Below, one piece after another: positions 1 to 64,000 of a DNA stretch of 64,000 nt. A program made the position numbers and the translations under genes. The stretch is from Bdellovibrio sp. NC01 (lineage in GTDB: Bacteria; Bdellovibrionota; Bdellovibrionia; Bdellovibrionales; Bdellovibrionaceae). The notes beneath the pieces were generated by a model, which made no database searches, was not told the origin of the DNA, and was given only the letters and a program-made list of their open reading frames with translations. How positions within the stretch are numbered: the first letter of the stretch is position 1; every line of letters starts with the position of its first letter. The stretch is from NCBI RefSeq assembly GCF_006874625.1, contig NZ_CP030034.1:1798001-1862000 (forward strand), read 5' to 3'.

Positions 1-345
1 ATCGCAGCACAAAGACACTCGAACAAAGAAGTCGTTACTGCAAGTATCGATCGTTTGGATTTCGTCGCTCCGGTTTATAAAGGCTGGGTTGTGAATCTTC
101 ATGCCAGCGTGAATTACACTTCAAGAACTTCCATGGAAGTGGGTGTACGCGTTGAAGCAGAAAATCCAAAAACAGGGGAGATGTTCCATACAGCCTCTGC
201 CTATACGACATTCGTTGCTTTAGGTTCTAATGGTAAGCCTGTAGAAATTCCTGAGTTAATTCTAGAAACCGACGATCAAAAACGTAGATTCGCAGATGCG
301 AAAAAACGCCGTGAAGATCGTTTGGCGCAAAGACATAAAACTTAG
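1..345 (+). CDS. Acyl-CoA thioesterase (hotdog fold), 3' part
   Basis: The reading frame is open from the first base, so the gene starts upstream of the window and only the last 114 codons are seen. The protein hydrolyses acyl-CoA to free acid and CoA. The visible part is the C-terminal half of a hotdog domain: an alternating beta pattern with NYTSRTSMEVGVRV and a HTASAYTTFVAL strand, followed by a charged, Arg/Lys-rich tail, as in the YciA/BACH thioesterase group. The exact subfamily and acyl-length preference cannot be judged from this fragment. A short hairpin repeat follows the stop codon. Confidence 0.75.
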   Translation: MAAQRHSNKEVVTASIDRLDFVAPVYKGWVVNLHASVNYTSRTSMEVGVRVEAENPKTGEMFHTASAYTTFVALGSNGKPVEIPELILETDDQKRRFADAKKRREDRLAQRHKT

Positions 346-356
346 TTAGAATGTCT

Positions 357-375
357 ACTCCGGCGAAGTCGGAGT
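357..375. repeat. Short ACTCYGGC hairpin, copy 1
   Basis: ACTCCGGCGAAGTCGGAGT is a near-perfect inverted repeat with a tight GAAG loop. It lies between the convergent stop codons of the thioesterase gene and the next gene on the other strand, and is preceded by GTCT. Related hairpins occur at 23269, 32976 and 46332. It may act as a transcription end or RNA-stability element, although no T-tract follows. Confidence 0.6.
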
Positions 376-385
376 GTAGGACAAG

Positions 386-874
386 TTATTCTTCGTCGAT
401 CACTTCAGGACAAATAAGATTCAGCCATTTATAGGCTTCTAATGCAGGCGTGCCAGTAGGGGCACCTTCGCTTTTTCCCATGCTATCAGATGTTTTGATT
501 TCCTGACGAGTGCGCGAGCACTTGTCTGGTTCTATCTTTTTATCTTTCGCTAACTTAAAAACCGGCTCCAAAGTGTAGAATAAGAGCGAAACTTCTTCTT
601 CAGCTTTGTTGCCTTCCTTTGGCAGAGCTTTTTCATACTCATCCAAAGTTTTCTTAAAGGATTTCTCGAGGGCAAGAAGCTTTTCGGTTTTATCTTTATC
701 GCTCTGTGCTTTTTTAAAAAGGTCCGACGATTCCGCATAGAAATCAGAGACGGTTTTTAGCTTAGATTCTACTTTAGGTTTTTCCGACTCGGGTTTGTTG
801 GCAGCGGGAGTTGTTCCGGCTTGCGCGGCTGCCGTCATAGACACAATAAGCATCAATGCTATTTGGAGACGCAT
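386..874 (-). CDS. Secreted protein of unknown function, Lys/Glu-rich
   Basis: 162 residues, not recognised. Residues 1-19 form a typical Sec signal peptide (MRLQIALMLIVSMTAAAQA), so the protein is probably periplasmic or secreted. The mature part is hydrophilic and rich in Lys, Glu and Ser. It is predicted to be mostly helical and carries a few cysteines in its C-terminal third. A good GAGGTG ribosome-binding site precedes the ATG. The start overlaps the end of the upstream transglycosylase-like gene by 16 bases, so the two are almost certainly co-transcribed and translationally coupled, which suggests a shared envelope role. Confidence 0.7.
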   Translation of the reverse strand: MRLQIALMLIVSMTAAAQAGTTPAANKPESEKPKVESKLKTVSDFYAESSDLFKKAQSDKDKTEKLLALEKSFKKTLDEYEKALPKEGNKAEEEVSLLFYTLEPVFKLAKDKKIEPDKCSRTRQEIKTSDSMGKSEGAPTGTPALEAYKWLNLICPEVIDEE

Positions 875-2013
875 GAATCACCTCGCAACTCTTCAGGTGT
901 CGGATTTGGCTTCTTTAAGTTTGCAAGAAGCTCCTTCATCTTATCATTTGTTTGCGAAACGTAAGCACTGTCATTTGTAACTTTCTTCAATGCTTCCGCT
1001 GCGTTCGAGCGATCATTTAAACGAAGTTTGCGAATTAAAGCTTTCGCTTGAGCCGGACCACCAGGGCCGTAAGCGACAAGGGTTAGGGCATTCACAAGTT
1101 CTTTGCTTTTAGCAAGTTCAGGCGCGCGCTCTTTCAAGGTGTCTTTGATGAAGTGATCGCGAGCATAAACGAAATAACCCAAACCATAAACTAAACTACG
1201 AGCGACACCGTCGCCGACACTGACCCATGAACAATAGTTCTTTTTAGAGCCTGGAGTTGGTGGTGGATCATTCAGTTCTTTTTCCACGATTTTTTTGAAA
1301 GGCGCACAGGCCGGATTATTAGAAGCTGCAAGAGTTTCTAAAATAGAGTGCGCGTTACCAGGGTTGTATTTGGATTTTGTTTTTACGATCTTCTTGGTTC
1401 TTTTATCGCGAACTTGAGTGTAATCCCACCAGCCAGCGATTTCATTCACAGGATCTGAAGTCAGTTGTCCAATGCCGACACCGCCAACGTAGCCTAAATA
1501 AAAGTTAAAACCCGTCTCGTTGTTGATCTTTTTTAAGATCACACGCGGGTCGATGGGATCTTCAGGCGGGGACATGCAGTTGATCGCTTGATTGACAGAA
1601 TACTGAATGAAATCCGCAGTCTTTTTGTTCAGACATTGTGCTGATGATTTGGCGTTATCAAACGCAGTCGGGACGCCCTTCGCGCACGTGTATCCGGTAT
1701 TGCCAACTTCACGTTGTAGTGAGGCTTGAATGCATTCCGCTTTGATTTTGCCGATGTTTAAAGTGGCACCGGTTACGGCACTCATGTCTTTGGCAGTTTT
1801 TGTTGGTGTGCTTGCCGGTGGACAAGCCGTTTTGCTTTGGGAAGCTGTAAACGCTTTTGTCAGGGGATCTGTGGCGTTGTGAAAAGCCGTATTGATCTGT
1901 TGGCCTTTGACTCCGCGAGTGCCGTCGGGGTCATTTACGCACACGTCAGCCGCGAATGATTTCGCAGTCATAACGAGCATAATAATAAGGATGAAGAAAC
2001 CCGACCTAAGCAT
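859..2013 (-). CDS. Secreted lytic-transglycosylase-like protein (lysozyme fold)
   Basis: 384 residues from the chosen ATG at 2013, which begins a clear signal peptide (MLRSGFFILIIMLVMTAKSFAA). An in-frame ATG 27 codons earlier would bury that signal. Residues about 160-186 read NNETGFNF...GGVGIGQLTSDP. This matches the pattern of the soluble lytic transglycosylase catalytic centre, with Glu166 as the probable acid and G-x-GQL as the second motif. Such enzymes cleave peptidoglycan between MurNAc and GlcNAc. The remaining sequence is cysteine-containing and unfamiliar. A role in cell-wall remodelling is inferred from fold motifs only. Confidence 0.6.
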   Translation of the reverse strand: MLRSGFFILIIMLVMTAKSFAADVCVNDPDGTRGVKGQQINTAFHNATDPLTKAFTASQSKTACPPASTPTKTAKDMSAVTGATLNIGKIKAECIQASLQREVGNTGYTCAKGVPTAFDNAKSSAQCLNKKTADFIQYSVNQAINCMSPPEDPIDPRVILKKINNETGFNFYLGYVGGVGIGQLTSDPVNEIAGWWDYTQVRDKRTKKIVKTKSKYNPGNAHSILETLAASNNPACAPFKKIVEKELNDPPPTPGSKKNYCSWVSVGDGVARSLVYGLGYFVYARDHFIKDTLKERAPELAKSKELVNALTLVAYGPGGPAQAKALIRKLRLNDRSNAAEALKKVTNDSAYVSQTNDKMKELLANLKKPNPTPEELRGDSCVSK

Positions 2014-2123
2014 AAAGGGTCTATCGGGATTTGTTTTGAATGGCTTAAATAAATACGAGGGGAAAATGGATGAAAGTCCAGGTGGTTTTTGCAACCACCT
2101 GTTCCATCTGTTTCAAATGAAAA

Positions 2124-3389
2124 CTATTTTACGAGGTATTCTTTCCAACGGTTCAGCAAAGATGGTGTCATTTGCGTATAGCAGACAGTTCCTTCTGTCG
2201 CAGTTTCTTTGCGAAGAATTTGTGCTTCACGGCCCAAATCAAAGATTTTGTATTCTTCAGAGCGCGGGAAGTACAACTGCACGTCGGTTTGCATCTCGCT
2301 CATAATTTGCGCCATGAGTTTTTTAAGCTGTTCAATTCCTTGACCAGTTAATGCACTTACAAACACGCGAGGATATTGTTTTACTCTAAATTGGCGTTCT
2401 AAAGGTGCGACATCGCTTTTGTTAAAGACGTGGATAATCTTCTTATCCTGCCAGTTGAATTCGCGAATCAACTCCTCAACGACTTCAACTTGTCTTTCCA
2501 TATTCGGTGAAGATAAATCGACAACGTGTAGTAACACATCGGCTTCCGCAGATTCTTCAAGTGTTGCTTTAAAGGCTTCAATCAATTGTGTCGGCAATTT
2601 TCTGATAAATCCAACGGTGTCAGTGACAACCGCAGGTGGTCCATCAGGCAAAAAGATCTTACGAGTTGTTGGATCCAAGGTTGCGAACACTTGGTTCTTC
2701 GCCATCACTTGCGCGCCCGTGAGTTTATTTAAAAGCGAGCTTTTTCCAGAGTTGGTATAACCAATCAATGCAAATGACGGGATCTCGTGACGACGACGAG
2801 ATTGTCTGTGTTGCGCGCGATTTTTGCGCACACCTTCAAGTTTTTCTTTAATTAAAGCGACTCTTTCGCGAATGCGACGACGGTCATTTTCAAGGGCCGT
2901 TTCACCGGGACCTCGAGTACCGATACCACCACCTTGACGAGAAAGAGATTCCAACCACGCACCAACCATGCGAGGCATTTGATCCAACAACTGTGCAAGT
3001 TCCACTTGAAGTTTACCTTCAAATGTTTGAGCTCTTTGCGCGAAGATATCCAAGATCAACTGATTGCGATCAATCACGCGAGCTTTCACGGTTTGTTGTA
3101 AGTTTCTTTGTTGGACGCCGGAGAGCTGGTGGTCCATCACCACAAGACTTGCTTTGCTGTCGCGAACCATCTCGGCCACTTCATCAACTTTACCAGTTCC
3201 GATCAAAGTCGCCGGATTCCATGTCGGCAAAACCTGAATAATAGAACCAACAACTTCTCCGCCAGCGGCGACGACAAGTTCTTCTAGTTCCAATAGATTT
3301 TCTTTGATTTCAGTTAGGGGCTCGGTCTTGAGACCAACACCGATGACGATGACTCTATCGTGGGCTTTAACTTGGGCTTGATTAGTCAA
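2124..3389 (-). CDS. hflX: Ribosome-associated GTPase HflX
   Basis: HflX is a GTPase of the Obg/HflX superfamily that splits stalled or stressed 70S ribosomes. The N-terminal HflX domain contains the family region TGKVDEVAEM and the glycine-rich GGGIGTRGPGE. It is followed by a coiled-coil-like Arg-rich linker and a G domain with G1 GYTNSGKSS, G3 DTVGF and G4 NKSD. The open frame reaches 3443, but a TTG at 3389 lies 9 bases after GGAGGG and gives the usual N-terminus, so it is preferred. Family assignment is secure; only the start is uncertain. Confidence 0.93.
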   Translation of the reverse strand: MTNQAQVKAHDRVIVIGVGLKTEPLTEIKENLLELEELVVAAGGEVVGSIIQVLPTWNPATLIGTGKVDEVAEMVRDSKASLVVMDHQLSGVQQRNLQQTVKARVIDRNQLILDIFAQRAQTFEGKLQVELAQLLDQMPRMVGAWLESLSRQGGGIGTRGPGETALENDRRRIRERVALIKEKLEGVRKNRAQHRQSRRRHEIPSFALIGYTNSGKSSLLNKLTGAQVMAKNQVFATLDPTTRKIFLPDGPPAVVTDTVGFIRKLPTQLIEAFKATLEESAEADVLLHVVDLSSPNMERQVEVVEELIREFNWQDKKIIHVFNKSDVAPLERQFRVKQYPRVFVSALTGQGIEQLKKLMAQIMSEMQTDVQLYFPRSEEYKIFDLGREAQILRKETATEGTVCYTQMTPSLLNRWKEYLVK

Positions 3390-3478
3390 ATCTAGCAACC
3401 CTCCATTACCTATAATGGTAGCACCAACTAGACTAAATCCCAAAGTTAAAAAATCGTTCAGATTGCGATATTGCGCAT

Positions 3479-3510
3479 AAAAAAAAGGCCACCCCTAAGG
3501 GCAGCCTTTA
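3479..3510 (-). terminator. Rho-independent terminator of the malic enzyme gene
   Basis: On the minus strand, AAGGCTGCCC, a TTA loop and GGGGTGGCCTT form a stem followed by a run of T. It lies 25 bases past the stop codon of the malic enzyme gene and upstream of hflX. Confidence 0.8.
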
Positions 3511-3534
3511 GAAACGAATAGACTTACGAATCAG

Positions 3535-5868
3535 CTATTTTTTAGCAGCTCTAGTCTTAAGCACGTCCTTAATGAACTGCGCTTCAAGAGCCGTAAAGAC
3601 AACCGAGTTCACGATACCATCCACAGTCGTTGTTCTTTGCAAAACATTGCAAGATCTACGTACGCCTGTCAGGAATGGTCCGATCACTTCCACTTTGCCA
3701 ACTTGTTGGATCAATTTGTAAGTGATGTTTGCAGACTCAAGGTTAGGGAAGACCAAGACATTAGCACCACCTTTTAGGTCAGAGAATGGGAAAAGTCTTT
3801 CCATGATTTCAGGATTCACAGCCGTGTCAGCTTGCATGTCACCGTCAACCATCAAATTTGGACGAAGTTTGCGAACGATCTGAGCTGCCTCTTGCATTTT
3901 GCATGGAGTGCCCGAAGCGCCACTGAAGTTTGAATAACTCAACATCGCAACTTTCGGTTCAACACCGAAGTATTCAACGATTTTTGCAGCTTGCAAGGCG
4001 ATTTGCGCACATTGCTCTGCCGTTGGATTCAAATTCACAGTTGTATCGGCAAGCACCAAGAATTTGTCTTCAAGAAGAATGAAGTTCAAACCTGCTGGCA
4101 CGCCACCTTGATAAACTCCGACAGTTTGCAAGATCGGACGAACGGCATCGGCGTAATTAATGGAAGCGCCATTCACAACGCCATCCGCATCACCCATAGT
4201 GACCATCATCGCAGCAAAGTAATTTGGATCCGCCATCAAGCGTTCCGCTTCGCGCATGTTGATGCCTTTACGTTGACGAAGATTATAAAGCTTTTCAACG
4301 TAGCTGAAATATTTTGGATATTGCGCAGGGTGGATGATTGGCACGTTGTTCAACGTTGGAATATCAAGCGCTGCGATTTTTTCTTTCACGCGATCTGGGT
4401 AGCCCAATAAAATTGGCTGACAGATTTTTTCTTCAACCAAAGTCGCCAAAGCTTTCAAAACCTTTGTGCTAGTGCCTTCTGGGAAGACGATGCGTGGAAG
4501 CTCGCCACCTGCTGCGGTTGCATTTTGGTGAACGCGATTAATGGCCGTACGGATGAAAACTTTAGAAGGACCTTGTTGGGCTTCCAAAGATTCACGATAC
4601 AAATCCCAATCTTCAATTGGACGAGTCGCCACACCAGTTTTGATCGCTGCTTTCGCAACTTCAGGTGCAACCCACAACAACACGCGAGTGTCGAATGGCT
4701 TTGGAATCAAATATTCGCGACCGAATTTAAAGCTCTTACCACCGTAAGTCGCAGAAACTTTATCAGGAACGTCTTCGCGCGCGAGTTTTGCTAATGCATG
4801 AACCGCTGCCAATTTCATTTCTTCATTGATTTGTGTTGAACGCGTGTCCAAAGCACCACGGAAGATAGAAGGGAAGCCCAAAACGTTATTCACCTGATTC
4901 GGATAATCAGAGCGGCCTGTTGCGATGATCGCGTCCGGACGAGCGGCACGCGCTTTATCTGGAGTGATTTCTGGCTCTGGATTTGCCATGGCAAAAATGA
5001 TTGGATCTTTCGCCATATCTTTCAACATTTCAGGAGTCAAAGCACCTGCCACTGAAAGACCAACGAACACGTCAGCACCACGCAAAGCTTCTGACAAAGT
5101 ACGAGCTTCAGTTTCTGAAGCAAAATACTCTTTGTATTTATTCATACCCGCTGTGCGACCTTTGTAGATCACACCTTGCGAGTCACACATGATGATGTTT
5201 TCACGACGTGCGCCCAATGAGATGAAAATTTTCGCGCACGAGTTTGCAGAAGCACCGGCACCGTTCACAACGATACGGATGTCTTCCATTTTGCGATTTG
5301 TGATAGATGCTGCATTCAACAACGCCGCCCCCGAAACGATTGCAGTTCCATGTTGGTCATCATGGAATACTGGAATTTTCATTTCTTTTTTCAAACGCTC
5401 TTCGATTTCAAAACACTCTGGGGCTTTGATGTCTTCAAGGTTGATACCACCGAATGTCGGTTCCAAAGTTCTAACGGCGTTACAAAAAGTGTCGACGTCA
5501 TTAGCTGCAACTTCGATGTCGAAAACGTCGATGCCAGCAAATTGTTTGAACAAGATGCCTTTACCTTCCATCACCGGTTTTGAAGCGTGCGGGCCGATAT
5601 TGCCAAGACCTAAAACGGCTGTACCATTCGAGATCACGGCAACCAAATTGCCTTTGGCTGTATAGTCGTAAACTTTAGCTTGGTCTTTAGCGATTTCTTT
5701 ACATGGAGCTGCAACACCTGGCGAGTAAGCTAATGAAAGGTCCTTCTCGGAAGCGCAAGGCTTCGAAGAATTCACTTCAATTTTACCGGGCTTACCACGA
5801 CGGTGGTATTCCAGGGCTTCTTGATCAAAGTTGTTCGTACCAGGTTTCTGTTCTGATTTCGTTTCCAA
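3535..5868 (-). CDS. maeB: NADP-dependent malic enzyme with C-terminal phosphotransacetylase-like domain
   Basis: 777 residues, the standard length for MaeB. It oxidatively decarboxylates malate to pyruvate and CO2, supplying pyruvate and NADPH. Residues about 20-160 are the malic N-terminal domain (YSPGVAAPC). Residues about 165-400 are the NAD(P)-binding domain (VFHDDQHGTA and VVNGAGASA). Residues from about 430 form a phosphate acetyltransferase-like domain (VFPEGTSTKVLKAL), which in MaeB is regulatory and usually lacks transferase activity. The start is TTG, 7 bases after GGGAG. Transcribed alone, with its own terminator at 3479-3510. Confidence 0.95.
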   Translation of the reverse strand: METKSEQKPGTNNFDQEALEYHRRGKPGKIEVNSSKPCASEKDLSLAYSPGVAAPCKEIAKDQAKVYDYTAKGNLVAVISNGTAVLGLGNIGPHASKPVMEGKGILFKQFAGIDVFDIEVAANDVDTFCNAVRTLEPTFGGINLEDIKAPECFEIEERLKKEMKIPVFHDDQHGTAIVSGAALLNAASITNRKMEDIRIVVNGAGASANSCAKIFISLGARRENIIMCDSQGVIYKGRTAGMNKYKEYFASETEARTLSEALRGADVFVGLSVAGALTPEMLKDMAKDPIIFAMANPEPEITPDKARAARPDAIIATGRSDYPNQVNNVLGFPSIFRGALDTRSTQINEEMKLAAVHALAKLAREDVPDKVSATYGGKSFKFGREYLIPKPFDTRVLLWVAPEVAKAAIKTGVATRPIEDWDLYRESLEAQQGPSKVFIRTAINRVHQNATAAGGELPRIVFPEGTSTKVLKALATLVEEKICQPILLGYPDRVKEKIAALDIPTLNNVPIIHPAQYPKYFSYVEKLYNLRQRKGINMREAERLMADPNYFAAMMVTMGDADGVVNGASINYADAVRPILQTVGVYQGGVPAGLNFILLEDKFLVLADTTVNLNPTAEQCAQIALQAAKIVEYFGVEPKVAMLSYSNFSGASGTPCKMQEAAQIVRKLRPNLMVDGDMQADTAVNPEIMERLFPFSDLKGGANVLVFPNLESANITYKLIQQVGKVEVIGPFLTGVRRSCNVLQRTTTVDGIVNSVVFTALEAQFIKDVLKTRAAKK

Positions 5869-6101
5869 AGGGTCTCCCTGTTAACTAGTGGTATAACTCT
5901 ATAGGAGGCCAATTGAAGGGGTCAATGAATGGGGGCTTTGGCGCACAGGGTAAAGGGTGATGCTGAGGGACAAAATAACACCATTTCACAGAGTAAAAAG
6001 TGTTTAAATTCTCTACAATTGGGAAGATTCTGGAATCATCTGTCGCCTGTCTTTTGTTTGCAAGGAACCTCTTTTATAACTGGTTCTCTGTGAGGAGAAT
6101 C
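5869..6101. other. Divergent intergenic region
   Basis: About 230 bases between the divergently read malic enzyme and secreted protease genes. It must hold both promoters. No repeat, RNA gene or further coding frame with a ribosome-binding site was seen. Confidence 0.5.
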
Positions 6102-7298
6102 ATGCGTCTTCAGCGAACACTATTTGCCACATTTTCGATCTGTTTTTTCGCTGCAACTTCAGTCTTTGCAGCGCAAACTCGCACATCATCATTCGTGGGC
6201 ACATTAGGTCGTTTCGCAAAACCTGGAACTTCACAAGCTTTGCCAGGAAAATATCTTCGTCAACAAATCACAGATTCATCAAGCTATCCACTTCGTGCGA
6301 TGGGCAGAATTGAAACACGCAGTAAGTCGCAAGGTGTGGGCACTTGCTCTGCCACTTTGGTAGGCACTCGCTATCTTCTGACGGCGGCTCACTGTGTTTA
6401 CAATCTTGAAACTCGCGCGTTTGTTTCTGATATCAAGTTTTTCCCAGGACAAACTGGCAAAAATGAAATGCCTTTCGATCCCGTTGACTGGGAGCGTGTG
6501 TACATTCCAACGGGTTATATGAATTCGACGGAAACGGGTGCGAAAAAATCTGCAGCCACATATGCCTACGACTACGCGATCATCGTTTTGAAAGCAAAAG
6601 TAGGTGAATCTCTGGGTTGGGTTCGTATGCAGCAAGCTGAAACAGCATCTGTTGCAACTATGAACGTTGCGGGTTACCCAGGTGATAAACCGGTTGCCAC
6701 TTACTGGAGTGTGACGTGCCCGATGGAGCGTCGCGATTCACAGTGGTTCATGCAGTGTGATGGTTTCCAAGGAATGTCAGGCAGTTCTTTGCGTGTGCCA
6801 CAAGCTGATGGCAAAGAATCGATCATTGGTGTTTTCGACTGGGGTCAAGAAGACGTTGTTGGACAAGAAAACTACAACGGTGGTGTCGTATTCACGCCTG
6901 AAGTTTTCGCGCAATTAGCAGGCTGGTTAAAAGACACGGCTGATGCAAAAACGGCGACAAACGAAAACAACAGACCGCAGGCTACAGGTGTTTATGTTCG
7001 TAACTCTTGTACGGGAGTTGAAAAAGCTCAAGTGGCGATTCGCTATTTGACGGATGATAATCAATGGGTCGAGTCGGCTCAGTGGGTTGATATTCCAGCA
7101 GGGAAAACAGTGCGTGTGGCCACTCTATGGCCGGGAGTGAAATTCTACTATTTCACAGGGCGCGCTGGTGAGTTTGTGTGGAAGGGTGATTCGCTCGCGT
7201 ACATCCAAGGGCAACCGCAGTACATGATGAAGGTGGAATTGACTGATTCCGATCTGCAACAAGGCATTGAAGTACGTACTTTGACTTGCAGCCCATAA
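6102..7298 (+). CDS. Secreted trypsin-like serine protease with C-terminal beta domain
   Basis: 398 residues from the ATG at 6102, which follows GAGGAG and opens a signal peptide ending FAAQ. An open extension to 6000 has no ribosome-binding site. The chymotrypsin/V8-like fold is shown by TAAHC (His97), YDYAIIVL (Asp157) and GMSGSS (Ser226), the complete catalytic triad. About 100 residues after the protease domain form a separate, beta-rich, aromatic-rich domain of unknown role, possibly for substrate or surface binding. The residues between the signal peptide and the fold may be a propeptide. Presumed extracellular or periplasmic. Confidence 0.88.
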   Translation: MRLQRTLFATFSICFFAATSVFAAQTRTSSFVGTLGRFAKPGTSQALPGKYLRQQITDSSSYPLRAMGRIETRSKSQGVGTCSATLVGTRYLLTAAHCVYNLETRAFVSDIKFFPGQTGKNEMPFDPVDWERVYIPTGYMNSTETGAKKSAATYAYDYAIIVLKAKVGESLGWVRMQQAETASVATMNVAGYPGDKPVATYWSVTCPMERRDSQWFMQCDGFQGMSGSSLRVPQADGKESIIGVFDWGQEDVVGQENYNGGVVFTPEVFAQLAGWLKDTADAKTATNENNRPQATGVYVRNSCTGVEKAQVAIRYLTDDNQWVESAQWVDIPAGKTVRVATLWPGVKFYYFTGRAGEFVWKGDSLAYIQGQPQYMMKVELTDSDLQQGIEVRTLTCSP

Positions 7299-7511
7299 GA
7301 GCGAATAAGACTCATAACTAGAGTACTCTTTCTAAAATAAACCCATTTTCTTTAGTTTTTCATGACATAGCCAAACTAGACCAGGTCGATCCCTTGTGCG
7401 AGCTGGGCTAGGTTCTCATTTTACTCTCTCATTTCTTTTGTAGATCTGCCGAAAAGTGCTACGATTTTCAGTGTTTAGATAACATTTGCAATTTAGCAAC
7501 TAGGAGATTCT
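7299..7511. other. Intergenic region upstream of the thiolase gene
   Basis: 213 bases with no coding frame. A weak promoter candidate (TTGTAG, 16 bases, TACGAT) lies about 40-75 bases before the thiolase ATG. It was matched by eye to the sigma-70 consensus and is uncertain. Confidence 0.3.
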
Positions 7512-8855
7512 ATGAAGTCACCACGTGATGTGGTTCTCGTTGAAGGTGTTCGTACTCCCTTCGCAAAAGCCGGTACAAAACTTAAAAAAGTTCACCCTGC
7601 AGAGTTGGGTAAGACGGCATTGAAGCAATTAATTGCACAAACAAATTTGGATGTGAACCTTGTTGATGAAGTGATCATCGGTAACACAGGAAATCCTCCA
7701 GACGCAGTTAACATTTCTCGCGTTGTTGCATTGAACTCTGGCATTCCACTTAAGACTTCTGCTTACACAGTTCACAGAAACTGTGCGTCTGCGCTTGAGT
7801 CGATCTCGAATGGTTTTGAAAAAATCAAATCGGGCACGATGGATGTTGTGTTGGCGGGTGGTACTGAAAGCATGTCGCAAATGCCAGTTCTTCCTCCGAA
7901 AAAGTTCCAAGAAATTTACGACAAACTTTTTGCAGCGAAAGGTCCGAAGCAAGCATTGCCTTTGTTGTGGGCTCTTTTCAAAGCAGACATGAATCAAATC
8001 AAAGCTCTTCTTCAAGGAAACATGAAGGATGAGTACTTCCCGCAAATCGCAGTGATGCTTGGTCTGACAGATCCTTTCGTTGGTATCAACATGGGTCAAA
8101 CAGCAGAGATCTTGGCGAAAGAGTGGGGCTTGTCTCGCGAGATGCAAGATAAGTTTGCTCTTCGTTCGCACCAATTGGCTTCGAAAGCGACTAAAGAAGG
8201 CCGCATGAGAGAAGAGATGACGCCGCTGTATTTGGCTCCTGAATACAAAGAAGTTATTTCTGAAGATATCGGTCCTCGTGATAATCAAACGATGGAAGCT
8301 TTGGCAAAATTGAAACCTTTCTTTGATAAAGCAACAGGTTCAATCACTGCGGGTAACTCGTGCCCAATCACAGACGGTGCTGCGATGGTGTTGTTGATGT
8401 CGCGTGAAAAAGCAGACTCACTTGGTTACAAACCACTTGCGACAATCCGCTCTTACGGTTTCGCTGGTCTTGAACCAGAGCGCATGGGTTTAGGCCCTGC
8501 TTACGCGTCGCCATTGGCATTGAAACGTGCGGGTCTTTCGATGAAAGATATTGGCCTTGTTGAATTGAATGAAGCATTTGCGGCGCAAGTTATGGCCTGC
8601 CAAAAAGCTATGGATTCTGACAAATTTGCTCAAGAAAAATTGGGTCTGACTAGCAAAGTAGGCGAGATCCGTGATGATATTCTTAACGTAAACGGTGGTG
8701 CGATCGCCATGGGACATCCTGTAGGCGCAACAGGCACACGTATCGTTCTTACTCTTGCCAAAGAGATGAAACGCCGTAACACACAATTTGGTCTTGCTAC
8801 GTTGTGTATCGGTGGTGGACAGGGCGGTGCGATGGTGTTGGAGAACGAAGCTTAG
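7512..8855 (+). CDS. fadI: Acetyl-CoA C-acyltransferase (3-ketoacyl-CoA thiolase)
   Basis: 447 residues, close to FadI length. It catalyses the last step of beta-oxidation: 3-ketoacyl-CoA plus CoA gives acetyl-CoA and a shortened acyl-CoA. Thiolase hallmarks are all present: nucleophilic Cys in HRNCASALES (about residue 94), NEAFA, the His in GGAIAMGHPVGATG and the second active Cys in LCIGGGQGG. TAGGAG precedes the ATG. The FadJ-like partner follows on the same strand after a repeat element, and together they form a FadIJ-type multienzyme pair. The gene name is by similarity. Confidence 0.92.
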   Translation: MKSPRDVVLVEGVRTPFAKAGTKLKKVHPAELGKTALKQLIAQTNLDVNLVDEVIIGNTGNPPDAVNISRVVALNSGIPLKTSAYTVHRNCASALESISNGFEKIKSGTMDVVLAGGTESMSQMPVLPPKKFQEIYDKLFAAKGPKQALPLLWALFKADMNQIKALLQGNMKDEYFPQIAVMLGLTDPFVGINMGQTAEILAKEWGLSREMQDKFALRSHQLASKATKEGRMREEMTPLYLAPEYKEVISEDIGPRDNQTMEALAKLKPFFDKATGSITAGNSCPITDGAAMVLLMSREKADSLGYKPLATIRSYGFAGLEPERMGLGPAYASPLALKRAGLSMKDIGLVELNEAFAAQVMACQKAMDSDKFAQEKLGLTSKVGEIRDDILNVNGGAIAMGHPVGATGTRIVLTLAKEMKRRNTQFGLATLCIGGGQGGAMVLENEA

Positions 8856-8978
8856 AACCGATGAAAATGGCCCGATCGACTGCGTTGTCGGGTCATCTCC
8901 TCGCTCCGACGTGCTAACAGCACGCCTGCGCTGCGGGGATAACCCTCCGCCTTGCGCTCGGACCATTTTGATCGGTTC
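8855..8978. repeat. Dispersed intergenic hairpin element, copy 1 (diverged)
   Basis: The element starts at the thiolase stop codon and separates fadI from fadJ. Its outer arms, GAACCGATGAAAATGG and CCATTTTGATCGGTTC, are complementary over about 19 of 21 positions. The core contains GACTGCGTTG, a central CGTGC-TAACA-GCACG hairpin and CCGCCTTGC, all of which recur in the copies at 28225, 33906 and 35281. It is the most diverged of the four. The strong outer stem could attenuate transcription from fadI into fadJ. Confidence 0.6.
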
Positions 8979-9038
8979 GAGTTCTGCGAAGGGATTTTGA
9001 AGAACGTTTAAATTTTTGCAGCTTAGGAGTTTCATAAG

Positions 9039-11189
9039 ATGTCTATTCAGGAAAGTATTCGTATTGTCCCGCAAGGGGATGTTGCTGTTGTTGAGTTCGA
9101 TCTTGTTGGGGAGAAAGTTAATAAATTTTCGACTCCGGTGATGATGCGACTTAAAGAAGTTTTGGAAGATCTGAAAAAGTCTTCATACAAAGCTGTTATC
9201 TTCAAATCTAATAAGCCAAAAATTTTCATTGCTGGCGCTGACATCGAAGAAATTAAAGGCATGACTACTAAAGAGCAGTTCGAAGCTGCTGTGAAGGGTG
9301 GTCAAGAAGTTATGAACATGGTTGAAGATCTGCCAATGCCAACAATCGCCTCTGTGAATGGTGCTTGTATGGGTGGTGGTTGTGAGTTCATCATGTCTTG
9401 CGATTATCGTATCGCTTCTGATGATTCTTCGACGAAAATTGGTTTGCCAGAAATTCAATTAGGTATCTTGCCAGGTTTCGGTGGTACGCAACGTATGCCG
9501 CGTATTATCGGTCTGCAAGCGGCTTTGGATATCATCCTTGCTGGTAAAGCAGTGAACTCTAAAAAAGCTTTGAAATCCGGCCTGGTTGATAAAGTTGTTC
9601 ACCCGAACATGCTTGATGATCAAGCGATGAAATGGGCGAAAGAAATTATCGCTTCAGGTGCAAAAAAACGTCGCAAAAAATTTGAAGCAAAAGGTTTGGT
9701 AAATAAAATCCTCGAGGGCGTAGGTCGTTCTATCGTTTTCAAAAAAGCCCGTGAAGGCGTGATGAAAGCGACGAAAGGTCATTACCCAGCGCCACTTGAA
9801 GCGTTGTCAGTGATCGAAAAAACTTACGGTATGTCAGATCGTGAAGCTGGAATGCGTATTGAGCGTGAAGGTTTCTGCCGTTTAGGTGTGACTGATATTT
9901 CTAAAAACTTGATCCACGTATTCTATTTGACTGAAATGGTGAAAAAGCAATCTGGCGTGTCTGGTGTTGCTGTGAAACCAAAAGAAGTCAAAGCGATTGG
10001 TGTTCTTGGTGCCGGCACAATGGGTGGTGGTATCGCTTACGTAGCGGCAGATAAAGGTATTCAAGTTCGCATGAAGGACTTGAATGCGGATGCTCTGGGT
10101 AAGGGTTTGAAACACGCTAGCGACTTGTGGATGAAGTTGGTGAAGCGTAAATCCATCGACAAATATCAATTCCAACAAAAAATGGATGCGGTATCAGTTT
10201 CGACTGACTATTCAGGTTTTAAAACTTTGGATGTTGTGATCGAAGCGATCGTTGAAGACATGGGCATCAAGCAAAAAGTGATCGGTGAGTGTGCGGGTCA
10301 AATGCGCCCTGACGCCATCATCGCAACGAATACTTCATCATTGTCTGTGACAGAGATGTCTAAAGGTCATCCTCGTCCGGAATTCTTCGCAGGTATGCAC
10401 TTCTTCAATCCGGTAAATAAAATGCCTTTGATCGAAGTTATTCGTGGCGAAAAGACGTCTGATGAAACGATTGCGACAATCTTCGAACTTTCTAAACGCA
10501 TGGGTAAAATGCCGGTTGTTGTTAAAGACGGCCCGGGCTTCCTTGTGAATCGCCTTCTTCTTCCGTACATGGCTGAAGCAGCGTTCTTGATGCAAGAAGG
10601 TATGAGTATTGAAGTGGTTGATAAAGCCTATGTTAAAGAATTCGGCATGCCGATGGGTCCATTCGAGTTGATGGACGAAGTAGGTCTAGATGTTTGTATC
10701 AAGGTTCTAAAAATCTTCAAAAAAGCTTTCGGTGAGCGCATTGAAATGGCACCATTGATGGACAAATTGGCAGAGACAGGTCGTCTTGGTAAAAAGAACG
10801 GCAAAGGTTTCTATCAATATTCTGCTGATGGTAAACGCGGCGATGTCGATCAATCCGTTTACGCAGCTCTTGGTTTGGGCACAGCAACTAATCCATACGA
10901 TTCAAAAGAATGTATCGAACGTGGTGTTTTCGCGATGATTAACGAGTGCTCGCTAGCACTTCTTGAAGATCGTATCGTAGAAACTCCTAATGAGGTCGAT
11001 CTTGCGATGATTATGGGTACAGGCTTCCCACCATTCCGCGGCGGTCTTTTGAAGTATGCTGACGCGATTGGAACGCAATACGTTGCTGATCAATTGGCGA
11101 CTTATGCGTCTACAAGAAAAGCGGCTCGCTTGAAACCAGCGACGCCACTAACGAACTTGGCTAAAGGTAACAGCAAGTTCTATAAATAG
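9039..11189 (+). CDS. fadJ: Fatty-acid oxidation complex alpha subunit (enoyl-CoA hydratase / 3-hydroxyacyl-CoA dehydrogenase)
   Basis: 716 residues, the normal length for FadJ/FadB. It hydrates enoyl-CoA and oxidises the resulting 3-hydroxyacyl-CoA with NAD+. Residues about 1-190 are a crotonase domain (GADIEEIKGM, NGACMGGGCE, GILPGFGGTQR). From about residue 323 there is the NAD-binding domain with GVLGAGTMGGG, followed by HFFNPVNKMPL, which carries the catalytic His, and two C-terminal 3HCDH domains. It partners the thiolase encoded just upstream. A terminator follows the stop codon. Confidence 0.94.
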   Translation: MSIQESIRIVPQGDVAVVEFDLVGEKVNKFSTPVMMRLKEVLEDLKKSSYKAVIFKSNKPKIFIAGADIEEIKGMTTKEQFEAAVKGGQEVMNMVEDLPMPTIASVNGACMGGGCEFIMSCDYRIASDDSSTKIGLPEIQLGILPGFGGTQRMPRIIGLQAALDIILAGKAVNSKKALKSGLVDKVVHPNMLDDQAMKWAKEIIASGAKKRRKKFEAKGLVNKILEGVGRSIVFKKAREGVMKATKGHYPAPLEALSVIEKTYGMSDREAGMRIEREGFCRLGVTDISKNLIHVFYLTEMVKKQSGVSGVAVKPKEVKAIGVLGAGTMGGGIAYVAADKGIQVRMKDLNADALGKGLKHASDLWMKLVKRKSIDKYQFQQKMDAVSVSTDYSGFKTLDVVIEAIVEDMGIKQKVIGECAGQMRPDAIIATNTSSLSVTEMSKGHPRPEFFAGMHFFNPVNKMPLIEVIRGEKTSDETIATIFELSKRMGKMPVVVKDGPGFLVNRLLLPYMAEAAFLMQEGMSIEVVDKAYVKEFGMPMGPFELMDEVGLDVCIKVLKIFKKAFGERIEMAPLMDKLAETGRLGKKNGKGFYQYSADGKRGDVDQSVYAALGLGTATNPYDSKECIERGVFAMINECSLALLEDRIVETPNEVDLAMIMGTGFPPFRGGLLKYADAIGTQYVADQLATYASTRKAARLKPATPLTNLAKGNSKFYK

Positions 11190-11222
11190 TTTTCCATGCA
11201 CTTGCTTTGCAAGGGCCTTACT

Positions 11223-11256
11223 AAAAACCCCACCTCACGGTGGGGTTTTGCTTTTT
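11223..11256 (+). terminator. Rho-independent terminator after fadJ
   Basis: AAAAACCCCACC-TCAC-GGTGGGGTTTT forms a stable GC-rich stem ending in T-rich sequence, 33 bases after the fadJ stop codon. Confidence 0.9.
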
Positions 11257-11266
11257 GGCCTGTGCC

Positions 11267-11282
11267 CGCGCAGGCTGAAGCA
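11267..11282. repeat. Short shared motif CGCGCAGGCTGAAGCA
   Basis: This 16-base intergenic motif recurs with one mismatch, on the opposite strand, at 13637-13652. It lies in a GC-rich spacer between a terminator and a stop codon. It may be a relic of a further repeat family; two copies are too few to be sure. Confidence 0.35.
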
Positions 11283-11290
11283 ACTCCCGG

Positions 11291-11743
11291 CTAATCCTGC
11301 AAGCCCACTGCACGTTTACAAGCGATATCAATCATCTTTCCGTCTTCATACGTTAACGTCGAAAAGAAGAATTTTTTCCCTGGATTATCAACCGCATCGC
11401 GATCAAAGCTGACTGTGAAATTCTGATCCGCAGCTTTGAAGTAAAGATCAAAAGCCAAAGCGACAATCTCTTTATCCGAAGTGAGTGTCACAATCGCTTT
11501 ATCTTCGCTCATATTAAGAGAATAAAAGCGTTCGCCACGTTGGCTTTGAATTTGGGCCACGATCATCGGATTCACTTTGTGAACGTAGAAATTAATGAGA
11601 CCGAGATTTTCATTGTCGGTTTTGCACACGGCAACGCGGTCTGAATTATCAATTAAACTTTTTAAGGCAAGGGGCTGAGCTTTTGCTGTCCATGAAAAGC
11701 CAAACACAGAAATAATAGGCGCGATAATAAACGCGATTCGCAT
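11291..11743 (-). CDS. Secreted protein of unknown function
   Basis: 150 residues with a Sec signal peptide (about residues 1-22, ending TAKAQ), so probably periplasmic. The mature part looks beta-rich with one Cys near each end of the mature chain, which could form a disulphide. No family was recognised. AAGGAG precedes the ATG by 6 bases. It is a single-gene unit convergent with fadJ. Confidence 0.7.
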   Translation of the reverse strand: MRIAFIIAPIISVFGFSWTAKAQPLALKSLIDNSDRVAVCKTDNENLGLINFYVHKVNPMIVAQIQSQRGERFYSLNMSEDKAIVTLTSDKEIVALAFDLYFKAADQNFTVSFDRDAVDNPGKKFFFSTLTYEDGKMIDIACKRAVGLQD

Positions 11744-11815
11744 ACGAACTCCTTGTAGCGTAAATTGAGCTGAGAAGGAAAACTCTATCGATAAGCGAAT
11801 CGCGTGAACAGAACT

Positions 11816-12988
11816 TTAAAATTTAAATCTTGCAATGTCCAAGTTGGATGGCAAAGCCACGCCATGAATGTTTTCAACCAATGTTCTTGCAGCGTTGAAA
11901 CTTAAACCCATGCCGTGACCTGAACATCCCGCAATGACATAAGTGTTTTTTCTTTTTGGCACTGCACCTAAAATCATTTGCATATCAGGAGTATAGCCCA
12001 TCAAGCCTGACCACTGATAAGCGACGTGCGCATCTTTACCCAATGTAAAATGAGATCTTACGAAATCAAGCAAGGCACGTTGAATCACTTCAGTCGTGTT
12101 GTCGGCGTAAGTTTCCTCCTCTTGAATTGCTAGATTGCGGAAGCCGCCGATAAGCAATTCGCCTGTAGGAAGTTGACGGAAATAACACAAATGTTTTGTA
12201 AGATAGCATGGACCTTTTACGAAAGCGGGCAGCGGTTGAGTCAATAAAATCTGACCACGGCCTGGTTTTACGTAAGACGCGAACTCTTCAAGCACAAGCG
12301 GCAGGTACGCATTCACAGTGACAATCACTTTATCTGCACTGAATGTTTCGTGATTTGTGCGGATAAAACTGCGCCCAGATTTTTCTTCAATCGCGAAAAC
12401 TTCATGATTTTCAAAAATCTCTGCATGAAGTTTGCGACGCAGACGTTGTAAAAGTTTGATCGGGTGGATATAGCCGTCGCCCGTGTACTGAATGCCGCCT
12501 ACAAAGCCCGTCACGCCATAATCTTTGTGCATCTCTTCCGGTGTGACTTCGTGCACGTCGATACCTTGGCTTTGCATAAGTTTAGCCGTGGTTTTGTATT
12601 TCTCCCAGTGTTCTTCACTTGGGGCGACCGTACAGGAACCTGTGTGACGGAAATCAACTTCATCAGCCGCATCTTCAATGACATGCTCTAATAAAAGTTT
12701 GCGATTGGTTTCCGAGAACTGCCAGATTTCTGTAGCTTTCGCCGTTCCGAATTGTGCATTCAATTTGATGTAGTGTTCTGTCGAACCGGCTGTAACAAAG
12801 CCTGCATTACGACCGGAAGCTCCATAGCCGACACCATGTTTTTCAAGGATCGCGATTTTGAGATTTGGATCTTTCTTTTGTAGCCAGTAAGCTGTCGAAA
12901 GACCCGCGATACCACCACCAATGATGATGTAGTCATAATGAAGCGCATTTTTTTGTGCTGATTGATCAAGCCAGTACGAAATACTCAT
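11816..12988 (-). CDS. FAD-dependent amine/amino-acid oxidoreductase (DadA/PuuB-like)
   Basis: 390 residues from the ATG at 12988. It belongs to the DAO flavoprotein family: YDYIIIGGGIAGLSTAYWL is the dinucleotide-binding motif, GYGASGRNAGFV follows it, and the C-terminal segment GCSGHGMGLSFNAAR closes the FAD site. The overall look is closest to gamma-glutamylputrescine oxidase or D-amino-acid dehydrogenase, but substrate cannot be read from sequence. The ATG overlaps the TGA of the upstream acetyltransferase gene (ATGA), so translation is coupled. An upstream in-frame start at 13036 lies inside that gene and is less likely. Confidence 0.85.
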   Translation of the reverse strand: MSISYWLDQSAQKNALHYDYIIIGGGIAGLSTAYWLQKKDPNLKIAILEKHGVGYGASGRNAGFVTAGSTEHYIKLNAQFGTAKATEIWQFSETNRKLLLEHVIEDAADEVDFRHTGSCTVAPSEEHWEKYKTTAKLMQSQGIDVHEVTPEEMHKDYGVTGFVGGIQYTGDGYIHPIKLLQRLRRKLHAEIFENHEVFAIEEKSGRSFIRTNHETFSADKVIVTVNAYLPLVLEEFASYVKPGRGQILLTQPLPAFVKGPCYLTKHLCYFRQLPTGELLIGGFRNLAIQEEETYADNTTEVIQRALLDFVRSHFTLGKDAHVAYQWSGLMGYTPDMQMILGAVPKRKNTYVIAGCSGHGMGLSFNAARTLVENIHGVALPSNLDIARFKF

Positions 12989-13548
12989 TGTGCACCTGAA
13001 ATATAATAAATCATTTCTTCCGCAGTACAGCGGCAAGGTTTTCCGTCACGCACGCATTCATAATCCACATCAATCCAATATTCTGGATGAGTTGTGACAG
13101 ATTGAAATCCTAATTTAGATAAATAACGAATTGAAGAATTGTTTGGTGATTCTTTCCAAGCGTGAGTCACGATCCCCAAAGCACCGAGCTTGTGAAAAGC
13201 CTCAATCGACTTTTCAGAAAGTTTCGGTCCCCAGCCTTGGCCTTGAACTTTGTTTGATAAAAACAAACTTTGAAAGTACGCAGTTTTGTCTAAAGGAATG
13301 TTCCATAGATCGGGGCGAAGTTTAGAGCCTTTGCCTTTATTCCATTTGCCTGGCGGGTAGGCTAAGCGCAGACCTAAAATTTCACCACTGTCTGCCACCA
13401 ACAAGAAAGAGCACGTCACATCGGCACTGATTGATTTCTCTAAGCACTCTTGAAGCTCTGCTTCGGAATAATAGTTCAAGCCAATGCTTTCATCCGTAAA
13501 CTTTTTTACGGCGGCAATATCGCTTGGGTAAAATTCGCGAATCAACAT
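12985..13548 (-). CDS. GNAT-family N-acetyltransferase
   Basis: 187 residues from ATG 13548, chosen because GAGAGG lies just upstream and because the longer open frame runs back into a terminator. GNAT features are visible: an N-terminal LIREFYPSDIAAVKKF, the acetyl-CoA loop region QGQGWGPKLSEKSIEAF and, downstream, NNSSIRYLSKLGFQSV. The protein transfers acetyl from acetyl-CoA to an unknown amine. It is coupled to an amine/amino-acid oxidase gene, which hints at a shared small amine substrate. Confidence 0.8.
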   Translation of the reverse strand: MLIREFYPSDIAAVKKFTDESIGLNYYSEAELQECLEKSISADVTCSFLLVADSGEILGLRLAYPPGKWNKGKGSKLRPDLWNIPLDKTAYFQSLFLSNKVQGQGWGPKLSEKSIEAFHKLGALGIVTHAWKESPNNSSIRYLSKLGFQSVTTHPEYWIDVDYECVRDGKPCRCTAEEMIYYISGAQ

Positions 13549-13576
13549 AAAGGCCTCTCGGACATAAAAAACATAT

Positions 13577-13609
13577 AAAAAAGGCTTATCGCATTCACGA
13601 TAAGCCTTC
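13577..13609 (-). terminator. Rho-independent terminator upstream of the acetyltransferase gene
   Basis: On the minus strand, AAGGCTTATCG, a GAATG-containing loop and CGATAAGCCTT are followed by TTTTT. It ends transcripts of the peptide transporter gene and lies just 5' of the acetyltransferase start. Confidence 0.85.
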
Positions 13610-13636
13610 AAATAAATTCTCTTTGTTTTGAAGGGC

Positions 13637-13652
13637 TGCTTCAGCCTTCGCG
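13637..13652. repeat. Short shared motif, second copy, in a GC-rich spacer
   Basis: The minus strand reads CGCGAAGGCTGAAGCA, matching 15 of 16 bases of 11267-11282. The surrounding spacer 13610-13686 is GC-rich with small inverted repeats and no coding signal. Confidence 0.35.
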
Positions 13653-13686
13653 CTCCAGCGCTACGGCACTGCCAGCATCCGTCGGG

Positions 13687-15054
13687 TTAAATATCCTTGC
13701 CTAAAGACTCTGTAAGCTTTTTGTGAGTCAGGACAAATAGAACCCCCGGGATGAAGGCAAGAACCGCTAAGAACAAGAAGAATTCGTTCTTAGGAATTTT
13801 ATCGTAGTACATGCCGATCACACCTGCGACATAGTTTCCGAAGAAACTTGCCAGGAACCACACACCCATCATCATGGAAACGATTTTTGCCGGAGAAACT
13901 TTCGTTACCAAAGAAAGACCGATCGGTGAAAGGTAAAGCTCACCAATAGTTAGCATGAATGTTGAGCCCAACAACCACATCACGTTGCCTTTGCCGCCAC
14001 CAACAGTTTTTGCTGCGACGTACATCACGATCAGTGCAACAGCCGCCAAGAAGCAGCCAAGGGCCATCTTCATTGTTGTTGAAGGTTCGTTCTTTCTTTT
14101 CGCCTGCCATGCCCAGACGCGGTCCATGATCGGTGCAAAGAAGAAAATGATCATCGGATTAAAACTTTGATACCACGTTGATGGAATCTCAAAGCCAAAG
14201 AAATTCCAATCGGTGCTTTGATCGGCCCACAACTGCATCGTGTTGCCTTGTTGTTCGTAAACACCCCAATAGAAAATCGTCAAACCACACAAGAAAATCA
14301 AAGCCCATGTGCGAGTCCACTCTGAACGAGTCAGCGGAGTTTTCGCGCGCGCTTCAATTTCTTGCATGCTTTCTTTATGCGTATTCTGCGGCAGATTTTT
14401 TCCACCGAAATGATAAGTGACCAAACCGATCAACATCCCAACGCCCGCAGCACCAAAGCCCCAGTGCCAGCCCACTTTTTGCCCCAAGGTTCCGCACACG
14501 AGTGGCGAAAAGAAGGCGCCCAAGTTGATACCCATGTAAAACAATGTGTAAGCACGGTCGCGACGTTCATCGCCCTGTGGATACAAGCCACCGACCTGGG
14601 TTGAAATATTCGGTTTGAAGAAACCATTTCCGATCATCAGGAATACGAGTGCCGGGAAGAACAAACTTTCCACCGCCATCAAGAAATGCCCGATAGCCAT
14701 CAAGATACCGCCCACATACACGGAACGACGTTGACCCCAGTAGCGGTCGGCGATGATGCCCCCAAAGAAGGGTGTAAAATAGACAAAGCCGGTATAGAGC
14801 CCGTAAATCTGTGAGGACATGGCTTGGATAGTCATTGGCCCATAAAACATCTCAAGGAAGTTTTTAAATGCTGAGTAGCCCCAAACTTCTGTGCCATTTT
14901 GTACGGCGACGAACAGATATTTGGTCATGTAAAGCACCAAGAGAGCTCTCATGCCGTAATACGAGAATCTTTCCCACATTTCCGTGAGGAAGAGCGTAAA
15001 GAGCGGGCGAGGGTGTCCTAGGAAGGTCTTCTCTGTAGTGTTGGCTGCAGCCAT
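13687..15054 (-). CDS. POT-family proton-dependent di/tripeptide transporter
   Basis: 455 residues from ATG 15054, which has AGGAG 5 bases upstream; a further in-frame ATG at 15129 has no ribosome-binding site. The POT/PTR family imports small peptides with protons. Signatures include TEMWERFSYYGMRALLVLYM near the N-terminus, FTPFFGGIIADRYWGQR and FYMGINLGAFFSPLVCG. About 12-14 hydrophobic membrane helices are apparent. In a protein-digesting organism it would take up products of the secreted proteases. Substrate range is not readable. Confidence 0.93.
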   Translation of the reverse strand: MAAANTTEKTFLGHPRPLFTLFLTEMWERFSYYGMRALLVLYMTKYLFVAVQNGTEVWGYSAFKNFLEMFYGPMTIQAMSSQIYGLYTGFVYFTPFFGGIIADRYWGQRRSVYVGGILMAIGHFLMAVESLFFPALVFLMIGNGFFKPNISTQVGGLYPQGDERRDRAYTLFYMGINLGAFFSPLVCGTLGQKVGWHWGFGAAGVGMLIGLVTYHFGGKNLPQNTHKESMQEIEARAKTPLTRSEWTRTWALIFLCGLTIFYWGVYEQQGNTMQLWADQSTDWNFFGFEIPSTWYQSFNPMIIFFFAPIMDRVWAWQAKRKNEPSTTMKMALGCFLAAVALIVMYVAAKTVGGGKGNVMWLLGSTFMLTIGELYLSPIGLSLVTKVSPAKIVSMMMGVWFLASFFGNYVAGVIGMYYDKIPKNEFFLFLAVLAFIPGVLFVLTHKKLTESLGKDI

Positions 15055-15189
15055 GCTTCTCCTGTTCGTTTTATGTTCTAAATTTAACTTATTTTCACGG
15101 GCCTTTTGATCTTGGTCAATCTTTGGCATAAATGCATCTGAAAAATCGCGGTAACTCCAATAAGTTGGAGTATCAACGGGAGGGTCTTC

Positions 15190-17868
15190 GTGGCATTGAG
15201 TAAGAACGTATTTGTGATTAGCGCCTTAGCTTCATCATTGATTTTCACGGGCTGTACGAAAGAAACGACAAAAATCATTCAAGAAAAACAAGCTCCTGCA
15301 GATGCGACGAAAAGCTTTTCTGCAGCGGATCCTGTTGATTGCACGAAAATTTCCTGCGTAAAAATTCAGAAAAATTCTTTGGGCCGCATCTTCTTGTTGA
15401 TCGCATCAGGTGTGACAGGTGGATCGACTCCGCAATGGTACGATTTAAAGCCGCAAGTTGTTAAATTTGAACGCGCGGGCGGTCGTATCGGTTTGATCGG
15501 CCAAAACTACAACAGCATTTACGAAGAAATTCCTTCAGATAATTTGCTGCAAACTTTCGCGATCGTTGCTGAAGACGATTCCTCAATCACGTTTGACGTG
15601 GCTGATGGCTTCAAAAGTTTCGTGGCGCAAAGCCCTTACGACGTCGATTCAGCTCGTGGTTTAAATAACGACCTGACAGAGACTTCGTACTCTGCGATTC
15701 CGGTTTCTGATTCGATGGTCAAAGACGTGAAATACGATGCCGAAAACATCGAATTCACTCAGCGTGCAAAAGTGCAAAGTATGACGATCGTTCCGGGTGA
15801 TGATAAGTCAAAATTAAACACAGAAACACGTGAAGAATCGATCACAATGAACGTGCAAATCCGTCCTCAGGATTTGGACCCTAAGTTCAAAGCTAAAGAG
15901 TACGATTCTTCTCGCCGTGTTGGTTTCTTCGTTAATAAACGTTCGAAACAAAAATATAGCAAAGACGTGACGAACATCATTTCTCGTTGGGATTTAAGCC
16001 CTGAAAAAGGCCCGGTTCGTATTCGTATTTCTAAATCAGTTCCTGCAGACTATGTTCAAGCGGTGACTGAAGGTGCGTTGTACTGGAACTTGGTTTTCGG
16101 TCGTGACGTTGTCAAAGTTGAAACGGGCGTTGATCCTAAAGAGGCGACTCCGCAAAATCGCAGCATCATGATTCGCTGGATTGAATGGTTGGATGCAGGG
16201 GCCGCATATGCGATCAGTCAGTCTGATCCGTTGACGGGTGAGATCTTGCGTGCTCAAGTGTTCATGCCTTCTGTATTCACGAAAGTTGGCTCTGCTGATT
16301 TAACGGATCTGAATGGTAAGGCTCCCGTGGTTGTAAACGGTGCGGTTGCTTGTGATTTCTCGCAAACAGTAAAAGATCTTGTGAAGTTGTCGCGTGAAGC
16401 GTCTGATTCACAGCGTTTGCGTTTGGCTCAAGACAGCGTACGCGCCACCGTGGCGCATGAGTTAGGCCATGCCTTCGGTCTTCGTCATAACTTCGCAGGC
16501 TCATTCTCTGCAAAAGTGTCTGTGAAAGACATCAATGAAGCGACTAAAACATACTTGAAAGATCCAAACCACCACGGTCTGGAAACGACGACAAGTATTA
16601 TGGACTACGTCAGCGGCGTGGATAACATCCTGTCTGCAGCACGTATTAAATATGCGCCGTTGTCTTACGATAAGATGGCGATGGACTGGGCCTATTCAGA
16701 TGATAACAGCGCTTTGGATGAGTCGATCTCTAAGTACTGCACGGACGACGATATCGCTTTGGCAAACAGCCAAGGTTTAAATATCTATGGCTGTGAACGT
16801 TTCGATGCGGGTAACAATCCACTGCAAAGAAAATATCTTGATACAAAAGATGAAAAAGAAAACTTCATCAACGTGTTGTTTGCTTCCATCATTGGTCGTA
16901 TGTATCCACCTGAAGAGCCGACTGTGGTTAACAATTTAGATCAAGTGATCAAAGACACAGTTAAATGGGGCAAATTAGACGTTTCAGCTTTGGGCTTCGT
17001 GAACCAAGTGACATTTGATATGTCGAAAGATGGTCAGCCGGCAGCGGCGTTCGCATCTTTGCAATTCGTTAAAAACGGTAAGATTTTGTATTCTAAATTC
17101 GGTCAAGACATCGTGTTTAAACAAACTCGCGCAGCACACTTATCAGCGGCTGGCGGTTATGCTGCGATCTTGAACGGTTTGATCCGTGATGCTGATGGTG
17201 CGATCGATACAAGTTGGATGAAAAATCAAATCATCGCCTTGGCTAAGAGTGGTTACCTTCAAAAAGGTAAAACTTTGGGTGGTCGCGATTATGAGCTGAC
17301 TGACGTTCAGCAACAAAAAATCTTGGCGTTCTTCCAAAGCTTGGCGGACTTGAATAAAAAAGCCCTGGTTGCGGCGGTTTATTCTCTTCTGCCAAAAGTT
17401 GAAGAACCAACGGAAATGGACGACGGCACGACGGCTAAGATCAGCGCGATCTTGGCTCCAGGTTTGTTAACTCAAGCGGATGCTGCAAGTCTTGCGAACT
17501 TAGCGTTGGATCTGTTGACACAAAATGCAGGGACAACTCAAGCGGCGCTCGGTGAAAACAAAACGGCGGTCGAGCTTCCTGTGCGCTATTTAACAAGCGA
17601 AGAACGTGTTGCGATGTTGAAGTTGTTATCGTCACAAGGTTTAAGCTTCTCGCAAGCGTTGAATAAAGCGAATGTTCGTAACGTGATCGTTCAAGGTGTT
17701 AACGACGTCCTAAAACAAGTGGGCGTGCAGGATCTGGATACTTTATCAGCAGAGCAAAAACAGGGTTTGACGACAGAGCTGTTGTCTAAAGGCCTGGTCG
17801 ACTTCAACGGCAAAGCGTGGTTGGATTCAGAGATCGAAGTGCTGAATGGCCTCGATGCAGTGAAGTAA
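15190..17868 (+). CDS. Zinc-dependent metzincin metalloprotease, lipoprotein
   Basis: 892 residues from a GTG start preceded by GGGAGG. The N-terminus is a lipoprotein signal with lipobox FTGC, so it is anchored to a membrane facing the periplasm or outside. HELGHAFGLRH at residues 423-433 is the complete metzincin zinc motif (His423, Glu424, His427, His433), and SIMDY downstream supplies the Met-turn. The region around it resembles large zinc-dependent proteases with EcxA-like catalytic domains. The long C-terminal part is helical and unfamiliar. A terminator follows. The substrate is unknown; protein degradation during growth on prey is an inference. Confidence 0.88.
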   Translation: MALSKNVFVISALASSLIFTGCTKETTKIIQEKQAPADATKSFSAADPVDCTKISCVKIQKNSLGRIFLLIASGVTGGSTPQWYDLKPQVVKFERAGGRIGLIGQNYNSIYEEIPSDNLLQTFAIVAEDDSSITFDVADGFKSFVAQSPYDVDSARGLNNDLTETSYSAIPVSDSMVKDVKYDAENIEFTQRAKVQSMTIVPGDDKSKLNTETREESITMNVQIRPQDLDPKFKAKEYDSSRRVGFFVNKRSKQKYSKDVTNIISRWDLSPEKGPVRIRISKSVPADYVQAVTEGALYWNLVFGRDVVKVETGVDPKEATPQNRSIMIRWIEWLDAGAAYAISQSDPLTGEILRAQVFMPSVFTKVGSADLTDLNGKAPVVVNGAVACDFSQTVKDLVKLSREASDSQRLRLAQDSVRATVAHELGHAFGLRHNFAGSFSAKVSVKDINEATKTYLKDPNHHGLETTTSIMDYVSGVDNILSAARIKYAPLSYDKMAMDWAYSDDNSALDESISKYCTDDDIALANSQGLNIYGCERFDAGNNPLQRKYLDTKDEKENFINVLFASIIGRMYPPEEPTVVNNLDQVIKDTVKWGKLDVSALGFVNQVTFDMSKDGQPAAAFASLQFVKNGKILYSKFGQDIVFKQTRAAHLSAAGGYAAILNGLIRDADGAIDTSWMKNQIIALAKSGYLQKGKTLGGRDYELTDVQQQKILAFFQSLADLNKKALVAAVYSLLPKVEEPTEMDDGTTAKISAILAPGLLTQADAASLANLALDLLTQNAGTTQAALGENKTAVELPVRYLTSEERVAMLKLLSSQGLSFSQALNKANVRNVIVQGVNDVLKQVGVQDLDTLSAEQKQGLTTELLSKGLVDFNGKAWLDSEIEVLNGLDAVK

Positions 17869-17892
17869 TCTCGTCTCAAATTGATACTTTTC

Positions 17893-17926
17893 AAAAGGAG
17901 CAGTTCATAAAGCTGCTCCTTTTTTA
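17893..17926 (+). terminator. Rho-independent terminator after the metzincin gene
   Basis: AAAGGAGCAG-TTCATAA-AGCTGCTCCTTTTTT is a strong stem-loop with a T-tract, 25 bases after the stop codon. Confidence 0.9.
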
Positions 17927-18107
17927 TTTCTAAATATATAGACGCGGGTGCGGGTGGCGCTTTGACTGAATGTTGATCACTCGCGCACTGAAAACGTCAC
18001 TCTTCGAGTCACTGTCTCGGGGTGATACGTAAATCCCGTGCCATCTGCAATATACGGTGTCTTTTGTTGGTCTAAGCCTTGCCTTAGTACTTTGACAGGA
18101 GGCTACT

Positions 18108-18746
18108 ATGAAACAATCAATCTTCACTAAAATGATCTTCGGCGCAATTATGGCGTTATCTCTTGGGATGACTGCATGTGCGAAGAAAGATGGTAGCTCT
18201 GTTCGAGTCGCAGGTCGCGGTGGTGCTGTGAATGCGAATTCGGCTCCTTCAGATTCAGCATCTTGTAACAACTCGGTTGCAGGTACAGGACAATTAAATG
18301 CATCTTCAAATGCAGTTCTGGCGCTGGTATCAGCAACGATCTCGCCACAAAGTTTCGGTACAATCTGCCGCACAAACTTTAGCGCGGCTTTAAAATTTGA
18401 TTCATCAGGTAACATTGTTTCTTCGGGCTCAACAGTATTCATCCAAATCGTGGATAGCTGGGTTGGTCAATCAACGACTGAAGGTAAAACAATCAAACCT
18501 TACGAAATTCAATTCTCTAACGCGAGCAGCGGTGTTTACAATCGCAGTTCAGGTGGTTTCCAAGCTGTATTTGCTGACCAATATGGCAGCTTCGCGATCA
18601 CAGGTACTGTGAGCGGTGCGACGGCATCAGGAACTGTTTTGTTTAACAATAAAGTAGCGGTTGCGGGTTATTCACCAGTTCCAGGTACAAATGACTGGGC
18701 AACATTGGGGTCATTCTCGATCCCAACTTCGGCACTAATGAAGTAA
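18108..18746 (+). CDS. Lipoprotein of unknown function
   Basis: 212 residues with an ideal lipoprotein signal: MKQSIFTKMIF, a hydrophobic stretch and lipobox MTAC, then a charged KKDGS start. The mature part is Ser/Gly/Asn-rich with alternating hydrophobic residues, suggesting an extended beta-sheet domain, and contains a few cysteines. No family was recognised. AGGAGG precedes the ATG. It is followed after 49 bases by a hairpin and the RelA/SpoT-like gene, so it may head that transcript. Confidence 0.75.
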   Translation: MKQSIFTKMIFGAIMALSLGMTACAKKDGSSVRVAGRGGAVNANSAPSDSASCNNSVAGTGQLNASSNAVLALVSATISPQSFGTICRTNFSAALKFDSSGNIVSSGSTVFIQIVDSWVGQSTTEGKTIKPYEIQFSNASSGVYNRSSGGFQAVFADQYGSFAITGTVSGATASGTVLFNNKVAVAGYSPVPGTNDWATLGSFSIPTSALMK

Positions 18747-18763
18747 AGCGCCGCGTCTTGCAA

Positions 18764-18794
18764 CAGTCTCTATCGAGTTTGAAGATAGGGACTG
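18764..18794 (+). promoter_or_regulatory. Hairpin enclosing the ribosome-binding region of the next gene
   Basis: CAGTCTCTATC (18764-18774) pairs with GATAGGGACTG (18784-18794): 11 base pairs with one G-U, loop GAGTTTGAA. The ATG of the next gene is at 18796. The only Shine-Dalgarno-like sequence (AGGGA) lies inside the 3' arm, so the stem would hide it. There is no T-tract, which argues against a terminator. Translational control is inferred. Confidence 0.55.
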
Positions 18795-18795
18795 T

Positions 18796-19896
18796 ATGTC
18801 TCAGCGTTTCATATTCGATGCTTCTATTTTGAGTTCAGTTGTTGGTGGTCATTCGGCCATAGATATTCCAAAGCTGAATGTAACGTCTCTTGAAGCCGCT
18901 TCGGCATTCTTGCTTTCCTACGGATTTGATATCTCGCAAAAAACAGATCAAGAAAAACTTGCGCACTACCACCGCCGTGCTTTGGTTTTGATGGTGGAAA
19001 AATTAGGCTTTAACGAAGCTGAAATTCCAGAACAATTCCGCGATCTGAAAGCGTTGGGTGACATCCGTAATCTTTTGATCTTTGCAAGTTCCAGCGATCC
19101 CCAACAAAAAGAGATGCAGCGTTGGGCCTGTGCGATCATTCGCTGCATGCATGTCTTCGTACATGCAGAAAACGACTTGTTCAGTTCTTTTGCTGAAGAG
19201 ATTCAATCGCAAATCTTAACACCGTTTCAAGATTGCATCGTTTACGACGGCAATACGCACAGAACATTCCTGAAAGATCCCAATTCGGGTTTAGATCCAA
19301 TTGAGCTTTTGGGTTTTGAAGTGAAGCCTTTTAAAACATCTTCAAGTACGGTGATTAAACTTCTGGCAAAACCGGATGCGTTAGCGATGAAGATCTTTGA
19401 TAAATTAGGCGTGCGTTTTGTGACTCGCAATTTATTTGATACGTTTCAGGTCGTGCGTTTCTTGATTAAAGAAAACGTGATGAGCTTTCCGCACATCATG
19501 CCAGATCAAAGTTCTAACAATTTGTATCCGGTCGAAGTGTTCATGCAGGTGTGCGACGAATTGGCACAGCGCTTGGATACGCTGGATGAAAAAAGCATTC
19601 AGGCGGCGTTTGATCAAAAACTGCAAGAGCTTGGCGATCAAGTGAAGTTCTTGCGTAAAGAGAACACGTTCTCTGGTACCGATTATCGTTTTATTAAATT
19701 TATCTCTCGTAAATTGATTCATATCAAACCGCATGGTGGAAAAGAGGCGTTTAGTTTCTTCTATCCATTTGAAGTGCAGATCATGGATGAATCAGCCCAT
19801 CAGCGCATTTTGTCGGGACCGTCCGAACATCAAGCCTATAAAGAGCGCCAGCGTGGTGCTGCAAGAAAACGTCTTTTCCCTGAACCTATGAGCTAA
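18796..19896 (+). CDS. Highly divergent RelA/SpoT-fold nucleotidyltransferase-like protein
   Basis: 366 residues. The known family residues of (p)ppGpp synthetases appear in order. K180-x3-S184-x3-K188 matches the ATP-binding K-x3-S-I-x-x-K. D202-x4-R207 matches the catalytic Asp segment DLIxIR. DYRFIK (Tyr297) matches the GYxSIH G-loop. EVQIMD (Glu326) matches ExQIRT, and a following HQAYKE resembles the terminal YK segment. The spacing Asp to Tyr (about 95) and Tyr to Glu (29) is longer than in RelA, and the first Arg of RxK is Pro. There is no HD hydrolase, TGS or ACT domain. The N-terminal 170 residues are helical and unfamiliar. The gene is two bases from plsC. Alarmone or other nucleotidyl activity is inferred. 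Confidence 0.6.
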   Translation: MSQRFIFDASILSSVVGGHSAIDIPKLNVTSLEAASAFLLSYGFDISQKTDQEKLAHYHRRALVLMVEKLGFNEAEIPEQFRDLKALGDIRNLLIFASSSDPQQKEMQRWACAIIRCMHVFVHAENDLFSSFAEEIQSQILTPFQDCIVYDGNTHRTFLKDPNSGLDPIELLGFEVKPFKTSSSTVIKLLAKPDALAMKIFDKLGVRFVTRNLFDTFQVVRFLIKENVMSFPHIMPDQSSNNLYPVEVFMQVCDELAQRLDTLDEKSIQAAFDQKLQELGDQVKFLRKENTFSGTDYRFIKFISRKLIHIKPHGGKEAFSFFYPFEVQIMDESAHQRILSGPSEHQAYKERQRGAARKRLFPEPMS

Positions 19897-19898
19897 TC

Positions 19899-20636
19899 AT
19901 GTTTTTAAAATTACTTTCTTATCCACGTTCTCTTTTGGGTGTTATTCTGCTGCCAATTCATACAGCACTTTGTGCAACAGCAATCATCATCGCCAATATC
20001 CTTTTTAATAATCGCAAATTGGAAGATCACATCGTCGAGTTTTGGACTCGTAATTGCTGTCGTATGTTCGGCGTGAAGGTTGTGACGAAAGGTTTGGAAA
20101 ATCGTCCTCCCGGTGGATTTTTGTACGTGTTTAATCACACAAGTTTCTTCGATATTTTTGCCATGAATGGATGGTTGGGTTCTTTCCGTTTCGGGGCAAA
20201 AATTGAATTATTCAAAATTCCTGTCTTCGGGGCGGGGATGAGACGCGCGGGCATTTTGCCCATCGCACGTGAACGTCGCGAAGAAGTTTTCAAAGTCTAT
20301 CAAGCGGCTGAAGCGCGCATTAAAGCGGGTGAACGTTTTGCGTTGGCGCCTGAAGGCACTCGTCAAAAGACAGAAACTTTGGGCAACTTCAAATCCGGTC
20401 CTTTTATTTTTGCTATCAATGCAAAAGCGCCGATTGTTCCTGTGATCGTTAAGGGGGCTGCGGCGATTATGCCAAAAGGAAATATCATTCCAAATTGGGG
20501 CGTCTGGAGTCGCACAATCACTCTGGAAGTATTGCCGGCGGTAGATGCAACAGCGTATACTATTGAACAGCGACCGCAATTACAGGAACGTGTTCGCCAA
20601 ATGATGTTGCCGTATTTTAAAGGCGATGATTTTTAG
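19899..20636 (+). CDS. plsC: 1-acyl-sn-glycerol-3-phosphate acyltransferase (PlsC-like)
   Basis: 245 residues. It acylates lysophosphatidate (or a related lysolipid) at the inner membrane. An N-terminal hydrophobic helix is followed by motif I NHTSFFD (HxxxxD), a middle GAGMRRAGILPI segment and motif III APEGTR. The family is certain, though other PlsC-superfamily substrates are possible. It begins 2 bases after the stop of the RelA/SpoT-like gene, so the two are co-translated, and an Mpo1-like gene follows. This makes a small lipid-linked gene group. Confidence 0.9.
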   Translation: MFLKLLSYPRSLLGVILLPIHTALCATAIIIANILFNNRKLEDHIVEFWTRNCCRMFGVKVVTKGLENRPPGGFLYVFNHTSFFDIFAMNGWLGSFRFGAKIELFKIPVFGAGMRRAGILPIARERREEVFKVYQAAEARIKAGERFALAPEGTRQKTETLGNFKSGPFIFAINAKAPIVPVIVKGAAAIMPKGNIIPNWGVWSRTITLEVLPAVDATAYTIEQRPQLQERVRQMMLPYFKGDDF

Positions 20637-20681
20637 CCTTTGCTTCGGTGAAAGAGTGAACCCCGCGTGGGAGGATTGCCG

Positions 20682-20975
20682 ATGAACACATTTCAAGAGT
20701 TCTGGCCTTTTTATTTGTCTGAGCATTCAAATCCTCTAAATCGCCGTCTTCATTTCTGTGGAACTTTGCTGGTGCATCTCATCGTTATCTATTTGTTGAT
20801 CTCAAGCCAATGGATGCTTGCGTGGGCTTTGCCTATTGTGGGTTATGGTTTTGCCTGGGTGGGCCATTTCATCGTCGAAAAGAACCGTCCTGCGACGTTT
20901 AAACATCCGCTATGGAGTTTGATCGGCGATTTTAAAATGTTCTATATGATGCTTGCTGGAAAGCTTTGGAATTAA
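20682..20975 (+). CDS. Mpo1-like (DUF962) membrane protein
   Basis: 97 residues from ATG 20682, preceded by GGGAGGA. The family pattern is clear: EFWPFYLSEHSNPLNRRLH (His15, His24), two or three membrane helices and GHFIVEKNRPATFKHPLWS (His62, Glu66, His75). Yeast Mpo1, of the same family, is an iron-dependent dioxygenase that shortens 2-hydroxy fatty acids, and the conserved histidines seen here are those expected to bind the metal. A role in fatty-acid alpha-oxidation is possible but unproven in bacteria. It lies 45 bases after plsC. Confidence 0.85.
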   Translation: MNTFQEFWPFYLSEHSNPLNRRLHFCGTLLVHLIVIYLLISSQWMLAWALPIVGYGFAWVGHFIVEKNRPATFKHPLWSLIGDFKMFYMMLAGKLWN

Positions 20976-21015
20976 ACATAAATACATTCTGGTAGACGCA
21001 CTTTAGTATCTGCCT

Positions 21016-21798
21016 ATGGCAGTAGCGTTAATTATTTTATTTGCGGCCTTAGGATTTGCGGTTTCACCGAATAATCCAAATGATCTGCGTGTAGCGCTGA
21101 GCAATCCTGTCACACCTATTCAAACTCTTGCACTCACTTTAGATCAAAACGAAAATTACGGTCCTTTCAATCGCACGCAATCCGTTTTGGATATCGAGCC
21201 CGTGTTCTTCACGCATCTGAATGAAGCGCATTGGATTCATCGTTTGCGCTTACCAGTTTTGCAACAACCAGAACTTGATCAAAATGCCGATAGTATGGGG
21301 ATCGGGGATTTTTCCTACAAAGGTTTTTACACTGGTTTGAATTCTGGAAAATGGAAATGGGGCGTGGGCCCATGGATCCTTTTACCGACAGCCAGTAAAC
21401 GCGCAATGGGCTCTGGCAAGTATTCTGTCGGCCCTGCAGTGGTGTTGCTCTATCAAGATGGACCTTTGAGCTTAGGCGGTATGGTCACGCAAGCCTGGTC
21501 GATCGCAGGCGATAGTGAGCGGGATGATGTGAATACCTTAGAGGCTGATCCACTGGTCAGCATGATCGTCGGTGAAAAAACGACGATTGATTTGCTTGAT
21601 ACAATTTATCTGAATTGGGATGCACCAGAGGGCAACAAACTGACCGTGCCCATGGGTGTGAAGGTGCGCCAACTGTTTCGTTCAAAAAAAGAAATGCCGG
21701 TTGAAGGCTATGTCGGAGTTTTCGGAAACGTGATTCGGCCTGATAATGCGTCTGATTGGTATTGGACGATCGGTGTGAACATGGTGCTATCGAAATAG
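21016..21798 (+). CDS. Outer-membrane beta-barrel-like protein of unknown function
   Basis: 260 residues with a short N-terminal hydrophobic signal (MAVALIILFAALGFAV). The remainder alternates polar and hydrophobic residues with many aromatic residues (KWKWGVGPWILLP, YSVGPAVVLLY, WYWTIGVNMVLSK) and ends in a strand. This is the look of an outer-membrane barrel of the phenol-degradation MetA-like or transporter type. No ribosome-binding site is seen before the ATG. A TAGTAT 6 bases upstream could be a -10 box giving a leaderless message. Function unknown. Confidence 0.65.
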   Translation: MAVALIILFAALGFAVSPNNPNDLRVALSNPVTPIQTLALTLDQNENYGPFNRTQSVLDIEPVFFTHLNEAHWIHRLRLPVLQQPELDQNADSMGIGDFSYKGFYTGLNSGKWKWGVGPWILLPTASKRAMGSGKYSVGPAVVLLYQDGPLSLGGMVTQAWSIAGDSERDDVNTLEADPLVSMIVGEKTTIDLLDTIYLNWDAPEGNKLTVPMGVKVRQLFRSKKEMPVEGYVGVFGNVIRPDNASDWYWTIGVNMVLSK

Positions 21799-21802
21799 CA
21801 CT

Positions 21803-23164
21803 TTAGTTTTTAATGACACTCCAAGAAACATTTGAAAGTGAACTGCGCAATTTGATTTTGCTGCCGCCAGTATCAACGTAAATCTGCACTTGTGAATTCG
21901 GCAGAGCATCGATTTGTGTCAAACGCAGCAGGCGTGGATTGTGATGAATGGCGCCTTCAATCGCTTGCGCAATTTGATCCCAGCGAATGAAAGGATCAAA
22001 GCTTTTGCCTTCATTGACGCTCTTGTAAGAGCCGACAAACCATGTGCCATTGGGATGAATATTGACTGGATAATTTTGTTTTCCAAAGAATGAAATCAAA
22101 GTCCACGTTAAGCCATCTTCGGTGCGATACACTCCGTCCGATGATACTAACCCGCGTAAAGAATCCTTGCTTGCAAACGCGATCGAATAGATTTCGCGCT
22201 TCATTAATTCGTCAGTGGTGATAGTTGTTGGTGAAGACTTTTGATCTTCAATCAGCAGATTATTTTTCTTCCACCAGACTTCACCATGACCATCCAATTT
22301 GCTTATGGCCCACACGTTGGCTTCGGGCTTGATGATTTCAACCTGCGAACGAAGTTGTGGTCCATTATTCACAGCACGAACCACAACGCCGCGATGATTG
22401 TTTGTGACAAAGCCAAGAACGTCTTTCAAAGGAACTTTTAATCCTGACTTGCTGACTAAAGAATCACCGTTGCGATGACTGACGGCAATCCAGTTTGTTT
22501 TTGCAGAATAAGCAAGGTTTGCAAAATCGGCACGAGAAACAAAGTTGTTGATGTCAGCATAACCGATCTGATTTTCGAATTTAATTTTCAAAAATCCGTT
22601 TTCAATCGCAAGCGGTACAATTCGGCGCATACGTGGAATTGTGGTGACAATGCCAGATGGAATTTCGGGTGCTTTGCGCAGGTACGTATCAATGAACGTC
22701 ACAAACACGCCTGAATCTTCGTGACGTGGCTGCAGAAGGTGAAGTGGCAACCAACCTTCAACCTTGCCGTTTTTTTCTTTCACGCGGGCCCAGTAAGATT
22801 CTGTTTCTAAAACCTCTAAAGTCGTTTTCGCTGAAAGAGTTTTCAGAGCTCTGGCATCACGGCGGTTGTCGCTTAAAAGTTCACACGATGACTTAGTATC
22901 AACAAAGCGGGCGACCTGAATATCGCGAAGGATTTGGTCGCTCTCTAAGTTGTAGGTTTTTTTGTCCCAGGAAACGTTGAAATTGAATTCGATTTCGCTG
23001 TGAAGAAGCTTGCTTTCAAGCTCATTTCGACTCGCCTGGCCAGAGGGAAAAAGACTCTGACGAGAGCGATAGAACGATAAAGCCGAGTTCGCGTCGGTGC
23101 CTAAAGCCGCAAAAGCAGACGAGAAAATAAATGGTGTAGAAAACGCGAGCAACATCCGACGCAT
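21803..23164 (-). CDS. Secreted protein with SH3-like domains and a C-terminal BNR/propeller-like region
   Basis: About 453 residues, from an ATG chosen because it opens a signal peptide ending SSAFAA; an ATG 9 bases on is an alternative and neither has a strong ribosome-binding site. Two bacterial SH3-like stretches are visible: one ends VEGWLPLHLLQ, the other contains TYLRKAPEIPSG and IGYADINNFV. The C-terminal third contains segments like GVYRTEDGLTWTLISFFG and GSYKSVNEGKSFDPF, resembling BNR (Asp-box) propeller repeats. Probably periplasmic or surface-exposed. Ligand unknown; SH3 domains of this kind often bind cell wall. Confidence 0.65.
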   Translation of the reverse strand: MRRMLLAFSTPFIFSSAFAALGTDANSALSFYRSRQSLFPSGQASRNELESKLLHSEIEFNFNVSWDKKTYNLESDQILRDIQVARFVDTKSSCELLSDNRRDARALKTLSAKTTLEVLETESYWARVKEKNGKVEGWLPLHLLQPRHEDSGVFVTFIDTYLRKAPEIPSGIVTTIPRMRRIVPLAIENGFLKIKFENQIGYADINNFVSRADFANLAYSAKTNWIAVSHRNGDSLVSKSGLKVPLKDVLGFVTNNHRGVVVRAVNNGPQLRSQVEIIKPEANVWAISKLDGHGEVWWKKNNLLIEDQKSSPTTITTDELMKREIYSIAFASKDSLRGLVSSDGVYRTEDGLTWTLISFFGKQNYPVNIHPNGTWFVGSYKSVNEGKSFDPFIRWDQIAQAIEGAIHHNPRLLRLTQIDALPNSQVQIYVDTGGSKIKLRSSLSNVSWSVIKN

Positions 23165-23268
23165 TTCTTTATTTTGAGGCCTTCGCCGGGGCGCTCTCAA
23201 GACCAGAACTTTTGACCTCAGGCCTAAGGTAAGGTACGACTTTGTCGTTTGGTAAAAATCTAACATCT

Positions 23269-23289
23269 ACTCTGGCGCGAAGTCTGAGT
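23269..23289. repeat. Short ACTCYGGC hairpin, copy 2 (imperfect)
   Basis: ACTCTGGCGCGAAGTCTGAGT, preceded by ATCT and followed by GGAGAT, is a degenerate member of the hairpin family at 357, 32976 and 46332. It lies in the leader just upstream of the hydroxybutyryl-CoA dehydrogenase gene. Confidence 0.4.
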
Positions 23290-23314
23290 GGAGATAAATA
23301 ACACGGAGAGTCAA

Positions 23315-24175
23315 TTGGACATCAAATTGATCGGCGTCGTAGGCGCAGGACAAATGGGAAATGGTATCGCTCAAGTAGCCGCAAGTTTCGGTTTTAACGT
23401 CATCATGATGGACGTGAGTGGCGCGGCTCTAGAAAAAGGGATCGCAACTATTTCTGGAAGCTGTGATCGTATCATCAAAAAAGGTGGCATGACAGATGCT
23501 GACAAAGCGGCGTTGTTGGGTCGTATTAAAACAGCTCAAGAAACTGCGGGCTTGAAAGATTGCGATATCGTGATCGAAGCAGCGACAGAAAACATTGATT
23601 TGAAATTGAAAATCTTCAAAGACCTTGATGCCAACGTGAAAGCAGACGCTTTGCTTGTTTCAAACACGTCTTCAATCTCTATCACAAAAATCGCGGCTGT
23701 GACGAAACGTCCAGAAAAAGTTGCTGGTATGCACTTCATGAATCCAGTTCCTTTGATGAAACTTGTTGAAGGTATCCGCGGGTTGCAAACTTCTGATGAA
23801 ACTTTCAAAGCGGTTCGCGCTTTGGCAGAAAAAATGGATAAAGTTTTTGTTGAGTCTGTGAAAGACATGCCGGGCTTCATCGTTAATCGCATCTTGATGC
23901 CAATGATTAACGAAGCTGTTTACACTCTTCACGAAGGTATTGCTTCCGTTGAATCTATCGACAGTGCGATGAAATTGGGAACAAACCAACCAATGGGTCC
24001 ATTGACGTTGGCAGACTTCATCGGTTTGGATACATGCCTTGCGATCATGAACGTGCTTCATGATGGTTTGGGTGATTCAAAATACCGCCCATGTCCTCTT
24101 CTTGTGAAATACGTTGAAGCGGGTTGGTTGGGTCGTAAGTCAGGTCGTGGTTTCTACGACTACTCTCAGAAATAG
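23315..24175 (+). CDS. hbd: 3-hydroxybutyryl-CoA dehydrogenase
   Basis: 286 residues from a TTG at 23315 that follows CGGAGAG; the frame is open to a GTG at 23288, but that lies in a repeat. It interconverts 3-hydroxybutyryl-CoA and acetoacetyl-CoA with NAD(P). The Rossmann motif [13 protein letters not shown] is near the N-terminus, the catalytic His lies in [15 protein letters not shown], and the C-terminal 3HCDH domain ends [11 protein letters not shown]. Length is that of the short single-function family. First gene of a tight run with crotonase and IcmF. Confidence 0.93.
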
Positions 24176-24185
24176 GAATTTCTAA

Positions 24186-24983
24186 ATGAATCTAACTTAC
24201 AAAACTCTTTTGTTAGAGCAAAAACCAAATGGCGTGTGGGTTCTTACGATCAACCGCCCGGAAGCCTTGAATGCCTTGAACTCAACAGTGTTGAGTGAAA
24301 TGGGTGAAGTGCTTCGTCAGATCGGTGAAATGCCGTATGTTGATGCACGCGCATTGATCATCACGGGTGCCGGTGAAAAGGCTTTCGTTGCGGGCGCTGA
24401 TATCAAAGAAATTCACGAGCTTGACGAAGAAAAAGCATTCACGTTCGCACAACGTGGTCAGAGCATTTTCCATGAACTGACGTTGTTGAAAATTCCTGTG
24501 ATCGCGGCTGTGAATGGCTTTGCTTTGGGTGGTGGTTGTGAATTGGCTTTGGGTTGCGATTTTATTTACGCAGCTGAAAACGCAAAGTTCGGTTTGCCTG
24601 AAGTCAGTCTGGGTTTGATCCCAGGTTTCGGCGGTACGGTTCGTATGGCGCGTGCTATGGGTCAACGTAAAGCGCGTGAGTTGACGTACACAGGTAACAT
24701 GATCACAGCGGCTGAAGCTTTGTCTTACGGCCTTGTGAACAAAGTTGTACCAGCTTCTGAATTGATGGCGACAGTGATGAAAACTGTTGAAGCGATTCTT
24801 TCGAAAGCTCCGGTTGCAATTGGTTCTGCAAAGTACTCAATCAATCAAGCATGGGATATGGACGTTGATCAAGCTCAGCAAAACGAAGCGAAAATCTTCG
24901 CAGAGCTATTCAACACAGAAGACGTTAAAGAAGGCACAGGCGCCTTCATCGAAAAACGTAAAGCGAATTTTAAAGGTCAGTAA
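24186..24983 (+). CDS. Enoyl-CoA hydratase (crotonase)
   Basis: 265 residues, standard length. It hydrates crotonyl-CoA or related enoyl-CoA. Motifs: AGADIKEIHEL for the oxyanion hole, NGFALGGGCELAL, and GLPEVSLGLIPGFGGT, which includes the active-site Glu, plus a C-terminal trimerisation helix. It sits 10 bases after hbd and 3 bases before icmF, so the three are one operon. The context suggests a short-chain (C4) substrate, but the motif set alone does not exclude other enoyl-CoAs. Confidence 0.93.
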   Translation: MNLTYKTLLLEQKPNGVWVLTINRPEALNALNSTVLSEMGEVLRQIGEMPYVDARALIITGAGEKAFVAGADIKEIHELDEEKAFTFAQRGQSIFHELTLLKIPVIAAVNGFALGGGCELALGCDFIYAAENAKFGLPEVSLGLIPGFGGTVRMARAMGQRKARELTYTGNMITAAEALSYGLVNKVVPASELMATVMKTVEAILSKAPVAIGSAKYSINQAWDMDVDQAQQNEAKIFAELFNTEDVKEGTGAFIEKRKANFKGQ

Positions 24984-24986
24984 TTT

Positions 24987-27900
24987 ATGGCGTACACTCC
25001 GAAGCATCCCGTAAGAATCGTCACAGCAGCAGCCCTTTTCGACGGGCACGATGCCAGTATCAATATCATGCGCCGTATTTTACAAGATATGGGTGCGGAA
25101 GTGATCCACTTGGGTCACAACCGTTCAGTCAGTGATGTGGTAAAAGCGGTTCTTCAAGAAGGCGCACAAGGCGTGTGCATCAGTTCCTATCAAGGCGGTC
25201 ACATGGAGTACTTCAAGTACATGCGTGATCTTTTGAATGAAGCGGGTGCAGGTTATGTGCAAATCTTCGGCGGTGGCGGCGGAGTGATCGTTCACGATGA
25301 AAAACGTGAACTTGAAGCTTACGGTATCGCGCAAATCTTCCATCCAGATGACGGTCGTCGTTTAGGTTTGGAAGGCATGATCGAAATGATCGTGCGCGGT
25401 TGCGATTTCGATTTGCTTGAAAAACAAAAACAATTCCAAACAAAGAAAAACATCTTCAAAGGTGACAACGTTCCTTCAGTCGAGTTGGGTGTTGCCCTGA
25501 CAGCGATTGAAAACGGTCACAAAGATGTGTCTTTGAATTCATTCGGTCTTGAATCGTTCAAAGCCAAAACAGCTCCAATGGTTTTGGGTATCACTGGTAC
25601 GGGTGGTGCGGGTAAATCTTCTTTGATCGACGAAATGGTTCAGCGTTATTTGAACGCTTATCCTAATAAAAAAATCGCGGTCGTCTGCGTGGACCCGTCT
25701 AAACGTAAAACGGGTGGTTCATTGCTAGGGGACCGTATTCGTATGAACTCATTGTCACGTAATCACGTGTACATGCGTTCGGTGGCGTCGCGTGGTTCCG
25801 GTCGCGAGATTGCTTCGTCATTGCCAGATATTTTGAAATTCGTGCGCCAATTGGATTTCGATCTGATCATCGCTGAAACGTCTGGTATCGGCCAGGGCAA
25901 TATGGCGATTACTGAAGTCAGCGATATCTCTATGTACGTCATGACTTCTGATTTCGGTGCGCAATCACAATTGGAAAAAATCGATATGATCGACTTCGCG
26001 GATCTGATTGCCGTGAATAAAGCCGATCGTCGTGGCGCCTTGGATGCACTTCGTGATGTAACGAAACAATACAAACGCTCGCGCAAAATCTTTGATGAAA
26101 AAGTGCAAGTGCCAGTCTTCTTGACTCAAGCTTCACAGTTTAATGATGGCGGCGTTAATAAATTGTTCTTCCAGTTGGCTGACATTTTGGAAGAAAAACA
26201 AAAAGGTCACTGGGTTGTCGATGCTGCTCATAAGGCAAATATTTTGTCTGCGGAAGAGCACGGTATTATCCCAGCCGATCGCCAAAATTATTTGGCAGAG
26301 ATCGTAACAACAATTCATAAATATAAAAAACGCACGGAAGACTTAGCTGAAGAGGCTTCTAAATTGGGCGGTTTGAATAAACTCGCGCCTTTATTGGGAA
26401 CTCCGGCAGAACAAGTTAAGAAAGTTCAAGCGCAGCTTGAATCTGAATTCACGGCGGAAGAACTTGATTCGTTGAAAAACTTTGATGGTTTGATTGAACG
26501 TTATTCTGGTGATGAGCTTGTGTTCCAAGTTCGTGATAAAGAATTGCGCCAAACATTAACTCGCGAATCTTTAAGCGGTACTAAAATCCGCAGAGTTGTC
26601 GTGCCTAAGTTTAAAGACTGGGGCGATCGCTTTAGATATTTGAAACTTGAAAACGTTCCAGGTGAATTCCCGTATACTGCGGGCGTGTTCCCATTGAAAC
26701 GTGCCGACGAAGATCCAAAACGTATGTTCGCGGGTGAAGGCACTCCAGAACGTACAAATCGTCGTTTCCATTACCTTACAAAAGGCGAAACTGCGCATCG
26801 TTTGTCGACAGCCTTCGACTCTGTGACATTGTACGGTCAAGATCCTGATCAACGTCCCGACATATTCGGTAAAGTGGGTGAGTCCGGTGTAAGCATCTGT
26901 ACTTTGGATGACATGAAGAAACTTTATGCAGGTTTCGATCTGATCAATCCAAATACGTCTGTGAGTATGACAATCAACGGTCCAGCACCGATGATTTTGG
27001 CATTCTACTTCAATACCGCGATTGACCAACAAGTTGGTAAAAAAGAAGCAGAACTAGGTCGCAAATTGACTGAACAAGAGTGGACGGATCTTGCGATCTG
27101 GACGTTGCAACAAGTGCGCGGCACGGTTCAAGCTGATATCTTGAAAGAAGACCAAGGGCAAAACACTTGTATCTTCTCTATCAACTTCGCATTGAAGATG
27201 ATGGGCGATATCGCGGAATTCTTTGTTAAACAAAAAATCCGTAACTTCTATTCTGTTTCAATTTCTGGCTACCACATTGCGGAAGCGGGCGCGAATCCGA
27301 TTTCTCAATTGGCGTTTACTCTTTCGAATGGTTTTACATTCGTTGAGTATTACTTATCGCGTGGTTTGAAAGTCGACGATTTCGCTCCGAACTTGTCGTT
27401 CTTCTTCAGTAACGGTCTTGATCCTGAATACTCTGTCTTGGGACGTGTGGCTCGTCGTATCTGGGCGGTTGCGATGCGCGATCTTTACAAAGCCAATGAT
27501 CGTTCACAAAAATTGAAATACCATATCCAAACTTCAGGTCGTTCATTGCATGCTCAAGAAATTGACTTCAATGATATTCGTACGACGTTGCAGGCTTTGA
27601 TTGCGTTGTATGACAACTGCAATAGCTTGCACACGAATGCTTACGATGAAGCGATCACGACTCCAACGGAAGAATCAGTTCGTCGTGCGATGGCAATTCA
27701 ATTAATCATCAACCGTGAATTCGGTATGACGATGAATGAAAATCCAATGCAAGGTTCTTACTTCATGGAAGAGCTGACAGATCTGGTTGAAGAGGCTGTC
27801 TTGAACGAATTCAAAAAGATCAACGAACGCGGTGGGGTGTTGGGTGCGATGGAAACTCAATATCAACGTTCAAAAATCCAAGAAGAATCGTTGTATTATG

Positions 27901-28226
27901 AGCGCCTTAAGCATGATGGCACATTGCCAATCATCGGTGTGAACACGTTTATCGATCCTAAAACAATGGCGGCAGACTACGTTCCACCGAAAATTGAGTT
28001 AGCTCGTGCTTCTTATGAAGAAAAAAACCAGCAGCTTGATAATGTTCACAAGTTCCAAGGTGACCATAAATCAGAAGCCGATATCCAATTGAAGAAATTG
28101 AAAGATACGGTCTTGAATGGTGGCAACATCTTCGCAGCCTTGATGTCAGCGGCAAGACATTGCAGTCTCTACCAAATGACTCAGGCGCTCTACGAGGTCG
28201 GCGGCCAATACCGCAGAAACCTGTAA
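24987..28226 (+). CDS. icmF: Fused isobutyryl-CoA mutase IcmF (B12 domain, G-protein chaperone, mutase)
   Basis: 1079 residues. IcmF is a coenzyme-B12 enzyme that isomerises isobutyryl-CoA and n-butyryl-CoA and carries its own GTPase chaperone. Residues about 8-145 form the cobalamin domain with DGHDAS, where His21 is the lower axial ligand. Residues about 200-420 are the MeaB-like GTPase (GITGTGGAGKSS and DPSKRKTGGSLLGDR). From about 540 comes the mutase barrel (RRFHYLTKG, RLSTAFDSVTLYG, NTSVSMTINGPAP). The RLSTAFDS region is of the IcmF type rather than methylmalonyl-CoA mutase. Related isovaleryl/pivalyl-CoA activity is possible. It links branched acyl-CoA to the Hbd/crotonase steps encoded upstream. 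Confidence 0.93.
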   Translation: MAYTPKHPVRIVTAAALFDGHDASINIMRRILQDMGAEVIHLGHNRSVSDVVKAVLQEGAQGVCISSYQGGHMEYFKYMRDLLNEAGAGYVQIFGGGGGVIVHDEKRELEAYGIAQIFHPDDGRRLGLEGMIEMIVRGCDFDLLEKQKQFQTKKNIFKGDNVPSVELGVALTAIENGHKDVSLNSFGLESFKAKTAPMVLGITGTGGAGKSSLIDEMVQRYLNAYPNKKIAVVCVDPSKRKTGGSLLGDRIRMNSLSRNHVYMRSVASRGSGREIASSLPDILKFVRQLDFDLIIAETSGIGQGNMAITEVSDISMYVMTSDFGAQSQLEKIDMIDFADLIAVNKADRRGALDALRDVTKQYKRSRKIFDEKVQVPVFLTQASQFNDGGVNKLFFQLADILEEKQKGHWVVDAAHKANILSAEEHGIIPADRQNYLAEIVTTIHKYKKRTEDLAEEASKLGGLNKLAPLLGTPAEQVKKVQAQLESEFTAEELDSLKNFDGLIERYSGDELVFQVRDKELRQTLTRESLSGTKIRRVVVPKFKDWGDRFRYLKLENVPGEFPYTAGVFPLKRADEDPKRMFAGEGTPERTNRRFHYLTKGETAHRLSTAFDSVTLYGQDPDQRPDIFGKVGESGVSICTLDDMKKLYAGFDLINPNTSVSMTINGPAPMILAFYFNTAIDQQVGKKEAELGRKLTEQEWTDLAIWTLQQVRGTVQADILKEDQGQNTCIFSINFALKMMGDIAEFFVKQKIRNFYSVSISGYHIAEAGANPISQLAFTLSNGFTFVEYYLSRGLKVDDFAPNLSFFFSNGLDPEYSVLGRVARRIWAVAMRDLYKANDRSQKLKYHIQTSGRSLHAQEIDFNDIRTTLQALIALYDNCNSLHTNAYDEAITTPTEESVRRAMAIQLIINREFGMTMNENPMQGSYFMEELTDLVEEAVLNEFKKINERGGVLGAMETQYQRSKIQEESLYYERLKHDGTLPIIGVNTFIDPKTMAADYVPPKIELARASYEEKNQQLDNVHKFQGDHKSEADIQLKKLKDTVLNGGNIFAALMSAARHCSLYQMTQALYEVGGQYRRNL

Positions 28227-28326
28227 GCTTTTTTAAAGGGCCAGCTGACTGCGTTGCTTCGTCGTCGGCGTACTGACAGTACGCCTTCCTCCTCGCGCCT
28301 TGCATCTGTCCCTTTAAAAGAAGCTT
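28225..28326. repeat. Dispersed intergenic hairpin element, copy 2
   Basis: It starts inside the icmF stop codon. Outer arms AAGCTTTTTTAAAGGG and CCCTTTAAAAGAAGCTT are complementary. The core reads CAGCTGACTGCGTTGCTTCG, a hairpin GGCGTAC-TGACA-GTACGCC, then CCTCCTCGCGCCTTGCATCTG split by short spacers. This copy is the best reference for the family, with relatives at 8855, 33906 and 35281. Confidence 0.75.
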
Positions 28327-28342
28327 ATGACATAATTAGAGA

Positions 28343-28367
28343 GCGGAGTCGAAAGTTCCGCTTTTTT
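28343..28367 (+). terminator. Rho-independent terminator after icmF
   Basis: AGCGGA, a short loop and TTCCGCT are followed by TTTTTTATTTTTT on the plus strand. It touches the stop codon of the convergent small membrane protein gene. Confidence 0.75.
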
Positions 28368-28606
28368 TATTTTTTGGTGAGTAGGCGTGCGAGAACTAGA
28401 ACAATGACGGCGCCGAAGACGGAGGCGATGAAGCCTGCGGTTTCGCCTTCTTGGTACCAGCCTAATCCTTGGCCGATGTAAGTTCCGACCAGGGCTCCGA
28501 TAATACCCAAAATGGTGGTCATAATAATGCCGAGTTTCTGATCGCCGGGCATAACGAATTTAGCAACAACGCCAACGATGAAACCGATCAATAACGTCCA
28601 GAGCAT
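28367..28606 (-). CDS. GlsB/YeaQ/YmgE-family small membrane protein
   Basis: 79 residues, nearly all hydrophobic, with three predicted membrane helices separated by glycine-rich turns: GFIVGVVAKFVMPG, then GIIGALVGTYIGQGLGWY and a C-terminal helix ending ARLLTKK. This is the transglycosylase-associated / YeaQ stress-response family, whose molecular role is unknown. GGAGG lies 6 bases before the ATG. Single-gene unit convergent with icmF. Confidence 0.9.
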   Translation of the reverse strand: MLWTLLIGFIVGVVAKFVMPGDQKLGIIMTTILGIIGALVGTYIGQGLGWYQEGETAGFIASVFGAVIVLVLARLLTKK

Positions 28607-28673
28607 AGTGTACCTCCAGACGATATTTTAAAAGAATCTCTAGCAAACGTCTTATTGTGTTTTGGCAGCGAAT

Positions 28674-29795
28674 TTAATTTAAGCGCTTAAAAATCTCTTC
28701 GATACGTTGTTCGGCCCAGTCGATTTCAGCCAATGATTTTTCTTTGATCTGTTGTGAGATGTTTCTTGTTGAATCAATACCAGAAAGATTCAATTCAACC
28801 TTCGAATACGCGGAATCTCCGTTCAGATCGAAAGCAACTTTGAACGTACCTTCTTTGGTAAATGAAGCAGAAACCAAAGCGCCAGACTCCACCGATTGAC
28901 GAAGCAGCTTTAATGCAACAACTGATTTTTCAGCAAAGTCTTTTAAGAATTTCTGTTCACGTTGAATGTCAGAAATACGATTTAACTCGACCGCAAGAAC
29001 ATTGCTGCCGGCATCTTTTGCGATTTGTTTAAAGCGCGTGCTTGGATTTTTCAATAAACGCAGTTCGCGCGAATAAGCTTCAAGTTCATCAAGACTTGCG
29101 AAGGACTCGTAAAGTTTATCGCTTTTGCCTTCCGCTCTGAATTGAAAGCGGGCGAGAGTATGTTTTCCATCTAAGATTTTTTGAAACTCAAAGGCGTGTT
29201 GCATTTCATGACGAATAACATCTGACAAACCCAGATAGCGGAAGGTGATCGCCGTATAGCTAAAAGTGATTGAATTATTAGCCGGAAGAAAATAGCCACC
29301 CAAGCTTGGGTTCCATAAATTCATCAATGGATCAAAATTGATTTTGACGCGGTTACCGGTCTTGATCGCAAAGCCATTCAGAAGTTTCGCATTGATATCT
29401 AAGGCTTTGTCGACAGTGATCGTATAAACCGAATAAGTTTCTTCGGGCCAGGCTGCTGAAGTTTCTGATTTAGGTACTTTCTTCGGCGTTTTGGTGAAAG
29501 CAATGCCTGATGCATTGAAATATTCTTCAGTCACTTTTTCGAGGTTTTTAAGATGCTCGTGAAACTGCTCTTTGCTCATGGGAGCTTTGGCTCTGATGGG
29601 TGTGTAGAAATCTTCGTAGGCGTTATGAAAGTTCCGCGCGAGCATGTACATCTCTTGCGGCGATGTCTCATTTTGAGAAAACACCTCAGCGCACATCGGG
29701 GCTGCCTGCGCCAATGCAGAAAATGTCATCGTCATGAATAAAAGCGCGACAGCAAAAGCCTGTTTGGAAGCTTTAAAGCAAGTAAGTACATTCAT
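28674..29795 (-). CDS. Secreted protein with HExxH motif, putative metallopeptidase
   Basis: 373 residues with a signal peptide ending ALAQAAP. Residues 196-200 are HEMQH in the context SDVIRHEMQHAFEF, a good HExxH zinc-binding motif placed after a strand-rich region, as in zincins. A later Glu-rich helix (about residues 230-245, FASLDELEAYSRELR) could supply a third ligand. No named family was recognised, so peptidase activity is a suggestion. Single gene on the minus strand, in front of an FAD dehydrogenase gene 53 bases away. Confidence 0.6.
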   Translation of the reverse strand: MNVLTCFKASKQAFAVALLFMTMTFSALAQAAPMCAEVFSQNETSPQEMYMLARNFHNAYEDFYTPIRAKAPMSKEQFHEHLKNLEKVTEEYFNASGIAFTKTPKKVPKSETSAAWPEETYSVYTITVDKALDINAKLLNGFAIKTGNRVKINFDPLMNLWNPSLGGYFLPANNSITFSYTAITFRYLGLSDVIRHEMQHAFEFQKILDGKHTLARFQFRAEGKSDKLYESFASLDELEAYSRELRLLKNPSTRFKQIAKDAGSNVLAVELNRISDIQREQKFLKDFAEKSVVALKLLRQSVESGALVSASFTKEGTFKVAFDLNGDSAYSKVELNLSGIDSTRNISQQIKEKSLAEIDWAEQRIEEIFKRLN

Positions 29796-29848
29796 GACTT
29801 ATAGGTGTTCAAAGGACGTACCGGAGATGTGTTCCCCGGTACTGAAAT

Positions 29849-31420
29849 TTACTTTTGCAGAGCTACAGACGTAGAAGTGAGTTTCGCAATAATTGTTTCA
29901 GCGATCTTAATACCATCACATGCAGCCGAAGTAATACCACCCGCATAGCCAGCACCTTCGCCTGCAGGATACAGACCCGCATGCGAAATACTTTCTAGTG
30001 AAGCGTTATCACGAGTCACGCGAACCGGGCAGCTTGTGCGCGATTCAATACCGTAAACTTGCGAGTCTTCGGAAATAAAACCTTTCATGCTGCGGTTGAA
30101 GTTATTCAACCCCTCACGAATACGTGTCGTCATGTGCTTTGGAAGAAGCTCATCCAGGCGAATATTTAATGCGCCCGAAGGTGAAGATCCTGCTTGCAAA
30201 GGACGTGGACCTTTTTTCGAGTTTGTACCTTGCAGGAAGTCCATCAAGTTTTGCGCAGGCAACTCTTTTGTGCCTTTCGCATCTTGTACGGCCTGGAAGG
30301 CACGTGTTTCCAAATCACGACGCAACTTCATGCCGCCGAACACGTCATTACCGAAAAGTTTATTGTGATGGATGCTAACGACGATCGCGGCATTTGCGTA
30401 AGGGGAGTTGCGGTTGTAGTTACTCATCCCGTTACAAACCAGACCGTCAGCCTCAGTGCCTGCCGAAAGAACGTAACCACCTGGGCACATACAGAATGAA
30501 TAAACACCGATGCCGGTTTCATCATCGTGATCTGCTAATTTATAATTTGCAGCACCTAATTTGGGATGTTCTGAAAACTGACGATATTGAATTTTGTTGA
30601 TCGCTGCTTGCGAATGCTCAATACGTAAACCCATCGCAAACGATTTTCCATCCAAGTGCACGCCGATGTCGCGCAAGTGATTGATCATGTCTTCAGCGGA
30701 ATGGCCCGTGGCTAGGATTACGTATGGCGATTTGAATTCTGTACCGTGCTCTGTCTTAAGGCCGACAACTTGTTTACCTTCAGTCAGAATTTCTGTGACC
30801 TGCGTGTTGAAATGAATTTCACAACCGTTGGCTTTTAGGAACTCACGCAGTTTTGGAATCACACGACGAATACGATCCGAACCCACATGTGGATTTGACA
30901 ACCACTGAATTTCTTCAGGCGCGCCGAATTTTACAAGACGATTCATCACGTAAGGAATATGCGGAGATTTAATACGCGTGATTAATTTCCCGTCAGAGTA
31001 AAGACCAGCACCACCTTCACCAAAACAAACGTTGTTACGTGGATCAAGTTTCCCGTAACGCCAGAATTGGTTGATACCTTTCATGCGCTCGCCGCTGTCG
31101 GAACCGCGCTCAAACAATACGCACGGTACACCTCTTTCGACAAAACGCAAAGCCGCGAACAAACCCGCAGGACCTGTTCCAACGATGAGGGGTTTTTCTT
31201 TGGGTGCAGAGATTTTTTCTAAATCAAATTGCGGAAGCGACAGGCTTTCACCTTTGTTAGCAACCTCAACGGAATATACGAAGTGAGGAGAATGCGCACG
31301 TCTGGCATCAACACTTTGGCGAAGAATACGGTAAGGGCCATGCTCTGGCATCAGCCATTGGAGTTTTTCTTCTAGGTCTTGATCAATAGGGATTTCGATA
31401 TTGTTAAATATCTTAGACAT
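29849..31420 (-). CDS. Uncharacterised NAD(P)/FAD-dependent dehydrogenase
   Basis: 523 residues. The motif PLIVGTGPAGLFAALRF at about residue 75 is the dinucleotide fold, and further family marks are CFGEGGAGLYSDGKL, ATGHSAEDM, CMCPGGYV and a C-terminal GEGAGYAGGITSAACDG FAD segment. It matches the large bacterial family of FAD-dependent dehydrogenases related to geranylgeranyl-reductase-like flavoproteins, whose substrates are unknown. It is divergent from the phosphatidylserine decarboxylase gene with about 75 bases between starts. Confidence 0.85.
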   Translation of the reverse strand: MSKIFNNIEIPIDQDLEEKLQWLMPEHGPYRILRQSVDARRAHSPHFVYSVEVANKGESLSLPQFDLEKISAPKEKPLIVGTGPAGLFAALRFVERGVPCVLFERGSDSGERMKGINQFWRYGKLDPRNNVCFGEGGAGLYSDGKLITRIKSPHIPYVMNRLVKFGAPEEIQWLSNPHVGSDRIRRVIPKLREFLKANGCEIHFNTQVTEILTEGKQVVGLKTEHGTEFKSPYVILATGHSAEDMINHLRDIGVHLDGKSFAMGLRIEHSQAAINKIQYRQFSEHPKLGAANYKLADHDDETGIGVYSFCMCPGGYVLSAGTEADGLVCNGMSNYNRNSPYANAAIVVSIHHNKLFGNDVFGGMKLRRDLETRAFQAVQDAKGTKELPAQNLMDFLQGTNSKKGPRPLQAGSSPSGALNIRLDELLPKHMTTRIREGLNNFNRSMKGFISEDSQVYGIESRTSCPVRVTRDNASLESISHAGLYPAGEGAGYAGGITSAACDGIKIAETIIAKLTSTSVALQK

Positions 31421-31495
31421 TCAATTCTCCTGGGCACGTTTATATGCCAATTGGTGTGGGACAGTTATAACAGAAGTGCATTAAGAAGACTAGAG

Positions 31496-32359
31496 ATGAC
31501 AAAGGTATCGCCCTGGGGTAGGAATTTATTCATGTCAGCAATTACAAGAATTCTACCAAAGAGACGTTTAAGCCGCCTAGCCGGCAAAATTATGCATTAC
31601 CAAGGCCCTAAATGGTGGGCCAACATGTCGGTGAAGGCTTTTGCCTCCATGTACAACATCAATTTGGAAGAGTCTGAAAAGCATTATTCCGAATATCCTT
31701 CAATTGGGGAGTTCTTCGTTCGCCGTTTAAAGCCAGGTCTGCGCCCGGTTGCGAACTCTTGGGCTGTGCACCCGGCTGACAGCGTGATTACGCAAGCCGC
31801 ACCGATTGATAACGGCACTTTGATTCAAGCCAAAGGCATCACTTACAAACTGTCTGAATTCACCCAAGATCCTGACTGCCAAAAGAAATGGGCAGGCGGT
31901 TTTTTCATGACTTATTACCTTTGCCCAACAGACTACCACCGTGTGCATTCACCAGTGGATGGTAACATCACGTCCGTTCGTTATATGCCGGGTGAGTTGT
32001 GGCCTGTGAACGAGTGGAGCACAAACAACGTTCCTGATTTGTTCTCTGTGAACGAAAGAGTGCTGGTTGAGATCGAAACGGATTTGGGTCCCGTGGGTGT
32101 TGTCTTTGTTGGAGCTACAAACGTGGGTCACATCGTTTTAAGTTTCGATGATAAGATTCAGGGCAATCAAAAAGGTCCGCATATCTTTGAGCACAAAACA
32201 TACTCGCCAGAAATCCCAACCCACAAAGGAAGCGAGCTTGGTATGTTCCGCATGGGTTCAACAGTTGTGATGTTGTATCCACCGATGTTCCGTCAGAAGT
32301 TCGAAAAAGATCTTCAGTTGGGGCCTGCGGTTCGTGTGAACGGCGCTTTGATTAAGTAA
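31496..32359 (+). CDS. psd: Phosphatidylserine decarboxylase proenzyme
   Basis: 287 residues from ATG 31496 (an ATG at 31532 is also possible; the open frame to 31379 overlaps the neighbouring gene). It makes phosphatidylethanolamine at the inner membrane. It aligns along its length with E. coli Psd: ILPKRRLSRLAG, FFVRRLKPGLRP, FMTYYLCPTDYHRVHSPVDG and VFVGATNVG. The self-cleavage site is FRMGSTV, a variant of LGST in which the Ser becomes the pyruvoyl group. Confidence 0.92.
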   Translation: MTKVSPWGRNLFMSAITRILPKRRLSRLAGKIMHYQGPKWWANMSVKAFASMYNINLEESEKHYSEYPSIGEFFVRRLKPGLRPVANSWAVHPADSVITQAAPIDNGTLIQAKGITYKLSEFTQDPDCQKKWAGGFFMTYYLCPTDYHRVHSPVDGNITSVRYMPGELWPVNEWSTNNVPDLFSVNERVLVEIETDLGPVGVVFVGATNVGHIVLSFDDKIQGNQKGPHIFEHKTYSPEIPTHKGSELGMFRMGSTVVMLYPPMFRQKFEKDLQLGPAVRVNGALIK

Positions 32360-32506
32360 TAACCTTCCATAATCTGGAACAATATAAAGCTTGATTGTTA
32401 TACATTTAGTGCATGTTTAGTTGAAGAACTTGCACTGATGTTTTCTGGGGCTCTCGGTTATAAGAGGTTCATTCACTTAAGAATAAACCCTTTTAGGAGA
32501 TTCCCC

Positions 32507-32974
32507 ATGAAATCACTTTTTGCCGCTTTATTGCTTGTTGTTGTTTCGACTCAAGCTCACGCTTACAAATCGACTGAACCTGAAATCTGCAAACTTCAAA
32601 CTGACGAAGGCGACAACGACAAACCGCAATTCACAGCGCAAGATATCGACGTGAAAAAAGTGAAGTCTTTGTCTGCCTATTACTTGAAATTGGTTAACGC
32701 TTATTTGATGGATTACGGCTACACGACGAAGCCTGCTTCATTGAAAGAGATCCAAGAGCTATTCACGACAGGTGAAGAAAGCTATAACGATCTAGCTATC
32801 GTTATTCGCACCTCAGTTGCGACGGGTGTCACACATATCGAAGTTAAATCTTGGCCAGGTGACAACCCAGTGGGCGCGTTCTTCGACGTCAATGGTAAAA
32901 TGATCGGTCACAATGACGACGACAGCATCTCTTACTTTGATGCTAAGGGCGAACGCGTTTACTGCTCTTTTTAG
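32507..32974 (+). CDS. Secreted protein of unknown function
   Basis: 155 residues from ATG 32507, placed after TAGGAGA and opening a signal peptide (MKSLFAALLLVVVSTQAHA). The mature part has a Cys near each end (EICKLQ and VYCSF) that may form a disulphide, and a C-terminal half with strand-like FDVNGKMIGHNDDDSISYFD. Not recognised. It is a single gene, with the open frame to 32438 lacking a ribosome-binding site. Confidence 0.75.
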   Translation: MKSLFAALLLVVVSTQAHAYKSTEPEICKLQTDEGDNDKPQFTAQDIDVKKVKSLSAYYLKLVNAYLMDYGYTTKPASLKEIQELFTTGEESYNDLAIVIRTSVATGVTHIEVKSWPGDNPVGAFFDVNGKMIGHNDDDSISYFDAKGERVYCSF

Positions 32975-32975
32975 C

Positions 32976-32994
32976 ACTCCGGCTTCGCCGGAGT
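32976..32994. repeat. Short ACTCYGGC hairpin, copy 3
   Basis: ACTCCGGCTTCGCCGGAGT is a perfect 8-bp stem with a TTC loop, starting 2 bases after a stop codon; GTCTAC follows 10 bases later. It is the same family as 357, 23269 and 46332, and sits between convergent genes. Confidence 0.65.
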
Positions 32995-33027
32995 AGTTGA
33001 GTCTACGTTTCGATTTTTCCGAAATCT

Positions 33028-33387
33028 TTAGGCAGGATACGAGCATTCCGTGGCTGGCGTTTCGGCGACAGTCACGCGAGTTAGCATCGGTAGAACCGGG
33101 CGGGCTTTATCAAAAAGCCATTTCGCCAAAAGCTCGGACGTAGGATTTTCCAGTCCGGGCACTTCATTCAGAACTCTGTGATCAATTTGTTCAAGCAAAG
33201 GCTTCATGTGCGCTTGAATGTCGTTATAATCAATCACCCAACCAATTTTCGGGTCCAAATCGCCAACCAAAGTTAAAACGATCTTAAAACTGTGACCATG
33301 CATACGAGAGCAAGGGTGACTTGCCGGCAAGTGAGGCAGGAAACGGGCTGATTCAATTTGAAAATGCTGTTTCAGTTCGAATTTCAT
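33028..33387 (-). CDS. queD: 6-carboxy-5,6,7,8-tetrahydropterin synthase QueD
   Basis: 119 residues from ATG 33387. QueD converts dihydroneopterin triphosphate to carboxytetrahydropterin in queuosine synthesis. The sequence follows E. coli QueD closely: HPCSRMHGHSF (catalytic Cys26, zinc His30 and His32), GWVIDYNDIQ, LDH-like QIDHRVLNE, PGLENPTSELLAKW and AETPATECSY. One oddity is that the position of the first zinc ligand, His in the usual AAHRLPH, is Arg15 here (SARFLPH). The start has no clear ribosome-binding site; TATAAG 7 bases upstream of the ATG would suit a leaderless message. Confidence 0.85.
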   Translation of the reverse strand: MKFELKQHFQIESARFLPHLPASHPCSRMHGHSFKIVLTLVGDLDPKIGWVIDYNDIQAHMKPLLEQIDHRVLNEVPGLENPTSELLAKWLFDKARPVLPMLTRVTVAETPATECSYPA

Positions 33388-33416
33388 GTTACAACTTATA
33401 CCCATGAGGGGAGACT

Positions 33417-33905
33417 ATGTCCACGATCACCTTGCACCTGGCGAAGCAAAATTTTAAGTTTTCAGCGGCTCATTTTCTGATTTTTGATGAAAAGCATGCC
33501 GAACGCCTGCATGGACATAACTACCAAGTTCAAGTCGACATCGTAGCCCCACAAAGTACCGACGACCACTCTGAAGGTTATTTCATGGACTTTAATGTCT
33601 TTAAAAAATTCATTAAAGCCAAGCTTGATAGCTGGGATGAAATCGTTCTTTTGCCCGCAAAACATCCCGACATGAAATTCAATAAAACGGACAAATCCCT
33701 AGAAGTGACTTTCCGTGATCGTTTTTACGTATTTCCTTTGAATGAAGTGATCTTGTTGCCGGTCACAAATACCAGCGTCGAAAATCTGTCCCGCCTTTTG
33801 GCAGAAGAATTCTTTGCGGAATTCAAAAAATACAAAGTGCCAGAAATAAAAGTCTTAGTCGAAGAAACCCAAGGGCAAGGCGCTTCTACCGTTGTAAAAG
33901 CGTAG
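33417..33905 (+). CDS. 6-pyruvoyltetrahydropterin synthase family, PTPS-III type
   Basis: 162 residues, preceded by GAGGGGAG. The T-fold protein keeps all three zinc histidines (His19 in SAAHF, His32 and His34 in HGHNY). The catalytic Cys of QueD/PTPS is absent and Glu29 precedes in ERLHGH. This is the E-x-x-HGH motif described for PTPS-III, which makes 6-hydroxymethyl-dihydropterin for folate and can replace FolB. The C-terminal EETQGQGAS carries the usual Glu. Its divergent neighbour, 29 bases away, is QueD. The folate role is inferred from the motif. Confidence 0.75.
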   Translation: MSTITLHLAKQNFKFSAAHFLIFDEKHAERLHGHNYQVQVDIVAPQSTDDHSEGYFMDFNVFKKFIKAKLDSWDEIVLLPAKHPDMKFNKTDKSLEVTFRDRFYVFPLNEVILLPVTNTSVENLSRLLAEEFFAEFKKYKVPEIKVLVEETQGQGASTVVKA

Positions 33906-34037
33906 GAATCGATCTGAAACAGCCAGCTGACTGCGTTGCTTCGTCGTCGGCGTACAGGTAGTACGCCTTCCTCCTTGCGCGTGGGCTGCGCCACAAGTGC
34001 AGTAGCACTTGTGCATCTGGCTATTTCATATCGATTC
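33906..34037. repeat. Dispersed intergenic hairpin element, copy 3
   Basis: It starts directly after the stop codon of the PTPS gene. Outer arms GAATCGATCTGAAACAGCCAG and CTGGCTATTTCATATCGATTC are nearly complementary, and the 3' arm contains the last codons of the convergent gene. The core is nearly identical to copy 2 (GCTGACTGCGTTGCTTCGTC and GTACGCCTTCCTCC). An extra 30-odd bases near the 3' side hold the palindrome ACAAGTGCAGTAGCACTTGT. Confidence 0.75.
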
Positions 34038-35094
34038 GGTTTTTGAGGGTGCCGGAGCGGACTTCTTCTGGGGAGAGTTCGCGGATGATTCGGTAGCGCC
34101 AGAAGCAGATTCTTGCGTCTTCGTTTAGTTTTCTATTTAAGCGTTCTTCTACTAAATCGGGGCTGCCATCGCAATCGATGTGGGCGAAGTCGGCAAAGTT
34201 ATCGACTTGGGCGACACTCCATGAATAGGGTGATTTGTCTTTTGCCGTAAAGCTGCGATTGAAGCCGCCCGATCCTAAGGCGATCGTTGCGACCACAATT
34301 TTTTCCAATTCGGGATGTGCAATCTGTTCGCGAGCAGTTGCGATTTGCTCGGTTTGGTCTAGGGCAATGACGAAGGCTCCGGTTGGATTTTTATCGCGAG
34401 TCGAAACTAAGAAATAAGTTTTTTTATCAGAGGCGGGGAGGCGTGCCGCGGGTTTCACGACGGCATGTGATTGCACTTCGACATCTGCCGCCGCAGAAAT
34501 GACCGTCGAGTTTATGCGTTCTTCGCTGATGACTTCGATGCGAGTGGCTTCACTTTCAAAAATCCACTTGAAAGATTGCGTATCATAAGAGTTCTCGAGT
34601 GAAACTGCTTTTTCTGCGACAAGAATGTTTGAAGCACTGAAAGCTTTTAAAGTGACGTTATTTTTCTTCAAGTAAAGGTTTAAGAGGTCAACTTTCACAC
34701 TATGCGAAGCAGATTTCAGTTCATGTGTGATAAACGGGGATGTGTAAGAACTTAAAGTAACTTCTAGCTGATCTTTGCATTGAAGTATGACTTGAAGTCC
34801 CTCGTCACTTGGGGTTTTCACACTGAAACTCTGGGAGTGTTTTAGAAAATCTTCGCCTGCTACTTTAAGTTTTGAAAGTGGCTCAAGATCAAATTCTTGC
34901 TCATCGATATCAACTCCCACGCGAACTTGGGTCCACGCTTTAAGTTCCGAAGTGGAGTGATTGATTAGAACCAACTGCAGTTCTGAAGGTGCACATTTTT
35001 CGGGCGCATAAAAAACCTGCGACGCCTGTGCGGACAGAGTAGTTAGAAGGGATAAGCTACAAACACCGATGATAGTCTTAAGACGTTTATCCAT
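34021..35094 (-). CDS. Secreted protein of unknown function, possibly iron-regulated
   Basis: 357 residues with a signal peptide (to about residue 25, TLSAQAS). The mature chain looks like two or more beta-sandwich domains, with two cysteines (CAPSEL, QCKDQL) in the first 110 residues and two more (HIDCDGS, ARICFWR) near the end. No family was recognised. A Fur-like box lies about 97 bases upstream, inside a candidate promoter reading toward this gene, so iron control is possible. Its last codons lie in the arm of a repeat element. Confidence 0.7.
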   Translation of the reverse strand: MDKRLKTIIGVCSLSLLTTLSAQASQVFYAPEKCAPSELQLVLINHSTSELKAWTQVRVGVDIDEQEFDLEPLSKLKVAGEDFLKHSQSFSVKTPSDEGLQVILQCKDQLEVTLSSYTSPFITHELKSASHSVKVDLLNLYLKKNNVTLKAFSASNILVAEKAVSLENSYDTQSFKWIFESEATRIEVISEERINSTVISAAADVEVQSHAVVKPAARLPASDKKTYFLVSTRDKNPTGAFVIALDQTEQIATAREQIAHPELEKIVVATIALGSGGFNRSFTAKDKSPYSWSVAQVDNFADFAHIDCDGSPDLVEERLNRKLNEDARICFWRYRIIRELSPEEVRSGTLKNRIDMK

Positions 35095-35190
35095 AGACTT
35101 CAGATCGGTCTAGCTGCTGCAAACTTTATGAGCAGCCTTCAAATCCAGACCTACATCTAGCGGGCTTGTGGCATTAATTACACCCTGAGA

Positions 35191-35205
35191 CGATATTCAT
35201 TCTCA
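35191..35205 (-). promoter_or_regulatory. Fur-like box, overlapping a promoter for the upstream secreted protein gene
   Basis: The minus strand reads TGAGAATGAATATCG, 12 of 15 matches to the 7-1-7 Fur box TGATAATNATTATCA. On the same strand, TTGAAA followed after 16 bases by TATCGT forms a -35/-10 pair that contains the box. Fur would therefore block the secreted protein gene, and may also affect feoAB on the other side. Confidence 0.55.
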
Positions 35206-35256
35206 ACACGTTTTCAAGTAAGTTTTATGAGGCCAAATAACTACCCTTTATACTCT

Positions 35257-35262
35257 TATAAT
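35257..35262 (+). promoter_or_regulatory. Candidate -10 box for feoAB
   Basis: A perfect TATAAT faces feoA about 140 bases upstream of its ATG. No good -35 is present at the usual distance. A transcript from here would carry repeat copy 4 in its leader. Confidence 0.35.
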
Positions 35263-35280
35263 CTTAACTAGTTTCACGGA

Positions 35281-35383
35281 GAGACTGCATTAAAAGGTCA
35301 GATGCAAGGCGCGAGGAGAAAAGCGTACTCAATGTACGGTGACGACGAGCAACGCAGTCAGCTGGCCTTTTTATGAAGTCTCT
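35281..35383. repeat. Dispersed intergenic hairpin element, copy 4 (inverted), in the feoA leader
   Basis: The core is the reverse complement of copies 2 and 3: CAGATGCAAGGCGCGAGGAG, then GCGTAC-TCAAT-GTACG and GACGACGAGCAACGCAGTCA. Outer arms GAGACTGCATTAAAAGG and CCTTTTTATGAAGTCTC pair. It ends 17 bases before the feoA ATG. The 3' arm ends with TTTTT, so as RNA it resembles a leader terminator. Confidence 0.75.
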
Positions 35384-35400
35384 AACTCTTAAGGAAAATC

Positions 35401-35631
35401 ATGACCTTACTCGATTCAATTCTTAAACCTGGGCACGTTGTCGAAATCCAAAGTTTGGGCGGAGATTCTGTCGTTCGTGAACGCTTGCACGAAATGGGTT
35501 TAAGAACAGGCATGATGATCACTATCTTGGGAAGAGCTCCATTTGGCGGACCGTTGTTAGTTCGTTTCAATACAAGTTTCTTGGCTCTTCGAAACGAGGA
35601 AGCGCAATGCGCGACAGTCAGCTTGAAGTAG
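35401..35631 (+). CDS. feoA: Ferrous iron transport protein A
   Basis: 76 residues, an SH3-like FeoA domain: HVVEIQSLGGDSVVRERLHEMGLRTG and a final strand pattern typical of the family. FeoA is a small cytoplasmic partner of the FeoB iron(II) permease. AAGGAAAATC precedes the ATG. The stop codon lies within feoB (25-base overlap), so translation of the two is coupled. Confidence 0.92.
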   Translation: MTLLDSILKPGHVVEIQSLGGDSVVRERLHEMGLRTGMMITILGRAPFGGPLLVRFNTSFLALRNEEAQCATVSLK

Positions 35632-37529
35632 CAGAACAATCGACAACGAAATCCATCGCTTTAGTCGGAGCTCCGAACTCTGGCAAAACAACTTTGTACA
35701 ACTGGCTCACAGGATCACGCTTTAAAACGGTGAACTATCCGGGAGCAACAGTTGAATATTCTTTGGGTAAATTGGCCGGTCATCTTGGTGAAGGCATCAC
35801 GGCGATGGATACGCCCGGTACGTACTCTCTTCATCCAAAAAGTGCGGATGAAGAAGTCACATTAAAAGCCATCTATGAAAGCCCTGAATTTGGAACTGTC
35901 AGTGGGATCATCGTTGTGATCGACGGCACTCAGATGGCTCGTCATCTTCAGCTTGCCTTGCAAGTGAAAGAGACTGGTTTTCCAATGATCGTGGTTATCA
36001 CGATGGCCGATCTTCTTCGCAAAGAAGGCATTGAAATCGATATGGATTACTTGCGCAAAACTTTGGGCTGCCCAGTTTTGCAATTCGACGGTTTGCTGGC
36101 TGGCGGTTTGAAAGAGATCGTTGCGGAAGCGCAAAAAGTTCCGGTGAAATCGCCGGTGAAAAAGCCAGTCTTCTGGGGTTTTGAAATTTTAGAAACAAAA
36201 CTTCAATACTGCGAAAAGATCGCCAACGAAGCACTGACTCATAAAACAGATCATGCACAGGATCGCTTGAATCACATCGTTAAAAATACGGAACGCATTG
36301 ATAAAGTTCTTCTTCATCCAACATTTGGTTTGGTGATGTTTATTTTGATCATGGGAACGTTGTTTTCATCTATCTTCTGGGCGGCGGCTCCGTTGATGGA
36401 TGCAGTCGACCAAGCGTTTAGCTTCATGAATGCGGAAGTTTTGAAACTTGCGCCGGATTCATTGGTCACGGATTTTATCGCAAACGGTATTATCGCAAGT
36501 ATTGGTGCTGCGATGGTTTTCGTGCCGCAAATCTTCATTTTGTTCTTTGGTATTGGTTTGCTTGAAAGCTCTGGCTACTTAGCGCGCGCGGCGACCTTAA
36601 TTGATCGTCCGTTTTCAGCGCTGGGTATGAGTGGTCGTTCTTTCGTTCCGGTGTTGTCAGGTTTTGCTTGTGCGGTGCCAGCGATCATTGCGACTCGTAA
36701 CATCTCTTCTAAACGTGATCGTTGGATTACGTCGTTTATTATTCCATTGATGGCGTGTTCAGCACGTTTGCCGATTTATGCTTTGTTGCTCGCGTTCTTG
36801 TTTCATGGACAGTCAGCATGGAAAGCAGGCTTTGCATTGGCGTTCTTGTACTTAGGCGCTTTGATCATTGGTGGTATTGCGGCAAGTATCGTGAATAAGT
36901 TTATTCCAAAACGTGATACTTCGTTCTTTATGATGGAGCTGCCAATTTATCGTAAGCCAAAGATGCGCGTGCTTCTTCGTCAATCTTTGACTCGTACTTT
37001 GTCTTACGTAAAACGTGCGGGTCCACCGATCACGATCTTTGCGATCTTGATCTGGGCAGGTACGACATTCCCGAATTATCACGCAGCGACTGACACAGAA
37101 AAACTACAAACTAGTTACGCAGGTCAAGTAGGTCACGTGATTGAGCCGGTGATGGCGCCGATGGGTGTTGACTGGCGCGTGGGTGTTGGTTTGATCTCTG
37201 CTTTTGCCGCTCGTGAAGTGTTCGTGTCGTCGATGGGGATCGTTTTCAACGTCACTGATAAAGATGAAAACACGCAACAAGAGTCGATGCTAAAAGCGAT
37301 GTCGGACGCGACAAACATGAAGGGTGAAAAGATCTTCACCGTTAGCAGTGTTGTCGGTTTGATTGTGTTCTTTATGATTGCTTTGCAGTGTATGTCGACA
37401 TTCGCGGTACAGATTCGCGAAAGTGGTTCACTAAAAATGGCAGTGACCCAGTTGATTCTATTTAATGCTGTTGCTTATCTTTTGGCAGTGGGCATCGTTC
37501 AAGGTCTTCGCGCTTTCGGCGTGGCCTAA
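35607..37529 (+). CDS. feoB: Ferrous iron transporter FeoB
   Basis: 640 residues, on the short side for FeoB. The N-terminal G domain has G1 GAPNSGKTT, the G2 region NYPGATVE, G3 DTPGTYSL and the spacer domain. From about residue 230 come the membrane helices, with FVPVLSGFACAVPAI and the second gate repeat AAREVFVSSMG. It imports Fe(II) across the inner membrane, driven or gated by GTP. Overlaps feoA. The stop codon lies in a hairpin shared with the convergent gene. No FeoC is present. Confidence 0.94.
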   Translation: MRDSQLEVAEQSTTKSIALVGAPNSGKTTLYNWLTGSRFKTVNYPGATVEYSLGKLAGHLGEGITAMDTPGTYSLHPKSADEEVTLKAIYESPEFGTVSGIIVVIDGTQMARHLQLALQVKETGFPMIVVITMADLLRKEGIEIDMDYLRKTLGCPVLQFDGLLAGGLKEIVAEAQKVPVKSPVKKPVFWGFEILETKLQYCEKIANEALTHKTDHAQDRLNHIVKNTERIDKVLLHPTFGLVMFILIMGTLFSSIFWAAAPLMDAVDQAFSFMNAEVLKLAPDSLVTDFIANGIIASIGAAMVFVPQIFILFFGIGLLESSGYLARAATLIDRPFSALGMSGRSFVPVLSGFACAVPAIIATRNISSKRDRWITSFIIPLMACSARLPIYALLLAFLFHGQSAWKAGFALAFLYLGALIIGGIAASIVNKFIPKRDTSFFMMELPIYRKPKMRVLLRQSLTRTLSYVKRAGPPITIFAILIWAGTTFPNYHAATDTEKLQTSYAGQVGHVIEPVMAPMGVDWRVGVGLISAFAAREVFVSSMGIVFNVTDKDENTQQESMLKAMSDATNMKGEKIFTVSSVVGLIVFFMIALQCMSTFAVQIRESGSLKMAVTQLILFNAVAYLLAVGIVQGLRAFGVA

Positions 37530-37542
37530 CTACCACGCTTTT
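37519..37542. terminator. Terminator hairpin spanning two convergent stop codons
   Basis: GCGTGG (37519-37524), loop CCTAACTA and CCACGC (37533-37538) are followed by TTTTA. The loop contains the feoB TAA and the complement of the opposite gene's TAG, which abut with no gap. The plus-strand T-tract suits feoB best. Confidence 0.55.
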
Positions 37543-38570
37543 ATTCCCGATAAATCTATCTTACGCATGCAGCTGTGATGGCTGCATTCTGTGACTGTGC
37601 AGAATTGGAATTGTTCGCGGTCGCGCGGACCTTGAATGCGACAAGGTACATCGACGCGGTGATAGGTGTGTCTGTTTGGATCGTAACAGAACCAATCGCC
37701 GATACATGCCGGACCAAATAAGAAATGCGTGCGCACATCTAAAGCCACAGAAATATGTCCAGGGCTTGAATCGTTTGAAAGTGTGATTGCACCCGTTGAA
37801 ATCAATGAAATGAACTGACGAAGGCTCACGTCATCAATCAATGGCACGCCAAGCTCTTTACATAAGGCAGGCATGTTCCATTCTTTTGAGAGTTTTTGAT
37901 CACACAAAACAAGAGGCTGAAAAACGCCCTCATCGCGAATCTTTTTAACCGTCTGAACCCACAAATCTTTAGGGTAAATTTTCAATGAATACGATGCGCC
38001 CGGAAGAAATACGAAGCGCTTTTTGTCTGGATCGCCACCAGCGGCAATGATTTTTTCGCGAGTCAGTTTTTGGGCGAATTCTTTTTCTTCAGATTTTAAA
38101 TCAATTTGCGTCAGTTCGTGTTTTGTAGCCGGTAAGCCGATGGCTTCCAAAACGCGGTAGTCGCGTGTGATTGCGTCTTCAAGTTCGCCCGCATGAGGAA
38201 CTTTCTTTGACGACAAAAATGGCGTTCTTTGCAGGCTGTGGTGATGAAGAACGATCTCTTTTGCGCCTGTTAACCAGGCAAATTTGCACAGGCTGCCAGA
38301 AACGTGGAAACCCAAAAGCAGGTCAAATTTCTCTTTACGTAGCTGCCAAAGTTTTTTTACGAAATCAGTTTTGGACTTTGCATCAACCAGGTGAAGCTTA
38401 TCAATCAACAAGCTATTCAACAGGATGTCGCGGTTCATCCCATAGGTGAGGGCATGAATTTCCGCTTCAGGATAAGCCTTACGCAACGCCGCGAGAGCTG
38501 AGGTCCAAATAACCGTATCGCCGATCGCGCGAGTTTTAATGACAAGGATTTTTCGGTAAGGCATAGTCAT
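37530..38570 (-). CDS. Glycosyltransferase family 9 (heptosyltransferase-like)
   Basis: 346 residues. Family 9 enzymes add heptose or related sugars to lipopolysaccharide core at the inner membrane. The N-terminal KILVIKTRAIGDTVIWTSALAALR is the family hallmark (GDxx). The C-terminal half has the donor-site stretch LSNDSSPGHISVALDVRTHFLFGP. The C-terminus is rich in Cys and His (CTVTECSHHSCM), an uncommon tail that could bind metal. Sugar and acceptor are unknown. Its start is only 17 bases from the divergent family 17 gene. Confidence 0.85.
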   Translation of the reverse strand: MTMPYRKILVIKTRAIGDTVIWTSALAALRKAYPEAEIHALTYGMNRDILLNSLLIDKLHLVDAKSKTDFVKKLWQLRKEKFDLLLGFHVSGSLCKFAWLTGAKEIVLHHHSLQRTPFLSSKKVPHAGELEDAITRDYRVLEAIGLPATKHELTQIDLKSEEKEFAQKLTREKIIAAGGDPDKKRFVFLPGASYSLKIYPKDLWVQTVKKIRDEGVFQPLVLCDQKLSKEWNMPALCKELGVPLIDDVSLRQFISLISTGAITLSNDSSPGHISVALDVRTHFLFGPACIGDWFCYDPNRHTYHRVDVPCRIQGPRDREQFQFCTVTECSHHSCMRKIDLSGIKAW

Positions 38571-38587
38571 AGGAATACGAGGATATC

Positions 38588-39415
38588 ATGATCTACGACT
38601 GTTTTGCATTCTTTAATGAGCTTGATCTTTTAGAGATCCGTTTAAATACGTTGGACTCAGTCGTGGACCGTTTTGTTTTGGTCGAGGCAACTCGTACTTT
38701 TCAGAAAAAAGAAAAACCTCTATTTTTTGAGCAAAATAAAGAACGTTTTAAACCGTTTCTTCATAAAATCGAGCACATCGTGGTCGATAAATATCCGACG
38801 TTCTTTTCAAAGTTCCGTGTTCCTACGACTTGGGATTACGACGACCACCAAAAAGAACAAATCAAGCAAGGTCTAAAAAACTGCAAGCCTGATGATGTGA
38901 TTATTATTTCTGACGTTGATGAAATTCCACGTCCCGAGCTGGTTACAAAATACGCTAATACTCCGGAAATCAAAGTTTTCCAGCAGCGCTTGTATTATTA
39001 TTTCCTAAACTGCTTCGTGAAAAAGTATCCAGAGCCTATCGAGTACTACAATGGTTATATGCCATGGCAGGGTACGGTGATGATGCACTATAAAGATCTT
39101 AAAACTGTGCAGAAGGCGCGTTTGAATCGCGGGCAGCGTAAGAACTCTAAGAATCTCATCATCATTCCTGAAGGTGGCTGGCATTTCAGTTATTTAGGCG
39201 GGGTGAAAAAGGTCATTGAAAAGATCGAAGCTTACGCTCATACAGAACACAACCTTCAAGACTTTAAAGATGCAAAACGTATCGAAGAAGTGATTCGTAA
39301 GGGTGGCAGTCTGTATGGCCAAGAGTTAGATTCTGAGTTCGTGCAAATCGACGAGAATTTCCCGAAGTATTTGCAGAATCACAAAGATAAATACTCTCAG
39401 CTCATCTTAGAATAA
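38588..39415 (+). CDS. Glycosyltransferase family 17 protein
   Basis: 275 residues. The N-terminal MIYDCFAFFNELDLLEIRLN and VDRFVLVEATRTFQ, followed by DDVIIISDVDEIPRPE (the DxD metal-binding motif) and GGWHFSYLGG, match GT17, the family of beta-1,4-N-acetylglucosaminyltransferase III. Bacterial members are mostly uncharacterised and sit in surface-glycan loci, as here. GAGG lies 8 bases before the ATG. The 3' end overlaps the convergent GT4 gene by 19 bases. Confidence 0.85.
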   Translation: MIYDCFAFFNELDLLEIRLNTLDSVVDRFVLVEATRTFQKKEKPLFFEQNKERFKPFLHKIEHIVVDKYPTFFSKFRVPTTWDYDDHQKEQIKQGLKNCKPDDVIIISDVDEIPRPELVTKYANTPEIKVFQQRLYYYFLNCFVKKYPEPIEYYNGYMPWQGTVMMHYKDLKTVQKARLNRGQRKNSKNLIIIPEGGWHFSYLGGVKKVIEKIEAYAHTEHNLQDFKDAKRIEEVIRKGGSLYGQELDSEFVQIDENFPKYLQNHKDKYSQLILE

Positions 39416-40551
39416 AGATCCGTAAATTGTTTTAAAGTATCTGGCCAATCGTGGTTCTGAATGGACCACTGACGCGCCTTCAGGCCTTGTGTTTTAATCG
39501 CTACCGAATTGTTTAAATAAAATCTAAAGGCTTCAGTGATCGAACTTGCAGAGCCTGGTTGCACCAACATACCACGTTCATTGGCGCCCACCTGTTCTGG
39601 AGTGCCGCCGGCATTTGTGCCAATGACGGGTTTTGCCATCATCATGGCATCAAGAACGCTTAACGAATAAGTCTCGTTGTAGGAAGCTAGGGCAAATACA
39701 TCCAAAGCTTCAATGTAGGGAATGTATTCACGCTGAAACGGAATACGCACCAAATGATTTTTAAGACGCTCATTCAAGCGTTGCTCGTTCACCCAGTCTA
39801 ATAAATCCTTTGATGGCGGAGCAGGGATCGGATGACCCTTGTCGTCTTTACCGGCGATTGTTGGATCGCCAATGATCCACAATTGTAGGCGCTTTAATTC
39901 TGAATCGTCCAAGCCATCAAGTGCTTGTACAAGTTCTTTCACGCCTTTGCCCGGATCGATACGGCAAAGTGTACCGATCACAATCTGGTTGTCAGTAACG
40001 TTGTAAAGATGACGAAGTCCCTCACGCTCTTTTGGATACGGATGGAATTGTTCAACTTTGCGACCGTAGCGAATCAGATGCAGTTTGCTTGATGCAATAG
40101 GGAAGTTCTTGCGCACATCATTTAAGATCGTTTCGGAAGAAGAACACAGAGCATCCACTTTTGAAAACAACCAACGATGAACGAAGTCCTGTTTGCGGGT
40201 CGCGTTCATGTACAGGTTATAGATATGTTTAAGTTTTGGTTTATTCCATTTTGCTAAAGCACAAGCCCACATATCCAAACGTGTGTGTGAATGCAGTAAA
40301 GTGATCTTGTGCTTTTTGACGATCTTGCTGATCAGTCTGGCTGTCGCAAATTTTGAAAGTTTCTTTTCTGGAAAGGGCAACGTATGCACGCCAGCCTTTT
40401 TTAGTTCTTCAGCCACACGACTGTGAGCCGAACACAGCACCCATTGTTGGATGCCGGCCTCTTGCAGCTTTTGAATTAGCTCGCAGGTGTAGATTTCAAG
40501 TCCACCCCAAGAAAGGGAGTGGATGCAGTGAAGAACTCTTACTTCGCCCAT
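39397..40551 (-). CDS. Glycosyltransferase family 4
   Basis: 384 residues, a GT-B fold retaining glycosyltransferase. N-terminal LHCIHSLSWGGLEIYTCELIQKL is the acceptor-side motif. In the C-terminal half, IGTLCRIDPGKGVKELVQAL and SYNETYSLSVLDAMMMAKPVIGTNAGGTPE (read in two parts) give the donor-binding E-x7-E. Its start overlaps the end of rfbB by 13 bases, so it is the last gene of the rfbB/rfbA/wecE operon and probably transfers a sugar in the same surface glycan. Confidence 0.9.
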   Translation of the reverse strand: MGEVRVLHCIHSLSWGGLEIYTCELIQKLQEAGIQQWVLCSAHSRVAEELKKAGVHTLPFPEKKLSKFATARLISKIVKKHKITLLHSHTRLDMWACALAKWNKPKLKHIYNLYMNATRKQDFVHRWLFSKVDALCSSSETILNDVRKNFPIASSKLHLIRYGRKVEQFHPYPKEREGLRHLYNVTDNQIVIGTLCRIDPGKGVKELVQALDGLDDSELKRLQLWIIGDPTIAGKDDKGHPIPAPPSKDLLDWVNEQRLNERLKNHLVRIPFQREYIPYIEALDVFALASYNETYSLSVLDAMMMAKPVIGTNAGGTPEQVGANERGMLVQPGSASSITEAFRFYLNNSVAIKTQGLKARQWSIQNHDWPDTLKQFTDLYSKMS

Positions 40552-41525
40552 AGATTTTTGTAGTACTCAATCGTGCGAAGAAGGCCTTGTTCTTCAAAGT
40601 TAACTTTCGGAGTCCAGCCCAATTCTTTTTGCGCCTTTGAATAGTTGATCGCGTAGCGGAAGTCGTGACCTTTGCGATCTTGTACGAAGTTAAGAAGTGA
40701 TTCAGGCTTACCCAAGTGTTTCAAAATCATTTTTGCAACATCAAGGTTCTGACGTTCTGAATTGCCGCCGAAGTTATACACTTCACCGGCCTTGCCATCA
40801 GTAAACGCTTTCCAGACGCCTTCATTGTGATCGTCGACATAGATCCAGTCACGGATATTCATGCCTGTACCGTAAATCGGTAACTTTTCATTCGCCAACG
40901 CACGTTTGATCATCAATGGAATGAACTTTTCTTCCACTTGTAACGGGCCATAGTTGTTTGAACAACGAGTGATGATTGTTGGAAGTTTAAACGTTTCAAA
41001 GAAGGAGCGAACCAAAAGATCCGCACTGGCTTTTGAAGCACTGTACGGGCTGTTTGGCGCGATCGGAGTTTGCTCTGTAAACGCCGGATCTTCCATTTGC
41101 AATGTGCCGTACACTTCATCAGTAGAGACTTGCAGATAGCGGAAGGCAGGGTTTTTTTCAAACAGCGCCAAGCTTTCTTTCAGCAAGTTCAGTGTGCCAA
41201 GAACATTTGTTTCAACGAAGATGTTCGGGCTTTCGATAGAACGATCGACGTGGGATTCGGCAGCGAAGTTCATCACGCCAGTGAATTGATGCTTTTTAAA
41301 AAGCTCATCCATTTTGTGTGAATCGCGGATGTCAGCGTGCACGAAAGTTAAATTTTTATTTTCATCCAACGATTTTTGGATGTTGGGTAAACGACCTGCA
41401 TAAGTTAAAGCATCAACGATGACGAAATCGTATTTAGATTTCACATCTTCGCGGATTGCGATGGTGTTAACGAAGTTTGAGCCAATAAAGCCAGCACAGC
41501 CAGTTAAAAGAACAGTTTGTTTCAT
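40539..41525 (-). CDS. rfbB: dTDP-glucose 4,6-dehydratase
   Basis: 328 residues, the typical length. It converts dTDP-glucose to dTDP-4-keto-6-deoxyglucose. The NAD-binding TGCAGFIGSNFV at the N-terminus, AESHVDRSI, STDEVYG, PYSASKAS (catalytic Tyr and Lys) and TRCSNNYGPLQ are all present. It overlaps rfbA by 4 bases. No rfbC or rfbD for rhamnose follows, so the product goes to the transaminase encoded upstream instead. Confidence 0.95.
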   Translation of the reverse strand: MKQTVLLTGCAGFIGSNFVNTIAIREDVKSKYDFVIVDALTYAGRLPNIQKSLDENKNLTFVHADIRDSHKMDELFKKHQFTGVMNFAAESHVDRSIESPNIFVETNVLGTLNLLKESLALFEKNPAFRYLQVSTDEVYGTLQMEDPAFTEQTPIAPNSPYSASKASADLLVRSFFETFKLPTIITRCSNNYGPLQVEEKFIPLMIKRALANEKLPIYGTGMNIRDWIYVDDHNEGVWKAFTDGKAGEVYNFGGNSERQNLDVAKMILKHLGKPESLLNFVQDRKGHDFRYAINYSKAQKELGWTPKVNFEEQGLLRTIEYYKNLWAK

Positions 41526-42409
41526 AGTTCCTCAGAAGTGATTTTTTCTAGATAAGTGCGGTACGAACATTTTGGAAGTTCGCTTGTGATTTTTTGCAAC
41601 TGTTCTAGAGTGATAAATTTCATGCGGTAAGCGATCTCTTCAAGGCACGCCACTTTCAAACCTTGGCGCTCTTCAATGGCGCCGATGAATGCCGCAGCAT
41701 CAAGCATCGAGCGGGGAGTTCCCGTATCAAGCCATGCAAGACCACGGTACATCATCTCGACACCGAGTTTGCCTTCGTTGTGATATGAAAGAATCAAATC
41801 AACAATTTCAGTTTCGCCACGAGCGGAAGGTTTAATTGCTTTCGCACGGGCTGAAACGGTTTTATCAAAAAGATAAAGACCTGGAACTGCATAATTGGAT
41901 TTCGGCTGTTTTGGTTTTTCTTCGATGGATTTTACTTTTTTAGTATTTTTATCGAACTCAACCACGCCGTAAGCAGATGGATCTGCGACATAGTAAGCAA
42001 ACACACGACCATTCATGCCGTTTGCTTTCTCTTTCTGTGCTTGGATGGCGTCACGGAAGAACGTCAAATCGCCATAAAACAAATTATCACCCAAGATCAA
42101 GCACACGTCATCGTTGCCGATAAATTGCTCGCCAAGAACGAATGCATCGGGAAGACCTGTTGGTTTTTCTTGTACAACGTAAGAAAGTTTCACGCCGAAC
42201 TGTGAACCATCGCCAAGTAGTTTTTTAAACGAAGCTTGATCGTCAGGTGAAGTGATTAGAAGAATGTCTTTGATTCCACCAAGCATCAGAATGCTCAATG
42301 GATAATAAATCATCGGTTTGTCATAGACCGTTTGTAGTTGTTTGGTCATGACTCTTGTCATTGGGTAAAGGCGAGAGCCCGCACCGCCGGCTAGAATAAT
42401 ACCTTTCAT
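41522..42409 (-). CDS. rfbA: Glucose-1-phosphate thymidylyltransferase
   Basis: 295 residues, standard RfbA length. It makes dTDP-glucose from glucose 1-phosphate and dTTP. MKGIILAGGAGSRLYPMTRV is the nucleotide-binding N-terminus (the usual LAGGxGTRLxP has Ser for Thr). Further on come KPMIYYPLSILM, GDNLFYGD and WLDTGTPRSMLDA. Overlaps rfbB by 4 bases and starts 3 bases after the wecE-like gene, so all are one operon. Confidence 0.95.
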   Translation of the reverse strand: MKGIILAGGAGSRLYPMTRVMTKQLQTVYDKPMIYYPLSILMLGGIKDILLITSPDDQASFKKLLGDGSQFGVKLSYVVQEKPTGLPDAFVLGEQFIGNDDVCLILGDNLFYGDLTFFRDAIQAQKEKANGMNGRVFAYYVADPSAYGVVEFDKNTKKVKSIEEKPKQPKSNYAVPGLYLFDKTVSARAKAIKPSARGETEIVDLILSYHNEGKLGVEMMYRGLAWLDTGTPRSMLDAAAFIGAIEERQGLKVACLEEIAYRMKFITLEQLQKITSELPKCSYRTYLEKITSEEL

Positions 42410-42412
42410 GAT

Positions 42413-43549
42413 CTATTTCTCCGCGAAAAATTGACGAACTTTATTAACAACAAAAGAAACGTCTTCTTTTGTTAGATCTGCCCACATTGGCATACGCAAT
42501 AAACGATTGGCTTGATCGTCAGTGACTTTCATTGAACCCGAGACGCGACCAAAACGAATGCCTGCTGGTGCGGAATGCAATGGCACATAGTGAGTTGTCG
42601 ATTGAATGCCAGCCTCTTTCAAATAAGACCACAAAGCAGCGCGCTCATCGGCTGAATTTAAAAGCATATAGTAAATATGCGCATTGCCTTCGCAATCACT
42701 TGGCACTTTCATGCGAGTCAACTTGCCGGCTTTTTCAAGCTCAGCAAAACCTTCATGATACTGTTCCCAGTGGGCCAGGCGGCGAGCCGTGATCAATGAT
42801 CCTTCTTCTAGTTGTGACAACAAGAATGCGGCTGCCAATTCAGATTGTAGGTAGGAAGAGCCTTTGTCTTGCCATGTGTATTTATCCACTTGGCCGTTTA
42901 AGAACTGCTGACGATTCGTTCCCTTATCGCGAACAATTTCAGCGCGAGCGACAAAACGTGGATCATTAATGATTAATGCTCCACCTTCGCCGCAGACGAT
43001 GTTTTTTGTTTCATGGAAGCTGTAAGCCGCCATGTGACCAAAAGAACCGACGGGCTTTCCTTGATAAGAAGCAAAGATGCCTTGGGCTGCATCCGCAATA
43101 ACGATGAAGCCATGTTTATCAGACAACGCCATGATCTTATCCATCTGACAAGAAATACCGGCATAGTGAACGGGCATCACAACTTTAGTTTTTGCAGTGA
43201 TCGCTTTTTCCATCGCTGCCACATCAATGTTCATTGTGCCTGGTTCGACATCAACGAACACCGGTGTTGCGCCATACAATGCAACCACGTTAGCTGTTGA
43301 TGTAAATGTGAAAGAGGGAAGAATGACTTCATCGCCAGGACCGATGTCAGCAAGGACCATCGCCATTTCAAGAGCGGAAGTACAAGAAGGAGTGATGACC
43401 GCCATTTGGCAGTGCAGATGTTCTTTAAACCACTCGGCGCATTTTTTATTGAAAGTACCTTCACCGCTTAGCTTACGAAAGCCAATGGCTTGGCTGATGT
43501 ATTTTTCTTCGTTACTGCTATGCGGAGGGACATTGAATGGAATTTTCAT
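42413..43549 (-). CDS. wecE: dTDP-4-amino-4,6-dideoxygalactose transaminase (WecE-like)
   Basis: 378 residues. The PLP enzyme transfers an amino group from glutamate to dTDP-4-keto-6-deoxyglucose, giving dTDP-Fuc4N. It follows E. coli WecE nearly end to end: IPFNVPPHSS, TPSCTSALEMA, PSFTFTSTAN, VPVHYAG-type PVHYAGISCQMD, SFHETKN (PLP Lys182), RDKGTNRQQF and VDKYTWQDKGSSYL. It is first of the wecE-rfbA-rfbB-GT4 operon. Enterobacteria acetylate this sugar with WecD; no acetyltransferase is encoded in this cluster. Confidence 0.92.
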   Translation of the reverse strand: MKIPFNVPPHSSNEEKYISQAIGFRKLSGEGTFNKKCAEWFKEHLHCQMAVITPSCTSALEMAMVLADIGPGDEVILPSFTFTSTANVVALYGATPVFVDVEPGTMNIDVAAMEKAITAKTKVVMPVHYAGISCQMDKIMALSDKHGFIVIADAAQGIFASYQGKPVGSFGHMAAYSFHETKNIVCGEGGALIINDPRFVARAEIVRDKGTNRQQFLNGQVDKYTWQDKGSSYLQSELAAAFLLSQLEEGSLITARRLAHWEQYHEGFAELEKAGKLTRMKVPSDCEGNAHIYYMLLNSADERAALWSYLKEAGIQSTTHYVPLHSAPAGIRFGRVSGSMKVTDDQANRLLRMPMWADLTKEDVSFVVNKVRQFFAEK

Positions 43550-43588
43550 GCCCCTAGTCTAGTACAAGGATTTTAAGGAAACAACGGA

Positions 43589-45235
43589 TTAAAAGCCATC
43601 CGTTGTGCCTACTTTGCCAGCTCTTTCGTCTTCATCAAAAGGAATCGTCGCGGCCGCAGAATGTGGCTTTTTCTCCACGCGCGGTGCCACTTTTTTAGAC
43701 TGAAGTGGAAGGACTTTCGCCATAGGAGCTGTCGGGGACTTTTTCAAGCTCGGCTCGCTTTGTGGAGTCGATTCTTGCGGCAGGCCAATAACGATTTCAT
43801 TCAATGAAACTGTCAGGTTTTGCAACTGTCTTGCCTGTGCTGAAATCTCTTCAGAAGAAGCTGCGATTTCTTCAGAGGAAGCGGCATTTGACTGCGTGCT
43901 TTCATCAAGTAAGTTCATCGCTTTGCTGATTTGATGAATGCCCGTTGTTTGTTCAGAGCTTGCGGCAGAAATCTCGTTATTCAAATCAGCTACTTTAGTC
44001 ACCGAAGTCACGATGTTGTTCAAGAATTCACCCGAACGGTCAGCAACTTTGGAACCTTTTTCGACCTGAACGACGCTTTCTTTAATAAGTGTTGAAATGT
44101 CTTTTGCGGCAACGGCGGAGCGTTGCGACAAAGCACGAACGGCTTCAGCAACCACGGCAAAACCTTTACCTTGTTCACCAGCACGAGCGGCCTCGACAGA
44201 GGCATTCAAAGCCAAAAGATTCGTTTGGAAAGCGATATCGTCGATCACGTTGATGATCTCTTCAATTTTCTTAGATGATTGAGAGATATCTTTCATCGAT
44301 TCGATCAAGTGATGAATCTCGCGTTGACCTTCTTCTGCCGCTGTTTTCGAAGATTGAGAAAGGGCGGCAGCCTGTTTCGCATTATCAGAATTCATTTTCA
44401 CCATTGAAGACATTTCTTCAAGTGATGCAACAGTTTCTTCAAGTGAGCCCGCAGACTCCGTTGAAGCTTGCGACAGAGTTTGACCCGCTGCTGACAATTG
44501 ACCAATCGCCACAGAAACTTGTTGGCCGGCCTCTGTTAATTGATTTGAGATAGAACCAACAGAGTTTGAAACGCGGTAAGCGATCCACATCAAAATACCA
44601 AACAAAGCAAAACAGCAGAATGCCGAGATAAAGATCAACAATTGCGAGATGTGCGCACGTGCTTCTTTTTGCTTCTCATTGTTGGTTTTATTCATTTCAG
44701 AGAAAAACTTGATGTTTGCTTCCATCATTTTTTGTACGTCAGTGGCGAGGACGTGCCAGCGGCCGCCATTCATAAGAACTTTCACACTCGCATCTGCTTC
44801 AGGCGTGCCCTTTTTTAGGTCCGCGATGATGCCTTCAGTGAGTTTGTAGAACTCTTCTTTATTATTACGTACTAATTGATATGTTTTTTCTTCCTCAGGA
44901 AGAAGACCTGATTTTTCATAAGCGTTTTGACCTTTTTTAAAGTCTTCAAACGCAGCAACTGTTTTATCAATAAATGAAGCGCGACCCTTGGCTTCGTCTT
45001 TTAATGATAGTGCCGCCCAAATAAAGTAACCAACGCGCGCACGTTGCATACCCATTTGTCCAAGAGCTTCTACATTCGGCATCACATCTTCATACGCAGC
45101 TGAAAGCTGTGTTCCCAAAGTGTTCAAACCATTCATTGCAATCCATGTCAGTGCAACGAATGCGAAGACTGGCAGAAAAGCAGAGAGAAGAAGTTTTCCG
45201 CGAAGTCCATGGAACCAAGCTTTAAGTGAATTCAT
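43589..45235 (-). CDS. Methyl-accepting chemotaxis protein
   Basis: 548 residues. A first membrane helix is at about 15-32, then a helical periplasmic sensor of about 160 residues (four-helix-bundle type), and a second helix at about 198-217. The cytoplasmic signalling domain contains the invariant hairpin IDDIAFQTNLLALNASVEAARAGEQGKGFAVVA (in two parts), which binds CheA and CheW. A normal HAMP domain is not obvious. The C-terminal 60 residues are Pro/Lys/Ser-rich and do not end in the CheR-binding pentapeptide. GGAAAGGA lies before the ATG, and a sigma-28-like promoter is just upstream. Confidence 0.95.
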   Translation of the reverse strand: MNSLKAWFHGLRGKLLLSAFLPVFAFVALTWIAMNGLNTLGTQLSAAYEDVMPNVEALGQMGMQRARVGYFIWAALSLKDEAKGRASFIDKTVAAFEDFKKGQNAYEKSGLLPEEEKTYQLVRNNKEEFYKLTEGIIADLKKGTPEADASVKVLMNGGRWHVLATDVQKMMEANIKFFSEMNKTNNEKQKEARAHISQLLIFISAFCCFALFGILMWIAYRVSNSVGSISNQLTEAGQQVSVAIGQLSAAGQTLSQASTESAGSLEETVASLEEMSSMVKMNSDNAKQAAALSQSSKTAAEEGQREIHHLIESMKDISQSSKKIEEIINVIDDIAFQTNLLALNASVEAARAGEQGKGFAVVAEAVRALSQRSAVAAKDISTLIKESVVQVEKGSKVADRSGEFLNNIVTSVTKVADLNNEISAASSEQTTGIHQISKAMNLLDESTQSNAASSEEIAASSEEISAQARQLQNLTVSLNEIVIGLPQESTPQSEPSLKKSPTAPMAKVLPLQSKKVAPRVEKKPHSAAATIPFDEDERAGKVGTTDGF

Positions 45236-45251
45236 GTGATGTCCTTTCCTG

Positions 45252-45296
45252 AGAACAAATCTTAAGGTCTTATCGACATCCGAGATTTGTTCTTTA
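45252..45296 (-). promoter_or_regulatory. Sigma-28 (FliA)-like promoter of the chemoreceptor gene, with an 11-bp dyad
   Basis: On the minus strand TAAAGAAC (45289-45296), 11 bases and GTCGATAA (45270-45277) match the flagellar sigma consensus TAAAGTTT-N11-GCCGATAA with exact spacing. The predicted start is about 28 bases before the ATG. A perfect inverted repeat, AGAACAAATCT (45252-45262) and AGATTTGTTCT (45283-45293), is centred on the -10 box and could be an operator or leader hairpin. Confidence 0.6.
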
Positions 45297-45431
45297 CAGC
45301 GCGTTAATCAAAAACCTGCAAAAACGAGCGTTCAAGGCTGCGCCGTGACATGGACTCACATTTCTGTTTGTAAATGTTCTGTGAGTGTGGTCCGATTTTG
45401 CGAAACGTCTAGACTCAAGGAGGGGGTAGTC

Positions 45432-46322
45432 ATGACTAAATCAACGATGATTCGTGCATTCACTGGGGTTGCAGTTGTTGCGACGCTGGGTTTCACATTT
45501 AAGTCGGCGCAAGTACGCGAACTTTGTGAAGGTTTCGTACCACAAAACAATATGTACATTCCGGAAGGCTTGTACGCAACTGGCGGTATTTCTCAAGCTC
45601 AGTTCAACGATGTGATGGATCGCGTAGAAAAGATCTTCACGGCTGAAATCGAAGCAGCGGGTGATAAATTGAAAATCAATCGTCTTTGGTCTGATGGCAC
45701 AGTGAACGCTTCAGCTCAACGCTCTGGCAACACTCGCGTTTTGAATATGTACGGCGGTTTGGCTCGTCATAAAGCAATCGGTATCGAAGGTATGGCTTTG
45801 GTTGTGTGTCACGAATTGGGACATCACAACGGTGGCGCACCTAAATCAAGCGGCTGGTACAGCACTTGGGCAACAAATGAAGGTGGCGCTGACTATTATG
45901 CAACTGCAAAATGTCTTCGCCGTTTCTTTGCTGAAGATGACAACGCGACTATCGTTGCGGGTTTGACTATCGATCCAATCGCTAAAACAGGTTGCGAAAC
46001 TCAATTCTCGAACGTGCAAGATCAATTGATCTGTGAACGTATCTCTGAAGCGGGTCAACAAGTTGCAAACTTGTTCATGGACTTGAGCGGTGATTCTAAA
46101 CCACCAACATTCGGTACTCCTGATAAATCAGTTGTACGTCGTACAAACGATGCGCATCCAGCGACTCAATGCCGTTTGGATACATACTTGGCGGGCGATC
46201 TTTGCCCAGTGCCAGCATCTGTACAACCAAGTGACACAGATTACACTGTGGGTTCTTGCTACACTCCACGCGACACAGTTGGCTTCCGCCCACGTTGCTG
46301 GTTTGCGCCTCCAACTAACTAG
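45432..46322 (+). CDS. Secreted HExxH protein, putative zinc metalloprotease
   Basis: 296 residues from ATG 45432, which follows AAGGAGGGGG; the open frame to 45345 lacks such a site. The N-terminus is a signal or membrane anchor (IRAFTGVAVVATLGF). The motif VVCHELGHHNGG gives His127, Glu128 and His131. It is followed by NEGGADYYATAKC, in which the Glu is a likely third zinc ligand as in gluzincins of the M48 type. Several cysteines in the mature part (AKCLRR, ICERIS, TQCRLD, DLCPVP, GSCYTP, PRCWF) suggest disulphides and an extracytoplasmic site. Substrate unknown. Confidence 0.7.
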   Translation: MTKSTMIRAFTGVAVVATLGFTFKSAQVRELCEGFVPQNNMYIPEGLYATGGISQAQFNDVMDRVEKIFTAEIEAAGDKLKINRLWSDGTVNASAQRSGNTRVLNMYGGLARHKAIGIEGMALVVCHELGHHNGGAPKSSGWYSTWATNEGGADYYATAKCLRRFFAEDDNATIVAGLTIDPIAKTGCETQFSNVQDQLICERISEAGQQVANLFMDLSGDSKPPTFGTPDKSVVRRTNDAHPATQCRLDTYLAGDLCPVPASVQPSDTDYTVGSCYTPRDTVGFRPRCWFAPPTN

Positions 46323-46331
46323 TTTGCTTGC

Positions 46332-46350
46332 ACTCTGGCTCTGCCAGAGT
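46332..46350. repeat. Short ACTCYGGC hairpin, copy 4
   Basis: ACTCTGGCTCTGCCAGAGT forms a perfect 8-bp stem with a CTC loop, 9 bases after a stop codon, and GTCTAC follows 7 bases later. This matches the arrangement at 32976, where GTCTAC also follows. A true terminator lies 40 bases further on, so the hairpin is not needed for termination. Confidence 0.65.
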
Positions 46351-46388
46351 AAAGAAGTCTACTTTTTTGGATAATGTTAAATAAATCT

Positions 46389-46426
46389 AAAAAACCCAGT
46401 GTTGTAAGACACTGGGTTTTTTATTT
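46389..46426 (+). terminator. Rho-independent terminator before the exporter operon
   Basis: AAAAAACCCAGTGT, a short loop and ACACTGGGTTTTTT form a strong stem with T-tracts in both directions. It separates the HExxH protein gene from the exporter operon. Confidence 0.9.
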
Positions 46427-46459
46427 TGCCTGACGTAAACGCGTAGTAAATTTTGGTTT

Positions 46460-47194
46460 ATGTCGAAGAAAAAGATTGTTCCTATCGCAGTCGTTCTTGG
46501 CCTTCTAGTTATTGCCTTTCTGGTAAAGTTTTTCTTTTTTCGAAACGATTTCTATTACGCCGGCACCGTCGAGGTGACGAAAGTGGATATTCCTGCGCGA
46601 GTGGCGTCCGTGATCGCAGAAATGCCCGTCGCGGAAGGGCAAGTTGTGCAGAAAGATCAGCAACTCGTAAAACTTTCATGTGAAGACATTCAAGTTTCTT
46701 ACGGCCTTGCGCGAATTAATTTCGAGCGTTCACGCAAACTTTTAGGAAGTGGGAACATCGCTCAAGATTCTTACGATCAGACCAAGGGTCGCTATGACGA
46801 TCTGAAAGTCCGCTCTGATTGGTGTAATGTGACGTCCCCACTTAAAGGAACGGTGCTTACAAAATATTTCGAAATCGGCGAGATGGTGAATCCCGGTGCG
46901 AAGCTCTTTACGATCGGGGATCTGGATTCTGTCTATGCGTATTTTTATTTGCCTCATGACGAAATTGGAAAATTGAAAATCGGGCAAAAAGTTTCCGCCC
47001 GCGTGCACGAGATGGACAATAAAAGTTTCGATGGTCACATCGAGTTCATCAATCCTGAATCAGAATTTACACCGAAGAATGTGCAAACGCGTGATGAGCG
47101 CACGCGTCTGGTTTACGGTGTGAAAATTCGTTTCGCGAATCCTGAAGGAGTCTTGAAGCCTGGAATGACTTTGGAGTGGAAAGGCGAGGGCTGA
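46460..47194 (+). CDS. HlyD-family periplasmic adaptor of an ABC exporter (YbhG-like)
   Basis: 244 residues. One N-terminal membrane helix (VPIAVVLGLLVIAFLVKFFFF) is followed by the lipoyl half-motif AGTVEVTKVDIPARVASVIAEM (in two parts), a short helical hairpin and the second half TSPLKGTVLTKYFEIGEMV, then a beta-barrel domain. Adaptors of this type link an inner-membrane pump to an outer-membrane channel. First gene of a five-gene operon; the next ATG is 1 base past the stop. No TolC-like gene is present here. Confidence 0.88.
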   Translation: MSKKKIVPIAVVLGLLVIAFLVKFFFFRNDFYYAGTVEVTKVDIPARVASVIAEMPVAEGQVVQKDQQLVKLSCEDIQVSYGLARINFERSRKLLGSGNIAQDSYDQTKGRYDDLKVRSDWCNVTSPLKGTVLTKYFEIGEMVNPGAKLFTIGDLDSVYAYFYLPHDEIGKLKIGQKVSARVHEMDNKSFDGHIEFINPESEFTPKNVQTRDERTRLVYGVKIRFANPEGVLKPGMTLEWKGEG

Positions 47195-47195
47195 T

Positions 47196-47966
47196 ATGGA
47201 GCACATTTCAATCAGCGTTCAAGGCTTGAAAAAGAAAATGAAAACGACCGAAGCCTTGAAAGGTCTGGATATGAAATTTGCCGCAGAAAAACTTCACGGT
47301 ATTATCGGACCAGAAGGTGCGGGGAAGACGACCTTGCTGCGTCACTTGATGGGTTTATTATCGCCAGATTCAGGAAACGTAAAATACGCTGCGAGTGGCA
47401 AGCCGATTGAGTTCTCAGAAGTTCGCCCCTTTTTGGCTTACATGCCGCAAACACAAAGTCTTTATGGTGAATTGAGCATTCATGAGCATCTGGAGTTTTT
47501 TAAAACTCTCTATAAGCTTTCAGAAGAAGAATACAAACAACGTCGCGAACGTTTATTGCAAATGACTCGGTTAGCGGAATTTACCGATCGTTTAGCTTCG
47601 CAGCTGTCCGGTGGGATGTACAAAAAATTAGGTCTGATCTGCGCCTTGCTATCGGCGCCGAAAGTTTTATTTCTAGATGAACCCACTAACGGTGTTGACC
47701 CTTTAAGTCGCAGAGATTTCTGGGAACTGCTTAAAGATTTAGAAAAAGAAAAAATCACCATTATTGTAACCACGTCCTATATGGATGAAGCCTTGAAGTG
47801 TGAAGAAGTGCATTTGTTATTCGGGGGTACAACACTGATGGAAGGCCCTCCACGAAAAATCCTTGAAGCACGTCAGGCGAAAAATTTTGATGAAGTGTTT
47901 TTGCAATACGATTCGACGCTGGAAAATAAAGATAACGAAGTGATGACTGACGAGGAAGTCTTATGA
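47196..47966 (+). CDS. ABC exporter ATPase 1
   Basis: 256 residues. Walker A is GPEGAGKTT, the Q-loop is YMPQTQ, the signature LSGGM is intact and Walker B is VLFLDEPTNGVDP. The switch (H-loop) His is replaced by Ser in VTTSYMDEA. It corresponds to the first half of tandem YbhF ATPases, and its partner is the next gene, which it overlaps by 4 bases (ATGA). In a pair, this subunit would supply the working signature. Confidence 0.9.
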   Translation: MEHISISVQGLKKKMKTTEALKGLDMKFAAEKLHGIIGPEGAGKTTLLRHLMGLLSPDSGNVKYAASGKPIEFSEVRPFLAYMPQTQSLYGELSIHEHLEFFKTLYKLSEEEYKQRRERLLQMTRLAEFTDRLASQLSGGMYKKLGLICALLSAPKVLFLDEPTNGVDPLSRRDFWELLKDLEKEKITIIVTTSYMDEALKCEEVHLLFGGTTLMEGPPRKILEARQAKNFDEVFLQYDSTLENKDNEVMTDEEVL

Positions 47967-48721
47967 TTTCCGTCGAGGTCAAAAATCTTTCCGTGAAGTT
48001 TGGTGACTTTTACGCCGTGAAGGACATTTCTTTTTCGGTCGAACAAGGAGAGATCTTTGGCTTTCTTGGGGCGAACGGCGCAGGGAAAACCACAACCATC
48101 CGCGTACTTTGTGGTTTATTAATTCCCAGCGAAGGCGAGGCCTTTGTTTGCGGTACGCGAGTCGCTGATGACCCGTTAAAGGTGAAGCAGTCGGTCGGCT
48201 ATATGTCACAGAAGTTCACTTTGTATGACGATATGACGGTTGATGAAAACTTATCTTTCGCAGCGTCCTTACGAAAATTAGACGAGCAGAAATTTAAAGA
48301 AAACAAAGAGCGATTATTAAAGTTCATTCGTTTTCAACAGTCGGGCAGCAGTATGGTTCGCGATCTGCCGGGCGGGGTGAAGCAACAGATGAGTCTTGTG
48401 GCAGCTTTGCTTCACGATCCTGAAGTTGTTTTTTTAGATGAACCCACAGCCGGTGTAAGTCCCGCGTATCGCCAACGTTTTTGGCAGCTCATTCGCGAAG
48501 TGGCTGGTAACGGTAAGACCGTGTTCGTGACGACTCACTATATGGATGAAGCCGAACAGTGCGGGCGCATCGCTCTTATGAAGGAAGGGCAATTAATCGC
48601 CTTAGACACGCCTGAGAACTTAAAGAAAAAGAATTTCCCTGAAAAACAACCCGGCGAAGTTCATCTTGAGGAAGTGTTTATTGCTGAAGTCGAGGGGAAA
48701 GAACAGGCAGTCCCTTCATGA
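47963..48721 (+). CDS. ABC exporter ATPase 2
   Basis: 252 residues. Walker A is GANGAGKTTT, the Q-loop is YMSQKF and Walker B is VVFLDEPTAGVSP. The H-loop is intact (VTTHYMDEA), but the signature is degenerate: LPGGV instead of LSGGQ. This is the mirror image of ATPase 1, so a heterodimer would have one intact and one degenerate ATP site. Overlaps both neighbours by 4 bases. Confidence 0.9.
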   Translation: MISVEVKNLSVKFGDFYAVKDISFSVEQGEIFGFLGANGAGKTTTIRVLCGLLIPSEGEAFVCGTRVADDPLKVKQSVGYMSQKFTLYDDMTVDENLSFAASLRKLDEQKFKENKERLLKFIRFQQSGSSMVRDLPGGVKQQMSLVAALLHDPEVVFLDEPTAGVSPAYRQRFWQLIREVAGNGKTVFVTTHYMDEAEQCGRIALMKEGQLIALDTPENLKKKNFPEKQPGEVHLEEVFIAEVEGKEQAVPS

Positions 48722-49860
48722 ACTCATCTATCTTTGCAATCGCCCAAAAAGAAGTCTTTCATATTGTGCGTGATCCTTTCACACTGGCGATGGCTTTGGG
48801 CATGCCTGTTGTGATGGTTCTGTTTTTTGGCTTAGCGATTGAATTCAATCTGGATAAGATACCTATTGCGGTCTTTGATGCAAATAAATCAGTTCAGTCG
48901 CGCGAGTTGATTCGGACTTTTTCAAGCTCCAATTATTTTTTGCCAAGATATGTTTTAGGACCAGGGCCCGCGTTGCAAATGGTCGATGAAGGTGTCGCGC
49001 GAGCAGCCATAATTATTCCTCCGACTTACGCCAAAGATCTGCGCGTCTTTAGTGGTAGCGATGTGCAGATTCTGGTTGATGGCACAGATAGCAGCTCAGC
49101 GGGTTCCGTTCTGGGATATCTTGGTAATATTCAGCTGCGTGCTAATCAAAAAGAATTCGGTGTTGCTGGGACTTCATCGGCCGCGATTGCTTCTGTTCTG
49201 CCGACAGCCTCTGCCATTGATGTAAAAACGCGTTTTCTTTTTAATCCGGAATTGAACAGTCGCTGGTTTGTTGTTCCGGGGTTAACGGCCGTGGTGATTG
49301 CTTTGTTATCAATTCTGCTGACGGCATTAACGGTCGCGCGAGAGTGGGAAAATGGATCGATGGAGCTCTTGTTGGGCACACCGGTCCGACCTATTGAAAT
49401 TATCTTAGGAAAACTTATGCCTTATGGGGTGTTAGGTATTGCTTCGGTATTTTTTGTTTTCATATTATCGCAGTTGGTCTTTGCCGTTCCATTTCGTGGA
49501 AGTTTTATTGCCTATATTATGGCTTGCGTGATTTTTATTTGTACTTATCTAGCGCAGGGCTTGTTGATTTCCGTCGTCACAAGAAAGCAACAACTCAGTA
49601 TGCAGATAGCGATGTTGACGGGATTGTTGCCAACAATTTTGTTATCGGGATTTATTTTTCCCAACGAACATATGCCGGATTTTTTTTATTACTTAACGAT
49701 GATTTTACCAGCGCGCTGGTTCATCGCTTTAAGCCGCAGGGTCTTTTTGCAAGGCTCAGGATTTTTCGATGTCTTACCACTTCTAGGAGTCATGTGTTTA
49801 TTGTTAACAGTTATGATCCTGCTTGCGACAAAGAAATTTAAAAAGGATGTTGAGCCATGA
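48718..49860 (+). CDS. ABC-2 type exporter permease 1 (YbhS-like)
   Basis: 380 residues. One N-terminal helix (LAMALGMPVVMVLFFGLAI) is followed by an extracytoplasmic domain of about 150 residues and then five C-terminal helices with the ABC-2 motif ENGSMELLLGTPVRPIEI and LLSGFIFP. The layout is that of YbhS/YhhJ-type drug exporters. Overlaps the ATPase 2 and permease 2 genes by 4 bases each. Confidence 0.9.
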   Translation: MNSSIFAIAQKEVFHIVRDPFTLAMALGMPVVMVLFFGLAIEFNLDKIPIAVFDANKSVQSRELIRTFSSSNYFLPRYVLGPGPALQMVDEGVARAAIIIPPTYAKDLRVFSGSDVQILVDGTDSSSAGSVLGYLGNIQLRANQKEFGVAGTSSAAIASVLPTASAIDVKTRFLFNPELNSRWFVVPGLTAVVIALLSILLTALTVAREWENGSMELLLGTPVRPIEIILGKLMPYGVLGIASVFFVFILSQLVFAVPFRGSFIAYIMACVIFICTYLAQGLLISVVTRKQQLSMQIAMLTGLLPTILLSGFIFPNEHMPDFFYYLTMILPARWFIALSRRVFLQGSGFFDVLPLLGVMCLLLTVMILLATKKFKKDVEP

Positions 49861-50930
49861 AGACTCTTTTAGGTTTTATCAAAAAAGAGCTTCTGCAAAC
49901 TTTGCGTGATCCGCGTATGCGCATGTTATTGTTTTTAGCTCCGTGTGTGCAGCTGACTGTGTTTGGCTTAGCGCTTTCAACTGAAGCGCGTAACATAAAA
50001 CTAAGTGTCGTGGGTTCACCCTCGGATTCAAGTCTGCAAACTATTTATCGTGAATGCATTGCCTCGGGGTGGTTTGTGCCAGCGAAGGTTTCATCCAATG
50101 ATCCATTTGAACAAGTGAAGAGCAATGATGCAGATGCCGTCATGGTGGCGCCGCCCGGTGGTCTTGATAAGGCGATCGAGCGAGGTAGGGGACAACTTCA
50201 ATTATTGGTCAACGCGGTTAACGTCACACGCGGGCAAAGTATTGAGCGTTATTTTCAAGCAGTCACAGCCTCGCTCCATCCATTTCAGCCGCCCATCAAT
50301 TTTGATGTGCGGGTCTTGTACAATCCCGCGCTGAAGTCAGCATACTTTCTGATCCCTGGGGTGATGAGCATGCTGGTGTGTTTGATCACAATTCTTTTAA
50401 CCAGCATGTCGATCACAAAAGAAAAAGAAGCGGGGACGTTTGAAACTTTGATCTCTGCTCCGGTCTTGCCAGAAGAAGTTTTGTTGGGAAAGACAGTTCC
50501 CTTTGTGCTTTTGGGGATCAGTAATATTCCATTAATTATCGCGGTGGCGATTTTCTTTTTTGACCTTCCTATGCGCGGAAGTTTTTTGTGGCTGATCTTT
50601 TCTTCGACCGTATTTGTGTGTTGCACGGTGGGTATTGGTTTGTTGATTTCAACGATCGCAAAAAATCAGCAGCAGTCGATGATGGGCGGATTTTGTTTTC
50701 TTTTTCCAGCCATGCTGTTGTCAGGTTTAGTCTTCCCGGTGGAAAACATGCCTTGGGCGGTACGCATTTTTTCTTATATCAACCCGCTGACTTATTTTAT
50801 TGAGATTTTAAGGAATATCAGCTTGAAGGGCGGCGATACTCATTTGTTGATTTACGACACTTTGATTTTGGCCGCGATGGCGGTGCTCGCGGCTTTTGTA
50901 AGCTGGCGCCGTTTTAAAACGACGCTATAA
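49857..50930 (+). CDS. ABC-2 type exporter permease 2 (YbhR-like)
   Basis: 357 residues with the same layout as permease 1: an N-terminal helix (MLLFLAPCVQLTVFGLAL), a large extracytoplasmic domain, then five helices with KEAGTFETLISAPVLPEEV and LLSGLVFP. The two permeases would pair as a heterodimer. Last gene of the operon; the convergent secreted protein gene ends 2 bases away. Cargo unknown; relatives export drugs or lipids. Confidence 0.9.
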   Translation: MKTLLGFIKKELLQTLRDPRMRMLLFLAPCVQLTVFGLALSTEARNIKLSVVGSPSDSSLQTIYRECIASGWFVPAKVSSNDPFEQVKSNDADAVMVAPPGGLDKAIERGRGQLQLLVNAVNVTRGQSIERYFQAVTASLHPFQPPINFDVRVLYNPALKSAYFLIPGVMSMLVCLITILLTSMSITKEKEAGTFETLISAPVLPEEVLLGKTVPFVLLGISNIPLIIAVAIFFFDLPMRGSFLWLIFSSTVFVCCTVGIGLLISTIAKNQQQSMMGGFCFLFPAMLLSGLVFPVENMPWAVRIFSYINPLTYFIEILRNISLKGGDTHLLIYDTLILAAMAVLAAFVSWRRFKTTL

Positions 50931-50932
50931 AA

Positions 50933-51439
50933 TCAATCCGGCATATCGTCGCCTGGGATCGGTGGTAAATCGGGTGATTCATCAGAAATTTTCTCTAAGG
51001 TGATTTCGAAGCGATCCTGCGTATTGTACGAGCGGCTTGATTGTGTGCGAGAAAACAAAAAGTACGGAGCAGAAAGTTCTTCGACAATTGTTTCCTCCCT
51101 GTAGTCATACTCGTCACGTTTAAAAGATGCATAAGTTTCGCCCTCTTCATAGACGCCACTTTCGCGCTCATTCATGTTGGAAGGAAAACCATAAGAGCGA
51201 ACAAAGCCCGATCCCCATGCGCCTTTATAAAAATAAATCGACGTCGCAAAAGAGGCGTTATGCACCACCATGGTGTCATAGTCGCAAACGTCATCTTCAG
51301 AGTGATGGGCGCCTAAGTTGTAGCACGATAAAACTTTATAAGTTCCTTTAAGTTTTGCGAACAGAGGGGCTTGAGTTTGTGGGGATGCAAGTGCAAGTGA
51401 AGGTAGAATTAAAAGTGAGAACAAGAACGCACGAAACAT
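50933..51439 (-). CDS. Secreted protein of unknown function
   Basis: 168 residues with a signal peptide (MFRAFLFSLLILPSLALAS). The mature chain is beta-strand-like with two cysteines (LSCYNLG, DVCDYD) about 14 residues apart and an acidic, Pro-rich C-terminus (SPDLPPIPGDDMPD). Not recognised. AAGGAG precedes the ATG. Single-gene unit, convergent with the exporter operon. Confidence 0.7.
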   Translation of the reverse strand: MFRAFLFSLLILPSLALASPQTQAPLFAKLKGTYKVLSCYNLGAHHSEDDVCDYDTMVVHNASFATSIYFYKGAWGSGFVRSYGFPSNMNERESGVYEEGETYASFKRDEYDYREETIVEELSAPYFLFSRTQSSRSYNTQDRFEITLEKISDESPDLPPIPGDDMPD

Positions 51440-51624
51440 ATCGATCTCCTTGAGCGACTAGTGATAGTGAAGTTTCACAGCAGGCTCAAGAAGTGAGAGT
51501 GTAATTGCGTGCATGTAATAAGGAGAACGATATTTGACGAAGTGAGGCAATATGGCATCTTGACTTTAGTCTGACGCGATAAAACACTTTTATATATAAA
51601 GAATAAGACACAACAGGAGGCTTC

Positions 51625-52791
51625 ATGAGATTAAGCGTCGTTCTTTCCTTTCTATTAGCTGTTTCTCTAATTGGTTGTACAAAAAAATCTGAAGACACAA
51701 TTAAGGTTGGCGTATTCGGTCCATTCACTGGTGGCTCGGCCCCAATGGGTGTTTCAATGCGTAACGGTGTGCAAATTGCGATTGATGAAATCAATGCATC
51801 TGGCGGTGTATTGGGTAAGAAAATCCAAATGGTAGACCGTGATGATGAAGCAAAAAATGAACGTGGTGGCCAGATCATGCAAGAGTTCTTGGATAAAGAG
51901 AACGTTGTTGCAGTTCTAGGTCCAATCAACACGGGTGTTGCGGATGCTTCAACTCAGTATCCAAATCAAAAGAAAGTTCCAATGATCATTAACGTGAGCG
52001 CGGGGGCGAAAGTTAATGAGTTGTTCAAAACAAATCCTGAAAACTACGTATTCCGTATTGCTGCGAATGATGACATTCAATCTAAGGTTATCGTAGGTGA
52101 AGCAATGAAACGTGGTTACAAAAAGCCAGCTCTTCTTTGCGATGACACGAACTACGGTCAAAACGGTCGCGAAAAAATGGAAGGCGTTTTGAAATCATTG
52201 AACGTGAAGCCTGTTTACATTGGTAAATTCAAATTGAAAGACACAGACATGAGCGCGCAATTGCAAGAAGCAAAAGCAGCTGGTGCTGACGTTCTTTTGG
52301 TTTACGGTATCGGTCCTGAGTTGGCAGCGATCTCTAACTCAATGTCACGTATTGGTTGGAATCCAGAGATGATCGGTTCATGGACTTTGGCGATGTCTAA
52401 CTACATCACAAACGCTGGTAAAAATGGTAACGGCACAAAAATGCCTCAAACATTCATTGAACAAGCGGCTTCAACTCCGAAACAAAAGAAGTTCGTAGAA
52501 GACTACAAAGCTAAATTCAAAGAGTCGCCAATCGCTTCTGCAGTTTCTGCAGCTCAAGGTTACGATTCAATGTACTTGTTGAAAAACGCGATCCAACAAG
52601 CGAATTCAACTGAAGGTAAAAAAATTAAAGAAGCTTTGGAAAACTTCAATGCTCCTTACGAAGGTGTGACTGGCACTTACGCGAAACCTTTCTCTACAAC
52701 AGATCACGAAGCGGTTAAAGAAACGAACGTGATGTTGGGTGAAGTGAAAGACGGTATCGTGATCCAAGCAACAACTCCGACTAAGAAGTAA
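51625..52791 (+). CDS. livK: Branched-chain amino-acid ABC transporter substrate-binding lipoprotein (LivK-like)
   Basis: 388 residues, lipobox SLIGC with Cys18, so it is tethered to the membrane in the periplasm. It is a type I periplasmic binding fold of the Leu/Ile/Val family: IKVGVFGPFTGGSAPMG, GVQIAIDEINASGGVLGKK and DDEAKNERGG. It delivers branched-chain amino acids to LivHM. AGGAGG is upstream. The lipoprotein form is unusual for a Gram-negative LivK. Start of the four-gene liv operon. Confidence 0.92.
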   Translation: MRLSVVLSFLLAVSLIGCTKKSEDTIKVGVFGPFTGGSAPMGVSMRNGVQIAIDEINASGGVLGKKIQMVDRDDEAKNERGGQIMQEFLDKENVVAVLGPINTGVADASTQYPNQKKVPMIINVSAGAKVNELFKTNPENYVFRIAANDDIQSKVIVGEAMKRGYKKPALLCDDTNYGQNGREKMEGVLKSLNVKPVYIGKFKLKDTDMSAQLQEAKAAGADVLLVYGIGPELAAISNSMSRIGWNPEMIGSWTLAMSNYITNAGKNGNGTKMPQTFIEQAASTPKQKKFVEDYKAKFKESPIASAVSAAQGYDSMYLLKNAIQQANSTEGKKIKEALENFNAPYEGVTGTYAKPFSTTDHEAVKETNVMLGEVKDGIVIQATTPTKK

Positions 52792-52793
52792 TA

Positions 52794-53690
52794 ATGACTG
52801 AGATTTTACAGATACTTGTTTCTGGATGCGTTCAGGGTGTGATCTACGCCCTGATCGCTTTTGGCTACAACCTGACCTTTTCCACTTCAAAGACCATCAA
52901 CTTCTCTTTAGGGAACGTGTTGATGTTGGGTGGGGTTGTTGGTTTTTCTTTGTACGTAGATCGCGCAACAGGACAGTTACTAGGTTATCCATACCTGGTT
53001 CCCATTATCGGTGTCCTTGTGGCAGGTGTGATTGCCGGTTGGGTAGTTCACAAGTTTGCCGTCGAACCTTCTTTAAAACTAAAATCAGAATACACATGGG
53101 TTCTAGCGACATTGGCGATGGGTATCATCATCAAAAATGCGGTGGAGCAAATCTGGTCAACAGGCGATTATCGTTTCCCATCACCATTAGGTGACGATCC
53201 AATTCGCATTTTCGGTGCTGGTATTTATCCGCAAGAAATTCTTGCCGTGGTCGTTGCAACAGCGATGGTTTTCGGTATCGAAGCATTCAAGCGCTACACA
53301 ATCTACGGTAAAGCGATTCAAGCGGTCAGTGAAGACAAAGAAACAGCAAGTTTGATGGGGATTCCTCAGCAACAAGTTGTTAAAGTGTCGTTCATGTTAA
53401 GTGCAACAATTGCAACGGTGGGTGGTCTTTTGGTGGCTCCATGGACATTCGTATCGGCAACGATGGGAACATCATTGGGCACGAAAGCTTACGTTGTGGC
53501 GATCATCGGCGGTCTTGAATCAGGCTTTGGCTTGGTGGTCGGTGGTTTGATTTTAGGTATTTCAGAGTTTGTAACCGCTCGTTATATTTCCTCTGGTTAC
53601 AAAGAGCTTCCTGGCTTCATTATCTTGATCCTTGTGATCTTGATTAAGCCGAGTGGACTTTTTGGTAAGAAGACAATTAAGAAAGTTTAA
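52794..53690 (+). CDS. livH: Branched-chain amino-acid ABC transporter permease LivH
   Basis: 298 residues, about eight membrane helices. LivH features: GVIYALIAFGYNLTFSTSKTINFSLGN near the N-terminus (in two parts), and the ATPase-coupling region AVSEDKETASLMGIP. The family's AxxGGLESGFGLVVGG-like motif is IIGGLESGFGLVVGGLILG. Two bases separate it from livK. Confidence 0.93.
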   Translation: MTEILQILVSGCVQGVIYALIAFGYNLTFSTSKTINFSLGNVLMLGGVVGFSLYVDRATGQLLGYPYLVPIIGVLVAGVIAGWVVHKFAVEPSLKLKSEYTWVLATLAMGIIIKNAVEQIWSTGDYRFPSPLGDDPIRIFGAGIYPQEILAVVVATAMVFGIEAFKRYTIYGKAIQAVSEDKETASLMGIPQQQVVKVSFMLSATIATVGGLLVAPWTFVSATMGTSLGTKAYVVAIIGGLESGFGLVVGGLILGISEFVTARYISSGYKELPGFIILILVILIKPSGLFGKKTIKKV

Positions 53691-53701
53691 AGGGAAGTCT
53701 T

Positions 53702-55534
53702 ATGAAGAAAAATTCCTGGAAGTATTTAGTATATCTTCTGTACCTTCTTCCCTTACTTTTGCCGTTCTTCGTGCAAAATGAATATTACGTTCACGGGATC
53801 TTAGGTCGTATTATCATCTATACAATTCTTGTTGCCTCGTTGGATCTAGTGACTGGATACATCGGCGATATTTCAATTGGTCATGCGGGTTTGTTTGCCG
53901 TTGGTGCCTATACGATGGCAATTTTGAACTCGACGGCCGAAGCGAATCACGGCAGTACCATTCAAGTGTTTTATGAGTGGCCGTTCTTAGCGTCTTTGGT
54001 CGTGTCTGTGATTGTAACGGCTTTCTTTGGTTTCTTGTTGGGCTTCCCATCTTTGAAAGCCTCAGGCCCTTATCTGGCGGTAACAACGATCGCTTACGGA
54101 AGCATCATTCACACAATCATCAATGAACAAGAAGCGCTGACAAACGGAACGAAGGGCATTCAGATGTCATCGTTAAAGCTGGGTGGCTTTTCGTTTGATG
54201 GAAACAACTTTATTTGGTTGGTGTATCCTTGTTTGCTTCTGGTGATGTACTTTAAAAAGAATCTTTCAAAAAGCTTCTGGGGTCGTGCGTTTGAGGCGAT
54301 CAAGTATTCAAGTATTGCGGCAGAAAGCTGCGGTATCTCGCGTGTCAGATTTAAAATTTCGGCATTCGTGTTGTCTGCGGCTATTGCGGGACTTGCTGGG
54401 GCGTTGTTCGTGCATTTGGATAACTACGTAGCACCGAATACATTTACTTTGGATTTTTCAATCCTTGCATTGATGGCGCTGATCTTTGGTGGCGTGCGCT
54501 CGATCTTGGGTAATATCATCGGTATGGCTTTGGTTGTGATTCTGCCGGATCTGTTTACATGGTTTAAAGACTGGCGTTTGATGGTCTTTGGTATCTTGTT
54601 GCTATTGGCATTGTTCTATTTGCCTTACGGTATTGCTGGTCTATTTAAAAATCTTTTTGAAAAATGGTTCCCAGCTCTTAAAGAAGACTATGATGTTGAA
54701 AAGTTGAAAGCGGAAGCTAAGGCCGTCCAGCTAAAATTCAACACTTCTGAAACAGCCGCAGATATTCCGTTGAAACTTGACGGATTAGAAATGCGTTTCG
54801 GTGGCCTGATCGCTGTGAATAAACTTGAGATGTCATTGAAGCCTGGAAGTATCCACGGTCTGATGGGACCGAATGGTTCCGGTAAATCGACGACTGTGAA
54901 CTTGATCACGGGTCTGTATCAACCGACTCAAGGCCAAGTGTTCATCTTTGGTAAAGCGTCTAATAAAGTGAAGCCATTCCAGCGTGCCTATATGGGTGTG
55001 GCGCGTACTTTCCAAAATTTGCAGCTCTTCAGTGATCTGACAGTTTTGGATAACGTGATGGTAGGTCTTCATAAACATTATCGTTCGTCATTGGCGTCGA
55101 TTTTGTTGGGCTTACCGCAAGTTCGCAAAGAAGAAGAACGACACTTGGCTGAAGCTTATAAATGGCTAGAGTTCGTAGGTCTTGATCACTTAGCACTCGA
55201 AAAAGCGAAAAACTTGGCTTACGGTCAAGCTCGCCGTTTAGAGATTGCTCGTGCTTTGGCGTTGCAACCTAAGATCTTGTTGTTGGATGAACCTGCCGCA
55301 GGTTTAACTTCAAAAGAAATTCAGGAATTTAATTCGATCATTCGTAAAGTGAAAGAAGCGGGCATCGCAGTCTTGTTGATTGAACATCACATGGAAATGA
55401 TGATGCAAATTTCTGATGAAATCACAGTTTTGGATTTCGGTAAGAAGATTGCTTCCGGTTCGCCTTCAGAAATTCAAAAGAATCCACAAGTGATTCAAGC
55501 TTACCTTGGTACGGAAGGAGCTTCCCATGCTTGA
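53702..55534 (+). CDS. livM-livG: Fused LivM permease and LivG ATPase
   Basis: 610 residues in one uninterrupted frame. Residues 1-318 are LivM, with about eight to nine helices, GYIGDISIGHAGLFAVGAYT and the coupling segment EAIKYSSIAAESCGIS. Residues 320-355 are a charged linker. Residues 356-610 are LivG with Walker A GPNGSGKST (about 389), the typical LivG signature LAYGQARRLE and Walker B ILLLDEPAAGL. LivM and LivG are usually separate genes. The fusion fixes one ATPase to one permease. Confidence 0.93.
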   Translation: MKKNSWKYLVYLLYLLPLLLPFFVQNEYYVHGILGRIIIYTILVASLDLVTGYIGDISIGHAGLFAVGAYTMAILNSTAEANHGSTIQVFYEWPFLASLVVSVIVTAFFGFLLGFPSLKASGPYLAVTTIAYGSIIHTIINEQEALTNGTKGIQMSSLKLGGFSFDGNNFIWLVYPCLLLVMYFKKNLSKSFWGRAFEAIKYSSIAAESCGISRVRFKISAFVLSAAIAGLAGALFVHLDNYVAPNTFTLDFSILALMALIFGGVRSILGNIIGMALVVILPDLFTWFKDWRLMVFGILLLLALFYLPYGIAGLFKNLFEKWFPALKEDYDVEKLKAEAKAVQLKFNTSETAADIPLKLDGLEMRFGGLIAVNKLEMSLKPGSIHGLMGPNGSGKSTTVNLITGLYQPTQGQVFIFGKASNKVKPFQRAYMGVARTFQNLQLFSDLTVLDNVMVGLHKHYRSSLASILLGLPQVRKEEERHLAEAYKWLEFVGLDHLALEKAKNLAYGQARRLEIARALALQPKILLLDEPAAGLTSKEIQEFNSIIRKVKEAGIAVLLIEHHMEMMMQISDEITVLDFGKKIASGSPSEIQKNPQVIQAYLGTEGASHA

Positions 55535-56258
55535 GGTAAAAAACTTAACCGTTAATTACGGCGGCATCGAAGCGCTTAAAGGCATCAGCATCAACGTGCA
55601 ACCGGGTGAGCTGGTTGCGATGATCGGTGCGAATGGTGCCGGCAAGACATCTTTACTGCGCGCTATTTCAGGGCAAGTTCAACCACGTACCGGCGAAGTT
55701 TTTATTCACGGTAAAGCTGTGAACAATATTCCAGCGCACAAACGTGTGGGCTTGGGGTTGGCACATTGTCCAGAAGCGCGTCGTGTGTTCGCACAACAGA
55801 GCGTGCATGACAATTTGCTTTTAGGCGCGTACTTGCGCACGAAAAAAGAAAAGAAAGCTGCAATTGAAGCGACGATTGAAGAAGTATTTGCGATCTTCCC
55901 TCGTCTGAAAGAGCGCCGTGATCAATTAGCCGGAACTCTTTCCGGTGGTGAACAGCAGATGTTAGCGATCGGCCGTGCTTTGATGTTGAAGCCCGAGATT
56001 TTGATGTTGGATGAGCCGTCAATGGGTTTAGCGCCTGTTATCATTGACGAGATGTTTTCAGTTATTGAAAAACTTAAAGCGGCTCGTAAAACAAGTATCT
56101 TGTTGGTTGAACAGTTGGCGTTTCGTGCTTTACAAGTTGCGGATCGCGCCTACGTTTTAGAGCAAGGTAAAGTCAGACTTGAAGGTTCCGCGAAGGAATT
56201 GTTAACAAGTCCGGAAGTAAAAGCCGCATACCTTGGTGTTACGACGAAAGAAGAATAG
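55527..56258 (+). CDS. livF: Branched-chain amino-acid ABC transporter ATPase LivF
   Basis: 243 residues from ATG 55527, which follows AAGGAG and overlaps the previous stop codon by 8 bases. Walker A is GANGAGKTS, the signature LSGGEQQMLAIGRAL is intact, Walker B is ILMLDEPSMGLAP and the H-loop position is EQ (LLVEQLAF), as is usual for LivF. It partners the LivG half of the preceding protein. Ends the operon. Confidence 0.94.
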   Translation: MLEVKNLTVNYGGIEALKGISINVQPGELVAMIGANGAGKTSLLRAISGQVQPRTGEVFIHGKAVNNIPAHKRVGLGLAHCPEARRVFAQQSVHDNLLLGAYLRTKKEKKAAIEATIEEVFAIFPRLKERRDQLAGTLSGGEQQMLAIGRALMLKPEILMLDEPSMGLAPVIIDEMFSVIEKLKAARKTSILLVEQLAFRALQVADRAYVLEQGKVRLEGSAKELLTSPEVKAAYLGVTTKEE

Positions 56259-56270
56259 TTTTTCTGAACG

Positions 56271-56297
56271 AACCCCGATAGAAATATCGGGGTTTTT
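56271..56297 (+). terminator. Rho-independent terminator of the liv operon
   Basis: AACCCCGATA, loop GAAA and TATCGGGGTT followed by TTT. It reaches the stop codon of the convergent lipoprotein gene. Confidence 0.9.
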
Positions 56298-57096
56298 AGT
56301 TGCAGAAAGGAAGTTTCTTCACAATAGCCGCGATTTCAGAGATGTGTTGATAAGAACCACCACTACGAAGTGTAGACCAATAAGCTCCAGAGCTGACCGT
56401 GATCTGATTTTTCTTCGAAATAATTTTAGCCATGATGCCGACGCCACAATAAAGATTCTTGTAAGGATCAAGAGTGTCTTTTTTAGGATTCGTTGCACTT
56501 AGATTTTTATCTTTCGTCCAATTGAAATCGCAAAATGGATATCCTTGAATGTCTTGATAAGAAAGTTGTAAAAGACCTTCGGAGTAAACGGGTAGACCTG
56601 TGATGTCGTCATTGCCCATTGTGGTCTCGTGAAAACGCGTGGTTGGGTCCCAGGCGCTTTCAAATTTTGCGACTCCGACGAAGAGTGCAGCCCACGCATT
56701 CGCGCGATGATCGTTATCTAATGAATAATATTTTGGACAGAACGTTGTGATATCGCTTGAGCCCGCAAGAAGTGAGTTCCATTGATTTGTGATGATGTCT
56801 TGCAAATACAGCGACCATTGAGTGCGCTCAGGTTTACTGGATGTTTCCCACGCCAAGGCTGTCATCTTGTAAGTGTTATCGATGGGGTCTGGTGTGCTAC
56901 CACCGGAACCACTTCCTGAGGAGTCGTCTGGTGGAGTCGTGCTTTGGCCACTGTTGTCTGATGAAGGAGTTTGGCTTGTCGATTCGATTGGAAATTGGCT
57001 GCTTTTTGAACAACCCGTAGACAATAAAAATAAAAAACATAAAACCATGAAGCCATTTGCAGAATAAAATTTATCTGTGATGATTTTCGCGAACAT
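56296..57096 (-). CDS. Lysozyme-fold (SLT-like) lipoprotein
   Basis: 266 residues. A lipobox LSTGC puts the lipidated Cys at residue 29. A Ser/Gly/Pro linker (about 30-72) follows, then a globular domain with VAKFESAWDP, Glu146 being the likely catalytic acid, and SEGLLQLSYQD about 30 residues later. This matches the ES...GLLQ pattern of soluble lytic transglycosylases. Peptidoglycan cleavage at the inner face of the outer membrane is inferred. GGAGGG precedes the ATG. An ATG 16 codons later is a less likely start. Confidence 0.65.
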   Translation of the reverse strand: MFAKIITDKFYSANGFMVLCFLFLLSTGCSKSSQFPIESTSQTPSSDNSGQSTTPPDDSSGSGSGGSTPDPIDNTYKMTALAWETSSKPERTQWSLYLQDIITNQWNSLLAGSSDITTFCPKYYSLDNDHRANAWAALFVGVAKFESAWDPTTRFHETTMGNDDITGLPVYSEGLLQLSYQDIQGYPFCDFNWTKDKNLSATNPKKDTLDPYKNLYCGVGIMAKIISKKNQITVSSGAYWSTLRSGGSYQHISEIAAIVKKLPFCN

Positions 57097-57216
57097 AAAA
57101 CCCTCCGTAGTCTTGTGTTAGCAACCAAAAGACCATGTGAGGTGGTTCTAAAATGCAGGGGCTTTGATAGATTTTGTCTACGTCTGAGAAATTGAATGTC
57201 AGATCGACAGTATTCC

Positions 57217-57250
57217 AAAAAACAAAAGGCCCATCATTATGATGGGCCTT
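57217..57250 (-). terminator. Rho-independent terminator of the small lipoprotein gene
   Basis: On the minus strand AAGGCCCATCAT and ATGATGGGCCTT form a near-perfect palindrome followed by TTGTTTTTT, 30 bases past the stop codon. Confidence 0.85.
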
Positions 57251-57280
57251 CGTCGAATTTCGGTTAGTAACTAGGCAATC

Positions 57281-57502
57281 TTATTGAACGTAAGGTTTAC
57301 CTGTATAATCAAAGCGCTGTGAGCGCATATCCCATTTCCAATCCTTTGCAGGCTCTTCGTAAGAAGACGGCGTTCGAGGGTCTTGTGACTTATGGTAAGC
57401 CTGAGGCTCTGAAGATTTATATGTCGCACATCCTGTCAGACCTGCCATCGCTAGTAAACTTGCTGCCATCAATACTTTTGCTGATTTCTTTAACATACGC
57501 AC
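57281..57502 (-). CDS. Small lipoprotein of unknown function
   Basis: 73 residues with a clear lipoprotein signal (KKSAKVLMAASLLAMAG and lipobox LTGC). The mature 48 residues are hydrophilic and aromatic-containing (YHKSQDPRTPSSYEE, DWKWDMRSQRFDYTG), probably flexible. Not recognised. AAGGAG lies 6 bases before the ATG, and it has its own terminator. Confidence 0.75.
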   Translation of the reverse strand: MRMLKKSAKVLMAASLLAMAGLTGCATYKSSEPQAYHKSQDPRTPSSYEEPAKDWKWDMRSQRFDYTGKPYVQ

Positions 57503-57737
57503 TCCTTAGTTGCTTTGTGCTTAGAAAACCTTTGCACAAAACACTCTTCGGAAATTCGCAGGACTTAAGAAGGGTCTGTTTACAAAATAAAGTTAATTTA
57601 TTTGTTTTTTGTTCCACCTGTTTTGCTTTGAAGCGGACTGTTGTCGCAGTTTGAGACTTCGCAATTTCCAATCGCATTCATTGGCTATGGCGGTAACTTC
57701 GGTTGTACTAAATTGGAACACCAACAAAGGAATAAAT
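57503..57737. other. Divergent intergenic region
   Basis: 235 bases between divergent genes. AT-rich with runs of T near 57600. No convincing coding frame, and no promoter match good enough to report. Confidence 0.4.
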
Positions 57738-58085
57738 ATGGTCCGCTGTGCACTGATGGTGAAGCTATACGCGAAACCAGGAAAAGAAAATGAAGTCGAA
57801 AGTTTTTTAAAGAGTGCCTTGGATTTAGTAGAAGAGGAGCCAGCAACGTCAGTATGGTTCGCATTAAAAACCGGTCCCGCCGAGTTTGCCATCTTCGATG
57901 CCTTTCCTGATGAAAGCGGTCGCAAAGCGCATCTGGCTGGAAAGGTTGCAGCGAAACTGATGGCTCAAGCATCCGATCTATTCACAGCTGCACCTCAAAT
58001 CCAAGAAGCGGAGGTACTTGCCGACAAGTTGCCCTTCGAAGGCAGAAAATCAAACGAACTACCTCCCGAAGCTTTTGCACCATAA
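57738..58085 (+). CDS. Antibiotic biosynthesis monooxygenase (ABM)-fold protein
   Basis: 115 residues from ATG 57738 after AAAGGAAT. The ferredoxin-like ABM fold is suggested by the pattern of VRCALMVKLYAKPGKENEVESFLKS (in two parts), EPATSVWFALKTGPAEFAIFDAFPDE and the helix AHLAGKVAAKL. Family members are small dimeric oxygenases or quinone/haem-related proteins, but many are uncharacterised. Function unassigned. Confidence 0.8.
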   Translation: MVRCALMVKLYAKPGKENEVESFLKSALDLVEEEPATSVWFALKTGPAEFAIFDAFPDESGRKAHLAGKVAAKLMAQASDLFTAAPQIQEAEVLADKLPFEGRKSNELPPEAFAP

Positions 58086-58107
58086 AAAGTATTTAGTTTT
58101 TCCGGAA

Positions 58108-58139
58108 GAAACTCGAGCATTGTCTTCGAGCCGAGTTTC
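58108..58139. terminator. Inverted repeat between convergent genes, possible terminator
   Basis: GAAACTCG (58108-58115) and CGAGTTTC (58132-58139) are perfectly complementary around a 16-base loop. It lies between the convergent stop codons of the ABM-fold and proline-rich genes. There is no T-tract directly next to it on either strand, so function is uncertain. Confidence 0.35.
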
Positions 58140-58157
58140 CTAAAGAAATAAATATTT

Positions 58158-58298
58158 TTAGAGCATTGGTTTTGGTGGAAGTGGTTCTGGTTCGTTGACT
58201 GGCACTTGGGGGGTACGGTCTGGATCAGGGACCTTATTGGGTTCCTTGACCGGGCCTGGGGGAGTTGGCGTTTGTGGTGGTTTTTCTGGTGGGTACAT
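58158..58298 (-). CDS. Very short proline-rich protein
   Basis: 46 residues, too short for routine calling. It begins MYPPEKPPQTPTPPGP and ends LPPKPML, and about 19 of 46 residues are proline. GGAG lies 8 bases before the ATG. The ATG is 14 bases after the ligD stop codon, so it is probably the last gene of the Ku/LigD operon. It has no signal peptide or cysteine and must be extended or unstructured. Several PP pairs would need EF-P for translation. Function unknown; a coding role is supported by the ribosome-binding site, composition and position. Confidence 0.55.
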   Translation of the reverse strand: MYPPEKPPQTPTPPGPVKEPNKVPDPDRTPQVPVNEPEPLPPKPML

Positions 58299-58312
58299 AG
58301 TGGAGTCTCCTT

Positions 58313-60838
58313 TTATGTTAGGTGAATTTCTTCAGCGTCAACTTCGGCGTTGCGGTGGCCTTTAAGGCTTGCGTCTAAGACTGGGATTCTTTGTCTGCTT
58401 TTAAAATAATCTTTCCATGGATCTTTTTTACGTTTTGCTAAATAGGCCTGTGCTTTTTCTAGCGAGTATTCGTTGCCGGCTTTTATTTTTTTTAAGTCAG
58501 ACCATTCGATGGGAAGTGCGACGCCGCTTAAGGGGCGTGCTCGCAGTGAATAAGGAACGACCGCTGTGGCGCCTCTGCCGTTTCGAAGGTAGTCGACGAA
58601 GATTTTTTTTGTGCGCAGTTTTTTCGTCATTTTTGAAACGTATTTATCTGGATTATTTTGTTCCATCTGGACTGCCAGTGCTTGGCTAAAGCTTTTGATC
58701 TGATCCCATGTGTAGATAGGCTTCACAGGAATATGAACGTGAAGACCTTTGCTGCCGCTGAGTTTGACGAAACTTTTTAAACGCAGATGATCTAAAAGAT
58801 CTTTTAATTCAAGGGCTGCAGTGACGACCTCTTTCCAGCTGACTCCCGGGCCTGGATCGAAATCCATCACGATTTGATCGGGATGTTCCAGGTTTTCAGC
58901 TTGCGAATTCCAGACGTGAATTTCAAAAGCACCCATTTGTACAAGGGTCGTTAAGCCTTGAGCGTTGAAGATGCTGGTATAAAGTTTTTTTCCTGATTTT
59001 TCCGTGATCGGAATTGCCTTCATGGTTTCTGGAATAGGGGAAGGGATGTGTTTCTGAAAGAAACATTGTTTATCAGCGCCCTCTGGACAGCGAACCAATG
59101 ACAGGGGACGATCTTCCAAATACGGCAGAATATGTTTTGCTATTTTCTGATAGAAGACGGCGATATCCATCTTTGTCAGCTTTTCTTTGGGATAAATTAT
59201 TTTATCAGGACTAGAAATCGCGATATCAAATTCGCCCTTCGCAGATTTTTTTGCGTGAACTGGCTGCGATATTTTGCTCGAACTGGATCGTTTCGTGGGC
59301 ACGGGTTTTTCCATGACAATATCCTTGGTTGGTTTGTCTTCGCGAAGACCATGAAAAACAGGAACGCGCAAAACTTCATCGTGAGTCCACTGTGCGAAAG
59401 TTATTTCTGCACTTAACTTAGGCTTCACCCAATGAATGCCTTTGCCGCGAGGGGATTTTTTAGTGAACGGGGATTGATTTGTTTCTAGCGCCTTTAAAGA
59501 TTTAAAGACGTCGCGCAGGGATTGCTCAGTAAATCCGGTTCCTACTTTGCCAACGTATTGCAGATCTTTGCCTTTATAAACACCCAACAGCAGCGCGCCA
59601 AAGTGCGAACGCGAGCCTGTGCCTTCGGTGTAGCCGCCAATCACGAACTCTTGTTGCTCTGTGCATTTGGTTTTGACCCAATTGGAATTTCGTCCTGAAA
59701 AATAAGTGCTTTTACGATTTTTCGAGATGATACCTTCAAGTTTGTTTTTGCAGGCAAGGTCTAAAAGTTGTTTGCCTGAGCCTTCGAATTCATCACTATA
59801 GCGAATGTTCTTTGGGGCTTTCTTTAAAATCATTTTTAAGCGACGTTTACGCTCTTCCAAGGGTAAACCGCGAATATCTTGGCCTGAGTAGTATAGCAGA
59901 TCGAAGGCGTAATAGACGAACGCTTGTGTTTTGTGGGCCTTCATTGCATTTTGCAACAGCTGAAAATCAGATCGTCCTTGTTCGTCCAGTAAAACAACTT
60001 CGCCATCGATGATAGCTCGATCGACAGTTAGTTTTTGTAAAGCTTGAACCACGGCCGGAAATTTATCAGTCCAGTCTTTGCCAGATCGCGAGATTAGCTG
60101 TACCTGTGAATGAATCAGGTGCGCTTGCATGCGATAGCCATCAAACTTGAGCTCATGAATCCATTGATCGCCTTCAGGCGCTTTATCAACTAAGAGTGCA
60201 AGTTCCGGTTCAATGAACGTGGGCTGTTGATGGTGGTTTTCTTCGGGCTTTTTTTTTACGTTGGGTTTAGAAGCGGCTTTTTTGCGGCTGGTTTTCTTCT
60301 TAATTGAAAGTTTATCTTCACTGCGCGGAACGACTTCATGGCCTTCTTCAGCGTAAGCGTCCGTGCGCTTGATTAACAGCCATTGTTTTTGGCGTCCAGG
60401 TCGACCCGTGCGAATTAAAACCCACTGGCCTTTAAGTTTTTTTCCTTTCAGCTCAAATTCCAAGCGACCGACACGTAAACCTTCCACAGGATCTTTGGTT
60501 GGAATCCAGGTGCCTGTGTCCCAAAGAAACACTTCGCCTCCGCCGTATTCATGTTCGGGAATGATGCCCTCAAATTTCCCATAAGAAAGGGGATGATCTT
60601 CCACCTCAACTGCAAGACGTTTGGTTTTGGGATCAAGACTGGGGCCTTTGGGTACGGCCCAGCTTTTCAAAACACCATCCCATTCCAAACGAAAATCATA
60701 ATGAAGATGGGACGCATGATGTTCTTGAATCACGTACATTAAGTGATGGGCCTTGCCTTTTGCTTTCTTGCCTTGAACCCCTTTAGGTTCAGCGGTTTTT
60801 TTGAAATCTCGTTTGCGATTATATTCCTGCAAAGCCAT
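58313..60838 (-). CDS. ligD: Multifunctional ATP-dependent DNA ligase D (NHEJ)
   Basis: 841 residues. Domain order is phosphoesterase, ligase, polymerase, as in Pseudomonas LigD. Residues about 1-165 are the 3'-phosphoesterase (EHHASHLHYDFRLEWDG). A Lys-rich linker follows to about 205. The ligase catalytic domain has ELKFDGYR with the adenylated Lys231. The polymerase/primase domain from about 545 includes DKIIYP and VMDFDPGPG, whose Asp pair binds metal. It repairs double-strand breaks together with Ku, encoded 12 bases upstream. GGAGG precedes the ATG. Confidence 0.96.
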   Translation of the reverse strand: MALQEYNRKRDFKKTAEPKGVQGKKAKGKAHHLMYVIQEHHASHLHYDFRLEWDGVLKSWAVPKGPSLDPKTKRLAVEVEDHPLSYGKFEGIIPEHEYGGGEVFLWDTGTWIPTKDPVEGLRVGRLEFELKGKKLKGQWVLIRTGRPGRQKQWLLIKRTDAYAEEGHEVVPRSEDKLSIKKKTSRKKAASKPNVKKKPEENHHQQPTFIEPELALLVDKAPEGDQWIHELKFDGYRMQAHLIHSQVQLISRSGKDWTDKFPAVVQALQKLTVDRAIIDGEVVLLDEQGRSDFQLLQNAMKAHKTQAFVYYAFDLLYYSGQDIRGLPLEERKRRLKMILKKAPKNIRYSDEFEGSGKQLLDLACKNKLEGIISKNRKSTYFSGRNSNWVKTKCTEQQEFVIGGYTEGTGSRSHFGALLLGVYKGKDLQYVGKVGTGFTEQSLRDVFKSLKALETNQSPFTKKSPRGKGIHWVKPKLSAEITFAQWTHDEVLRVPVFHGLREDKPTKDIVMEKPVPTKRSSSSKISQPVHAKKSAKGEFDIAISSPDKIIYPKEKLTKMDIAVFYQKIAKHILPYLEDRPLSLVRCPEGADKQCFFQKHIPSPIPETMKAIPITEKSGKKLYTSIFNAQGLTTLVQMGAFEIHVWNSQAENLEHPDQIVMDFDPGPGVSWKEVVTAALELKDLLDHLRLKSFVKLSGSKGLHVHIPVKPIYTWDQIKSFSQALAVQMEQNNPDKYVSKMTKKLRTKKIFVDYLRNGRGATAVVPYSLRARPLSGVALPIEWSDLKKIKAGNEYSLEKAQAYLAKRKKDPWKDYFKSRQRIPVLDASLKGHRNAEVDAEEIHLT

Positions 60839-60850
60839 GGCGATCCTCCA

Positions 60851-61738
60851 CTAATGCATGCGCGCTGAACGTGAACTTGAAGCCGCTTTTTTCTTGTGAG
60901 CGGCTCGAGGTGCTTTTTCGGTCGCCGAAGATTTTCCTTTGCTTGCCGCAAGACTTTTCTTAAGGAGCGGCATTAAGTCCATCACGTTGCTGGTTGGTTC
61001 GATGCGTTCTTCTTTCGTTGGCATGAACACTTCATGGCCTTTTCCTGCTTTTACTTTTGCGTCGATCAACTTCATCATATCGTTATAATAAGTGTCCTTG
61101 TATTTGTCGGGCTTCCACTTTTCTGTCATACCCGCTATCAGTTCTTCAGCCATTTTTAATTCGCGCGGATTATAGTGAGTATGAGTTCCTTTGATCTCTC
61201 GAAGATAATCAACATCGTCGGTTTCTTTGATTTGATGAGCGAAACGCAGGATTTCTAAGACGATATATTCATCGCGTGGCATCAGCATGACCAGATGTTG
61301 TTTGACGCGAATGACGATTTTGGCGATGGCCACTTTTTTGGTTTTCTTTAAAGCGTCTCGTAAAAGAAAGTATCCTTTTTCCGCACCTTTTTGCGGAGCC
61401 ACGTAATAAGGTTTTTGAAAGAGCAGGGGATCGACATCAGAAAGTAAGACGAAATCTTCGATATCGATTGTTTGTGTGGCTTTGACGTTGGCTTTTTTGA
61501 AATCGTTTTCGTCGACTAAAACGTAACGACCTTTTTCATATTCAAAGCCTTTAACGATACGCTCATAAGGAACTTCGCGTCCCGTTTGCGCGTTGAACTT
61601 TTTGTAGTTGATGCGCGAAAGATCTTTTTTATCAAGCATCGAAAAATGAATGTCCCGGTCTTGATCCGCGGTCTGAAGCGTTACCGGAATATTTAAAAGT
61701 CCGAAACTTATAGAGCCTTTCCAGATATTCGATCTCAT
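60851..61738 (-). CDS. ku: DNA end-binding protein Ku
   Basis: 295 residues. Bacterial Ku forms a ring on broken DNA ends and recruits LigD. The N-terminus WKGSISFGLLNIPVTLQTAD, then KDLSRINYKKFN and LRFAHQI-like ILRFAHQIKE, match the Ku core. The C-terminal 40 residues are Lys/Ala/Ser-rich (GKSSATEKAPRAAHKKKAA) and are expected to contact DNA. It forms an operon with ligD and probably with the BON-domain gene 57 bases upstream. Confidence 0.95.
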   Translation of the reverse strand: MRSNIWKGSISFGLLNIPVTLQTADQDRDIHFSMLDKKDLSRINYKKFNAQTGREVPYERIVKGFEYEKGRYVLVDENDFKKANVKATQTIDIEDFVLLSDVDPLLFQKPYYVAPQKGAEKGYFLLRDALKKTKKVAIAKIVIRVKQHLVMLMPRDEYIVLEILRFAHQIKETDDVDYLREIKGTHTHYNPRELKMAEELIAGMTEKWKPDKYKDTYYNDMMKLIDAKVKAGKGHEVFMPTKEERIEPTSNVMDLMPLLKKSLAASKGKSSATEKAPRAAHKKKAASSSRSARMH

Positions 61739-61795
61739 AAAAATCCTTTCTATGAGTTCAAACGGGGAGGACGTAGAGTCCTCCCGCTCAAAGTA

Positions 61796-62875
61796 CTAAT
61801 GACCAGAACCCGTTGTCGCGGGATTGCCGCCTTTTTTGGAAGCCGCAGATGATGACGTTGAAGTTCCGGATGAAGAAGACATTGACGATGACGAACGGTC
61901 TTCTTTTTTTACGCGAATATTATTAGTCACATCTTTTACAGAAAAAGATTTCTCTGAAATATCTTCTGCCATGTGTTTCATGCGACGTTCTGGGACCGTC
62001 CCAGTTAAAGTCACCACACCGTCTTTGACGTCGACTTCAATTTCACTGGCATCAATCCCAGCGTGTCTCATCAAAGCGTCATTGATTTCTTCTTTGATGC
62101 GTTCGTCAGAGCGAGTAAAGCCTTTGGGACCACGACCGGCGTAGTTAGGTCCTGTGGTGATGCGATCCGAATCATAAGCATTCCAATCGCGTCCATAGCC
62201 TTCTTCGGTGTCGGAAGAGCGTTTTGTGAAGCGATCGATGTCGGTGCCATAGCCATAGGACTGTGCAGACGAATAATCTTCATCGCGGTCGTAGCTTAAG
62301 CGACCCATACCTCGTTGACTTCGATAAGAGTCCCCGTGGATTCGCGATCCTTGGTTATAACCTTGCGAGCTACCGTAGTTCTGCCCCGAATATCTTTCTG
62401 AACCATAACGGTCTGAACCGTAGTTCATGTCGTTATCGCGATAGTTTGAAGTGCCGAAAGATCCCGCACGGGCAGCATCGGGCCCGTAGTAAGAACCATA
62501 AGTGGCATCGCGATCAAATGACGACGAAGACCTTTGGGCATCTTGATAGCGATTGCTTTCTGCGGGAGCACGATCAGAACTAAAACCTGTGCCGATACCA
62601 GTGTCTGAAAGTGTGCGACCTTGATCGTAATAGTTTCTACGATTTGGGTCCCAATTTTCGCGAGTGTCACGATAAGAGTATTGGTTCGCAGCTGAATCAC
62701 GACGGGAATTGTAGTCATTATACGGATGAGTGTAATAACCAGAGTCTTCCGTTTGCGGGCGATAAGATTCAGCACCACGACTGTAATTTTCATCTTGTTC
62801 AAAGCGTTCTTCGTTCATACGTTCTGAACGATAGTTGCGTCTGTCATTGCGGTTGTTATCACGAGAACGTTGCAT
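61796..62875 (-). CDS. BON-domain protein with long disordered Arg/Tyr/Ser-rich N-terminus
   Basis: 359 residues, cytoplasmic by lack of a signal. Residues 1-250 are low complexity, rich in Tyr, Arg, Asp, Asn, Gly and Ser in repeats such as YGSDRYGSERYSGQNYGSSQ. Residues about 258-324 form a BON domain (IKEEINDALMRHAGIDASEIEV in two parts, VTLTGTVPERRMK). A Ser-rich tail ends NPATTGSGH. GAAGGAG precedes the ATG. BON domains bind membranes or other macromolecules. The location upstream of ku suggests a stress or DNA-damage link, but the function is unknown. Confidence 0.8.
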   Translation of the reverse strand: MQRSRDNNRNDRRNYRSERMNEERFEQDENYSRGAESYRPQTEDSGYYTHPYNDYNSRRDSAANQYSYRDTRENWDPNRRNYYDQGRTLSDTGIGTGFSSDRAPAESNRYQDAQRSSSSFDRDATYGSYYGPDAARAGSFGTSNYRDNDMNYGSDRYGSERYSGQNYGSSQGYNQGSRIHGDSYRSQRGMGRLSYDRDEDYSSAQSYGYGTDIDRFTKRSSDTEEGYGRDWNAYDSDRITTGPNYAGRGPKGFTRSDERIKEEINDALMRHAGIDASEIEVDVKDGVVTLTGTVPERRMKHMAEDISEKSFSVKDVTNNIRVKKEDRSSSSMSSSSGTSTSSSAASKKGGNPATTGSGH

Positions 62876-63125
62876 CTTAGACTCCTTCAGGGGTTGTGCC
62901 CTTTTGTTTTAGAGACTCAAAGATGTCCTTCCCTCTAAGGACTGCCAATAATTCCTGACGCTTTCTATGATAAAACAAAAAAAGCACCAAGGACTTTGCA
63001 GAATGACGGATCTGATAAATATCAATCTTGCAGGAGTTGTTTTAGCAAACGGCAATGTCCCACGTATTTGGTAGAGTTCCGATGGTATGCACTTAAGTCT
63101 GCTTTTGAGATGCAAAAGGATAATA
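62876..63125. other. Intergenic region upstream of the BON-domain gene
   Basis: About 250 bases. An open frame of 68 codons on the minus strand (62909-63115) has no ribosome-binding site and unconvincing composition. The promoter of the BON/Ku/LigD operon should be here, but no clear consensus was found. Confidence 0.4.
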
Positions 63126-63156
63126 AAAAAAGCCCCGATCGTTGATCAGGGCTTTT
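63126..63156 (-). terminator. Rho-independent terminator after the glutathione peroxidase gene
   Basis: On the minus strand AAGCCCTGATC, loop AAC and GATCGGGGCTT are followed by TTTTTTATT, 8 bases past the stop codon. Confidence 0.9.
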
Positions 63157-63163
63157 CGAAGAA

Positions 63164-63712
63164 CTATTTCAAAGCTTGTTCAATTGCTGTCGTTAATTTT
63201 GCATCGTTCGGTGCAAGATCTGGATTGAAGCGACCGATTACTTGACCGTCTTTGCCGATCAAGAATTTTTCGAAGTTCCAAAGAATATCGTTTGGCTTCT
63301 GACGAGTTTGACCGATGCCAGCTAATTTTTCTTCCAAAGAGCTGTCTGCGTTTTTAACGGCAGTCGGTTTTGTCTCAGTCAGATATTTGTAAAGTGGATG
63401 TTGACCTTCGCCTTTAACAACGATTTTTGAAAACATCGGGAACTTCACGCCAAAAGTTGCCTTGCAGAATTCTTCGATTTCAGAATTTGAACCTGGCTCT
63501 TGCGCCAAGAATTCATTTGCTGGGAAACCAAGAACTTCCAAACCATGCGCATGATATTTTTCGTACAAAGACTCAAGGCCTTCATATTGCGGCGTTAAAC
63601 CACATTTAGAAGCCACGTTCACAACTAAAAGGGCCTTGCCTTTGTATTGGTCCAACTTAACTGGGTTGCCTTTGATATCTGAAACATTGAAATCGTAAAA
63701 TGAATTCGCCAT
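63164..63712 (-). CDS. Glutathione peroxidase family (thiol peroxidase)
   Basis: 182 residues from ATG 63712 after AAAGGAG; the open frame to 63742 has no such site. It reduces hydroperoxides, probably using thioredoxin or glutathione. It is close to E. coli BtuE: VNVASKCGLTPQYEGLE (catalytic Cys37), FPMFSKI and DILWNFEKFLIGKDG (catalytic Trp and Asn). The segment FPANEFLAQEPGS differs from the usual FPCNQF: the catalytic-tetrad Gln is Glu67 and the second Cys is Ala. Confidence 0.92.
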   Translation of the reverse strand: MANSFYDFNVSDIKGNPVKLDQYKGKALLVVNVASKCGLTPQYEGLESLYEKYHAHGLEVLGFPANEFLAQEPGSNSEIEEFCKATFGVKFPMFSKIVVKGEGQHPLYKYLTETKPTAVKNADSSLEEKLAGIGQTRQKPNDILWNFEKFLIGKDGQVIGRFNPDLAPNDAKLTTAIEQALK

Positions 63713-63746
63713 GAGTCGCTCCTTTAAGCAGAATGCTGGCATTCTA

Positions 63747-64000
63747 TTATGCGATTTTCTTTTCAGTCACTGGAATTTTTCTCGACGCAATGATGTGGTC
63801 GATCAGCCCCATTTCTTTTGCGTCTTCGGCGCTCATATAGTGATCGCGTTCCATGAGTTTTCTAAGAATTTTCACATCTTTGCCTGTATGCTCAGCGTAA
63901 AGATCAGTCATTTTGTTTTTAGAACGAACCAACTCGCGCGCGTGAATTTCGATATCACTGACTTGGCCCCCTAAGGAGCCTTCGCCCAGATGTGGTTGAT
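63747..64000 (-). CDS. clpP: ATP-dependent Clp protease proteolytic subunit, C-terminal part
   Basis: The frame is open to the window edge, so the start and the catalytic Ser and His are outside. The visible 83 residues are the ClpP C-terminus: QPHLGEGSLGGQVSDIEIHARE (read in two parts), the handle helix, then TGKDVKILRKLMERDHYMSAEDAKEMGLID (in two parts), which includes the catalytic Asp region. It differs from E. coli ClpP in GEGSLG for GGYQG-type sequence. ClpP degrades unfolded proteins together with ClpX or ClpA. Confidence 0.88.
   Translation of the reverse strand, partial: QPHLGEGSLGGQVSDIEIHARELVRSKNKMTDLYAEHTGKDVKILRKLMERDHYMSAEDAKEMGLIDHIIASRKIPVTEKKIA

Follow-up and report, generated by a model that had tools for sequence, protein, structure and literature searches.

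The TIGR04552 locus

The window, a stretch of 64,000 nucleotides from Bdellovibrio sp. NC01, contains an open reading frame of 366 amino acids (ATG at 18796, stop codon at 19894-19896) that is followed on the same strand by plsC (Table 1). The reading frame and all the motifs quoted in the initial annotation are found at the positions given there, and the two-base distance from plsC is likewise correct, plsC starting at 19899, 2 bp past the stop codon. A putative lipoprotein (18108-18746 of the window), with CAKKDGS after the signal sequence and no Pfam match, precedes the gene; by clustering, this arrangement recurs in 81 of the 113 loci from the Bdellovibrionales.

Table 1. Features of the TIGR04552 gene and of the adjacent plsC, in window coordinates
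Feature	Coordinates	Strand	Basis and remarks
TIGR04552-family gene	18796..19896	+	Open reading frame and translation, NCBIfam matches; 366 aa; RefSeq DOE51_RS08710, Bdellovibrio sp. NC01
N-terminal helical domain, residues ~1-125, family-specific	18796..19170	+	Model helices, isolated fold search, conservation
RelA/SpoT-type synthetase domain, residues ~126-351	19171..19848	+	VIA-align, Foldseek, hhalign
ATP-binding motif K177-P-F-K180-x3-S184-x3-K188	19324..19359	+	Sequence, hhalign, conservation; counterpart of RelA RxKxxxSxxxK
Predicted metal-binding Asp202 and Arg207	19399..19416	+	Sequence, hhalign, conservation; RelA DxxxxR
Enlarged acceptor-side region, residues 214-282	19435..19641	+	Model secondary structure, conservation
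1-base deletion, codon 247, evolved line B	19535..19535	+	PMC9888234 Table 1; position and frame checked
K288-x-N290-x6-Y297-x3-K301-x3-R305	19657..19710	+	hhalign, conservation; equivalent of RelA KxNxYxSxH
E326-x-Q328 ... G341-x3-H345-x2-Y348-K349	19771..19848	+	Alignments, hhalign; gapless with RelA ExQ...ExGxAAHWxYK
plsC, 1-acylglycerol-3-phosphate acyltransferase	19899..20636	+	Pfam Acyltransferase E 5e-25, AGP_acyltrn E 1e-26

Over its full length, the protein belongs to TIGR04552 (E 1e-118) and to the sister model TIGR04562 (E 2e-118), neither of which has a functional name in NCBIfam. The match to TIGR04552 reaches 396.5 bits against a curated cut-off of 125 and joins residues 5-361 to positions 1-351 of the 352 of the profile. 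The sequence had been called otherwise unfamiliar, which is true of its function and not of its cataloguing. In the searchable literature, TIGR04552 is named only in the mutation table of PMC9888234, and none of the searchable papers, a set that most subscription papers and preprints fall outside, describes it as an alarmone synthetase. The main text of the RSH survey of Atkinson 2011 (PMC3153485) does not mention Bdellovibrio, and that of a Tn-seq paper (PMC6561027) names no relevant gene. The family is already catalogued and the superfamily is known.

Membership of the RelA/SpoT superfamily

The TIGR04552 protein almost certainly belongs to the RelA/SpoT superfamily, as a divergent synthetase type. 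The profile search suggested in the initial annotation gave a divided answer. Applied to the window protein alone, Pfam RelA_SpoT scores 15.0 bits, below its cut-off of 27, over residues 180-226. On the other hand, single family members are recognized: E values of 1 or less were obtained for 20 of 27, the lowest being 1.1e-8, and 14 of 79 homologues match at E<=0.01 (best 2.6e-5). The comparison of the family with Rel/SAS sequences by hhalign gives P 2.3e-5 over residues 178-353 (alignment A1) and places K180, S184, K188, D202, R207, Y297, E326, Q328, H345 and K349 opposite their Rel counterparts. The score is weaker with the larger alignment A2 (P 0.003), probably because A2 lacks the divergent families. 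When the family profile is run on Rel synthetase domains, each of the four outscores at least 499 of 500 shuffles, and only one of four more divergent SAS-like sequences stands out from its shuffles. The motifs are not due to chance, since their key residues other than Y297 are invariant in the aligned homologues and the profile beats the shuffles on all four Rel domains. The search of PDB sequences with phmmer and the profile returned one marginal but correct match, YwaC/RelQ (E 0.028); the remaining matches, Csn2 and others, are chance.

The AlphaFold model, built from 79 sequences, has a pLDDT of 87.7 and a pTM of 0.80. Its Foldseek matches in the PDB are RelP, RelQ, Rel and RelA, with a probability of 1.0, and the first 22 entries of VIA-align are all alarmone synthetases (Z 9.9 to 7.5), with members of the DNA polymerase X family ranking below them (Z <=7.4). 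The best VIA-align entry, 6fgk_A (Z 9.9), superposes at 3.3 A over 154 residues on 122..351 of the model, and the top matches of the two programs comprise RelP, RelQ/SAS1, Rel_seq, Rel_Mtb and RelA. The identity to the active synthetases among the structural matches is 9-20%. By both programs, the predicted model has the synthetase fold.

The reading of the protein as a divergent RelA/SpoT-type synthetase, made from the sequence at the outset, is consequently supported by the Pfam-matching members, the profile-profile register and the matches of the AlphaFold model. The superposition proposed at the same time returns, for this predicted structure, (p)ppGpp synthetases as all the best PDB matches. 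Neither the loss of the nucleotidyltransferase sheet nor a scattering of the motifs, which would speak against the reading, appears in the PDB matches of the model and the motif register.

Active-site residues

Conservation was followed in 27 (A1) and 79 (A2) aligned homologues and in a set of 27 sequences from about 20 taxonomic families of the phylum. The residues K177, K180, S184, K188, D202, G205, R207, N241, N290, R305, E326, Q328, G341, K349 and Q352 are invariant in all sets. These comprise the catalytic Asp and Glu (D202, E326) and the KxxxSxxxK motif (K180, S184, K188) of the synthetases. The Arg of the RelA RxK motif is replaced: position 178 is never Arg, but P, S, A or others, and the invariant Lys177 stands one residue further off than the RxK Arg position. 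The His of YxSxH is replaced at position 301 by Lys in the order Bdellovibrionales and by Gln elsewhere, with His found once. Residue 297 is Tyr in 47, Phe in 26 and His in six of the A2 sequences. The initial annotation held that every key synthetase position is kept, which is the case for K180, S184, K188, D202, R207 and E326, not for the RxK Arg or the YxSxH His, and Tyr297 is variable. The RxK Arg and the YxSxH His are typical of synthetases without defining them; the predicted fold and the metal and phosphate ligands are in place.

A further likeness to Rel, overlooked initially, lies in the stretch EVQI...G-x3-H-x2-YKER. The segment EVQIMDESAHQRILSGPSEHQAYKER aligns without gaps with a 26-letter stretch of the Rel from the same genome, and G341, H345, Y348 and K349 are common to both.

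Because of the residues kept and replaced, the donor side (ATP and metal) looks nearly complete in the sequence and the acceptor side looks altered. Judged from sequence and model, the protein is probably a stand-alone RelA/SpoT-superfamily alarmone synthetase that would make (p)ppGpp or a close relative. Two points could be raised against this reading: the family-wide change of the RxK Arg and the YxSxH His, and the RelA_SpoT score of the window protein below the cut-off.

The N-terminal domain and the enlarged acceptor-side region

The protein carries a helical N-terminal addition, as had been proposed, but it measures about 125 residues and not about 170, since the superposition on known synthetases sets in at residue ~122. 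Its invariant residues are Y42, G43, P78, W110 and H119. Folded alone, the domain reaches a pLDDT of 80; folded and searched alone, it has no convincing fold match, a result that does not establish a new fold. The best VIA match, RbcX, has a Z of 5.6, below the noise level of the tool for helical bundles, and no relationship is claimed. A degenerate HD hydrolase was rejected, the isolated fold search having returned no Rel hydrolase. The lack of a hydrolase domain is confirmed by this search and by profile, and the lack of a regulatory domain by the absence of TGS and ACT profile matches in a protein of 366 aa. The architecture is that of a SAS, with a SYNTH domain and no HD hydrolase domain, and not that of a long RSH (HD, SYNTH and TGS/ACT, ~700 aa).

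The loops were said to be much longer than in RelA, and the motif spacings bear this out. The D-to-Y spacing is 95 in the window protein against 44 in Rel_seq, and the Y-to-E spacing is 29 against 15 (counted from the sequence, with the residue numbering of Rel_seq for the latter). The D-to-Y loop exceeds that of Rel by about 50 residues. The enlarged region contains the invariant Asn241, and the model shows extra helices in it at 246-257 and at 265-282.

Since two positions of the ATP and acceptor sites are changed family-wide, the acceptor could differ from that of Rel. The enzyme would then be an active pyrophosphokinase directed at adenine nucleotides, giving (p)ppApp, at tRNA 3' ends, or at a small metabolite, for instance a lipid-precursor nucleotide, a possibility to which a rather low probability is assigned. 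Selection would be carried out by the Lys or Gln that replaces His, the extra ~50 residues and the invariant Asn241 and Arg305. In favour of it, almost all members depart from Rel at the acceptor-side residues, which are conserved within the family, a large insertion separates D202 from Y297, and related toxSAS make (pp)pApp or pyrophosphorylate tRNA (PMC11559606). However, most members retain an aromatic residue 297 and K288-x-N290, which probably contact the purine and the phosphates. Housekeeping (p)ppGpp synthetases head the structural matches, with the tRNA pyrophosphokinase CapRel at Z 7.0 against 9.9, and a core gene that is passed on vertically and has no antitoxin beside it does not resemble a toxSAS.

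Distribution and the canonical Rel

The family scores above the cut-off in 211 of 241 Bdellovibrionota genomes and in none of 14 control genomes, and it is present in 58 of 60 relatives. It occurs in single copy in 53 of the 54 good genomes among the relatives and in 176 of the 189 good genomes of the phylum. Within the genus, the identity to the window protein is ~71-87%; it falls to 48-68% within the family and to 37-49% within the order. This drop with taxonomic distance, together with a tree in which the order stands apart from the remaining families, agrees with vertical descent.

Of the 189 good genomes, 187 have the canonical Rel. The genomes that have Rel without TIGR04552 are mostly small (1.2 to 2.0 Mb), which fits an accessory second synthetase. 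The Rel of the source genome (G000:C1:1534647-1536728) has an intact-looking HD domain (HDTVEDT), so a hydrolase would be at hand for any (p)ppGpp made. A second weak RelA_SpoT match in this genome, at C1:198870, looks like chance; the protein is presumably SpoVR-like, a name that was recognized from the sequence and not from a profile match.

Other synthetase-related genes were encountered in the relatives. In one genome of the same genus, the Rel sequence falls into two overlapping frames (G012:C1:1122402-1122735), through a frameshift or a sequencing error. Another genome (G028) encodes a divergent RelA_SpoT-domain protein (L174:753-1910, minus strand, E 5e-8) with an apparent signal peptide, possibly an exported synthetase. 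Some relatives (L169, L171, L172) have, apart from TIGR04552, a SAS-type protein of ~350 aa that is extended at its C-terminus and scores 67-75 bits with RelA_SpoT; the source genome showed no such protein.

Among the 80 matches listed from the contig profile search, every title points to a Bdellovibrionota-type MAG or to an unplaced proteobacterial one, and no plasmid or IMG/VR match to the family was found. One phage record, MW495066.1, is a linear sequence of 274 kb entitled "Microcystis phage MaAM05, complete genome"; its stretch 115546-132610 contains a TIGR04552 gene together with glyS, secDF, mtgA, gatD and acpS. With glyS, secDF, mtgA and acpS, this stretch is best taken as bacterial and looks like a mislabelled bacterial contig. 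In view of this and of the lack of plasmid and IMG/VR matches, a phage or mobile origin of the family was rejected. The MW495066.1 protein branches outside the sampled Bdellovibrionota clades, and the family may therefore extend to another lineage.

These data bear on a toxSAS-like toxin or anti-phage effector, a very improbable identity for the protein. The SAS-type architecture without a hydrolase domain and the presence of CapRel among the structural matches would agree with it. However, there is no PADLOC match, no conserved small antitoxin neighbour was found, the gene is single copy and absent from plasmids, and the sole phage-record match is the doubtful one described above. The adjacent antitoxin and the patchy, mobile distribution typical of toxSAS are not seen.

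Genomic neighbourhood

Of the 113 loci from the order Bdellovibrionales, 89 have plsC after the gene on the same strand, either directly or with one gene in between, and the two reading frames often share the 4 bases ATGA. Outside the order, plsC was not found beside the gene in the loci of the other families examined. In seven other families (f16, f17, f20, f24, f25, f26 and f27), a pgpA-like gene is head to head with or close to TIGR04552, usually beside cinA and recA; one pgpA gene was profile-matched, the other pgpA, cinA and recA genes being named by eye. Both plsC and pgpA are phospholipid synthesis genes. The group pgpA-cinA-recA is an old cluster and may be unrelated, which leaves the phospholipid linkage only a hint.

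In several loci outside the order (L194-L199, L202), two co-directed genes lie downstream of TIGR04552. The first kind of protein has ~400 aa, a GTGVAPLxAA motif and no Pfam match. The second kind is an iron-sulphur protein of ~660 aa with 4Fe-4S and 2Fe-2S domains, and BFD-like domains in L196.

The proximity of plsC, overlapping or adjacent in the order, would also suit a RelA/SpoT-fold protein that is catalytically dead or has a regulatory role alone, binding a nucleotide and controlling plsC or another partner. The 9-20% identity to active synthetases and the missing RxK Arg and YxSxH His point in the same direction. This explanation is nonetheless quite unlikely: the metal ligands, the phosphate-binding Lys and Ser and the ExQ motif, unneeded by a dead enzyme, are invariant over ~20 families, among them families in which plsC is not linked to the gene.

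A frameshift in evolved line B

An experimental-evolution study of Bdellovibrio sp. NC01 lists 20 high-frequency mutations in its Table 1, the TIGR04552 gene included (PMC9888234). The base deleted, at window position 19535, is A in the ancestral allele. The other 19 mutated positions lie outside the window, and the source genome has the ancestral allele at each of them, one being a 6-base string; with 20 of 20 alleles in agreement, the source genome is NC01 or cannot be told apart from it. The deletion product has 282 codons, 246 native and 36 altered, and lacks Y297, E326 and the C-terminus. The deletion exceeds 75% in evolved line B. This population was selected under prey shortage and is among those that outlived the ancestor under starvation (PMC9888234). 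Line B has three other high-frequency mutations (PMC9888234), and hitchhiking of the deletion is therefore possible. The gene is dispensable under the conditions of line B, and its loss is at least not strongly harmful there. For a starvation alarmone enzyme, a loss at more than 75% under prey shortage would be contrary to the naive expectation, a point against that reading. The frameshift of line B also constitutes a ready-made mutant.

Proposed function

The favoured reading, an alarmone synthetase making (p)ppGpp or a near relative, would operate as follows. The protein would bind ATP and Mg2+ (D202, E326) and most likely transfer the beta,gamma-pyrophosphate to the 3'-hydroxyl of a purine nucleotide. 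The acceptor would most probably be GDP or GTP, in a stack with the aromatic side chain at position 297. The product, (p)ppGpp or a near relative, could then be degraded by the bifunctional Rel of the same cell. Input sensing or acceptor choice would fall to the helical domain at the N-terminus and to the enlarged loop on the acceptor side. The input might be the state of phospholipid or acyl-chain synthesis, as the linkage to plsC and pgpA hints. On the other hand, the confinement of the plsC linkage to one order and the place of pgpA in the pgpA-cinA-recA cluster may count against a lipid input. In a wider and unlikely version, TIGR04552 would form a second alarmone pathway throughout the Bdellovibrionota, with a sensing domain of its own that reports phospholipid or acyl-chain status and a 3'-pyrophosphorylated nucleotide or compound other than (p)ppGpp as product.

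The (p)ppGpp synthetases set bacterial growth, starvation survival and antibiotic tolerance. The involvement of (p)ppGpp has been suggested in the switch of Bdellovibrio from hungry attack cells to growth inside prey (PMC2797640). By annotation, only Rel would be suspected among the alarmone enzymes of Bdellovibrio, TIGR04552 being labelled by its family number alone. Given a second, near-universal and intact-looking synthetase that is annotated only by number, alarmone studies in these predators may cover half the system.

Comparison with known systems

Among the closest known systems are the Firmicutes RelP and RelQ (SAS2/SAS1), which have a synthetase domain without hydrolase or regulatory domains, are the best structural match and share KxxxSxxxK, DxxxxR, the Tyr and ExQ with the window protein. 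The identity is nevertheless ~15%, the window protein adds the N-terminal domain of ~125 residues and the acceptor-side insertion of ~50 residues, and it has the RxK Arg and the YxSxH His replaced. Its C-terminal G-x3-H-x2-YK resembles the long Rel instead.

With the long Rel, RelA and SpoT proteins, the window protein has in common the synthetase motifs in register and the gapless C-terminal block (G341, H345, Y348, K349). It differs from them by lacking the HD hydrolase, TGS, helical, zinc-finger and ACT domains, and its N-terminal helical part has no match to the HD domain. The toxSAS, CapRel, Tas1 and exported SAS share the stand-alone synthetase fold (7ztb Z 7.0, 8vx3 Z 6.9). In contrast to them, the window gene is a core chromosomal gene for which no conserved antitoxin or immunity partner was found.
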